Positions 1 through 46,931 of a DNA stretch of 46,931 nt are shown piece after piece. Position numbers and translations under genes: made by a program. Under the pieces are notes generated by a model, which saw nothing but the letters and a program-made list of their open reading frames with translations, did not search any database and was not told the DNA's origin. Numbering within the stretch: position 1 is the first letter of the stretch; every line of letters begins with the position of its first letter. Source of the DNA: Pseudomonadota bacterium (GTDB lineage Bacteria; Pseudomonadota; Gammaproteobacteria; Acidiferrobacterales; Acidiferrobacteraceae); assembly GCA_021841585.1 (NCBI GenBank), contig JAKBUS010000014.1, positions 1-46,931 on the forward strand, given 5' to 3'.

Positions 1-12
1 ACATCCGCGCTT

Positions 13-34
13 AAGCCCCGCTGGCACGGGGCTT
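13..34. repeat. 8-bp inverted repeat (hairpin) at left edge
   Basis: AAGCCCCG and CGGGGCTT form a perfect 8-bp stem around the 6-nt loop CTGGCA. No T-tract follows on the + strand, so a role as an intrinsic terminator for a gene left of the window is possible but not shown. Confidence 0.4.
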
Positions 35-75
35 GGCGGGCGATGGCTTTGCAATCTCCATGGATTTTAGTTAAC

Positions 76-100
76 TTAAACGTATATACACCTACGTTAA
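76..100. promoter_or_regulatory. AT-rich inverted repeat upstream of the LysR gene, possible operator
   Basis: In an AT-rich patch between the edge hairpin and the regulator gene, ACGTA (80-84) and TACGT (93-97) form an inverted repeat with an 8-bp spacer, flanked on both sides by TTAA. LysR-type regulators commonly bind interrupted palindromes next to their own gene, so this is a candidate autoregulatory or divergent-operon site. Only the repeat is seen; the function is inferred. Confidence 0.35.
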
Positions 101-112
101 AAATTACTGCTT

Positions 113-1033
113 ATGTTCCTGCGCCGCGTCACCCTGCATCAATTGAAGATCTTTTTGGCGCTCGCTCGCCACCTGAACATGACCCGCGCCGCAGAGGAGC
201 TGCATATGACGCCGGCGGCGCTGTCGATACAGATCAAGCAATTGTCCGGCACGGTGGGGGCCCCGCTCCATGAACAGATCGGCAAACGGCTGTTTCTGAC
301 TGAGGCCGGGCGCCTCGTGTATGCCGGGGCGCTCGACGTCTTCGATCGCCTGGAACGCCTGTCGGGGGACCTCGCCGCCGACCAGGGGCTCGAGCGCGGC
401 AACCTGAAGCTTTCCATCATCACCACCGCGCAATACTTCGCCCCGCATTTCCTGGGGGCGTTCTGCAAGCGCCACTCCGGGATAGAGGCCACGCTGGAGA
501 TCGCCAATCGCGACCAGCTCATAGAGCGCCTAAAGCAGAACCTGGACGACCTTTATATCATGGGCCAAGCCCCCGAGCAGCTAAGCGTGATCGCGCAACC
601 CTTCATGGAAAATCCACTGGTCCTGATCGCACCCGCCGACCATCCGCTCGCCTCGCAACACGACATCGCCCCCGAGCGCCTGGCGGATGAATCATTCATC
701 ATGCGCGAACCAGGATCGGGGACCAGGCTTGCCGCCGAGCGCTTTTTTGAAAAGCACAGCGTACAGCCCAAGATTCGCATGACCCTCGGTAGCAATGAGG
801 CGGTAAAGCAAGCGGTGGCCGGTGGACTGGGCGTGGCGGTGCTGTCCGGACACACACTCACCCTCGACGCGGCCTCCGGCGCCTTCGCGGTCCTTGACGT
901 GCGCGGCTTCCCGTTACGGCGCCAATGGTATGTGATCTATCCATCCACCAAGCAGCTCTCGCCGGTGGCGCGGGCCTTTTTGAACTACATCACCGAGGAA
1001 GGCGCTTCCCGCAGCCAGGGCCCTGCCCGCTGA
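113..1033 (+). CDS. LysR-type transcriptional regulator, CbbR-like
   Basis: Predicted cytoplasmic DNA-binding regulator of 306 aa, a normal LysR length. The N-terminal winged HTH covers about residues 5-65 (LHQLKIFLALARHLNMTRAA, then a recognition-helix region with TPAALS). A type 2 periplasmic-binding-like effector domain follows from about 95 to 300. Segments such as YFAPHFLGAFCKRH, REPGSGTRLAAERFFEKH and GSNEAVKQAVAGGLGVAVLS match the CbbR subgroup, which controls Calvin-cycle genes in autotrophs. The recognition helix reads TPAALS, where most CbbR proteins have TQPAVS. No cbb genes lie in the window; CbbR targets are often divergent, so they may lie to the left. The ATG at 113 is the first plausible start, with a weak ribosome site. 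LysR family is certain; the CbbR label is by sequence resemblance. Confidence 0.85.
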   Translation: MFLRRVTLHQLKIFLALARHLNMTRAAEELHMTPAALSIQIKQLSGTVGAPLHEQIGKRLFLTEAGRLVYAGALDVFDRLERLSGDLAADQGLERGNLKLSIITTAQYFAPHFLGAFCKRHSGIEATLEIANRDQLIERLKQNLDDLYIMGQAPEQLSVIAQPFMENPLVLIAPADHPLASQHDIAPERLADESFIMREPGSGTRLAAERFFEKHSVQPKIRMTLGSNEAVKQAVAGGLGVAVLSGHTLTLDAASGAFAVLDVRGFPLRRQWYVIYPSTKQLSPVARAFLNYITEEGASRSQGPAR

Positions 1034-1150
1034 GGGGCTTGCGATCGGTCGCCCCCAGGTGGCCGTGCGCGTGATGGCGCGGCCCCGGCTTTTGTCCCGT
1101 CCATGCCGGTTCGTCATGCGTTACCGTGGCGCGTGTCATGGAGGATAGCT

Positions 1151-2644
1151 ATGCCGGATATCTCGCCGCGGCTTGCGGGTGTGGCCATAGCCTTGGTCGC
1201 GGGTCCATTGGTCGCCGCGGCCGCGCTCGTCCCTGGGTCACAGCACGGACCCTATGCGCGCATCTTCTACCCCGCCAACCTGCCGCGCCCGGCCGATGAG
1301 GCCGGGTTCCCGCGTGACTGGACGCACGCCTACGGCAATGCCCGTCACGACTCGACCTATTCCATAAGCCCCGCGCCGGCGTGGCTTAAGCGTGGCGTCA
1401 CATGGCGCTACGCCGAGGCCCGGGCCTGGCCATTGTCCCGCCATAAACCCTTTGGCGCCAATGTCTACGGGGACCGGCTGGCGCTCGCCACCATGACCCA
1501 ATTTTATGGAAACGCGCTCGGCGTTTCCGCGGTCTCTGGCATCATTTATGCCGAAAGCGACGACCAATTCGCCTATGCCCTGAACGCCCGCACGGGACGG
1601 CTCATATGGCGCACGAGCCCCGTCGGCAACACGCTCATGGGCGATCCCCTGGTCTCTGGCCATATCGTGTATCTGACCGCCGGCAATGTCGGCTTCAACT
1701 TTTCGAATGTTCAGAGGTACTCGCAGAAAACCGCGGCGCGCGGGGCAGGCGTTAGCTACAACGGCGTCTATGCCCTCGACCGGATCACAGGGAGGCTGCT
1801 CTGGCATTTCGGAACCATGGGCGCGACGATGCCCACGCCGGCGATTGCCGGCAACCGGCTCTTTATCGATACGGGTTCCGGCGATATCTACGCCATCAAT
1901 GCGCAAACCGGCCACCAAATCTGGGTGAAACGCGCCGGCGGCATCGCCAACATGTCGGACCCGGCCGTCTACCATGGGCACGTCTACGTCGCCTTGTCGG
2001 TCATTCCTTACCTCTACTGCCTGTCGGCCGAGAATGGTCATATCGTGTGGAAGGCCGCCATCCGGCGCGCTACGAAAACGGGGCTGGGGGATGTCTCACC
2101 GGCGGTAGCCCATGGCGTAGTCGTGATGGACGCCGTGGCGGTCGTGCCGTCCCATGGCGGACGCACCACCATGACCACCATCGTGCGCGCCTACAATGCC
2201 GAGGACGGGCATGCGCTGTGGACGCACACCATGGGTTTAGGCCCTAAGCCCCCGGCCTTCAAGGGTGGGGTGCCGATGATCCACGGCCATACGGTCTACA
2301 TGGGCACACCGGTGGACAATATCTATCAAGCCTACGACCTCCATAGCGGCAAGGTCCTCTGGACCTGGCACATCCCCAAGGCCGGCGCCGCCGGCGCCGG
2401 CCGTAGTCCCGCCACCTACGCCGACGGCAAGCTCTTCATCAGTACCGGGCCGCGCCTTTTCGTCTTGAATGCCCATACGGGACGCGTAATCGGACAGAAG
2501 TATCTCGGCGGGCGCTTCGGCATCGTCAATCCCGTGGTCGTCGGCGGCACCATCTATCTCGACAACTCCTGGGACTGGGTCATGGCCGTCCCGGTCTCGG
2601 CCGTGGTCGCGCACAAGCCCGCCCACCGCCAGCTGTCGCCCTGA
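1151..2644 (+). CDS. Secreted PQQ-repeat beta-propeller protein, possible tetrathionate hydrolase
   Basis: 497 aa from the ATG at 1151, chosen because GGAGGA sits 5 nt upstream; a longer reading from 1103 has no such site. An N-terminal signal sequence (about residues 6-28, rich in A, V and L) predicts export. The mature part holds at least five propeller blades with the PQQ-repeat signature, for example ALNARTGRLIW, ALDRITGRLLW, AINAQTGHQIW and AYDLHSGKVLW. There is a single Cys, so the vicinal disulfide of quinoprotein alcohol dehydrogenases is absent. Length, export and fold fit the tetrathionate hydrolase family of acidophilic sulfur oxidisers. Asp314 in GDVSPAV is a candidate catalytic acid. 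A BamB-like structural role is the main alternative. Propeller and export are well supported; the enzyme name is inference. Confidence 0.75.
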   Translation: MPDISPRLAGVAIALVAGPLVAAAALVPGSQHGPYARIFYPANLPRPADEAGFPRDWTHAYGNARHDSTYSISPAPAWLKRGVTWRYAEARAWPLSRHKPFGANVYGDRLALATMTQFYGNALGVSAVSGIIYAESDDQFAYALNARTGRLIWRTSPVGNTLMGDPLVSGHIVYLTAGNVGFNFSNVQRYSQKTAARGAGVSYNGVYALDRITGRLLWHFGTMGATMPTPAIAGNRLFIDTGSGDIYAINAQTGHQIWVKRAGGIANMSDPAVYHGHVYVALSVIPYLYCLSAENGHIVWKAAIRRATKTGLGDVSPAVAHGVVVMDAVAVVPSHGGRTTMTTIVRAYNAEDGHALWTHTMGLGPKPPAFKGGVPMIHGHTVYMGTPVDNIYQAYDLHSGKVLWTWHIPKAGAAGAGRSPATYADGKLFISTGPRLFVLNAHTGRVIGQKYLGGRFGIVNPVVVGGTIYLDNSWDWVMAVPVSAVVAHKPAHRQLSP

Positions 2645-2721
2645 CCTTGGAATGAGGCGCCGCGTGGCCCTCGTCGGCTATACTCTGAGGCCTCGATGCT
2701 CACGTGAAAGGGGGATTGGTC

Positions 2722-2985
2722 ATGACCCACGAGATCCTGGAGAACGACCACGAGGTGCCCAGCCGCAGCCCGCTCCAAAACGCCGTCAACTGGTCGCTTT
2801 TTCGCCGCCGCAAGGAAGCCGAGGATTACCTCGATCGCGTCCGTCTCGATACCGGCCACGAATTGATCGGCGGCCACAGCCAAGACAGCGTAGGGGATTA
2901 CTGGTGGGTCGGGGTGCGCGTGACCTCGATCGCCGATTGGGGTCATTCTCAAGCCATCAATAAGCACGGACGCCACGGCGACTAG
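2722..2985 (+). CDS. Hypothetical protein, 87 aa
   Basis: I do not recognise this protein. The ATG at 2722 has a strong ribosome site (AAAGGGGGA, 6-nt spacing); a GTG at 2704 in the same frame would start before that site. The product is soluble, polar and charged (FRRRKEAEDYLDRVRLDTGH near the middle), with a Trp-rich segment (DYWWVGVRV) and no signal peptide or membrane segment. It lies 77 nt after the beta-propeller gene on the same strand and may be cotranscribed with it. The strong ribosome site and codon composition support a real gene; the function is unknown. Confidence 0.6.
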   Translation: MTHEILENDHEVPSRSPLQNAVNWSLFRRRKEAEDYLDRVRLDTGHELIGGHSQDSVGDYWWVGVRVTSIADWGHSQAINKHGRHGD

Positions 2986-3258
2986 ACCCGCCGGCCGTTC
3001 GGGGAACAGGCAAACAGTCGCCCGAGGGCGCCATGCCCCCCGGAATATGGGACCGCGTGCCTGCGCCTGCGCGGTACCGCGCGGCGGTTTCCGCTGATTC
3101 CGCGCCGACACTTTCCCTCTGCGCAATTGACAATCGTCAATATAAGCGTCTCCGTATATGGGAAATTATGGAACATTACAACGGCCTTTCCGGCGAGGCC
3201 TGAACGAATCCACCGTGGTAAGGGTCGCGGTCACCGCTCATTGTCATAGGGGGCGTGC
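2986..3258. other. Intergenic control region ahead of the cytochrome unit
   Basis: No convincing gene lies here. The region holds a 14-bp perfect palindrome at 3069-3082 (GCGCGGTACCGCGC), the CRP/FNR-type box and promoter annotated at 3127-3169, and a leader of about 80 nt before the next start codon. The stretch around 3120-3180 is clearly more AT-rich than its surroundings, as expected for a promoter. Confidence 0.5.
3127..3169 (+). promoter_or_regulatory. CRP/FNR-family box plus candidate promoter
   Basis: TTGAC-AATC-GTCAA (3127-3140) is a perfect inverted repeat with the N4 spacing typical of CRP/FNR superfamily sites (FNR consensus TTGAT-N4-ATCAA). A possible -10 element, AATTAT at 3164-3169, predicts a start near 3176. 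The box would then be centred at about -42, the class II activator position. The box is seen directly; the identity of the regulator (FNR, DNR/NNR-like or another member) cannot be told from this. Confidence 0.5.
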
Positions 3259-3504
3259 ATGGTGACGAAAACCACAAGATACGCGCCAGGCTCGGTGAGC
3301 GGCCCGCATGGGGCGCGCGCGCCTGGCTTCGCGGGGCGCGCCCGCGGCCGGCATCCCCTCTTCAAGCAAGGCCGCCCGACGGCCACCATCAAGCGCGCCG
3401 CTTACGCGCACGCGCGCCATTCATCAGGGATAGCGGGGCGTGACCCATGGGCAAGGTCCCGGCCATCCCATACCTTTCACGCCCGAGAGGAACACAAATC
3501 ATGA
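3259..3504 (+). CDS. Small basic orphan protein, translationally coupled to cytochrome c
   Basis: 81 aa, not recognised. AGGGGG lies 5 nt before the ATG at 3259. The stop codon TGA (3502-3504) overlaps the cytochrome ATG (3501-3503) as ATGA, the usual sign of translational coupling. The product is rich in Arg, His, Ala and Gly, with no acidic stretch, no hydrophobic segment and no Cys. It could be a genuine small protein, a nucleic-acid-binding protein, or a leader ORF whose translation sets expression of the cytochrome. Low sequence complexity in GC-rich DNA makes a chance ORF possible, hence the modest confidence. Confidence 0.45.
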   Translation: MVTKTTRYAPGSVSGPHGARAPGFAGRARGRHPLFKQGRPTATIKRAAYAHARHSSGIAGRDPWARSRPSHTFHAREEHKS

Positions 3505-3920
3505 CATCCTATCGCCATGCATCACCCAGTGCTCATGCCGCCGTCGGACCAGCCACGCCCGCCGCGAGAACGATGACCGCGGTCCTCGCTCTGTCGGCGC
3601 TGGCCGCGGCCGCCATCGCGCATGGCGCCACCATGGGCCAAGAGCGCGCGCAGATGACACAGGCGGGCTGCTTTACCTGTCATGCGGTGCGCACCCGCAA
3701 GATCGGCCCGGCATTCTCGTGGGTCGCCTACCGCTATCGGGGGAAGCCCGGCGCGCTCACGCGTCTGGCGCGCAAGGTCATCACCGGGGGGTCGGGTTAC
3801 TGGGCCCCTTGGACCTACAATACGCCCATGATACCGCACCCGGGACTATCGATGCCCCAGGCCGAGGGCATGGTCAGATGGGTCCTGAAGCAGACCCCGA
3901 TGAAGCCGCCGGCCCCATAA
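3501..3920 (+). CDS. Class I cytochrome c (c551/c552-like)
   Basis: 139 aa. A signal sequence ends near residue 43 (hydrophobic core after MTAVLALSALAAAAIAHGA), so the mature protein of about 95 aa is predicted to be periplasmic. The heme motif is CFTCH, and IGPAF follows it as in c551/c552 cytochromes. The likely axial Met is in NTPMIPH, and the C-terminal helix reads MVRWVLKQ. These proteins shuttle electrons between periplasmic donors and terminal oxidases. The start at 3501 overlaps the upstream ORF stop; a second possible start at 3573 would leave just the signal core. The FNR-type box upstream suggests redox- or oxygen-linked control. Family assignment is firm; the redox partner is unknown. 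Confidence 0.85.
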   Translation: MTSYRHASPSAHAAVGPATPAARTMTAVLALSALAAAAIAHGATMGQERAQMTQAGCFTCHAVRTRKIGPAFSWVAYRYRGKPGALTRLARKVITGGSGYWAPWTYNTPMIPHPGLSMPQAEGMVRWVLKQTPMKPPAP

Positions 3921-3934
3921 GGGCCTAGTGCCGG

Positions 3935-3951
3935 ATGGGCATGGGGCCCAT
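3935..3951. terminator. Hairpin between convergent cytochrome and hflX genes
   Basis: ATGGGC (3935-3940) and GCCCAT (3946-3951) form a 6-bp stem with a 5-nt loop just after the cytochrome stop codon. There is no T-tract, so it is only a weak terminator candidate for either convergent gene. Confidence 0.25.
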
Positions 3952-4039
3952 TGCCATGGACCTCGCGCAAGCGCCGCATGCGCGTAGCCGACCGCCCACG
4001 CCGCGGCTCAAGAAGGCGGCGGGCCCCAGCGCCGGGATT

Positions 4040-5344
4040 TCAGGCCTCGACGTGCCCCGCGTCGACCTTGTCTTGCCCTTCACCGGGGGCCACGAACGTC
4101 ACCTCCACCCCCTGCTCGGCGGCAATCCACCGCCCCGCCTCGCGCGACATGGTCAGCGTCATGCGCAACATATCGCCCTCGACCGTCTCGCTCAGCACGA
4201 TCCCCGCCCCATAGAGGCGGGATCGCAGGCGGCCCTCGTGGAGCGGGATACGGATCACGGCCTCGATTTGTTGCGGCCCCAGTCTTTGATGGATGGCCTC
4301 CAAAAGCCCATCCAGACCCGCGCCGGTGCGCGCGGACACGAAGACCCGTCGCGCCTGACCAAATCCGTCGGTCTCGAGTCCCGGCCGATCCCCGGTCGCG
4401 TCGATCTTGTTCATCACTATGAGCCTTGGGACATCCTCGGCACCGATCTCGGCCAGCACGCGATTGACCTGTTCTTCATACGCGTGATGATCCGCATGGC
4501 TCGCATCGACCACATGCAATAAGAGATCGGCAAACTGCACCTCCTCCAGGGTCGAACGAAAGGCCGCGACGAGCCCATGCGGAAGGTGGCGGATAAAGCC
4601 CACGGTATCGGCGAGGATCATGGCGCCGGCCCCCGGAAGCTCCACGCGCCGCATGGTCGGGTCCAGGGTCGCAAAGAGACGATCGGCGGCGTAGACATCC
4701 GCCCCGGTCAGGACATTGAAGAGTGATGACTTGCCGGCGTTGGTGTAGCCGACCAAAGACACCGTGGGGACCACGGAACGCTGGCGAGCGCGGCGTCGCA
4801 TCAGGCGTTGCCTGCGCACCTTATCGAGGCGCTTATGCAGCACTCGGATGCGCTCGCCGATCATGCGCCGGTCACTCTCAAGCTGGGTCTCGCCTGGCCC
4901 GCGCAGCCCTATACCCCCCTTCTGGCGCTCGAGGTGCGTCCATCCGCGCACGAGTCGCGTCGACAAGTGCTCGAGCTGGGCCAACTGAACCTGGAGTTTG
5001 CCTTCGTGGGAATGGGCGCGCTGCGCGAAGATGTCAAGGATGAGGCCGGTACGGTCGAGGACACGGGCGGCGACCACCTTCTCGAGGTTGCGCTCCTGGC
5101 CGGGCGACAAGGCGGCGTTCACCACCACCAGCTCGGCGCCAGTCGAGGCGACCAGCGCGCGCACCTCCTCAGCCTTCCCTGAACCAACATAGGTCGCGCT
5201 ATCCGGCTGTTGACGCGCCCCCTCTACGACCCCGACAATCTCCGCGCCTGCCGATGCCGCAAGCAGCCGCAACTCCTCGAGATCCTCCTGCTCCTCGGCG
5301 TCCGCCAGCCGCAAATGCACCAACACGGTGCGTTCGCGGCCCAC
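4040..5344 (-). CDS. hflX: Ribosome-associated GTPase HflX
   Basis: 434 aa. HflX binds the 50S subunit and splits stalled or hibernating ribosomes in a nucleotide-dependent way. The N-terminal HflX domain (about residues 5-190) includes ATYVGSGKAEEV and GPGETQLESDRR. The G domain follows with G1 GYTNAGKSSL, G3 DTVGF and G4 NKID, and a C-terminal domain completes the usual length. The start is a GTG at 5344, 22 nt after the hfq stop. It closes the conserved miaA-hfq-hflX order known from enterics, so it is probably cotranscribed with hfq. All GTPase motifs are intact. Confidence 0.95.
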   Translation of the reverse strand: MGRERTVLVHLRLADAEEQEDLEELRLLAASAGAEIVGVVEGARQQPDSATYVGSGKAEEVRALVASTGAELVVVNAALSPGQERNLEKVVAARVLDRTGLILDIFAQRAHSHEGKLQVQLAQLEHLSTRLVRGWTHLERQKGGIGLRGPGETQLESDRRMIGERIRVLHKRLDKVRRQRLMRRRARQRSVVPTVSLVGYTNAGKSSLFNVLTGADVYAADRLFATLDPTMRRVELPGAGAMILADTVGFIRHLPHGLVAAFRSTLEEVQFADLLLHVVDASHADHHAYEEQVNRVLAEIGAEDVPRLIVMNKIDATGDRPGLETDGFGQARRVFVSARTGAGLDGLLEAIHQRLGPQQIEAVIRIPLHEGRLRSRLYGAGIVLSETVEGDMLRMTLTMSREAGRWIAAEQGVEVTFVAPGEGQDKVDAGHVEA

Positions 5345-5366
5345 GGCCTCGCCGAGACTCTGCCGC

Positions 5367-5627
5367 TTATTCGTTGCCTACCCCCTTGTCCGTCTCGTCC
5401 ATATCAAAAGTAAACTTGACTGGACGACTGGGCACCACCGTGGAGATGGCGTGCTTATAGATCATCTGGCTCACGGTATTCTTCAACAAGACCACGAACT
5501 GGTCGAAAGACTCGATTTGCCCCTGCAGCTTGATGCCGTTCACCAAAAAGACCGAAACCGGCACATGTTCCTTGCGCAGAACATTCAAATAAGGGTCTTG
5601 TAAAGCCTGCCCTCTATGCTGACTCAT
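5367..5627 (-). CDS. hfq: RNA chaperone Hfq
   Basis: 86 aa, short-tailed compared with the 102-aa E. coli protein. Hfq forms an Sm-like hexamer that pairs small RNAs with mRNAs. Sm1 is seen in [20 protein letters not shown] and [15 protein letters not shown], and Sm2 in the YKHAIST segment (canonical YKHAISTV). The C-terminal tail is acidic (DMDETDKG). AGGAG lies 7 nt before the ATG. The short tail is common outside enterics. It sits between miaA and hflX as expected. Confidence 0.97.
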
Positions 5628-5634
5628 GACAGTT

Positions 5635-5651
5635 CTCCTGTTCTTATATTA
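5635..5651 (-). promoter_or_regulatory. Candidate -10 element and ribosome site for hfq
   Basis: On the minus strand TAATAT (5651-5646) lies in the 52-nt gap between miaA and hfq and is followed by AGGAG at 5639-5635. A separate hfq promoter inside the miaA-hfq operon is known in E. coli. No good -35 element is visible here, so the call is tentative. Confidence 0.3.
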
Positions 5652-5679
5652 CCGTTACTGAGGCGCCTGGCGGTCTGCG

Positions 5680-6618
5680 TCATAAGCCATATCCCATGGC
5701 ATCAATGGCATCCCGTATGATCGTCGCACAAATCTCGGGCGCTCGGGGACCGTCCCCGTCCAGCCATCGTACGGCCGGATCCGCCCGCAACCAGGTGAGT
5801 TGACGCTTGGCCAGTTGCCGGGTGGCGGCGCTGCCCTGCTCGACGAGGCCATTATACGGGATTTTATCCCGCAGGTATTCTCCGACCTGGCGATAGCCGA
5901 CAAGCCGCAGCGCCGGGGCCTTTACCGGCAACCCCTGCCCGAACAACCAGGCCGCCTCCTCTATGAGCCCGCGCGTAAGCATGCGTCGAAAGCGCAGCCC
6001 GATGCGGCGATGAAGTTCCGCGCGCTCGCGAGGGGCGACGGCGAACTTGAGCAATACATAGCGCCCGCTTCGCGGTGTCTTTCCGACCTCTGGTACGCGC
6101 CCCAGCGTACGGACGATCTCGAGCGCGCGCACGATCCGTTGCGGGTCGGTGGGTGCGATGGCCCGCGCCCGTCGCGGATCGCGCTCGGCAAGTTCCGCAT
6201 AGAGCGCCGGCAGGCCCTTGGCATCGAGCTCCACCATCAGCGCCGCGCGCATCACGGCGTCGCTCGCGGGGATATCGGGCAAACCCCACTCCAGTGCCCG
6301 AAAATAAAAGTTGCTACCCCCGACCAGGACCGGCACGCGGCCGCGGCGTCGCGCAGCATCTATCGCCCGCCGCGCATCCTCGCAAAAGGCCGCCGCCGAG
6401 TAGCTTTCGGCCACGCTGCGAATATCTATGAGGCCATGCGGCAGGATGCGGCGTTCGCCTAGGGTGGGCTTGGCCGTACCGATATCGAGTCCGCGGTAGA
6501 TCTGCGCGGCATCGACGCTGATAGCCTCGATGGCCAAGAGCCGGCTCAACGCAAACACAGTGGCGGTCTTGCCCGCCCCTGTCGGCCCCATGAGGAACAC
6601 GACAGGGATATCGGTCAT
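5680..6618 (-). CDS. miaA: tRNA dimethylallyltransferase MiaA
   Basis: 312 aa. Adds a dimethylallyl group to A37 of tRNAs that read UNN codons. The P-loop GPTGAGKT is at about residues 11-18, followed by [16 protein letters not shown] and then [19 protein letters not shown]. The usual motif has DSAQ; here it is DAAQ. The ATG at 6618 was chosen because it starts the family N-terminus and overlaps the lysS stop (ATGA); the frame stays open much further upstream, but that part is out-of-frame lysS sequence. Probably translated by coupling to lysS. Confidence 0.95.
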
Positions 6619-8117
6619 GAACCGTGGGGACGCATATGCGGAAACAGGATGACATCGCGAATGCTTGGGGCATCCGTGAACAACATGACCAATCGGTCGA
6701 TACCGATCCCTTCGCCAGCAGTGGGCGGCATGCCGTATTCGAGCGCCTCGATATAATCGGCATCGTAGTGCATGGCCTCTTCGTCGCCATCCCCACGCCG
6801 CTCGACCTGGCGCCTGAAGCGCCGCGCCTGGTCCTCGGGGTCGTTCAACTCCGAAAAGCCGTTGGCGATCTCCCGGCCCCCGACGAACAGCTCGAAGCGG
6901 TCGGTCACGAACGCGTCGGAGTCGTTGCGCCGCGCAAGCGGCGAGACCTCCGCGGGATACGCGGTTATGAACGTCGGCTGCGATAAATGACTTTCGATGG
7001 TCTTTTCGAAGATCGCCATCTGCAACCCTCCAGCCTCGAGACCGGGCTCCACCGGCAGTCCCTTGGCGACCAGAAACGCGCGCAGCGCCGCGACATCGCG
7101 CAGGTCGGACGGGGCGTCGGCGTGATGGCGGCGAATCACCTCCTCGACCGTCCACCGCGCAAAGGGCACCCCCAAATCGTAGCACTCCCCCTGATAGGTG
7201 AGCGTGGACGTGCCGAGCACCTCCGCGCACATCCCACGCAACAGGACTTCCGTCATATCCATCAGATCACGATAGTCGGCATAGGCTTGGTAGAATTCGA
7301 CCATCGTGAATTCGGGGTTATGACGCGTGCTCAGGCCCTCATTGCGGAAATTGCGATTGATCTCGAAGACACGCTCAAAACCGCCAACCACGAGCCGCTT
7401 CAGGTAGAGCTCGGGCGCGATGCGCAGAAACAGCGGGATATCGAGCGCGTTATGGTGGGTCACGAACGGTCGCGCGGTTGCGCCGCCGGCGAGCGGCTGC
7501 ATCATCGGCGTCTCGACCTCACTGAACCCACGCCCTTTAAGGAACGCGCGCAGATAGGCAACGATGCGCTCGCGCCGCTCGAAGACCATACGCGTCTCGG
7601 GGTTTACGATAAGATCGAGATAGCGCTTGCGGTAGCGGGTTTCCTGATCGGTGAGCCCATGGAACTTCTCGGGCAAGGGCCGCAGGCTTTTGACAAGTAG
7701 CCGCAGATGCGCCGCGCGCACGCTCAACTCCCCGGTCTTCGTGCGGAACAGCCGCCCGGTCACACCGATGATGTCCCCGAGGTCCCAGCGCTTGAAGGCC
7801 TCGTAGGCCGAACCCACCACGTCACGTTCTATAAAGACCTGGACGCGCCCGGTGGCGTCCTGGATGTGGCAGAAGCTGACGCGCCCCATGACCCGCTTGG
7901 TCATGATCCGTCCGCCCAAGCGTAGCTCACCGGCGGCGGCCAACATCTCCTCCGGGGCGTCCCTATAGTCGGCCAGCAACGGGCCGGCCTGGCAATTGGG
8001 GCGAAAGTCGTTGGGGTACGCCCCACCCTCCGCTCGCCACGCCGAGAGCTTCTCGCGGCGTAGCGCGATATGGCGGTCCTCGTCTCCCGTGATCTCGTCG
8101 TCTTGCCCCTCGCTCAC
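6615..8117 (-). CDS. lysS: Lysyl-tRNA synthetase, class II
   Basis: 500 aa. Charges tRNA-Lys. The N-terminal OB-fold anticodon-binding domain (about residues 60-160, [20 protein letters not shown]) is followed by the class II catalytic core with motif 2 ([20 protein letters not shown]) and motif 3 ([11 protein letters not shown]). The start is a GTG at 8117, 16 nt after the prfB stop. The prfB-lysS order is the same as in E. coli. Full length and intact motifs. Confidence 0.96.
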
Positions 8118-8133
8118 TTCTCTACCCCTCTAA

Positions 8134-9232
8134 TCACAGTCCGCTCTTTAAGCTCGCCTCGATGAATCGATCCAGATCGCCATCCAACACCGCCTGAGTA
8201 TTCGCGATCTCGACGCCGGTGCGCAGGTCCTTGATGCGCGATTGGTCCAGGACATAAGAACGGATCTGGCTGCCCCAGCCGATATCCGACTTGCTCTCCT
8301 CGAGCCGTTCCTGCGCCTCGCGCTTCTTTTGCATCTCAAGTTCGTAGAGCCGCGCCTTCAACATCTTCATGGCCTGCGACCGGTTTTTGTGTTGAGAACG
8401 GTCGGTCTGGCATTGTACGACAATGCCACTCGGGCCATGGGTGATGCGCACCGCCGAGTCCGTGCGGTTCACATGCTGGCCACCCGCACCACTTGCCCGG
8501 TAGGTATCGACCCTAAGATCGGCGGGATTGATCTCGATATCGATATTGTCATCGATCTCGGGATAGACGAACACCGACGCAAACGAGGTGTGCCGGCGAT
8601 TGCCGGAGTCGAACGGGGATTTGCGCACGAGCCTATGGACTCCGGTCTCGGTACGCAGATGCCCAAAGGCGTAGGAGCCGACGTACTTGATGGTGGCGCT
8701 CTTGATCCCGGCTACCTCGCCGGCCGAGACCTCGACGATCTCGGTGGCAAAACCGCGGCGTTCGCCGTAGCGTAGATACATCCGCAACAGCATCTCCGCC
8801 CAATCCTGGGCCTCGGTCCCGCCTGAGCCCGCCTGGATGTCGAGAAAGGCATTGGCCGGGTCCATCTCGCCCGGAAACATCCGCTGGAATTCCAGGGCCT
8901 CGAGACGCGTCCCGAGGCCCGCCACGTCCTTGGCGATGGCCTCCTCGGTGGCCCGATCACCCTCGGCGCGCGCCATGGCAAAGAGCTCCGCGGCCTCGCC
9001 AAGGCCCGCCTCGAGCGCATGGATGGCGCCCACGGTCTCCGCCAGCCGCGCCCGCTCGCGCCCCAGCTCCTGGGCCCGCGCCTTGTCGGCCCATACCTGC
9101 TGGTCCAGGAGTTCGCGCTCGACCTCGGCTAGGCGCTCTTCCCGGGTATCGATGTCAAAGATACCCCCGAAGGGCGGCCGTGCGCTCGCGAAGCTCGCGG
9201 AGCGCCTGCTCTATACTCCCCTGGTCTTCCAC
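8134..9232 (-). CDS. prfB: Peptide chain release factor 2 with programmed +1 frameshift
   Basis: RF2 ends translation at UGA and UAA. The gene is read in two frames. A 25-codon first part runs from the GTG at 9232 to CTT at 9158, then an in-frame TGA (9157-9155). A +1 shift skips T9157 and continues at GAC (9156) to 8134. The combined product is 365 aa, the same as E. coli RF2. The stop-codon recognition motif SPF (in [15 protein letters not shown]) and the peptidyl-hydrolysis motif GGQ (in [19 protein letters not shown]) are present. The start is supported by GGAGGGG five nt upstream of the GTG. A call beginning at the internal codon at 9033 would lose about 66 residues. Confidence 0.95.
9154..9169 (-). 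promoter_or_regulatory. RF2 programmed frameshift site
   Basis: Minus-strand CGGGGG (9169-9164), TAT, CTT, TGA, C matches the classical autoregulatory site: an internal SD-like G-run three nt upstream of the slippery CTT, followed by a UGA in poor context (C next). When RF2 is low, ribosomes pause at UGA and slip +1, making more RF2. The TGA is codon 26, as in E. coli. Confidence 0.95.
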
Positions 9233-9276
9233 CGCAGCCCCTCCAAAAACCCGGCAGGATACCGGAACCGACGCGG

Positions 9277-9320
9277 AAAAACGAGGGCGCGGCATGAGCC
9301 TGCGGCCCCATGCCGCGCCC
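9277..9320 (-). terminator. Intrinsic terminator after the cytochrome P460-like gene
   Basis: GGGCGCGGCATG (9285-9296) and CATGCCGCGCCC (9309-9320) form a perfect 12-bp stem with a 12-nt loop. On the minus strand it is followed after 3 nt by five Ts (9281-9277). It lies 28 nt past the stop of the upstream gene and only 44 nt before the prfB start, so prfB needs its own short promoter or read-through. Confidence 0.85.
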
Positions 9321-9348
9321 CAGGAAAGCGCACCTTATCGCGTGAGTC

Positions 9349-9930
9349 TTAAGAATGCCCCGCTCGCGCGAGCGCGGCACGATAGACAGGCGAGATCGGC
9401 TGGCCCGGGAAGAACTTCTGCACGGTGGCTATCGGCAGATTGGTCCCCGATGGGAATGTGAAATCCGTCTTGGCGGCGATCGCGTGACAGGAGATGCAGC
9501 TACTTACGCGCCCGTAGGCGATCACATGACCGTCGGGCTTGTACGCGGCCATGACCCAGTCGCGATCGGCGCTATCGTAGCCTGGCACCTTCAACATCGC
9601 CGTTACCGTCTTCAAAACCTTGTGGATATCGAAATTTTCCTTGATATAAAGGCTCCCGGCCGGAAAGCGCGTCACATTCCGCACGCCATGCGCCGCCGCC
9701 TTCACCGCAATCGTATTGGCCCGGTCGATGGTGTAGTAATCGGCCATCCGTGAGCCATGCATCCAAAGGTGGCTCCCGGGAAGCAGCGCGCCGCCGTTCT
9801 CGAGCGCGCGGACCTCCTTGAACAGCGTGGCAGGCGGCGGGGCCAAGACGGCCGCGAACGCCGCCAGCGGGACGCAAAGGCCGACGCACACCGCGCCCGC
9901 CCACCACCTCTTCTTATTAGGTATTGACAT
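9349..9930 (-). CDS. Cytochrome P460-like periplasmic heme protein
   Basis: 193 aa. A signal peptide is clear (KKRWWAGAVCVGLCVPLAAFAA, residues 6-27, cut before or near AVLAPPP). The mature part has FPAGSLYIKENFD and VMAAYKPDG, then a single heme-attachment motif CISCH near residue 145, followed by TDFTF. This layout, with a late CxxCH followed by DF, is that of the cytochrome P460 family. Members include hydroxylamine-oxidising enzymes and less understood c-type cytochromes; a one-electron carrier role is also possible. The ATG at 9930 has AGGAG 8 nt upstream; longer readings lack this. It is monocistronic, with its own terminator. The P460 label is by pattern, not by search. Confidence 0.75.
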   Translation of the reverse strand: MSIPNKKRWWAGAVCVGLCVPLAAFAAVLAPPPATLFKEVRALENGGALLPGSHLWMHGSRMADYYTIDRANTIAVKAAAHGVRNVTRFPAGSLYIKENFDIHKVLKTVTAMLKVPGYDSADRDWVMAAYKPDGHVIAYGRVSSCISCHAIAAKTDFTFPSGTNLPIATVQKFFPGQPISPVYRAALARAGHS

Positions 9931-10595
9931 GAAGGACGCTCCTGTGATTCGTACCCCCGCATCATCACGCCCCATCCACTCCCTGTCAATGAGTCCAGTT
10001 CGCATTGCGCCACACAAGGGCAGGCCCCGTGCTCACGCGCCCCTTAAATGGGGATGCGGGAGGGATACCTACCGACCCCGGCTCAGTTGATGCACCAATA
10101 CAGGGCGAGTAAAGTCACGTCGGCCCCGGAGCGAAGACTCCTTGCGGATTCGATCGGAACGACCGCGCGGCCCGTGATCATACCGATAAGAGAGACCGCG
10201 CCGCCCTGGCCTTTAAGACATCCTAAGGCCATCGCGGCGCCTAGGGAGACGTCGCATCTTGAAACTCGTCGTCGCAATCGCGCGGCCGTTTTGGCGCAAG
10301 CCGCGTGGGCCTGCCCCGGCGGCGGACGATGCCGGTACGCCGCAGCCCCGCCATGCCGGGCGCCGCGGGCCTATCTCGTCGCGACACCGCCGGGTCCCGG
10401 CGATTCTTCACCGGTCCGGGACCACCATACCGTTTCCCATTCCCGGCCGGAGGGGCCATGGCCCCACAAAGGGGAGCGGCGTATATGGCCCATGACGAGA
10501 CCAGTGATGGGACGATTTTCGTGCCGGCGCTGGGGTACGGTGCGGACCCGCGCCGACGGCACCAGCGGCAACACGCTTTGACAAGGGAGATCGCG
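9931..10595. other. 665-bp intergenic region between divergent cytochrome and amt genes
   Basis: No supportable gene. All ORFs here are Pro/Arg-rich readings of GC-rich DNA without good ribosome sites. The region must carry the promoters of both divergent genes, but I see no strong -35/-10 pair and no clear sigma-54 (GG-N10-GC) element ahead of amt. The one notable structure is the inverted repeat at 10393-10423. Confidence 0.4.
10393..10423. repeat. 8-bp inverted repeat upstream of amt
   Basis: GGTCCCGG (10393-10400) and CCGGGACC (10416-10423) are a perfect inverted repeat with a 15-bp spacer, about 170 bp upstream of the amt start. It could be an operator or a leader hairpin; no T-tract follows in either direction. 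Confidence 0.35.
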
Positions 10596-11975
10596 GTGCG
10601 CAAATTCATGCCTATCCAAACGGCGGTGGTCGCCGTATTCATCATGCTGTGGCTCATGCCCATCCCAGCCCTCGCCGCCGCACACCGGGCCGCCGGTCGG
10701 CAACCGGTTTCGGCGCCGCCGGCGGCGATCATAGCCCCGGCCGCCACCCACGCCGTCATCAACCACGGCGACACCGCCTGGATGCTGGTGTCGACGGTGC
10801 TGGTCCTGATGATGACCATACCGGGGCTCGCCCTTTTTTACGGGGGCATGATTCGCGGCAAGAACGTCTTGAGCACTCTGGCCCACAGCTTTGCCACGAC
10901 CTGCCTTGTGACACTCCTCTGGTACGCCGTCGCCTACAGCCTGTCGTTCACCCACGGCAACGCCTTCATAGGCGGACTGAGCCGGGTATTCCTGCACGGC
11001 ATGGGCCGCGATACGGTCTCCGACCGTTCCATGGCGATCCCCGAATCGGTCTTCATGTCTTTCCAGATGACCTTTGCCATCATCACACCGGCCTTGATCT
11101 CGGGGGCATTTGCCGAACGCATCAAGTTCTCGGCGGTACTCTGGTTCAGCGCCCTATGGCTTCTGGTGGTCTATACCCCGGTCGTCCATTGGATCTGGTC
11201 GCCCCAAGGGTGGCTCGCCCACCTCGGCGTCCTCGATTTCGCCGGCGGCACCGTAGTCGAGGTGAACTCCGGGGTCGCGGGGCTCGTCGCCGCGCTCGTG
11301 CTGAGGCCGCGCACGGGCTATGGGCGCGAGGCGATGGCGCCCCACAATCTGGTCCTCACAATCGCCGGGGCCTCGCTGCTGTGGGTCGGCTGGTTTGGCT
11401 TCAATGCCGGCAGCGCGATATCCGCGGGCGGCCTGGCCGGCATGGCGATGATGGCCACGCAGATCGCCACCGCGGCCGCCGCCATGACCTGGATGTTCCT
11501 CGAATGGGGCGCGCGCGGCAAACCGAGCGTCCTTGGCATGGCCTCCGGGGCGGTGGCCGGGGCGGTGGCCATCACCCCAGCCTCCGGCTTCGTGGATCCG
11601 AGTGGCGCGCTCATCATCGGCTTCGCCGGGGGCGCGGCATGCTTTTGGGCGGTCACGTACGTCAAGAACGCATTGGGTTATGACGACACACTCGATGTCT
11701 TCGGGGTTCATGGCGTCGGCGGGATCGTGGGACTGATCCTGACGGGCGTGTTCGCAGTGAAGGCCATAGGCGGAACCCCGGGGGCCCTGGAGGGCCACGT
11801 CGGCCAGATCGGCAAACAGCTGATCGCGGTCGTGGCGGTCGCGGCCTATGATGCCATCGGCACCTTCCTCATCCTCAAGCTGATCGATGTCGTCATCGGC
11901 CTCAGGCCGAGCCTCGAGGAGGAGCGCGAGGGCCTCGACATCACCCAGCACGGGGAGCGCGCCTACAACGAATAG
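10596..11975 (+). CDS. amt: Ammonium transporter, Amt/MEP/Rh family
   Basis: 459 aa, cytoplasmic membrane. The GTG at 10596 has GGGAGA 5 nt upstream and begins a signal sequence (MPIQTAVVAVFIMLWLMPIP), usual for Amt proteins. About 11 membrane helices follow. The twin pore histidines are in YTPVVHWIW and DVFGVHGVGG. The entry-site region MSFQMTFAIITPALISGAFA and the GLALFYGGMIRGKNVL helix are intact. It conducts ammonium or ammonia under nitrogen limitation. Unlike many genomes, no glnK gene is adjacent, so the PII partner must be encoded elsewhere. Confidence 0.95.
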   Translation: MRKFMPIQTAVVAVFIMLWLMPIPALAAAHRAAGRQPVSAPPAAIIAPAATHAVINHGDTAWMLVSTVLVLMMTIPGLALFYGGMIRGKNVLSTLAHSFATTCLVTLLWYAVAYSLSFTHGNAFIGGLSRVFLHGMGRDTVSDRSMAIPESVFMSFQMTFAIITPALISGAFAERIKFSAVLWFSALWLLVVYTPVVHWIWSPQGWLAHLGVLDFAGGTVVEVNSGVAGLVAALVLRPRTGYGREAMAPHNLVLTIAGASLLWVGWFGFNAGSAISAGGLAGMAMMATQIATAAAAMTWMFLEWGARGKPSVLGMASGAVAGAVAITPASGFVDPSGALIIGFAGGAACFWAVTYVKNALGYDDTLDVFGVHGVGGIVGLILTGVFAVKAIGGTPGALEGHVGQIGKQLIAVVAVAAYDAIGTFLILKLIDVVIGLRPSLEEEREGLDITQHGERAYNE

Positions 11976-12002
11976 CCGCCACGGTGTACTATCGCGACCT
12001 AT

Positions 12003-12023
12003 GCCCGGTCAAGGGGACCGGGC
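12003..12023 (+). terminator. Hairpin downstream of amt
   Basis: GCCCGGTC (12003-12010) and GACCGGGC (12016-12023) pair as a perfect 8-bp stem with a 5-nt loop, 27 nt after the amt stop. There is no T-tract, so it could be a terminator or an mRNA-stabilising hairpin. Confidence 0.45.
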
Positions 12024-12147
12024 CCGTCACGATGCGAATCATGTGGATCTGCCTTGATACCTGGATCATGGCACCTAGCGCTGCGAAAGCGCAGGCGCCG
12101 CGGGGCGTCTGCAACCCTTGCAACCGGCACGAGGGTGCCATTACGCC

Positions 12148-14217
12148 GTGACCGACGTCGATCTCAAGAGCCCTTCCCTGTACATCAACAGGGAGCTTAG
12201 CGTGCTGGCCTTCAACCGGCGGGTCCTGGAACAGGCCAAGGACGACCGCCTGCCGCTCCTCGAACGACTGCGGTTTTTGTGTATATCGAGCACCAATCTC
12301 GATGAGTTCTTCGAGGTGCGCGTGGCCGGGCTCCAGCAGCGCGCCCAGATCGTCGGGACCGCGCTTGCACCCGACGACAAGACCGCCACCGAAACCCTGC
12401 GGGCGGTCCGCGAAGAGGCCCTTGACCTCGTCTCCGAACAGTACCGGGTCCTAAATGAAATCCTGATTCCACAGCTCGCCGCGGCCCGCATTCATATCGT
12501 CAAACGCGATAGCTGGACCGAGGCCCAGGACGCCTGGCTACGCCGCCACTTCGAAGAGGAGCTCTTGCCGATCTTAAGCCCCCTGGGGCTCGATCCCGCG
12601 CACCCCTTCCCGAGAATATTGAACAAGAGCCTGAACTTCATCGTTTCCCTCGAGGGCCGCGATGCCTTTGGGCGCCATGGCGGCATGGCCATAGTCCAGG
12701 CGCCGCGGGCGCTCGCGCGCGTCATAGCGCTCCCCCGGACGGACCGCCAGAGCCACGAATTCGTGCTCCTGTCATCGGTGATTCACGCCTATGTGGGTCG
12801 GCTCTTCCCCGGCATGGCGGTGCTCGGCTGTTATCAATTCCGGGTGACCCGCAACAGCGATCTTTTTATCGACGACGATGAGATCGACGACATCCTGCGC
12901 GCCGTGCAGGGCGAGATCGCCTCGCGCCGCTACGGCGATGCGGTGCGTCTCGAGGTCTCGAGCGAATGCCCGGATGCCACCAGCAGCTTCCTGCTGCGTC
13001 AGTTCGAGCTCAAGGCCGAGGATCTCTATGCCGTAAACGGCCCGGTCAACTTAAACCGCCTGGGCGAGATCTATGATCGCATCGAACGCCCGGACCTGAA
13101 GTACCCGGGCTTCGTTCCCGGAGTACCGCGGATTTTGGCATCCGGCGCCGACTTGTTTGCCGCCATCCGTCACGCCGATATCCTTTTGCATCACCCGTTC
13201 GAATCCTTCCTGCCGGTCGTCGACTTCATTCAGCGGGCGGCCGCCGACCCGCTGGTGCTTGCCATCAAGCAGACAATGTATCGATCGGGCCCGGACTCCC
13301 TCATCGCCGATGCCCTGGTCGCCGCCGCGCAGGCCGGCAAAGAGGTGACTGTCGTAATCGAGTTGCGCGCGCGCTTCGATGAAGCCGCCAATATCGCGCT
13401 GGCCAACAAGCTTCAGGAGGCCGGAGCCCATGTCTTGTATGGCATCGTCGGCTTCAAGACCCACGCGAAAATGGCGCTCATAGTACGCCGCGAGGCCGGT
13501 ATCCTGCGCCGCTACGTCCATCTCGGCACCGGCAATTACCATCTCCGTACCGCCAAGGCCTATACGGATTACGGCTACTTCACGTGCCGTCCGGAGATCG
13601 GCGAGGATGTGAATCACGTCTTTCTGCAACTCACGAGTCTTGGCGGCACCATGCCTCTGCATCGCCTCGTGCAAAGTCCGTTCACCTTGCACACCCAGAT
13701 GCTGGCCCTGATCGACCGCGAACGCGCTCACGCGCTGGCCGGCCGCCCTGCACGCATCATCCTCAAGGTCAACGCCCTGACCGAGCTCGAAATCATCCAG
13801 GCGCTGTATCGCGCGTCCATCGATGGCGTCAAAATTCAACTTATCGTGCGTGGCATGTGTTGTCTGCGACCGGGCGTCGCCGGCGTCTCGGACAATATCC
13901 AGGTCCGTTCCTTGATAGGCCGCTTCCTCGAACACAGCCGCATCTATTACTTTGCCAACGGGGGGCGTCCGGAGGTCTATCTGGCGAGCGCAGACTGGAT
14001 GGAGCGCAACTTCTTTCGGCGCGTCGAAGTGGCCTTTCCGATCGAGTCGCCGCGGCTTCGTGATCGCCTCGTGCGCGACCTGAAGCGTTACCTAAAGGAC
14101 AACACTCACGCCTGGGTCCTGCAGGTCGACGGCCAATACCGCAGTCCTCGTCCCCACAAAAATCGCGTGCGGGACGCACAGGCGGAACTGCTGGCGGAGT
14201 ACGGCGAGTCGAGCTGA
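12148..14217 (+). CDS. ppk1: Polyphosphate kinase 1
   Basis: 689 aa from the GTG at 12148; a TTG at 12118 in frame is an alternative, and neither has an ideal ribosome site. Makes polyphosphate from ATP and runs in reverse. The N domain (YINRELSVLAFNRRVLEQA), head domain and two phospholipase-D-like C domains are in order. The autophosphorylated His is in the FKTHAKMALI segment, preceded by the VLAIKQTMYR motif. Length matches the family (about 690 aa). It converges on the exopolyphosphatase gene, so the two do not share a promoter. Confidence 0.96.
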   Translation: MTDVDLKSPSLYINRELSVLAFNRRVLEQAKDDRLPLLERLRFLCISSTNLDEFFEVRVAGLQQRAQIVGTALAPDDKTATETLRAVREEALDLVSEQYRVLNEILIPQLAAARIHIVKRDSWTEAQDAWLRRHFEEELLPILSPLGLDPAHPFPRILNKSLNFIVSLEGRDAFGRHGGMAIVQAPRALARVIALPRTDRQSHEFVLLSSVIHAYVGRLFPGMAVLGCYQFRVTRNSDLFIDDDEIDDILRAVQGEIASRRYGDAVRLEVSSECPDATSSFLLRQFELKAEDLYAVNGPVNLNRLGEIYDRIERPDLKYPGFVPGVPRILASGADLFAAIRHADILLHHPFESFLPVVDFIQRAAADPLVLAIKQTMYRSGPDSLIADALVAAAQAGKEVTVVIELRARFDEAANIALANKLQEAGAHVLYGIVGFKTHAKMALIVRREAGILRRYVHLGTGNYHLRTAKAYTDYGYFTCRPEIGEDVNHVFLQLTSLGGTMPLHRLVQSPFTLHTQMLALIDRERAHALAGRPARIILKVNALTELEIIQALYRASIDGVKIQLIVRGMCCLRPGVAGVSDNIQVRSLIGRFLEHSRIYYFANGGRPEVYLASADWMERNFFRRVEVAFPIESPRLRDRLVRDLKRYLKDNTHAWVLQVDGQYRSPRPHKNRVRDAQAELLAEYGESS

Positions 14218-14412
14218 GAGGGATGGCTTGCGGCAGCGGACCATCGGCCGGGCGCCATCATGGCCGCGCCCGTTATGGACAGCCGGTGACACCTGCGTCA
14301 GCTGTCATAGCCGCTACCGACAATGCGGCAAGACCCCAAACAAGGGGGCGCCCCCCTTCCGTGACGACTCATATATCATTCACAGTCGGCACCTAGTCCC
14401 CGAACAAGGATC

Positions 14413-15969
14413 CTAGCCGTTCAAAAGAAAACGAACGCCGCCTTTTTGCATGTCCGCAATCTCGGGACCGAGCTCCCGCCAAAAAGCTTCACGCATGGGG
14501 TGGGCACGCAGGGGCGTACTGATCTCGAGTGTGTTGGCGCGCGCGGCAAGATGCCATGGCGCGCGCCGGCTGCTTATGGCTAGCAACCGCTCGACCCGCA
14601 GGAGCGTCACAATGATGCGCGTGAGTATCGCCAAACGCACCGCGGTCTCCCCAAAAGACCGTTTCATGCTGGCCACCGTGGGCTGCGTCCATTTGCCACG
14701 ATGCATGGCGATCAGCATGCCAAGCAACGCCTGTTCGCGCGGCGCGAAACCCGCCAATTCCGCGTGCGTCACGATATAGGCACTGTGACGCTCGTAGCGG
14801 AGACGGTTGATGGCGGTCCCGCAGGCATGGAGCTGCACCGCCCACCCGAGGAGGCGCCGGTCCTCCAGCGACAAGCGCCATGGACCCGCCACCATCTCAA
14901 AGAGGGTATCGATGCGCTCGGTCACTCCGGTACCGCAGGGATCCGGCCAGCGCGTAGCAAAGCGTGCGATTGCGTCATTACGTACGTCCTCCCCCGACAG
15001 GCGGCCGATCAGATCCCTCAGGATTCCTTCACGCAAGGCACCCTTCGCGACCTCCATCGTGGTGATCTCCAGCACCTCGAAGAGCGCGATCACGATGGCG
15101 AGCCCTCCAGCAAACACCGGGGCCCGCTCGGTCGCAAGCCCCGGTAGCACCAACCTATCGACGTGACGCTGGACCACGACACGCTCCTGAAGCGCCGCCA
15201 ACGCGCTTACGGTGAGTCCTCCCGCGGCAAAACCCAGCTCGCGCGCCACGGCATCGACGGCGCGGATGGTCCCCGAGGACCCCACGGCCCGCTCCCAGTG
15301 CGCCGCGCGCAGCCGCTCGCGCAGGGGCATCAGCTGATGGCGGGCGAAGGTGACGGCCTGGGCGAACCGCGCCTCGGTGAGCAGATGGCCGGCAAGCAGC
15401 CGATCGGTCAGGGTGACGCAACCCATGGTCACGCTCTCCAGCACCTCCGCGTGTCCACCCACGCCCACGATGAGCTCCGTGCTTCCGCCGCCGATATCGA
15501 CCACCAATGCGCGGGCGGCGGCGGCGATTCCCGGGCTTACGCCACGATAGATGAGGCGCGCCTCCTCGATGCCAGACACCACCTCCACCGGCACGCCGAG
15601 CCGCGCCTGGGCCTTATGTAAAAAGGACTCGGTGCCCACCGCCTGACGCAGGGTATTGGTGCCGACCGCGCGCACGAGCTCGGGGCGCCATAGCGCAAGG
15701 CGCTGTCCAAAACGCCGCAGGCAGGCGAGCGCCGCCTTGGCGGCCACTGGCCGGATATGCTGCTTGTGATCGAGTCCCGACCCGAAACGCAACATCTCCC
15801 GCAGCTTGTCGACCACGACCGGCTCGCCGTTCTCCACCTTGGCGATCACGAGATGAAAACTGTTCGAACCGAGATCCACGGCGGCGATGACCGGACTGCG
15901 GTTGCGCGCCATGCGCTTTACGATCTTCTTGGGAGCCCGCGAGGCGGCCTTGGTTAGGGCTTTGGGCAT
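14413..15969 (-). CDS. ppx: Exopolyphosphatase, Ppx/GppA family
   Basis: 518 aa. Releases phosphate from polyphosphate chain ends; the same family includes pppGpp phosphatase GppA. An ASKHA ATPase-like fold is seen: VIAAVDLGSNSFHLVIA near residue 27, the second phosphate loop DIGGGSTELIVG, then a C-terminal helical HD-like part (about 330-510). The N-terminus carries a Lys/Arg-rich extension of about 25 residues; an internal Met at residue 20 is an alternative start. It is convergent with ppk1. Ppx against GppA cannot be decided by eye; the ppk neighbour favours Ppx. Confidence 0.9.
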   Translation of the reverse strand: MPKALTKAASRAPKKIVKRMARNRSPVIAAVDLGSNSFHLVIAKVENGEPVVVDKLREMLRFGSGLDHKQHIRPVAAKAALACLRRFGQRLALWRPELVRAVGTNTLRQAVGTESFLHKAQARLGVPVEVVSGIEEARLIYRGVSPGIAAAARALVVDIGGGSTELIVGVGGHAEVLESVTMGCVTLTDRLLAGHLLTEARFAQAVTFARHQLMPLRERLRAAHWERAVGSSGTIRAVDAVARELGFAAGGLTVSALAALQERVVVQRHVDRLVLPGLATERAPVFAGGLAIVIALFEVLEITTMEVAKGALREGILRDLIGRLSGEDVRNDAIARFATRWPDPCGTGVTERIDTLFEMVAGPWRLSLEDRRLLGWAVQLHACGTAINRLRYERHSAYIVTHAELAGFAPREQALLGMLIAMHRGKWTQPTVASMKRSFGETAVRLAILTRIIVTLLRVERLLAISSRRAPWHLAARANTLEISTPLRAHPMREAFWRELGPEIADMQKGGVRFLLNG

Positions 15970-15995
15970 GGCATCGGGCCTTCCGTCAACACAAT

Positions 15996-16014
15996 ATTCG
16001 CGAGTCTGGCGAAT
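15996..16014. repeat. Inverted repeat in the ppx-MFS divergent region
   Basis: ATTCGC (15996-16001) and GCGAAT (16009-16014) are a perfect 6-bp inverted repeat with a 7-bp spacer, 27 bp upstream of the ppx start and 138 bp upstream of the transporter start. The size and symmetry fit a dimeric-repressor operator; the regulator is unknown. Confidence 0.35.
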
Positions 16015-16152
16015 CCCGGTGACGATGACAAGACAATATATGCGGGTTTTGGGGTGGCCCGGCGGGCAGGGACGCCGCGGGGGCAGGCCATGGTGCTATT
16101 GCAGTCGGTCATGAACGCGCTACACTCAAACCCTTACTCCCGATGGCATCCC

Positions 16153-17340
16153 ATGTCCCACAATGAAGGTCCGCGCGCGGCATCCGCGGCGCCCCTGTCC
16201 TCCGGTTTGCTCGGATTTCTTGCATTTCTTGCCGGCGCAACCGTCGCAAACCTGTACTATAGCCAGCCACTGCTCGCGCAAATCGCAAAGAGTTTCCATG
16301 TCGCGCCCGGCCACGCCAGTCTCGTGACCGTCGCGACCCAAATCGGCTATGCCGCGGGCCTCATGCTCATCGTGCCCCTCGGCGATGGCCAGGAGCGCAA
16401 GCGCCTCATAGTCACGACCACCGGGCTCATAGCCGGCGCACTGGTCCTGGTGGCACTGAGCCCGGACTTGCCGATCCTGCTCGCGGCCTGTCTCTTCATG
16501 GGGCTTGTCACCACTGTTCCGCAACTGCTCGTCCCTTATACCGCAAACCTCGCCGATCCAACGCGCCGCGGACGCGCGGTAGGCCTTGTCATGAGCGGCC
16601 TTCTGGTCGGCATCATCGTGTCCCGGGCCTTGAGCGGCTTCGGGGCCTTTCTCGGATGGCGCGCCATCTACGCGATCGCGGCCGGCGCCATGGCCTTGTG
16701 TGCGGCCGCCGCCGCCCGCCTCCTGCCCCGTCAGAGGCCGTCCCAATCGGCCACGCACAGGGACCTGCTCCGATCCCTGGTGATACTTTGGCGACAGGAA
16801 CCCCTGCTCCGACTCCACGCCTTCCTCGGCGCCATGGGCTTTGCCGCCTTCAATACCTTTTGGACGCCGCTCGTCTTCCATTACGGCCGCCTGTTTCCGG
16901 GCGACGCGAGCCGCATGGTGGGAATCACGGGATTCATCGGCGTGAGCGGCGCCCTGGCGGCCCCCCTTTCGGGCCGGCTATCCGAACGCATCGGTGCGCG
17001 CGGCATCAACGGCGTGTTCCTTGGACTCGTAGTGCTTGCATTCCTGATTTTGTGGAAGGCGGGCGATTCCCTTCTTGGCATCGGCATCGGCGCGGCCCTG
17101 CTCGACGCCGGCGTGCAAGGCAGTCACGTCTCGAACCAGACGCGCATCTACACCCTCGGCGGCACTATCCGAAATCGCCTGACCGCCCTCTACATGACCA
17201 CCTACTTCGCCGGCGGGGCCCTCGGATCCTTCGTGGGGACGTGGGCCTGGCAGGAAGCGCGCTGGCCGGCGGTGTGCGCAAGCGGCGCGGCCTTCGCGCT
17301 TGCCGCGCAAGCGCGGCTCTTTGCCGGCCGCCGGCAATGA
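16153..17340 (+). CDS. MFS transporter (DHA1-like)
   Basis: 395 aa from the ATG at 16153; in-frame ATGs at 16111 and further upstream are possible, and none has a clear ribosome site. Twelve membrane helices are predicted. ANLYYSQPLLAQIAKSFHV at the start of the domain and PLGDGQERKRLIV (motif A-like, loop 2-3) are typical of drug- or metabolite-proton antiporters of this group. The second half repeats the pattern with LSERIGARGINGVFLG. The substrate is unknown. A 13-bp hairpin lies just after the gene. Confidence 0.85.
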   Translation: MSHNEGPRAASAAPLSSGLLGFLAFLAGATVANLYYSQPLLAQIAKSFHVAPGHASLVTVATQIGYAAGLMLIVPLGDGQERKRLIVTTTGLIAGALVLVALSPDLPILLAACLFMGLVTTVPQLLVPYTANLADPTRRGRAVGLVMSGLLVGIIVSRALSGFGAFLGWRAIYAIAAGAMALCAAAAARLLPRQRPSQSATHRDLLRSLVILWRQEPLLRLHAFLGAMGFAAFNTFWTPLVFHYGRLFPGDASRMVGITGFIGVSGALAAPLSGRLSERIGARGINGVFLGLVVLAFLILWKAGDSLLGIGIGAALLDAGVQGSHVSNQTRIYTLGGTIRNRLTALYMTTYFAGGALGSFVGTWAWQEARWPAVCASGAAFALAAQARLFAGRRQ

Positions 17341-17383
17341 CTCGATGGTCCCCGTCCGCCAGCGATGCCTGCCGGATATCCTC

Positions 17384-17419
17384 GCGCGTAGGCGCCGGGA
17401 TCGCGCGGCGCCTACGCGC
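17384..17419. repeat. 13-bp perfect hairpin between MFS gene and purU
   Basis: GCGCGTAGGCGCC (17384-17396) and GGCGCCTACGCGC (17407-17419) pair perfectly with a 10-nt loop, 44 nt after the MFS stop. The position suggests a terminator, but no T-tract follows on either side; a role in the purU leader is the alternative. Confidence 0.5.
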
Positions 17420-17625
17420 CTTGCGCCAACACGCCCGGATAGCGCCGCCCCGGCGCGTTGCGATTCTAGGGAGTTTTCCGGCACGAGCCCGCGATTCCTA
17501 TCGCGAAGCGTGCCAAGCCGGCGCCGCGCGGCAGGCATCGGCGGCGGCAGGCTGAGGAAGCTCCTTCCTTTGGGGAGCGGGAGGGTGTCAAAATGGCGGC
17601 CTGTCGCCACCTCCCCGGAGCCCTG

Positions 17626-18480
17626 ATGCCCCGCCGTTACACGCTGACACTCTCCTGCCCCGACCGTGTCGGTATCGTCGCTGCGGTCAGCGGCCTTATC
17701 GCCGCCCACGGTGGCTGGATCACCGAGGCCAACCATCACTCCGACCCGGAGGGCGGACGCTTCTTCATGCGCCAGGAGATCCTCGCCGACTCCCTACCTT
17801 TCGATGTCGCGGCCTTCCGGGAACGCCTTACCCCGATAGCGGCGGAATTCGCCATGGATTGGCAGGTGGTCGACAGCGCCCGCAAAAAGCGCGTGGTGAT
17901 CCTGGTCTCGCAGCTCGGCCACTGCCTCTACGACCTGCTGGCCCGCTGGCAGGCCCGTGAATGGGACATCGAGATCCCGTGCGTCATATCGAATCACGAC
18001 ACGCACCGGGGGTTCGTGGAGTGGCATGGTATCCCCTTTCAGCACATACCGGTCGCCCCCGGCGCGAAGGCCGCGGCCTTCGCGCGCATCGCCGAACTGT
18101 TCGAGGAGACGCGGGCTGACGTCATGGTCCTCGCCCGCTACATGCAGATCCTTCCCGACACCCTGTGCCGGCGCTACCCCAACCGCATCATCAATATCCA
18201 TCACGGCTTCTTGCCGAGCTTCAAGGGCGCCAAGCCCTATCACCAGGCCTATGAGCGAGGCGTCAAACTCGTTGGCGCCACCTGCCATTATGTGACCTCG
18301 GATCTGGATGACGGTCCGATCATCGAGCAAGACGTGGTGCGCGTCGATCATTCCGACGAGCCATCGGATCTCGTACGCTACGGCCGCGACATCGAAAAGG
18401 CGGTGCTGGCGCGCGGGCTTGGCTACCATCTGGACGACCGCGTGCTGATCCACGGCCGGCGCACCGTCGTTTTCCGCTAG
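17626..18480 (+). CDS. purU: Formyltetrahydrofolate deformylase
   Basis: 284 aa. Hydrolyses 10-formyl-THF to THF and formate, balancing one-carbon pools and feeding PurT-type purine synthesis. The N-terminal ACT domain (LTLSCPDRVGIVAAVSGLIA) is followed by a formyltransferase-like domain with SNHDTHRGFVEWHGIPFQHI and the catalytic region INIHHGFLPSFKGAKPYHQA with a downstream Asp (DLDDGPIIEQ). The ATG at 17626 has GGAG 5 nt upstream and gives the family length of about 280 aa. Confidence 0.95.
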   Translation: MPRRYTLTLSCPDRVGIVAAVSGLIAAHGGWITEANHHSDPEGGRFFMRQEILADSLPFDVAAFRERLTPIAAEFAMDWQVVDSARKKRVVILVSQLGHCLYDLLARWQAREWDIEIPCVISNHDTHRGFVEWHGIPFQHIPVAPGAKAAAFARIAELFEETRADVMVLARYMQILPDTLCRRYPNRIINIHHGFLPSFKGAKPYHQAYERGVKLVGATCHYVTSDLDDGPIIEQDVVRVDHSDEPSDLVRYGRDIEKAVLARGLGYHLDDRVLIHGRRTVVFR

Positions 18481-18575
18481 ACTCCCTCCTGGCCGCGGCC
18501 TAGGAACGGGAATGCGCGGGCGCGTGTTCAAGATGGCATGCGAGATTTACCGCCCAAAAACACAAGCCCTATCCC

Positions 18576-18594
18576 GGCCATCCCTGGCCCTTTT
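18576..18594 (+). terminator. Candidate intrinsic terminator after purU
   Basis: GGCCA (18576-18580) and TGGCC (18585-18589) form a GC-rich 5-bp stem with a 4-nt loop, followed by CTTTT. It lies between the convergent purU and TonB-receptor genes. Confidence 0.5.
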
Positions 18595-18694
18595 CCCCGT
18601 CTAGCCAGCGCACACGAGGCCGCGTCGACGGCGATTGGCCATCGATCATCCCGCATGCCCGCTACCGCCGCACACCGGCCCGTGGTAAGCCACC

Positions 18695-21118
18695 CTAAAA
18701 ACTGAAATCCGCTGACACGTAATAGGTGCGTGGCGCCCCGGGATAGCCAAGGGTTGCCCCGGCGCTGTTGCCCCCGAGATAGCCGCCCGATGTGACATAG
18801 GCGTACTCATTGAAGCGCTTGTTGAGAAGATTTAAGACCGACAGCACGATCTTCATCTTGTCGGCGCGCCCGTTGCTGGTCCCCACGGGCACCGTAAGGC
18901 CAAGCGAGGCGCTCCAGATATTGTAGGCAGGCAGCGTCTGCGACGATGGCGCGCCGGTGTCATTGTTGAAGATATTCTGGCTTCCAGTAAAGGTCGTCCA
19001 AAGCTTTGGGTTGTAGACTATTCCATTACCGTAATATCGATACGACGCGCCAGCGGTGAGCGTCTCGGTTGGCACATAAGGCACCGCAAGGCCCGCGTAC
19101 GCCACGCCGCCCGTCGTGTAGTTCACGTAATGCGACCGCTCATAGCCGACATTCCCGAACACATGGAGGCCGCCTACCGGGTTGTCCGTCGAAGAGAGGT
19201 TTACCCCTTGATAGAGGCTGTCGCCCGTAGCCTCGATGGTGCTGCCATTACTGGTCGTCACGTTGATGAACTGGTTGGTGATCGACAGGCGGTAATAGTC
19301 GAGATTCAGATGGAAACGGCGCGCAATCCCCGAATGCCTCACGAGCACATGCAAGCCCGCAGTATCGTAGCGGCCCTCGGTCGGAACCAGCACCGATGAT
19401 GGCAACGCTTGGTAGGGCCCTCCGCCCCCGCCGACCTCGGGATTTTGATAGGCCGTGGAGCTCTGGGCATAAAGCGCCAGGTTTCGCGTCCACTGGTAGC
19501 GAATATCGAGCGACGGCTCGACCTTCGTGAAGGTCGTTGAGCTGTTGGGTTGCGTCTCGGGGTCGTAGATGAGATTGGCCTGTGGGAAGTCCGTGGTCGC
19601 GTGATTGGCGTAGGTCGTACCGAAATAGGCGATCCGGACCCCCGGCGTCACGCTCAGGCCGCGCACGATGGCAATGCGGTCCTGCACGAAGGCGGCGGCG
19701 AAATTCTGGTAAAAGTATCCGCTCCGATACTTGGACGGGTAGGAATACGTAAACGGGATGCCGGAGGGACTTGTGACCTCCGGACTGTAAAAGGCATTGC
19801 GCGTGTCGTAGACACTATAGAGATAATAGCCGCCGGCTGCGATCGCATTGCGCGGCAGGGAAAAATCGAAAACGAACTTGTCACCGAACGTCGCGGTATG
19901 AGGGTTGTTATATTCAAAGAGGTTGTTGGCGCCCTGATTGAAGTCGTTGTAATGATTGTGCAGGCGGTTCCCAAGGCGATACCAAAGCGTGTCGTGCAGC
20001 GCGGTCACCGGGGAAAAGCGCAGGGTCACGGGCATGTACACGAGATAGGTGGCGTTCTCGGCCTGCTTGTGCCATATGCTAAACGGTATGCCCCCGTAAT
20101 ATCCCGAAGTGGTTTCGCTGTAGAGCGGCCCCGGGATCGTGGCCCCGCTGCTCGTAAAGCCGTTTACGGTGAGTCCCGCTATGGGCGCGACCGGAATGAA
20201 CGCCGGACGGTAGGAATGGGAGTCGGCAACGTAGGCGCCCAGGCCCACGCTTCCATGCGCCAGAAGCTTGACCACCTTGCCAAAAATCGCCTGATCATGG
20301 CTGGGGTTTGCGAAACCATCCTCCTGCGATTGGATATAATCGTTGGACTGCGTGGCACCCGCCGCCAACACCGCCGAATAGCCGTTATGGAGCCCAGTGC
20401 GGACCGCGAAATGAAAACCTTGCGTGCCATAGCTACCGAGGGTTATGCCGACATTGGCGCCAGCATTCTTGGTGGGTTGCACGGGGATGAACCCGATGGT
20501 GCCTCCAAGGCTGTCGTACCAGCGGCTGTCGGGGTTGCCAGGGCCGTAGATGACATTGATGCCCGATATCAGCGACAACTCGGGGATCTGGGGCGTAGAC
20601 CACAGTCCCGACCCGGGGTTGTTCATAGGCACGCCGTCGAAGGTCACCGCCAGGAGACCATTGGAGGTCAGTCCCTGCAGGCCGCCCCACCCCTGTTCTA
20701 TGCCGTTTATGCTGACCGCCGCCCGTTGCGCGCCCACCGCCCCGGGGCTCACGACACGCACACCCGGTGATTGCGCGAGCGCCTGCGCCGCCCCACCAAC
20801 CGGGCCCGCGGCCTGCAACTGGTGTTGGCCTATCAGGAGCTCGGATTGCGCGCTGTGAAAGATCCGTTTAGCCGTGAGTTTCTTGTCGGTTTTTTTGAGG
20901 GCCTTGGCGTCTGCCGACCGGTGCACCTCGGCATGTACGGCACCGATATCGATACCGCCCACGGGAGGGGCGGGGCTGGCCGGCATGCCGGCGGCGCGCG
21001 CCACACCCCATCCCAGGGTCATGGCTGCCAGGATGGCGCCGGACAGACGTCCATAATCGCCCGGCCCACGCCTGAGCCCCACCTTCGCCCGCCCAGCCAC
21101 GCCGGTACCGATCGCCAT
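18695..21118 (-). CDS. TonB-dependent outer membrane receptor
   Basis: 807 aa. Imports a scarce ligand such as an iron chelate or cobalamin across the outer membrane, powered by TonB. A signal sequence (about residues 24-43) is followed by a linker of about 55 residues rich in Lys and Ala, then the plug domain (AQALAQSPGVRVVSPG, FDGVPMNNPGSGLWSTPQIP, VIYGPGNPDSRWYDSLGGTI). A 22-strand-type barrel with alternating aromatic strands follows and ends in the C-terminal Phe expected for Bam recognition (SADFSF). No recognisable Fur box lies upstream and no siderophore genes are adjacent, so the ligand is unknown. The ribosome site AAGGGAGGA lies inside a small hairpin. Confidence 0.92.
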   Translation of the reverse strand: MAIGTGVAGRAKVGLRRGPGDYGRLSGAILAAMTLGWGVARAAGMPASPAPPVGGIDIGAVHAEVHRSADAKALKKTDKKLTAKRIFHSAQSELLIGQHQLQAAGPVGGAAQALAQSPGVRVVSPGAVGAQRAAVSINGIEQGWGGLQGLTSNGLLAVTFDGVPMNNPGSGLWSTPQIPELSLISGINVIYGPGNPDSRWYDSLGGTIGFIPVQPTKNAGANVGITLGSYGTQGFHFAVRTGLHNGYSAVLAAGATQSNDYIQSQEDGFANPSHDQAIFGKVVKLLAHGSVGLGAYVADSHSYRPAFIPVAPIAGLTVNGFTSSGATIPGPLYSETTSGYYGGIPFSIWHKQAENATYLVYMPVTLRFSPVTALHDTLWYRLGNRLHNHYNDFNQGANNLFEYNNPHTATFGDKFVFDFSLPRNAIAAGGYYLYSVYDTRNAFYSPEVTSPSGIPFTYSYPSKYRSGYFYQNFAAAFVQDRIAIVRGLSVTPGVRIAYFGTTYANHATTDFPQANLIYDPETQPNSSTTFTKVEPSLDIRYQWTRNLALYAQSSTAYQNPEVGGGGGPYQALPSSVLVPTEGRYDTAGLHVLVRHSGIARRFHLNLDYYRLSITNQFINVTTSNGSTIEATGDSLYQGVNLSSTDNPVGGLHVFGNVGYERSHYVNYTTGGVAYAGLAVPYVPTETLTAGASYRYYGNGIVYNPKLWTTFTGSQNIFNNDTGAPSSQTLPAYNIWSASLGLTVPVGTSNGRADKMKIVLSVLNLLNKRFNEYAYVTSGGYLGGNSAGATLGYPGAPRTYYVSADFSF

Positions 21119-21120
21119 AG

Positions 21121-21138
21121 ATATCCTCCCTTGGATAT
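21121..21138 (-). promoter_or_regulatory. Hairpin enclosing the ribosome-binding site of the TonB receptor
   Basis: On the mRNA, AUAUCC-AAGGGA-GGAUAU forms a 6-bp stem whose loop and 3' arm contain the SD sequence (AAGGGAGGA). The stem ends 2 nt before the AUG. Such a fold would lower translation until opened by a ligand, protein, ribosome or temperature. The repeat is seen; regulation is inferred. Confidence 0.45.
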
Positions 21139-21475
21139 TTGTTTGTTGAATGGCATTCTTCGTGGCGATCGTGACCGAACAATGACGTTTTTATGCGGGT
21201 AGCGCACAATGGGCAGGGGGCCGAATGCGGTCGTGCGGCCAGGTCAGCGAATGCCGCGGCCCCAATAGATGTCATAATCGGTACGCGCTGAGGGCTTGGC
21301 GTCATGGGCGCCGCGCAGGTTGCCGCTCATCGGCCTGCGTCCGCTACCTGGGTCGACGCGCCCTCATGGCCATGTGCTCGCGCCGGACGGACCGGGGGTG
21401 GGAGCGACCATCACGGGGCCATGCCCGGCCTAGGCCGGACACCAGCGCAGTGACAGGTCAAACAGGATAAATTGT
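21139..21475. other. Divergent promoter region between TonB receptor and DedA genes
   Basis: No gene supported. An AT-rich stretch (about 21139-21200) serves the receptor. Near dedA a 14-bp perfect palindrome CCGGCCTAGGCCGG (21425-21438) lies 37 bp upstream of its start codon. No Fur-type box (GATAATGATAATCATTATC-like) is visible. Confidence 0.4.
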
Positions 21476-22006
21476 ATGAGTCATTGGTTTCTCTCCACCC
21501 TCGCGCACCTCATCCATATCGCCACGCCGGTCATGCATCGCTATGGACTTTGGGGCTTGGTGGCCATCCTGTTCATCGAAAACATGGGGGTTGTGTTTGC
21601 GCCGGGCGAAGCCGTCGTGGTTACCGCCGGCTTCCTGGCCGCCAAGGGCGCCTTCAACATCACAGAGGTGCTCCCGCTCGCGTTGCTCGCCTCAGTGGTT
21701 GGGGCCTATGTCGCCTACGGGCTGGGGGCCCGTTACGGACATGCCGGCCTCCTGCGATACGGGAAATACGTCGGGGTAAAGCCCGCCATGGTCGACCGCG
21801 TCCATGAGCTGTTCCGTCGTTACGGCGCGGTGATCGTCATCGTCGGCCGCTATATCGTGCCCTTGCGCCAACTGCAGGGCTACATAGCCGGCAGCGCGGA
21901 GATGGGCTTTCGCCCGTTCGCCCTCTGGAGCGCCATAGGCGCGGTCCTATGGGTGGGGACCTGGGGTGGCGGCGCCTGGTGGCTCGCGCAGTCGATCCCG
22001 GGTTGA
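21476..22006 (+). CDS. DedA/SNARE-associated family inner membrane protein
   Basis: 176 aa, a short member of the DedA family, which includes undecaprenyl-phosphate and phospholipid flippases. Family marks are ENMGVVFAPGEAVVVTAGFLA near residue 35 (acidic residue followed by a re-entrant loop) and the GRYIVPLRQLQGYIAGSAEM segment, which carries the G-R-x(3)-P-x-R motif. Four to five hydrophobic helices are predicted. The ATG at 21476 has AGGA about 9 nt upstream. The gene is divergent from the TonB receptor and convergent with the NRAMP pair, so it is its own unit. Confidence 0.9.
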   Translation: MSHWFLSTLAHLIHIATPVMHRYGLWGLVAILFIENMGVVFAPGEAVVVTAGFLAAKGAFNITEVLPLALLASVVGAYVAYGLGARYGHAGLLRYGKYVGVKPAMVDRVHELFRRYGAVIVIVGRYIVPLRQLQGYIAGSAEMGFRPFALWSAIGAVLWVGTWGGGAWWLAQSIPG

Positions 22007-22127
22007 ACCCCGCGGCCCTGGCGGGGATTGGACCTACGCCACGCACCATTCGGGACCTATGTTACGAGGGCGATGGACACGACGCCAGCCGCGCAAGCCG
22101 CCCGGAGCGCGCGGCCCCCGGGCAAAA

Positions 22128-22325
22128 CTAGGAGGGGGTGCCGTGAGAAAAGGCCCAGATCACGATCATCAACATGACCACGATATAAAGCCGCAGGCCC
22201 CAGAACACCCACTGCTGCCAGGCCTTCAGTGGGCGCGGGCTCACCTCGGGTAGAGGCCTGTCCCAGCCCTCCTCGCGCAAAAGGCGCGCGAGCTCGGCAT
22301 AATCGACGCGTTCGACACGTTTCAC
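22128..22325 (-). CDS. 65-aa single-pass membrane protein coupled to the NRAMP-like transporter
   Basis: 65 aa. The start GTG (22325-22323) overlaps the transporter stop TGA (22324-22322) as GTGA, so translation is likely coupled. A cytoplasmic-type, charged N-terminal half (YAELARLLREEGWDRPLPEV) is followed by one hydrophobic helix (about residues 39-59, WVFWGLRLYIVVMLMIVIWAF) and a short tail. No known family is recognised. Coupling and topology suggest an accessory subunit or regulator of the transporter; this is inference. Confidence 0.7.
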   Translation of the reverse strand: MKRVERVDYAELARLLREEGWDRPLPEVSPRPLKAWQQWVFWGLRLYIVVMLMIVIWAFSHGTPS

Positions 22326-23779
22326 TTCGCACCCCCAAGCGCATGCGGGAACACCGTGGTGATCCCATAAAGGGCATTACAAACGATCAGCAACACCATG
22401 ATCACAACCGCACCGATATTGCGGCTGCGGCTATTAACGAACGGCCCCATGAGCTCGGCGTCGTTTACGAGCATGAGAAGAAACAACATGGCCGCCGGCA
22501 TGAAGATCGTGGCAATCACCTGCACTGTGATATTCAGAAAGCCGAGCGGCACATGAGGCAACATGACGACCCCTGCGGCAACCGCCGAGCCCATGACCGC
22601 GGGCGCATAGAACGCCCAGGCCTTGCGCGGGGCATCGTTCAAGGACCGCGGGAGATTGAGCGCCTCCCCCATCGCCCAGGCGGTGCTGGCGGTGATCACG
22701 ATCGATGAGATGAGGCCGGCCTCTATCAGCCCGAGCGCAAAAAGGTCCGTCGCCCAGCCGCCGACATGATTCTGGAGGGCCCCGAGAATGCCTTCGACGT
22801 TCAGGTCCTTGGCATCGGGGAGCGCATGGAGGTGCTGCCCGGTCAATACGATGATGGCCATGGCTACGATCACCATCCCGGCGACCCCTAACATCAAATC
22901 GCGCCGGCTGGCGTCGATATCATGAGGCAGGAGACCCTTGTCGACGATGCACGACTGCTGGAAGAAAAGCTGCCATGGGGCGATCGTCGTCCCAATATTG
23001 GCCGACAGCAGAACGAGAAATCCCGAGGACAGCAATCCCCCGGGCACCAGCCAGTTACCGCCCACGAAGGCCCGTCCCACCGCCGACCAATCGGGATGTG
23101 ACAACAGCGCCAGGGGAACGAATACGAGGTTTAGGACGGCGATGAAAAGCGCGATCCGCTCCCAGGTCCAGTAGCGCAGGAATACGAGCACGAAGGCCAC
23201 GAAGATGAGCGTGATGGGTACCGTGAGCCAATGTGACAGACCGAAGACGTCGCCGCCCACGCGCACCCCGATGAACTCGGTCATGAGCGTCAGGATGTTG
23301 GCGATCACAAGGTCGGCGATCGAGAATATCCCCCAAAAGGCCCCGTAACGCTTCCAAATCAGCTCCGCATGGCCGCGGCGCGTGACCGCCCCCAGGCGTA
23401 TGGTCATCTCCTGAACGAAATAGGCCATGATCCCGAGCGGGATCATGATCGGCAGAAACACCCCGAGACCGTAGACCGCGCCCGTCTGCGAATAGGTGAT
23501 GACGCCACCCGCGTCATTATCCCCGAGCATGACAAGGAGACCTGGACCGATGAGCGCAAGCCACAATGCGAGACGATTGCCGATGGTCTTGGGGCCATTA
23601 CGCAATCGCGCGATCCGCAGGCGATCCTGCACGCGTATCAGCAGCGCCTCCGGCACTACCATTTCATCGGTCTCGCCACCCGGCGGCCTGACCCTGGCGC
23701 GCCGCTCGACTTGCCGCGCCTGCGCCGCCTTGGCTCGCAAAAGCGCCGCCCGTAACGCCTGAAGAACATGCACCTGCAT
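22322..23779 (-). CDS. NRAMP-family metal ion transporter, variant metal site
   Basis: 485 aa from the ATG at 23779, chosen because AGGGG lies 7 nt upstream; a start at 23815 is possible. A charged N-terminal extension of about 65 residues precedes roughly 11 membrane helices. NRAMP proteins import Mn2+ or Fe2+ with protons. The helix 1 hallmark DPGN reads DNDA here (D87-N88-D89-A90), and helix 6 IGATVMPHN reads IGTTIAPWQ (A267-P268-W269). The metal-binding Asn and Met are therefore missing. The overall fold is clearly NRAMP (GPGLLVML, helix 6 IGTT), but the substrate may differ, for example Mg2+ or another hard cation. It is followed by a coupled 65-aa membrane protein. Confidence 0.85.
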   Translation of the reverse strand: MQVHVLQALRAALLRAKAAQARQVERRARVRPPGGETDEMVVPEALLIRVQDRLRIARLRNGPKTIGNRLALWLALIGPGLLVMLGDNDAGGVITYSQTGAVYGLGVFLPIMIPLGIMAYFVQEMTIRLGAVTRRGHAELIWKRYGAFWGIFSIADLVIANILTLMTEFIGVRVGGDVFGLSHWLTVPITLIFVAFVLVFLRYWTWERIALFIAVLNLVFVPLALLSHPDWSAVGRAFVGGNWLVPGGLLSSGFLVLLSANIGTTIAPWQLFFQQSCIVDKGLLPHDIDASRRDLMLGVAGMVIVAMAIIVLTGQHLHALPDAKDLNVEGILGALQNHVGGWATDLFALGLIEAGLISSIVITASTAWAMGEALNLPRSLNDAPRKAWAFYAPAVMGSAVAAGVVMLPHVPLGFLNITVQVIATIFMPAAMLFLLMLVNDAELMGPFVNSRSRNIGAVVIMVLLIVCNALYGITTVFPHALGGAK

Positions 23780-24285
23780 GAGCGAACCCCTGATATGTCC
23801 TTGAAACCAGGCCACGCGCGCCCGACGGCGAGCGAACCCTCGTCTCTATAGATGCGATTTTGGGTGGGACGGGACTATGATGGGCCCGGACCCACGGTCT
23901 GCCCTCAGGCGACCGCGATCCAGTGTCATGCGAAGCGGGGTCTACCTTCAGGCGCTAAATGTGTCGCTACTACTACCCATTGGGTAGCGGGCCCTCCAAA
24001 TAAGCGGTCGTGCCGCGATGGCGGCTTTGTAGCAGCCCATCCCGGGGCTGTCAACGCCCGTGTGACGCCCTTTACAAAACACACCATAATTAAGGCCCGC
24101 CCGGCGCCGCGCGAGGTGCGGCCGCGTCCGCCCGCCAGCGTCTTCAAGCCGCATACTCGATCCCCATTTTTCCGACCCCCCTCCGCGCACAGCGACCCCC
24201 ACTGGCCGCTGTTGCCCGCCCGTAGCCTGCCCCCTTGGGGCCCGGTCCGCGGCACGCCCCACCCCTGGTCGGGCGCCGGCGGTTT
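23780..24285. other. 506-bp intergenic region upstream of the NRAMP gene
   Basis: No supportable gene. It should hold the transporter promoter: on the minus strand TATAGA lies in an AT-richer patch near 23850-23860. A 10-bp direct repeat GAGCGAACCC occurs at 23780-23789 and 23830-23839, exactly 50 bp apart. CTACCC-ATT-GGGTAG (23973-23987) is a small hairpin. An AT-rich island (TTTACAAAACACACCATAAT region, 24071-24093) lies toward the orphan gene end. I see no known Mn or Mg riboswitch. Confidence 0.4.
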
Positions 24286-25449
24286 CTACTGCGCGCCCCA
24301 GTGCTTCGTGGCGATGGCCTCACCGAGATCCAGATCCATCAGGCGCCGGCGCACCTCGAACAACTTTTCAAGCAATGCGGGCTCCGCGCGCGCATAACCC
24401 TCGGCATCCGGCACACGCTTTACGACGACACCCAAGAGCTCCGTGATGGCGTTGCCGATAGAGTTCTGGCTGATGGTGACGATGAGCTTACCCGTGTCAT
24501 TGCGGTAAATGAGCTGCTTGAATGCCGGCTGCCAACGGATCGCGTTCGCGTAACGGGCATCCCGTATGCAGTGGTCGCGCACCATCTTCGCGGTCTTCAG
24601 GAAGTTGCTGTTAAAGAGCAGCTTGTCCTCGACGAGCTCCGGAAAATAGATGTCGCGCGGCATCGGCGCGTTGCGTGTGGATACCTGCCCGAAAAAGGTT
24701 CTATAGAAGTCTATGAAGCCCTTCAGGATGGTGTCGTACTCCTTCCAGAATCGCACCTTCTTCAGGGAGTCCGCGCCCCCCTGGACCTCCCAGCTGGGCA
24801 GCCCCTGCGGGTAGCCTGTCAGCGCGATCTTGCAGGAGCCATGCTCGCAGGTCTTCAATATTTCGAGATCGAGGCCCGCAAAGAACTCGAGATAGACATT
24901 GCGCATGTAGGCCTGAAAAAGCGAGTTCTGCCCGCCATCCGTAAGGTTCGGATTCTCCGGATCGGCCATGCTCGACTTGCGCAACTGCTCCTTGTCGAAC
25001 ACGATGAAGTGATTGTGCAACATGCGGATACTCGGCACTCCCGGGGAGGTAAGCGGCCACGTGGCGTCCAAGCTCGCCTCGCCTGATAACACCAGCGCCT
25101 GGTCGGGATCCGGATAGCGCTCGAGCATGTAGGCGATTATGACTTCGTTCATGCGATTCCAGACGTTCTTCACGTTATCCGGAACCTGCGTGCGTCGCGC
25201 CGGACGCCCGAGCGGATCAAGGATGCTGCGCGCGGTGTTGTATATGATGGATGTATCGAATTCGTTGCTGTGGGCAATGGCCTTTCTGTAGAGCAGGAGT
25301 CCTTCCGGATTTTTGAGGAGGCCGTTGTTATCGGTAAGGTCGTTAAGGTTTTCCGTGCTGTTAAAGAATTCGTTGGGCTTCATTCCCTCCGGCACTTCAA
25401 GGGGAATCGGGCGAAAAGGATTTGTGATTTCTCGAGGACCTACCTGCAT
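24286..25449 (-). CDS. Orphan 387-aa cytoplasmic protein of unknown function
   Basis: I do not recognise this protein. The ATG at 25449 has AGGTGA 6 nt upstream. There is no signal peptide and no membrane segment. The N-terminal 60 residues are Asn- and Pro-rich (NEFFNSTENLNDLTDNNGLL). A central block has SPGVPSIRMLHNHFIVFDKE, whose HNHF is HIT/GalT-like in appearance only. There are Cys/His clusters (KTCEHGSCK, RDHCIRD). Large aromatic content (FRTFF, EFFAGLDLE) suggests a compact globular fold. It ends with a helical, charged tail. It stands alone between two long non-coding stretches and has a highly structured 5' leader. Its length and composition are those of a real gene; no function is claimed. 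Confidence 0.8.
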   Translation of the reverse strand: MQVGPREITNPFRPIPLEVPEGMKPNEFFNSTENLNDLTDNNGLLKNPEGLLLYRKAIAHSNEFDTSIIYNTARSILDPLGRPARRTQVPDNVKNVWNRMNEVIIAYMLERYPDPDQALVLSGEASLDATWPLTSPGVPSIRMLHNHFIVFDKEQLRKSSMADPENPNLTDGGQNSLFQAYMRNVYLEFFAGLDLEILKTCEHGSCKIALTGYPQGLPSWEVQGGADSLKKVRFWKEYDTILKGFIDFYRTFFGQVSTRNAPMPRDIYFPELVEDKLLFNSNFLKTAKMVRDHCIRDARYANAIRWQPAFKQLIYRNDTGKLIVTISQNSIGNAITELLGVVVKRVPDAEGYARAEPALLEKLFEVRRRLMDLDLGEAIATKHWGAQ

Positions 25450-25502
25450 CGTTCATCACCTTTTATCTGTGAGAGGATTTCACGCGTACAATCGATGCCC
25501 GC

Positions 25503-25543
25503 GCGGTCCCGCCACGGATGGCACACATCCCGCAAGGGACCGC
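25503..25543 (-). promoter_or_regulatory. Structured 5' leader hairpin of the orphan gene
   Basis: GCGGTCCC (25503-25510) pairs with GGGACCGC (25536-25543), a perfect 8-bp stem. Inside it, after symmetric 5-nt internal loops, GGATG (25516-25520) pairs with CATCC (25526-25530) around the 5-nt loop GCACA. On the minus strand it would form the very 5' end of the mRNA, 53 nt before the AUG. It could protect the mRNA, bind a ligand or protein, or be a small RNA. The structure is seen; the role is unknown. Confidence 0.55.
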
Positions 25544-25548
25544 TTGTA

Positions 25549-25567
25549 AGTATAAGTCTCGGCCGAG
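25549..25567 (-). promoter_or_regulatory. Candidate promoter with palindromic spacer for the orphan gene
   Basis: On the minus strand TATACT (25554-25549) is a good -10 element and predicts a start near 25542, at the foot of the leader hairpin. Just upstream, where the -10/-35 spacer would be, lies the 10-bp perfect palindrome CTCGGCCGAG (25558-25567), a candidate operator. No good -35 is visible, consistent with an activated or repressor-controlled promoter. Confidence 0.4.
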
Positions 25568-25885
25568 CCCCAAGACACTGTTGATTGCGCCAAAACAAGC
25601 CTTCGGCGACCTTTGGGACATGCGATGCACGACGTCATTTGCGCTCTTTATCCCCCCATGCATGGCGCCGTGGGTTGTCATCGAACCGGCTCCATCCGAC
25701 GGCCGCCCGGAGGCGCGCAGGCCTCGTGTCATAGATCACGGCCACTTGCCGATACGAAAGGGCCTGGGCTTGCACATGCCCTATCGCCGCTTTGCCCCCC
25801 TTCGTGTAGCATAGGCGCATGATCATCTTTACTCATCACCGGATTTTTCTTTCTTCGCCACTTATGACGCTGCGGTAACCCATCC
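25568..25885. other. Remaining intergenic region between orphan gene and RIO kinase
   Basis: No gene is supported. A 98-aa reading across 25518-25814 (+) lacks a ribosome site and family features. T-rich DNA (GGATTTTTCTTTCTTC, about 25841-25856) precedes the kinase start. I see no clear promoter consensus for the kinase. Confidence 0.35.
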
Positions 25886-26752
25886 TTGCGTATTCCCAAG
25901 ACCTTGGCGCCCTTGTTGGAAGATGGGCTCATCGACCATGTGATCCAGCCCATGCGCAGCGGCAAGGAGGCCGACCTGTTCATCGTCGCGACCCCGCACG
26001 GCGTGCGCTGCGCCAAGGTCTATAAGGAGGCCCGCCAACGGGGCTTTCGCCAGGCCGGACTCTACCAAGAGGGGCGAACCGTACGCGACAGTCGGCGTGG
26101 ACGGGCGATGGCCAAAAAATCGCGTTTCGGGCGTCACGAGCGGGAGGAGGTCTGGCAGAACGCCGAAGTGGATGCGCTCTTTCGGCTTGCCGATGTCGGC
26201 GTACGCGTGCCCACGCCCTATCTCTGCATAGACGGCGTGCTGCTCATGGAGCTTATCGTGGACGCCACCGGGAATCCCGCACCACGCCTTTCCGACCTGG
26301 TCCTGACACCCGCCCAGGCGACCGCCATCCATGCGACCCTCATGCGCGATGTGGCACGCATGCTATGCGCGGGCGTCGTCCATGGCGACCTCAGCGAATA
26401 CAACGTCCTTCTGGATGACCAGGGTCCGGTCATCATCGACCTGCCCCAGCACCTGAACGCCACCGCCAACAACAATGCCGCGGCCTTCTTCGTGCGCGAC
26501 ATCGATCATCTCGCGGCGTTCTTTGGGCGCTTTGCCCCACCCCTTGCCACGAGCGACTACGGGCGCGAGATGTGGGCGCTCTATCAAGCCCACGACCTGC
26601 AACCAGATACGCCCTTGACCGGCGTCTACCATCCAGAGTCGACCCCTCCCGATGTCGCCCAAGTCCTGCGCGAGATCGATGCCGCACGCCGCGAAGAAGA
26701 ACATCGCCGCGCGCGCCTGGCCGCGCAAGCCGAGGAGAGCCGCGCCGGCTAA
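25886..26752 (+). CDS. RIO-type atypical serine protein kinase
   Basis: 288 aa. An in-frame stop at 25865 and the family N-terminus (IPKTLAPLLEDGLIDHV) make the TTG at 25886 the likely start; the next Met is residue 23, inside the domain. RIO1/RIO2-like features: MRSGKEADLFIV (nucleotide region), the AKVYK lysine, catalytic loop HGDLSEYN and metal-binding IIDLPQ. The tail is an Arg/Glu-rich helix (about 255-288). In eukaryotes and archaea, RIO kinases or ATPases act in small-subunit maturation; the bacterial role is poorly known. A stand-alone gene, with tRNA-Ser following on the other strand. Confidence 0.92.
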   Translation: MRIPKTLAPLLEDGLIDHVIQPMRSGKEADLFIVATPHGVRCAKVYKEARQRGFRQAGLYQEGRTVRDSRRGRAMAKKSRFGRHEREEVWQNAEVDALFRLADVGVRVPTPYLCIDGVLLMELIVDATGNPAPRLSDLVLTPAQATAIHATLMRDVARMLCAGVVHGDLSEYNVLLDDQGPVIIDLPQHLNATANNNAAAFFVRDIDHLAAFFGRFAPPLATSDYGREMWALYQAHDLQPDTPLTGVYHPESTPPDVAQVLREIDAARREEEHRRARLAAQAEESRAG

Positions 26753-26783
26753 GAACGGCGCCTACGCAGCCTCTTTCGGGGAA

Positions 26784-26871
26784 TGGCGGAGAGGGAGGGA
26801 TTCGAACCCCCGGAAGGTTGCCCTTCAACGGTTTTCAAGACCGCCGCATTCGACCGCTCTGCCACCTCTCC
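26784..26871 (-). tRNA. tRNA-Ser (anticodon UGA)
   Basis: 88 nt including an encoded CCA (26786-26784). The acceptor stem GGAGAGG/CCTCTCC is a perfect 7 bp. The anticodon loop CTTGAAA with anticodon TGA at 26837-26835 follows a serine-type D arm. A long variable arm (AAGGGCAACCTT, pairs AAGG/CCTT) marks a class II tRNA, and the T loop is TTCGAAT. It reads UCN codons. Confidence 0.97.
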
Positions 26872-26919
26872 AGGCCCCTAGGATACCGCCTCGACGATGG
26901 CAACTCCACATCTGAGAAG

Positions 26920-26936
26920 GCCCCTGAACAAGGGGC
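26920..26936. repeat. 6-bp hairpin upstream of the DoxX gene
   Basis: GCCCCT (26920-26925) and AGGGGC (26931-26936) form a perfect stem with the loop GAACA. It lies 53 nt before the DoxX start and about 50 nt upstream of the divergent tRNA-Ser. It may be a leader hairpin; no T-tract. Confidence 0.3.
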
Positions 26937-26989
26937 ACAGGCACCCCTAGGCTGTATCAGCGGGATAAGCCCGCCAGGGAGAATGTCTC

Positions 26990-27394
26990 ATGTCATCCAA
27001 GAACAAAGGGCGTGCGGTCTTCGATCTCATCGGGCGCGTGCTTCTGGCGTTCATCTTCCTTTTTGCCGCCATCGGCAAGATCGAGGACTATGACGGAACA
27101 CGCCTCTACATGGTCTCCTACGGACTCCCCGGAGGGCTGCTGCCGGTCGTGATCGCAGTCGAACTCTTCGGCAGCGTGGCGGTTATGGTAGGCCTTTGGA
27201 CACGCTGGGCGGCCTTGCTGCTCGCGCTCTTCTCGACCGCCGCCATCGTCATCTTCCACCAGAACTTCACGACCATGGCCGACCAGATCGTGACACTCGC
27301 GGAGGTGAGTTTCACAGGAGGGCTCATCTTGCTCGCGGTCAACGGGCCTGGCTGTCTTAGCCTGGATGCCTTCCTGAAGCGCGGCAAGGACTGA
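26990..27394 (+). CDS. DoxX-family membrane protein
   Basis: 134 aa, inner membrane. Four hydrophobic helices are visible. The DoxX signature region is RVLLAFIFLFAAIGKIEDY, with the GK(I/L) after helix 1, followed by GLPGGLLPVVIAVELFGS. The ATG at 26990 has AGGGAGA upstream. DoxX was first described as a thiosulfate:quinone oxidoreductase subunit in Acidianus. Most bacterial DoxX proteins are of unknown or redox-stress function, so the role here is open, although the likely sulfur-oxidising host makes a redox role attractive. No DoxA-type partner is adjacent. Confidence 0.85.
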   Translation: MSSKNKGRAVFDLIGRVLLAFIFLFAAIGKIEDYDGTRLYMVSYGLPGGLLPVVIAVELFGSVAVMVGLWTRWAALLLALFSTAAIVIFHQNFTTMADQIVTLAEVSFTGGLILLAVNGPGCLSLDAFLKRGKD

Positions 27395-27423
27395 TCGACC
27401 CGCACGCTCACTTGCGGCCTTGA

Positions 27424-27459
27424 AACAACGGGCCCTGGTCGCGCGAGACCCAGGGCCCG
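27424..27459 (-). terminator. Intrinsic terminator of the sdh-serS operon
   Basis: CGGGCCCTGG (27429-27438) and CCAGGGCCCG (27450-27459) form a perfect 10-bp stem with an 11-nt loop. On the minus strand it is followed by TTGTTTC. It lies between convergent doxX and serS and may stop both. Confidence 0.7.
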
Positions 27460-27472
27460 CACCGACAGATCC

Positions 27473-28750
27473 CTACGCGGGCGGCGCAAGCCTCGTCTCG
27501 CCGCCCATGTACGGGACCAGGGCATCCGGGATGCGCACGCCCCCATCGGCCTCTTGGTAGTTCTCGAGGACCGCGACCAGGGTGCGGCCGACCGCGAGCC
27601 CAGAGCCGTTCAGGGTGTGCACGGGTTCGGGTTTCTGGCCGGGGGCACGGACACGGGCGTTCAGGCGCCGCGCCTGAAAGTCACGAAAATTGCTGCAAGA
27701 CGAGATCTCCCGATAACGGCCGCTACCGGGCAGATAGACCTCGAGATCATAGGTCTTGGCGGAGGCAAACCCCATATCGCCGGCGCACAGCGCCATGACG
27801 CGATAGGGTAGCTTGAGGCGCTGCAGCACCGCCTCGGCGTGCCCGGTCAGCTGCTCATGGGCGCGCACCGAATCCTCGGCGGCCACGATCTGCACAAGCT
27901 CAACCTTCTCGAATTGATGCTGGCGGATGAGACCGCGGGTATCGCGTCCGGCGGCACCCGCCTCGCTACGAAAGCATGGGGTATGACAGACGAAGCGCTG
28001 TGGCAGCTCGTCTCTTGCATAGACCACGTCACGAGCGAGGTTCGTGACCGGCACCTCGGCCGTCGGTATCAGAAAATAGGGCAGTCCGGCGATCGCGAAG
28101 AGGTCTTCGGCGAACTTCGGAAGCTGGCCGGTCCCAAACAGGCTCTCGCGGTTGGCCATGTAGGGCACATACACCTCGGTGTAGCCATGCTCACGGGTGT
28201 GGAGATCGAGCATGAACTGCGTGAGCGCGCGCTGCAGGCGGGCGAGCGGGCCGCGCAGGACCGCAAACCGGCTGCCGGCAAGCTTGGCGGCGGCTGCCAG
28301 ATCGAGACCCTTCAGGCCCTCGCCGAGATCGACGTGGTCGCGCGCCGGAAACGCCAACGCAGGCCCATCGCCCCAGCGCCTCACCTCGACGTTGTCCTCC
28401 TCGCTTTGGCCATCCGGGCAGTCGTCGGCGGGGATATTGGGCAGACCCGACGCCAATTCATCCCATGAAGCCTGCACCGAAGCGAGCTCCGTCTGGGCCT
28501 CGGCGAGCCGCCGCGCATCCTCTTCCTGGCCGGCCATGAGCGCCGCCACATCCTCGCCGCGGGCCTTGGCGCCCCCTATGGCCTTGGCACGCGCGTTGCG
28601 GCTCGCCTGGCGGTCCTCGGTCTCCTTCTGGGCGACCTTGCGCCGCGCCTCAAGGGCCGTGAGCGTCTCGATATCGAGCGTAAAGCCGCGTCGCGCCAAC
28701 AGCCGCGCCGCTTCTTGCGGCTGATTTCGTAGGAATTTCGGGTCGATCAT
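27473..28750 (-). CDS. serS: Seryl-tRNA synthetase
   Basis: 425 aa from the ATG at 28750. The frame is open further upstream, but family proteins begin MIDPKFLR, and this ATG overlaps the sdhE stop. Charges tRNA-Ser, also for selenocysteine tRNA where present. The N-terminal coiled-coil tRNA-binding arm (about residues 25-105) is followed by the class II core with [31 protein letters not shown] (motif 2) and [19 protein letters not shown] (motif 3). Last gene of the sdh operon; the terminator follows. Confidence 0.96.
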
Positions 28751-28998
28751 GAACGGTGGTCGCCTTGTTCGGGATCTGAAAGTGTAAAGGATTTGAGGAT
28801 CGGGGCATATCGCGCCGGCGCCGGTGCCCCCTGCATCCACGCCCACAGATCGGCGTCGTTCTCGGCGAGGAACTCCTCGAACAACGCACTTTCGGATGGC
28901 GATAGCCGCGCATAGCCATCCTTCAAGAAAGCTGTAAGCGCCAGATCGAGCTCCAAGAGCCCGCGCCGGCACCGCCAGCCAAGCGCGGCTTGCGTCAT
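28747..28998 (-). CDS. sdhE: FAD assembly factor SdhE
   Basis: 83 aa. Promotes covalent attachment of FAD to the SdhA flavoprotein. The family motif RGxxELD is present as RRGLLELDL near residue 10, with the acidic [16 protein letters not shown] segment after it. The ATG at 28998 overlaps the sdhB stop (ATGA), and its own stop overlaps the serS start. Its place after sdhB fits the function. Confidence 0.93.
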
Positions 28999-29696
28999 AG
29001 CCTGCGCTTGGCAAGCAGCGCGCGGATGCCGCTTATGGCGCGCGCCGGATCGAGCCCTTTGGGGCACACATCGGTGCAGTTCATGATGGTATGGCAGCGG
29101 TACAGGCGGTAGGGGTCCTCGAGATCATCCAGGCGCCAGCCGAGCGCCTTGTCGCGGCTGTCGGTGACGAAGCGGTAGGCCTGGAGCAAGGCCGCCGGGC
29201 CCAGAAAGCGCTCGGGGTTCCACCAGAACGATGGACAGCTCGTCGTGCAACAGGCACACAGAATGCATTCATAGAGGCCGTCGAGCCGGTCGCGCTCGGC
29301 AGGGCTCTGCGGGCGCTCGATCTCGGGCTCTGGCCCCTCATCTACGAGCCATGGCCGCACCGCGCGATACTGGCGATAAAACCCCGAGAGATCGACCACC
29401 AGATCGCGGATCACCGGCATTCCCGGCAACGGACGCAGGGTGATGGGCTCACGCAAATCCTTCAGGGGGGTGATGCATGCGAGCCCGTTGCGGCCATTGA
29501 TGTTCATGGCATCCGACCCGCACACGCCCTCGCGGCACGAACGCCGAAAGCTCAGCGTCTCGTCCTGGGCCTTCAAAAGCATCAGGGCATCGAGCAGCAT
29601 CACCGCACCGTCCAGGGCCTCAGGGGTGAGGACGTAGTCCTGAAGAACGGGCTTTCCGCCCTCCTCCGGTCTATAGCGATAGATGCGAAAACGCAT
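28995..29696 (-). CDS. sdhB: Succinate dehydrogenase iron-sulfur subunit
   Basis: 233 aa. Carries electrons from the flavin to quinone in complex II at the inner membrane. The 2Fe-2S domain has [21 protein letters not shown]. The C-terminal domain holds the 4Fe-4S ligands in [12 protein letters not shown] and the 3Fe-4S ligands in [18 protein letters not shown]. All ligand Cys positions are present. It lies 7 nt after sdhA. Confidence 0.97.
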
Positions 29697-29703
29697 AAGC
29701 CTC

Positions 29704-31470
29704 CTAATAAACGCGCGCGACCGGCGGGAACGAATCGACGGTCAGGGGCTTTACGCGCACCGGCTTGTAGTCGATGGTCTCCCCCGCGCGCAGATAGAGG
29801 GTGTGCTTCAACCAGTGACGGTCGTCGCGTTCGGGATGATCGACCCGCGAATGCGCCCCGCGGCTCTCGTGGCGCGCCGCCGCCGAGACTACGGTGGCAA
29901 GCGCCACCTCGACCAAGTTCTCGAGCTCCAAGGCCTCGATGCGGGCGGTATTGAAGACCAGGCTTTGATCGCGCAACCCGGCGTAAGCAAGCCGCTCGCG
30001 GATCTCGCGAACCCGCCGTACCCCCTCGTCCAGGACGTCCTGGGTGCGAAACACCCCGCAGTAGCGCTCCATGACCTGCCGAAGCTCGGCGCCAAGGGCC
30101 TCCACCGATTCCTTCCCCGGGCGCTCCCAGCGCCGCACCCGCTCCACCGCGCGCTCCACCGCCTCCCCGGGCAGGGACCTGTGGTAGCGCTGTTCCTTGA
30201 GCGCCGCGAGGATGTGATTGCCGGCGGCACGCCCGAACACGATGATGTCCAGCAGCGAGTTACCGCCCAGGCGGTTGGCGCCATGCACCGACACGCACGC
30301 GCACTCGCCGACCGCGTAAAGCCCGGACTGCGGCTCCTCCGGGCCATGGCGCTCGGGGGCCACCACCTGCCCGAAGCGGTTCGTGGGGATGCCGCCCATG
30401 ATGTAATGGGCGGTCGGATAGACCGGGATCGGCGCGCGCGCCGGATCGATGTGGGCGAAACGCAACACGGTGTCGCGTATGCCCGGCAGGCGCTTGCGGA
30501 TCGTGTCATCGCCCAGGTGATCGAGCTTTAGCTCCACGTAATCGCCGCGCGGCCCGCAACCGCGCCCCTCCGACACCTCCATGTGAATCGCCCGGCTCAC
30601 CACATCGCGGCTGGCGAGATCCAGGGCATGCGGGGCATAGTGTTCCATGAAGCGCTCGCCGCGCCCGTTCACGAGATATCCGCCCTCGCCACGCGCGCCC
30701 TCGGTGATCAACACCCCGAGGCCGGCAAGTCCGGTGGGGTGGAACTGGATGAATTCCATGTCCTGCAAAGGGAGGCCGGCGCGCAAGGCGATGGCCAGCC
30801 CGTCGCCGGTATTGATCAGGGCATTGGTGCTGGTGCGGTACATGCGTCCGGCGCCGCCGGTGGCGATCAGGGTGGTCTTGCTTTCGATTACGAGCAGCTC
30901 ACCGGTCTCGATCTCCAGGACCAGTGCGCCCAGGGTATTGCCGTCGGCATCGCGCAATAGATCGATGGCAAAGAACTCGTCGAAGAAATGGGTCTTGGCG
31001 CGAATGTTCTGCTGATAGAGGGCATGGAGGATGGCATGCCCCGTGCGATCGGCCGCGGCGCAGGTGCGCGCCGCCTGCTCGCCCCCGAAATTCTGGCTCT
31101 GCCCGCCGAATTTGCGCTGATAGATGCGCCCGTCATCGATGCGCGAAAACGGCACCCCGTAGTGTTCGAGCTCGATGACAAGACGGCTTGCCGCCCGGCA
31201 GAGATACTCGATGGCGTCCTGATCGCCGAGATAATCCCCGCCCTTGACCGTATCGTACATATGCCAATGCCAGGAATCCGGCAGGACGTTTCCGAGGGCC
31301 GCATTCACTCCGCCTTGCGCGGCCACGGTGTGCGAGCGCGTCGGGAAGACCTTGGACACCACCGCCACATGGGCATCGCCATCGGCGAGCTGCAAGGCCG
31401 CGCGCAGACCGGCGCCCCCGGCGCCCAGCACCAGGCAGTCGAACTGGCGGCGCCGAAGGCGCGTGCTCAT
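29704..31470 (-). CDS. sdhA: Succinate dehydrogenase flavoprotein subunit
   Basis: 588 aa. Oxidises succinate to fumarate. The FAD-binding [14 protein letters not shown] lies near residue 15. The FAD-linking His is in [16 protein letters not shown], and the substrate site is [21 protein letters not shown]. The start at 31470 was preferred over the ATG two codons upstream because it overlaps the sdhD stop as ATGA. Full length. Confidence 0.97.
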
Positions 31471-31817
31471 GCCCATACCGCCACCATGCCATAGACGACC
31501 AACGCCAGCAGGCCCGCGGCGATAACCATGAGGCCCATGAAACGCGCGAGGGTGTTAGGGACGTAGTCCTTCAGGATCGAATCGCAGCCGAGATAGGCAT
31601 GCAGCGCCACCGCCGAAAGCCAACCGGCCAACACGATGCGCACGGCGGTCTCGTGAAAGAGCGCCTGCCAAAGACCGTAGCCCAGGCGCGGGAGCGCGGC
31701 GATCAGGGCTATGAGCAGGAATGCGCCGCCGGCAATCGCCACCGCGCTTGCGCGTGCGAGCAGATAGGCGCCGCTGCCGGCGCGGCGGCTGCCGAGATTG
31801 CGATCGCTCAGGGCCAT
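31467..31817 (-). CDS. sdhD: Succinate dehydrogenase membrane anchor SdhD
   Basis: 116 aa, three membrane helices. With SdhC it binds heme b and ubiquinone. The heme-ligand His is in [16 protein letters not shown], where the family has HxxxG...DY. It overlaps sdhC by 10 nt and sdhA by 4 nt. Assignment rests on topology, this motif and operon position, because the anchors diverge quickly. Confidence 0.9.
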
Positions 31818-32182
31818 GCCCAGAACGCCGCGAGCGCGGTCAGCACCGCAAGGATCATGACCGCGCCGGCACTCGCGCGCGAGCGCTCGCGCCCAAACCC
31901 CCAGCCGGCATCATGCGCCAGGTGACGGATACCACCGTAGAAGTGCAGGCCCACGACGAGGATCGCAAGCGGCCCCGAGACATGCCCCCACGGACCACGT
32001 ATCTCGTCCGCCACCCCCTGAAAACCCTCGGGGCCTTGCAGGGAAGCCCGCAAAAGCACGAGCGCCCAACCCACCACGCCGACCAAAAGGACGCCCGTGA
32101 TGCGGTGCAAAATGGAGGCCCAAGCCCCCACCGGTAACCGCAGGCTCGTAAGGCCCAAGTCTTGCGGACGTGTCCCAGACAT
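31808..32182 (-). CDS. sdhC: Succinate dehydrogenase cytochrome b556 subunit
   Basis: 124 aa, three membrane helices. The quinone-site motif SILHRITG lies near residue 24, and the heme-ligand His is in HFYGGIRHLAHDAG. First gene of the operon; GGGGAGG lies 4 nt before the ATG. Length matches the family. Confidence 0.94.
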   Translation of the reverse strand: MSGTRPQDLGLTSLRLPVGAWASILHRITGVLLVGVVGWALVLLRASLQGPEGFQGVADEIRGPWGHVSGPLAILVVGLHFYGGIRHLAHDAGWGFGRERSRASAGAVMILAVLTALAAFWAWP

Positions 32183-32247
32183 CCGGCCTCCCCTAGCCGT
32201 GGCAGCGGTTTTTGATATGATCGTGATGCGGCGGGCGCATGTCAGGC

Positions 32248-32276
32248 ATTATAGGGGGCGAGTCATGCAGAGGGAA
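32248..32276 (-). promoter_or_regulatory. Candidate sdh operon promoter
   Basis: On the minus strand TATAAT (32253-32248) is a perfect -10. With a 17-bp spacer the -35 position (32276-32271) reads TTCCCT, only a partial match. The -10 overlaps the divergent ygfZ ribosome site, and the -35 overlaps its first codons, so initiation on one strand may affect the other. The predicted start is near 32241. Confidence 0.5.
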
Positions 32277-33293
32277 TGGAAGGCGGAATTGATCGAGGCC
32301 GGCGGCCTCGTGGAGGACTTCGCCCTCGCCGATTATGGCGATCGCCGCGCGGAGGTCTTAGCCGCCGCGCGCGGCACGGTGTGGAGCCCGCTCACCCACA
32401 TGGGGATCCTGCGCGCCACCGGCGCCGATGCGGCCGCCTTCCTGCATGGGCAGTTCAGCAACGACATCCTGAACCTCGGCGCCACGAACCAGCTGGCCGC
32501 CTACTGCACGGCCCAGGGACGCATGATCACGCTGTTTCGGGTCGTGCCCCATGAGGGCGCCTTTCTGCTGCTATTGCCAGCAGCCCTCCAGGCGTCCGTC
32601 CAAAAGCGCCTGACGATGTATATCCTGCGCGCCCAGGTCAAGCTCGCCCCCGCCGCCGATTGGGCCCTCATCGGCCTCTCGGGGCCGCATGCGCCCCAGG
32701 CGCTGGCGGCAGCCGGCCTCCCGGCCCCGACCGCGCCCGAGGCCGCCACGAGCGGTGACATCACGGTCGCGGCGATCCCAGGACGCGCCCCGCGCTATCT
32801 GCTCATGGGGCCGGAAGCGGCGCTACGCGTGCTGCCATCACGCCTGCCCGAGGTCACGCGTGTCGGCGCCCGCGCCTGGGCCTGGCTCGACATCCAGGCG
32901 GGGCTGCCCGTCATAGGTCTGGAGACCTCGGAGGCCTTCGTGCCGCAGATGATGAACCTCGACCTTTTGGGGGGGATCAATTTTCGCAAGGGGTGTTACC
33001 CGGGGCAGGAGATCGTGGCGCGCACCCATTACCTCGGGCGCCTGAAACAGCGCATGTACCTGGCGTCCCTGCCGGCGGATGCGCCCCCGCCACCCCCCGG
33101 CGCCACCCTGCAGGCGCCCAATCTCCCGGGACAACCCGCCGGCACCGTAATCGACGCGCAGATCGGGCCCGATGGCGCCATCGACCTGCTGGCGGTGATC
33201 CAGATCAGCAGCCATGACGCCGGCGCGGTCCTCTGGCAGGACATAGCGCTTAGCTTTCGCGACCTCCCTTATCCCCTGGCCGCGAGTTGCTGA
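32265..33293 (+). CDS. ygfZ: Folate-binding Fe-S cluster repair protein YgfZ
   Basis: 342 aa. A GcvT-like fold that uses tetrahydrofolate and supports maintenance of certain Fe-S enzymes. The family signature KGCYPGQEIVARTHYLGRLK is intact, including its conserved Cys. AGGGGG lies about 6 nt before the ATG at 32265; longer readings run into sdhC. It is divergent from the sdh operon. Its 3' end overlaps the convergent ftsB gene by 25 nt. Confidence 0.94.
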   Translation: MQREWKAELIEAGGLVEDFALADYGDRRAEVLAAARGTVWSPLTHMGILRATGADAAAFLHGQFSNDILNLGATNQLAAYCTAQGRMITLFRVVPHEGAFLLLLPAALQASVQKRLTMYILRAQVKLAPAADWALIGLSGPHAPQALAAAGLPAPTAPEAATSGDITVAAIPGRAPRYLLMGPEAALRVLPSRLPEVTRVGARAWAWLDIQAGLPVIGLETSEAFVPQMMNLDLLGGINFRKGCYPGQEIVARTHYLGRLKQRMYLASLPADAPPPPPGATLQAPNLPGQPAGTVIDAQIGPDGAIDLLAVIQISSHDAGAVLWQDIALSFRDLPYPLAASC

Positions 33294-33604
33294 TTGCGAA
33301 ACACACGCGCGGTCTGGGTGGCCGGGGGACTCCCCGGAACGATCTCGTAGAAGGTTTCACCCTTCTTTACCATTCCCAACCCCGATCGCGCCTGGGCCTC
33401 GATGGCCGCGCGCCCATGCCTCAAGCTCTTCACCTCGGCGGCCAGTTGCTCGTCGGTCTTTAGGAGCGCGGCGTTAGCGCGCACCAGGGCATGGATATGA
33501 CGCTCGCGGTGCATGAGCGCGATCACACCGCCCTGCCCAAACCATAGGGCATACTGGGTCAATGCGAATAGCACCACCGCGAGCGGACCTATCCATTTCC
33601 TCAT
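33269..33604 (-). CDS. ftsB: Cell division protein FtsB
   Basis: 111 aa. A bitopic inner membrane protein of the FtsQLB complex. The N-terminal helix (PLAVVLFALTQYALWFGQGG) is followed by a periplasmic coiled coil (about 30-75) and the conserved GMVKKGETFYEIV end. The ATG at 33604 aligns with family N-termini; an ATG at 33613 is possible. It follows eno as in many gammaproteobacteria. The C-terminal 25 nt overlap ygfZ on the other strand. Confidence 0.93.
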   Translation of the reverse strand: MRKWIGPLAVVLFALTQYALWFGQGGVIALMHRERHIHALVRANAALLKTDEQLAAEVKSLRHGRAAIEAQARSGLGMVKKGETFYEIVPGSPPATQTARVFRNQQLAARG

Positions 33605-33628
33605 GGCCCCCATATTAGGCCCATAAGC

Positions 33629-37489
<3,861 letters not shown>

Positions 37490-37529
37490 TCAGTTGGTTC
37501 CACTTCGCATAACCTCCTCGATCGGCCTG

Positions 37530-38858
37530 TCATGACTCGATATGAAAGACCAGGCCCGGTTCGTCCGGCCCGGCCCTGAAAGGCGCGCACACCCAATGTC
37601 CGACCACTGCGATCAATGCCTCGTCTGCGCATATCAAGACCGCGCGCGGACGCTCCCACGGGGCAATACCCATCTCCTGCAAGAGCTTCTTCACCGCCCG
37701 GTGGCCGCGGCCGGGCACGAGCACCCTCTGCCCGAAGGTCCGGGTCGCCACGGTGAGCGCACGATCAGCGATGCGCGAGACCGCCACCCCCCGGCCCAAG
37801 GCCGGCACCGCCCGCAGGCGCCGCCCGTCACTCAAGATCCTATCCACGAACGGCGGGGTCCACGCCTGACGCAAGGCGGGCTCGGCGGTTTGCTGATCCC
37901 CGGGGACCCATACCGCCCGCTCGCGGTAACGTTGCAGTGCCCCGGCCCGCCCAAAGCGTAACACTTGTCGGCGACTCCGGGGAACCATGGCCAGCGCCGC
38001 CAGCACCTCCGCCCCCTTGGCCTCACTCATGGACGGCCCCCCCTGGCCCGTGAGCCACGCGCGCAGGACCGGTCCCTGGATCTTAGGCGCGAGCGCGAGC
38101 AGCGCCGGCAGGCGCAACGCCCCGTCGGGGGCCGAACAGGCCGCCACATCGTTCGCCAGATAGGCGGCCAGCAGCTCCTCGGCCGAACGCGCATGGCGGG
38201 CGGCGCGGTTTATGGCCGACACCGCCTGCGGCCAGCGCGCGGTGATGACCGGCATCAGGGCGTGACGGACGTAATTACGCGCGTAACGCGTATCGTCATT
38301 GCTGGGATCATGGACGAAGACCAACGCGTGCTCGGCGGCATAGGCCGCCAGCGCCGCCTTAGGCACGGCAAGCAGCGGCCGCGCCAGCCGTCCCGGGCCG
38401 AACGCGCGTATCCCGGCCATGGCCGAAAGCCCGGCGAGCCCCGCCCCGCGCAGCATCCGCAAGAGCACGGTCTCGGCCTGATCGTCGGCATGATGCGCAG
38501 TCACCAGGACCTCCCCGGGACGCATGCATGCAGACAGCACCTGATAGCGGGCAGCGCGCGCATCGGCCTCCGGGCCCTCGCCCGTGCGTGTCACGGTCAC
38601 GCGCACGACCTCGCAAGGCACGCCCATCGTCATCGCCGCCGCCTGCACCCGCGCGCCCCACGCGGCCGCCTGCCTCTGGAGGCCATGATCGACATGGATG
38701 GCACGCACCGAGCGCCAGCCAAGGCGGCTCATGGCATGCAAAAGCGCCAGGGAATCGCCACCGCCACTCACGGCCACCAGGATATCGTCCGACGCCTTCA
38801 CCCCAAGACCAGCAAGGGCCCAGGCCAGATATTCACAACAAAATTTAACGCTCTTCAA
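37530..38858 (-). CDS. tilS: tRNA(Ile)-lysidine synthase
   Basis: 442 aa. Modifies C34 of the CAU-anticodon isoleucine tRNA to lysidine so that it reads AUA. The PP-loop ATPase motif [10 protein letters not shown] lies near residue 30. [22 protein letters not shown] follows near residue 121, and the C-terminal TilS-specific domains (about 210-440) complete it. The start overlaps the accA stop by 14 nt. Essential in most bacteria. Confidence 0.95.
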
Positions 38859-39804
38859 ATTGTCCGTGCTGGCGCAGCCTGAGCTGCCGACGCGTGAGGA
38901 GATCGTCGACCGGTAGCGCCGTAAGGTCGGATACCGCGCGACGCAAGGCCTCTTTCAGGCTGTTGGCCGCGGCTTCGTAGTCGCGGTGCGCCCCGCCAAG
39001 CGGCTCGGCCACGATCTCATCGATGAGACCCAGGCGCTTCAGGCTATCGGCGGTAATCCCGAGGGCCTCGGCCGCCAGCGCCGCCTTGTCGGCGCTCTTC
39101 CATAGTATCGAGGCACAGCCTTCCGGGCTTATCACCGAATAGGTGGCGTATTGAAGCATCAACATGTGATCGCAGACCCCGATCGCAAGCGCGCCACCGG
39201 AACCGCCCTCGCCGATCACGGCACTTACGATCGGAGTCTTCAGGGTGGCCATCACGAACAGATTACGGGCGATTGCCTCGCTTTGCCCGCGCTCCTCGGC
39301 CCCGACTCCGGGATAGGCACCCATCGTATCAATCAGGGTGACGAGCGGCATGCGGAAGCGCTCCGCCAGACGCATGATCCGCAAGGCCTTACGGTAGCCC
39401 TCGGGGCGCGGCATCCCGAAATTGCGCCGGACCTTCTCGCGGGTGTCACGGCCCTTTTGATGGCCTATGACCGCCACCGGCATGCCCTCGAGACGGGCGA
39501 CCCCGGCCACGATCGCCGGGTCATCGGAATACAGCCTGTCGCCGTGGAGCTCCTCGAAGTCCTGAAACACCCGCCCCACATAATCCAGGACGTAGGGGCG
39601 TTGCGGGTGGCGCGCAAGCTGCGAGACCTGCCAGGCGGTAAGCGATGCAAAGATCGACTGCGTCAGACGATGGCTCTTGGCCCGCAGGCGCGCGATCTCC
39701 TCGTTGATATTGACGCCCGAACTCGAATCCAGGAATCGCAGGGCGTCGATCTTAGCCTCGAGATCGGCGATCGACTGTTCGAAATCGAGATAATTTTGAT
39801 TCAT
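38845..39804 (-). CDS. accA: Acetyl-CoA carboxylase carboxyltransferase subunit alpha
   Basis: 319 aa from the ATG at 39804, 5 nt after the dnaE stop. The alpha half of the carboxyltransferase that makes malonyl-CoA. N-terminal [20 protein letters not shown], then crotonase-fold segments [38 protein letters not shown] and [14 protein letters not shown]. Usual length. The dnaE-accA-tilS order is conserved. Confidence 0.97.
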
Positions 39805-39809
39805 TCTAT

Positions 39810-42800
39810 CTATCCGTCCTGGTAGATCAGCCGCGCATGGCCTTCCGGCACGAGCACCTCCAACTGGCGCATGATCGCCTCGCTGGGTGTCACCCGCCAA
39901 TCCTCACCAAACATCACATCGACCACGCCCTCAGGGCGGTGATAACACACGGTGACGGGGCAATTCCCGGTACGCGCGGGCCCCAGGATCTCGCGCAGGC
40001 CATCCACGAAGCCCTCGTCGCATACGCCATGATCGATGTCCACGACAAGACGGGTTGCGAACGCCGCGCGCGCCTCGTCGATATTATAGATGGCCTCGGC
40101 GGTCATTTTGAAGCCACCCGAGTAGTCATCGGTGCTTACCGAGCCCTTGACGATGACGAGCGCGTCCTTGACGATGCGTTCGCGGTAGCGCTGGTAGAGC
40201 TCGCCGAACATCGCCAGATCTATGCGTCCAGTGCGATCATCCAGGGTCACGAAGGCCATGCGATCGCCCCGCTTGGTATTGATGACGCGAAGCGCAACCA
40301 CAAGCCCCCCCACCATGACCGAGCCGTTCTCGGTGGGCCTTAGGTCGGCGATGGTGGTCCGCGTGATGCGCTTTAGCTCCGCGGCGTATCGATCTATGGG
40401 ATGCCCGGTCAGATAAAGTCCGAGGGTGTCCTTTTCGGCCTCCAGGCGCTTTTCCATGGTCCACGGCTCGACCGCCACGAAATCCGGCTTGAACGCCACC
40501 ACATCGCCGAATAAATCGTCCTGCCCGACCGCGGCATCGCGCCCATGCTGCTCGGCGGTGCTCAGGGCCACATCCAAAGACGCCATCATGGCCGCCCTAT
40601 GAGGCCCCAAGGCATCGCAGGCGCCGGCCGCGATCAGACACTCATAAGCGCGGCGGTTGATCCGCCGATCCACAACCCTCCGGCACAGATCGAATAAATC
40701 GTCGAACGGCGTCGTGCCGCGTGCCGTCAGGACCGCCTCGATGGCACCCTCCCCAAGACCCTTGATGGCCCCCAAGCCATAGAGGATCGTATGGCCGTCG
40801 ATGGGCACGAACTCGTAATCACAGCGGTTGATATCGGGCGGCAGGACCGTGATGCCCATCTCCCGGCATTCGGCGATCATGGTCACGACCTTGTCGGTCT
40901 TGTCCATATCCGCCGATAACACGCCGGCCATGAACTCCGCCGGATGGTGCGCCTTGAGCCACGCCGTCTGATAGGACAGGAGCGCATAGGCCGCCGAATG
41001 CGAGCGGTTGAACCCGTAGCCCGCGAACTTCTCGATCAGATTGAAGATGGCGGTGGCAAGCCGTGGGTCGCAACCGCGGACGCGCGCGCCCTCGACGAAG
41101 CCCTCGCGCTGCTTGGCCATCTCCTCAGGTTTCTTCTTGCCCATCGCGCGGCGCAATAAGTCGGCTTTGCCCAGGCTGTAGCCAGCCAGCACCTGCGCGA
41201 TCTGCATCACCTGCTCCTGGTAGAGGATGACGCCGTAGGTGGGCTTTAGGATCGGCGCCAGCGCCTCGTGCGGATACTCGATGCGCGCGCGCCCGTGCTT
41301 ACGGTTGATGAAATCATCGACCATGCCCGACTGCAGGGGGCCTGGGCGAAACAGCGCCACCAGCGCCACCACATCCTCGAAACGGTCCGGCTGCAGGCGC
41401 AAGATGAGATCCTTCATGCCGCGCGACTCCAGCTGAAAGAGCGCGGTCGTCCGGCAGCGCTTCAGGAGGGCAAACGCTTCCGCGTCATCGATCGCCAAGG
41501 ATTCGATGGCAAGCGGTCCAAGGCCCTGCTGGGCGCGCCTGCGGTCTATCATGGCCACCGCCTTGGCGATGATGGTAAGGGTCCTTAGTCCCAGGAAATC
41601 GAACTTCACAAGCCCCAGGGCCTCGACATCATCCTTGTCGAGCTGGGTCACGAACTGGTTGCTGCCGGCTTCACAGTAAAGGGGCATGAAGTCGGTCAAG
41701 GCGCTCGGCGCGATCACCACACCGCCGGCATGCTTGCCGGCATTGCGCGACAGGCCCTCGAGCTTGCGCGCGGCATCGAGCAGCGCGCGCACGTCCTCCT
41801 CCTGTTCGTAGCGCTCCTTCAACGCCGCCTCCTGGGCGATCGCCTCGTCCAAGGTGATGCCGAGGTCGTGCGGAATGAGCTTGGCGAGCTTGTCGACAAA
41901 ACCGTATGGATGATCCAACACCCGGCCGACATCGCGCACCACGGCCTTCGCGGCCATGGTCCCGAAGGTGATGATCTGTGAAACCTTGTCGGAGCCGTAG
42001 CGCTCCGTGACGTACTCTATGACCCGGTCGCGCCCATCCATGCAAAAGTCGACATCGAAATCGGGCAACGACACGCGTTCCGGGTTCAAGAAGCGCTCGA
42101 ACAGCAGATCGTATTCGATCGGATCGAGCTCGGTGATGCCCAAGGCATAGGCGACCAGCGACCCGGCGCCCGAACCACGCCCCGGCCCCACCGGCACCCC
42201 ATTGTGCCGCGCCCAGGTGATAAAGTCGGCGACGATCAGGAAGTACCCGGAGAAGCCCATCTTGACGATGACCGACAGCTCGTGGTCCAGGCGTTCGCGG
42301 TACGGTCCGTCGTGGACGGCGCGTTCCTCGGGTGAAAACCGCGCCATGCGCCGGGCTAGCCCCGCAAGCGTATCGGCGCGCAAGACGTCATCGACCGAGG
42401 CCCCCTCCGGGACCGGAAATTGCGGGAGATAATAATCGCCGAAACGCAGTGCCACGGTGCAGCGCCGGGCGATCTCGACGGTATTGTCCAGGGCCTCGGG
42501 GAGATCGGCGAACAAGGCCGCCATCTCGGCCGGACTCGTCAGATACTGGCGATCGGTGTAGTGGCGCGGACGCCTGGGATCGGCGAGCGTGCGGCCCTCA
42601 TGGATGCACACCCGGATCTCGTGGGCCTCAAAGTCCTCGGGCGCCAGGAAGCGCACGTCGTGGGTCGCCACCAGCGGAATCTTCAGGTGCCGGGCGAGCC
42701 CCACGGCGCGCGCGTTGTATTCTTCCTGCCAGGGCCTGCCATTGCGCTGCACTTCGATATAAAAGCGCCCCGCAAACAACGTCTCCCAGGCGCGCGCCGC

Positions 42801-43250
42801 GGCATCTGCCTTGTCCTTGTGGTTGCCGATCAAAAACTGCCCAACATCGCCATCCGCCCCCCCCGACAAGGCAATGAGGCCGTCGGTATTCCCTTCGAGC
42901 CACGCCTTCTCTATACAGGCGTGGCCCGCGCTCTGCCCTTCACTATAGGCGCGCGTCAAGAGCCGGCTCAGGTTGCGATAGCCATCGAGGTTCTGGCAAA
43001 GCAGCGCGGCGCGATAGGGCCGTTGCGGGTCATCACCGCGCACAAAGATATCCGCTCCGAGGATGGGCTTGATGCCGGCCGCCACCGCCTTGTTGTAGAA
43101 CTTCACCATGCCAAACAGGTTGGCAAGATCGGTAAGCGCCACCGCCGGCATGCCTTTGTCATGGCAGGCGTTGACGAGCTCATCCAGGCGCAACAGGCCA
43201 TCAGCAAGAGAGTATTCCGAATGGACGCGAAGATGGACGAAACCCGTCAT
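39810..43250 (-). CDS. dnaE: DNA polymerase III subunit alpha
   Basis: 1146 aa, the replicative polymerase. The PHP domain starts at [20 protein letters not shown]. The catalytic Asp motif is [19 protein letters not shown], with further palm and finger motifs ([20 protein letters not shown]). Helix-hairpin-helix and OB domains follow ([20 protein letters not shown] near residue 1000). No intein or interruption. The ATG at 43250 was chosen; a TTG two codons upstream is less likely. A GGGG run lies close before it. Confidence 0.98.
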
Positions 43251-43262
43251 GCCCAACCCCCT

Positions 43263-43832
43263 TCAGGACCCGCGGCGAGCGTCGCGCACGGGCGCAAAAC
43301 TCAAACGATGCAACGGGCACGATCCAAGACGCGCCAATGCCTCCAGATGACGGGCGGTACCATAACCCTTGTGCGTGGCGAATCCGTATTCGGGGTAGAC
43401 GGCGTCCCAGGCGCGCATCTCGGCATCGCGCGCGACCTTGGCCACGATCGACGCCGCCGAAATCGCCGGCACGCGCGCGTCGCCGCGCACGATGGCGCGC
43501 GCCTGACAAGGCAGGGCTGGCACATGCACGCCGTCCACCAGCGCCAGATCGAGGGTGAGCGCAAGATTATCCACGGCGCGGCGCATGGCAAGCCAGGCCG
43601 CGTGCAGGACGTTCAGGCTATCTACCTCGGCGGCGCAGGCCCGGCCAAGCGCCCAGGCCTGCGCGCGCGCGCGGATCTCGCCTGCCAGACGCTCGCGCGC
43701 ACGCTCCGTCAACCGCTTGGAGTCCTTGAGACCGGTCAGTCCGTGGCGCGGCCCCAGCACCACGGCCGCCGCCACCACCGGCCCCGCGAGCGGGCCCACG
43801 CCGACCTCATCGATGCCCGCTACGATGCGCAT
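43263..43832 (-). CDS. rnhB: Ribonuclease HII with altered GRG motif
   Basis: 189 aa. Cuts single ribonucleotides and RNA from DNA duplexes. The N-terminal [20 protein letters not shown] carries the catalytic Asp and Glu. The family GRG that reads the RNA-DNA junction is GVG here. [18 protein letters not shown] and [16 protein letters not shown] complete the active site. It overlaps lpxB by 13 nt. The substitution is unusual and could affect substrate choice; otherwise normal. Confidence 0.94.
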
Positions 43833-44992
43833 GACACGACTGTAGGCGCGGTGCCACCCACGCCGACCAACTCCAGAACGGCCGATGCCGCGCGATCGCT
43901 CGCGCCAGCCCCAAGGTGCGCGCGCAGCTCGGCGAATGCCGCGGTCATCTCCTCCCGGCGCCCGGGATTCTCCAGCAGCCCCTCGGCGGCACGCACCAAG
44001 CCATCGGCCGTGGCCGCCCCCTGCAGCAACTCCGGGACCACGCCGCGCCCAAGCAGCAGGTTTGGCAACGACACGTAAGGGGCCCGTGACAGCATGCGCG
44101 CGAGCCCGTAGGTGACAGGCGAGAGCCGGTAGACCACAACCATGGGCCGTCCGATCAAGGCGGCCTCCAGCGATGCGGTCCCCGAGGCCAAAAGAACCAC
44201 GTCAGCGGCGGCCATGGCCTGCCGCGCGTGCCCGTGAAGGCGCGTGATTGGAAGATCGAAGGCCTCGAGCTCAGTCAGGGTCTTGTCGAAGATCTCGAGC
44301 GTCTCGCGATTGACAAACGGCGCAACGAATCGGCAGTTGGGGTAACGCAAGGCCAGGCGCTGGGCGGTCTTCACGAAAAGCCCGGCATGGGCGCGTAACT
44401 CGGTTACCCGGCTGCCGGGCAACAAGGCGATCACCGGCCCCTTCCCGTCCAGGCGCAATTCCGCGCGCGCCTTGTCGGGGGATGGCTGCGCCTCTATGGC
44501 GTCGGCCAGCGGGTGGCCGACGAATACCGCGTCGGCCTGCCCGGTGTAGTACTTAGGCTCAAACGGGAACAAGGTCAGCAACCGGTCGGCACTCGCCGCC
44601 ACCGTGCGCACGCGATAACGGCGCCATGCCCATACCGTGGGACTGACATAGTGCACCGTTCGGATGCCGTCGCGCCGCAGCGCACGCTCGAGCCCGAGCG
44701 TAAAGTCCGGGGCATCGATGCCGATCACGACATCCGGCCGAGTCTTGCGGAAATAAGCGATGAGATCGCGGCGAATGCGCAACAGCTCACGCAGGCGCCC
44801 GGCCACCTCGGAGATCCCCATGACCGACAACGCCTCCATGGGGAACTGGCTCAAGCCTCCCTCGGCGGCCATCGCCGGCCCGCATATACCCTCGAACGCG
44901 CAGGGCGTGGCCGCCTTCATGGCCTTCATGAGGCCCGCGCCGAGCATGTCGCCCGACACCTCACCGGCCACGATACCCACGCGCAGGGCCAT
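43820..44992 (-). CDS. lpxB: Lipid-A-disaccharide synthase
   Basis: 390 aa, peripheral inner membrane glycosyltransferase. Joins UDP-diacylglucosamine to lipid X. N-terminal [20 protein letters not shown] (usually GEASGD). [26 protein letters not shown] and [13 protein letters not shown] follow, then the nucleotide-binding [19 protein letters not shown]. The start codon overlaps the lpxA stop by one base (TAATG). Full length. Confidence 0.96.
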
Positions 44993-45762
44993 TATCGGAT
45001 GATGCCCCGGCCCTCAACCTTGAGAAAGCGCGCCAGAACAGCGAGCTCCGGGTGTTCGGGCACCAATTCGTCGATCTTGGTGATCGCTTCCTCAAGTCTA
45101 AGACCAGACTTGTAGAGAATCTTGTAGGCGCGTTTTAGCATATGGATGGCCTCCGTAGAAAACCCCCTCCTGCGCAAACCGGTCACATTGATCCCGTAGG
45201 GTTGCGCACCATTGCCCGCCGCCAATACATACGGCGGGATGTCCTGCACGGCCACCGTGGCGGCACCCGTCATGCAATGGTCCCCGACCCGGCAAAACTG
45301 ATGAATGCCGGTAAAGCCGCCTAGAACCGCATGATTGCCGACCTCCACATGCCCCGCAAGGCTCGCGCAATTGGCAAACACCGTATGATCGGCGATATGG
45401 CAATCATGGGCGACATGCACATAGGCCATGAACAGATTATCGTTACCTATGCGCGTCACCCCGCCACCGCCGGCGGTGCCGCGATGGACCGTGCAGTACT
45501 CCCGAAACACGTTACGGTCGCCGATTTCGAGCAGCGTGCGCTCGCCGCCGAACTTCAGATCCTGCGGCACCTCACCTAGCGACGCGAACTGAAAGACCTT
45601 GTTGTTCCTCCCTATCCGGGTTGGCCCCTGAATCACGGCGTGCGGCCCTATCCACGTCCCCGCCCCGATCACCACCTCGGGCCCTATGACGGTAAATGGC
45701 CCGATATCCACGTCCGCGCCGATCTCCGCCCGCGGATCGACGACAGCCAGGGGGTGAATCAT
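44992..45762 (-). CDS. lpxA: UDP-N-acetylglucosamine O-acyltransferase
   Basis: 256 aa from the ATG at 45762, which overlaps the fabZ stop as ATGA; the longer open frame is fabZ DNA. First step of lipid A synthesis. It is a left-handed beta-helix of hexapeptide repeats (IGADVDIGPFTVIGPEVVIG). The catalytic His region is YVHVAHDCHIADHTV, and the GGFTGIHQFCRVGDH segment shapes the acyl ruler. The C-terminal helical domain runs from about residue 190. Confidence 0.97.
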   Translation of the reverse strand: MIHPLAVVDPRAEIGADVDIGPFTVIGPEVVIGAGTWIGPHAVIQGPTRIGRNNKVFQFASLGEVPQDLKFGGERTLLEIGDRNVFREYCTVHRGTAGGGGVTRIGNDNLFMAYVHVAHDCHIADHTVFANCASLAGHVEVGNHAVLGGFTGIHQFCRVGDHCMTGAATVAVQDIPPYVLAAGNGAQPYGINVTGLRRRGFSTEAIHMLKRAYKILYKSGLRLEEAITKIDELVPEHPELAVLARFLKVEGRGIIR

Positions 45763-46205
45763 GCCATCTCCTTGTAGGTGCACATGAGCTCGGCGGTCGA
45801 GCATACCGCCTCGTCGACGGAGGCCGTCGCCTCGAAGCGCCATATGCTCTGCATTTTGCGCGTGAGCTTGACATCCAGCCGTAGCTGGTCCCCTGGGCCC
45901 ACCTGGCGCTTGAAGCGCGCCTTATCAATCCCCACGAACAGGTAGATGCCGCCATCGGATGGCATCTTGCCCAGCGTCTTGAACGACAGGATAGCGCAGG
46001 CTTGGGCCATGGCCTCGATCACCATCACGCCGGGCATGACCGGATACTCGGGAAAATGCCCCTGGAAAAATGGCTCGTTGATGGTCACGTTCTTGATGGC
46101 CACCAACGACTCATTCGGGACATAGTTCAATACCCGGTCAACCAAAAGAAAGGGGTAGCGGTGCGGGAGGTGCTTTAGCACCTCTTGAATGTCCAACGTA
46201 TTCAA
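45759..46205 (-). CDS. fabZ: 3-hydroxyacyl-ACP dehydratase FabZ
   Basis: 148 aa. Dehydrates 3-hydroxyacyl-ACP in fatty acid synthesis and competes with LpxA for hydroxymyristoyl-ACP. A hotdog fold with [14 protein letters not shown] and the catalytic segment [20 protein letters not shown] (His and downstream Glu). The start is a TTG at 46205; AGGGGG lies 6 nt upstream, and the codon overlaps the lpxD stop (TTGA). Confidence 0.96.
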
Positions 46206-46931
46206 TGTTTTCCCCCTGACAGGATCTGCTTTATTGTCTGCTCGACGCGACGCAGGCGCCGCGCCAATTCATCCAGGTGGCGAAACCGCCCAAGATTACG
46301 CGCCCACACGTCGGCATCAGCCGCCGGCAGGCTCGATGAATAGCGCCCCGGGCCGGTCACCGAACCCTTGAGAAAGGACATCGCGGTCACCTCGACATCA
46401 TCACCTACCGTGATATGGCCCATGATCCCTGATCCACCCGCTATGAGGCAGCGTTTTCCGATGACCGCACTCCCGGCGACGCCGACACATCCGGCCATCG
46501 CGGTGTGTTCGCCCACCTTCACGTTGTGGGCGATCTGAATCAGATTATCGAGTTTCACGCCGTCTGCGATCACGGTATCTCCGAGCGCGCCACGGTCTAT
46601 GGTGGTGTTGGCCCCGACATCCACCTCATTACCTATAACTACGCGCCCAAGCTGCGGCACCTTCAGCCAACGCCCATCCGCCTCGCGGACATAACCGAAG
46701 CCTTCGCCGCCTATCACCGCGCCCGGCGATATCACGCAACGCTCGCCTATCACGCAATCGTGCATGATCACGGCCCGCGCCTCGATGCGCGTGCCGGCGC
46801 CCACGACGCAGCGCTCGCCCACCACCGCCCCGGCGCCGATCGAGACCTCATGCCCCACAGACGCATGCGCCTCGATCACCGCCTGCGGTCCTATGCTCGC
46901 GCTGTCGGCCACGCTCGCGCTTTCGTGTATG
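46202..46931 (-). CDS. lpxD: UDP-3-O-acylglucosamine N-acyltransferase (partial, 5' end outside)
   Basis: Third step of lipid A synthesis. Only about 242 C-terminal residues lie in the window; the frame is open to the right edge (IHESASVADSASIGPQ...). The uridine-binding N-terminal domain, about 100 residues, is missing because the window ends. Visible are hexapeptide repeats, NTTIDRGALGDTVI, the catalytic His in IQIAHNVKVGEH and a C-terminal helix (LDELARRLRRVEQTIKQIL). It leads the lpxD-fabZ-lpxA-lpxB cluster. Confidence 0.96.
   Translation of the reverse strand, partial: IHESASVADSASIGPQAVIEAHASVGHEVSIGAGAVVGERCVVGAGTRIEARAVIMHDCVIGERCVISPGAVIGGEGFGYVREADGRWLKVPQLGRVVIGNEVDVGANTTIDRGALGDTVIADGVKLDNLIQIAHNVKVGEHTAMAGCVGVAGSAVIGKRCLIAGGSGIMGHITVGDDVEVTAMSFLKGSVTGPGRYSSSLPAADADVWARNLGRFRHLDELARRLRRVEQTIKQILSGGKH

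Follow-up and report, generated by a model that had tools for sequence, protein, structure and literature searches.

A probable two-gene operon for Mg2+ uptake: an NRMT-type transporter encoded beside a conserved single-helix membrane protein in an Acidiferrobacteraceae bacterium

Introduction

The window analysed here, a stretch of 46,931 nucleotides from a Pseudomonadota bacterium of the Acidiferrobacteraceae (assembly GCA_021841585.1, contig JAKBUS010000014.1), encodes an Nramp-related transporter with rewritten metal-site motifs, which raises the question of what such a protein carries and whether it acts alone. The initial annotation, made from the letters of the window, proposed a subfamily with another substrate and called for a phylogeny and a structural model of the site; as cases against its proposal it named Mn2+/Fe2+ carriers with the same residues among close homologues and an improved alignment in which the motif returns. 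Our analysis makes it likely that the locus encodes a two-component Mg2+ importer, formed by an NRMT and a single-helix accessory subunit. The gene for the latter, adjacent to the transporter and overlooked in the first reading, is the novel part of the locus, and the rewriting of the metal site is of a known kind, that of the NRMTs.

Results and Discussion

The transporter and its metal site

The NRAMP-family ORF annotated at 22322-23779 is confirmed, being open on the minus strand and matching Pfam PF01566 (Nramp) with an E-value of 1.5e-62. An alternative GTG start is also open, with which the ORF occupies 22322-23815 (minus). The features of the transporter are the following:

22322..23779, minus strand: NRMT-type Nramp-related transporter, 485 amino acids from the ATG (PF01566, AF2 model, Foldseek)
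23504..23515, minus strand: TM1 metal-site motif D89-A90-G91-G92, canonical DPGN (alignment to EleNRMT)
22979..22990, minus strand: TM6 metal-site residues T264 to A267, canonical AxxM (alignment to EleNRMT)

The closest solved relative found by phmmer is EleNRMT of Eggerthella lenta (7qia; E 1.7e-49, about 30% identity), the ScaDMT entries being far weaker (E 6e-11 and above). The structural model that had been called for, obtained with AF2 from 48 sequences (mean pLDDT 89.2, pTM 0.85), has 11 membrane helices, and TM1 and TM6 are broken at residues 88-89 and 266-267, at the metal site. This model matches EleNRMT best, which occupies Foldseek ranks 1 and 2 with a TM-score by target of 0.88-0.89. 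Canonical MntH/NRAMP proteins share with the window transporter the LeuT-type fold, the TM1 Asp and the TM3 Glu, but their site Asn and Met are lost in it, and the NCBIfam MntH model gives it 101.7 bits, short of the cut-off of 430. The approximately 64 residues before TM1 (window 23589-23779, minus) are predicted by AF2 to be helical, with lower confidence, and the alignment of EleNRMT to the window transporter starts only at TM1, near residue 69.

In that alignment NDAGG and IGTTIAPW are written with the same letters in both proteins. It bears out the helix 6 change that had been read from the sequence, IGATVMPHN to IGTTIAPWQ, and shows that the Asn and the Met of the site are indeed lost, G92 and A267 (ATG numbering) standing in their places. 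The reading of helix 1, in which DPGN became DNDA, was off by two in register and has to be rejected, as the alignment pairs DPGN with DAGG and the metal-binding Asp is retained as D89, inside GDNDAGG. The NRMT signature DxxG-TxxA/T, as given in the available text of PMC8806188, is present as D89, G92, T264 and A267, and DAGG and TTIA stand where canonical MntH proteins have DxxN (TM1) and A/CxxM (TM6). Since D89, G92, T264, A267 and W269 are invariant in a 48-row alignment, these site residues are not an effect of chance or of sequencing. EleNRMT (7qia/7qji) shares the site D, G, T, A and W, the TM10 Gln, the fold and the replacement of the TM6b His by Trp. In the window transporter the TM6b His residues have given way to the non-proton-accepting W269 and Q274, the second of which is Asn in EleNRMT. 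As EleNRMT carries Mg2+ and Mn2+, not Ca2+, and does so without proton coupling (available text of PMC8806188), the window transporter would by analogy also lack coupling to H+.

A small gene directly downstream of the transporter

22128..22325, minus strand: small single-helix membrane protein, 65 amino acids; the GTG start overlaps the transporter stop codon (GTGA); motif L44-R45-x-Y47

The AF2 model of the small protein has one membrane helix, at residues 35-62, and L44, R45 and Y47 of the L-R-x-Y motif are the sole invariant columns in a 45-row alignment of small proteins. Because third-position changes dominate (651, 360 and 1315 differences at codon positions 1, 2 and 3, in 55 pairs from 11 sequences of the genus) and pN/pS has a median of 0.23 in the 55 pairs (range 0.10-0.34), the gene must be regarded as translated and selected. 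Five representatives of the small protein gave no match above cut-off in Pfam or NCBIfam. Below the cut-offs there were FixQ (E 3.9), CTV_P6 (E 0.29) and, in one protein, TIGR04222 (E 3.5e-4, 20.3 of 43 bits). Foldseek returned no match for the small-protein model at E up to 0.001. In RefSeq, two of these genes are labelled "hypothetical protein", ACRY_RS02115 on plasmid pACRY04 of Acidiphilium cryptum and ATC_RS14775 on the megaplasmid of Acidithiobacillus caldus, and in the incomplete PLSDB table the Citrobacter copy has no entry for the small gene. Searches of open-licence PMC papers turned up no accessory subunit for any Nramp, and the word "subunit" is absent from the available portions of PMC8806188 and PMC12873925.

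Distribution of the small gene

Loci were taken from the best 80 of a contig scan, the relatives of the window, two phylum samples (at most 30 loci each) and four plasmid stretches, with duplicates dropped, and were tallied by site motif into groups I to VI. The best 80 loci come from bacteria (Acidiferrobacter, Rhodanobacter, Acidocella, other Acetobacteraceae, Alicyclobacillus, Sulfobacillus, other Bacillota, Chlorobi and others) and from archaea (Micrarchaeota, Marsarchaeota and Thermoplasmata). The small gene was recognised as a single membrane helix with L-R-x-Y lying directly 3' of an NRMT or fused to it; as a separate gene it has 53-99 codons.

Among the matches listed, group I (NDAGG, TT/SIAPW), to which the window belongs, has the small ORF in 102 of 104 testable loci, four further loci being untestable at contig ends. 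In its two exceptions, L108 and L109, a similar ORF occupies this position but reads LAWY where the others have LRxY. The small ORF is also present in all five listed loci of group IV (ENDxPS, GATVTPW), and in group III (NDAGA or NDAGGF, TTxAPWQ) the LRxY helix is fused to the C-terminus of the transporter in 8/8 listed loci. Among the same listed matches it was found in none of the 41 loci of groups II (EleNRMT-like, 0/23), V (DTDxGS, GAVIMPW; 0/4) and VI (DDPSG, TTISPY; 0/14). It must be taken into account that the loci are not all independent, since L026-L032 repeat species of L010-L018; the 94 small ORFs in L006-L105 comprise 85 distinct sequences, and a 4-nt overlap with the transporter occurs in 30 of the 94. 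The group IV loci L113, L114, L165, L166 and L171 carry ENDGPS or ENDAPS in TM1 and GATVTPW in TM6, together with a divergent small partner gene.

The association also emerged when the small protein was searched for by itself. A profile of 14 sequences matched 7 of 397 Pseudomonadota genomes (E up to 0.01), and six of these matches lie directly 3' of an independently found Nramp-related ORF (the window, G151, G149 and G094) or inside a fused one (G242 and G348). The seventh, in G194 (E 0.007), where no Nramp-related neighbour was found, is probably due to chance. The sensitivity of the profile at E 0.01 is limited, five of the seven fused genomes and the LAWY genomes G175 and G199 having been missed. 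When the small family was compared by hhalign with the seven fused group III tails, the match had a probability of 80.5% and an E-value of 1.3e-5 over 39 columns, whereas the C-terminal ends of group I, II, V and VI transporters, used as controls, stayed below 1%. The small protein, apparently undescribed, accompanies the transporter in both bacteria and archaea, and in some of them the two form one chain; it is therefore probably a component of the transporter that has so far been missed.

The NRMT operon is a trait that travels by plasmid. Plasmid-borne group I operons occur in Acidiphilium, Acidithiobacillus caldus and Citrobacter freundii (L173, L174, L175 and a plasmid search), and for group III there is a plasmid copy in Alicyclobacillus curvatus. 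A 41% match was also obtained on a Serratia marcescens plasmid.

Phylogeny of the transporters

The phylogeny that had been called for was obtained in part: FastTree was run on 126 sequences, with no canonical MntH included, and set the window clade apart from the canonical-like group VI (support 0.999). EleNRMT groups with the partner-less group II (0.632), outside the clade I+III+IV+V that holds the window and that has a support of 0.955. Within this clade, the supports are 0.989 for I+IV and 1.0 each for III and V. The tree suggests that the partner-bearing groups sit together, and the partner may have been lost in group V. A single gain of the partner is weakly supported and was not adopted, as I+III+IV is recovered at only 0.287.

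Candidate contact residues

23312..23314, minus strand: D156 in TM3; Asp in 89/89 partner-bearing and 0/37 partner-less tree sequences
22721..22723, minus strand: E353 in TM8, proposed counter-charge; acidic in 86/89 partner-bearing and 0/37 partner-less sequences

Two columns, D156 (TM3) and A423 (TM10), split the 89 partner-bearing from the 37 partner-less sequences perfectly, with the caveat that columns tracking the partner also mark clades without any contact. EleNRMT has Ala at both 156 and 353. Of the three exceptions at position 353, two are L108 and L109, the transporters paired with an Arg-less small protein; both carry Thr there, and of the 11 columns with an acid in at least 95% of the remaining 87 sequences it is the sole one that the two have lost. 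The third exception, L107, has Asn at 353 and yet keeps the Arg. This is a hint, from one event in two sister sequences, in favour of an Arg45-Glu353 pair. D156 was rejected as the counterpart of the Arg, since L108 and L109 keep it though their partner has no Arg, and E353 fits better.

Small membrane proteins such as MgtS and MntS act as regulators, and the small protein could in principle be an independent regulator of this kind, which inhibits the transporter, tunes it or targets it for turnover, and not a standing subunit. Its size and single helix would fit such a role, and adjacency and overlap fit both roles. Nevertheless, we consider a regulator unlikely, given that the fusion in 8/8 listed group III loci and the all but constant occurrence in group I are more in keeping with a permanent 1:1 part than with an occasional regulator, and that conserved membrane acids track the partner.

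Links to Mg2+

The Rfam M-box was found upstream, on the same strand, at 18 of the 22 Bacillota group I loci tested, with 107-160 bits; in this tally the duplicate locus L145 was dropped, and L083, one of the negatives, has little upstream sequence. At the 24 group I loci tested from outside the Bacillota, one of them the window, no M-box was found, nor was there one at seven group II, two group III and two group IV loci (flanks of about 1.5 kb). Before the window transporter, Rfam gave no riboswitch at the gathering threshold, nor when the limit was relaxed to E 5 and 10; sX12 (E 4.9) and mir-921 (E 1.5) were discarded there as chance matches.

A second link is given by the neighbours. In 14 group I loci among the matches listed, a gene like the one at L024 lies 3' of the small gene, and its product combines a PRC barrel, MgtE_N and CBS (Pfam, checked on two). 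MgtE-N-like genes also adjoin NrmT genes in the available text of PMC4072509. According to the same source, NrmT of Clostridium acetobutylicum (CabNRMT) is a Mg2+ importer under M-box control with an MgtE-N-like neighbour, as in the 14 group I loci; the comparison is by description only, and it differs in that the small ORF described there is the MgtE-N-like gene, with no single-helix partner in the available part of the description. Among the eight window proteins scanned with Pfam there was no MgtE_N. In plasmid pACRY04 of Acidiphilium cryptum, the transporter is followed by the small gene ACRY_RS02115 and then by MgtC.

The region before the window transporter is conserved in the genus:

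23780..24054, minus strand: upstream block with a promoter-like site and leader (TTGACA at 24054-24049, 17 nt, TACAAA at 24031-24026, leader to the ATG)

This block is kept in 13/13 genus sequences aligned and has no Rfam match. The leader is at most a candidate for a new structured RNA, its fold being no better than that of shuffles (z -0.50); seven of the 57 predicted pairs are changed on both sides. Among 43 sources its covariance model finds only the genus, plus one weak match in the window at 7375-7520 (plus; 17.9 bits, E 0.005), perhaps by chance.

Absence of CorA and MgtE

Neither CorA nor MgtE occurs in the genome of the window, which is 99.67% complete. A match to the window protein is present in 23 of the 41 genomes of its order, and these 23 lack both CorA and MgtE above cut-off (G034 has a CorA match below it, E 9.3e-4), while MgtE is present in 18/18 order genomes without a match to the window protein. 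Eighteen of the 23 are at least 90% complete; G007 and G040, counted among them with matches of only 33-34%, may lack a group I gene. The exclusion comes from two lineages (families f1 and f5), and one of these includes G038, with MgtE and MgtA and without an NRMT, so the Fisher value of 5e-12 overstates independence. A MgtA-type ATPase was rejected as the alternative in the order, TIGR01524 being above cut-off in 2/41 genomes only (G016 and G038). In other lineages, 50 group I genomes (of 72 eligible loci) have CorA in 17 cases and MgtE in five, and either of them in 20, so that strict replacement outside the order does not hold; among control genomes CorA is present in 13/14 and MgtE in 9/14. 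The replacement of CorA and MgtE is therefore strong within the order and partial elsewhere. Together with the M-box at Bacillota loci and the MgtE_N/CBS genes, the exclusion of CorA and MgtE in the order supports Mg2+ as the substrate.

These observations also bear on the possibility that the main cargo of the operon is Mn2+ (or Fe2+), Mg2+ being a side substrate. EleNRMT also carries Mn2+ (available text of PMC8806188), and NrmT of Acidobacterium capsulatum acted mainly on Mn2+ according to the available text of PMC4072509, which partly touches the counter-case named in the initial annotation. Moreover, the exclusion of CorA and MgtE, seen in two lineages, could be a lineage effect. The M-box at 18/22 Bacillota loci of the clade, the MgtE_N/CBS genes at 14 listed loci and a 99.67% complete genome without CorA and MgtE speak against a mainly Mn2+-importing operon, which is quite unlikely in our view.

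A probable two-component Mg2+ importer

Small helper subunits encoded beside the transporter are known for bacterial LeuT-fold transporters of other families (MetS of MetPS). A parallel in architecture is the eukaryotic sugar transporter SGLT2, also of LeuT fold, whose single-helix auxiliary subunit MAP17 is needed for activity or surface expression, stabilises it and touches TM13 (available text of PMC10803289). On this model, the window would hold a two-gene operon for Mg2+ uptake. By analogy with EleNRMT, mostly hydrated Mg2+ would bind between TM1 and TM6, where a site of Asp, Gly, Thr and Ala would leave space for a largely hydrated ion, and alternating access would release it inward. The one-helix protein would bind the NRMT as a twelfth membrane helix, aiding folding or activity. 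Placed against the hash domain near TM8, and perhaps held by Arg45-Glu353, it may stabilise the transporter as MAP17 does SGLT2. Physical binding, a helper role of the small helix and Mg2+ transport by the window protein are inferences. The small gene would set apart one branch of the NRMTs (groups I and IV, and as one chain in group III), and in the window's family the operon would stand in for CorA and MgtE, as the Mg2+ importer that can be recognised there. Among the points against the two-component importer, besides the incomplete exclusion outside the order and the missing M-box at the window, are that EleNRMT is active alone, without a partner, and that the NRMT signature does not fix the substrate, as A. 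capsulatum NrmT illustrates (available text of PMC4072509).

A more demanding version makes the small helix an obligatory subunit. Its Arg would pair with the clade-specific membrane acids (E353, perhaps D156), and these charges would form a network in the hash domain, at the site of the proton path of canonical Nramps; coupling or gating through this network would let acid-living cells import Mg2+ despite a weak or reversed inside-negative potential. As a whole we regard this version as quite improbable.

That the rewritten motifs by themselves set a new, undescribed substrate subfamily is very improbable, because, although Asn and Met are gone from the site, the residues D, G, T, A and W are identical to those of EleNRMT and the signature is published as that of the NRMTs (available text of PMC8806188). 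The subfamily with another substrate proposed in the initial annotation was rightly recognised, but it had already been described, as the NRMTs with DxxG-TxxA/T (available text of PMC8806188 and PMC4072509). Its premise that loss of the Met relaxes discrimination against Mg2+ and Ca2+ holds for Ca2+ and fails for Mg2+ in EcoDMT, where Met-to-Ala lets in Ca2+ and not Mg2+ (available text of PMC8806188).

If the two-component importer is real, the NRMTs of this clade have so far been studied without one part, and expressing the small protein along with the transporter could make the partner clade accessible to biochemistry, because among the 82 NRMT homologues screened EleNRMT, from a partner-less group, was far better behaved than the rest (available text of PMC8806188). 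The Mg2+ supply of bacteria without CorA or MgtE would become testable as well. The locus is also a warning that conserved genes of 53-99 codons beside transporters are easily overlooked.

Other Nramp relatives and ORFs

A second Nramp relative, at G000:C1:17696-18871 (L001, 1384-2637, minus), has a hybrid site with DTDAGS in TM1 and GAVIMPW in TM6, in which the Met is kept and the Asn is replaced by Ser. The same motifs recur in L119-L121, and the small partner is found at 0/4 of these loci. A third relative, at G000:C43:2782-3876 (L003-L005), carries DDPSN and GTTISPY, and its coding sequence runs over more than one frame, being either a disrupted gene or an assembly error. In the window, upstream of the transporter, lies an ORF of 387 amino acids (24286-25449, minus) with no Pfam or NCBIfam match at E 0.01.
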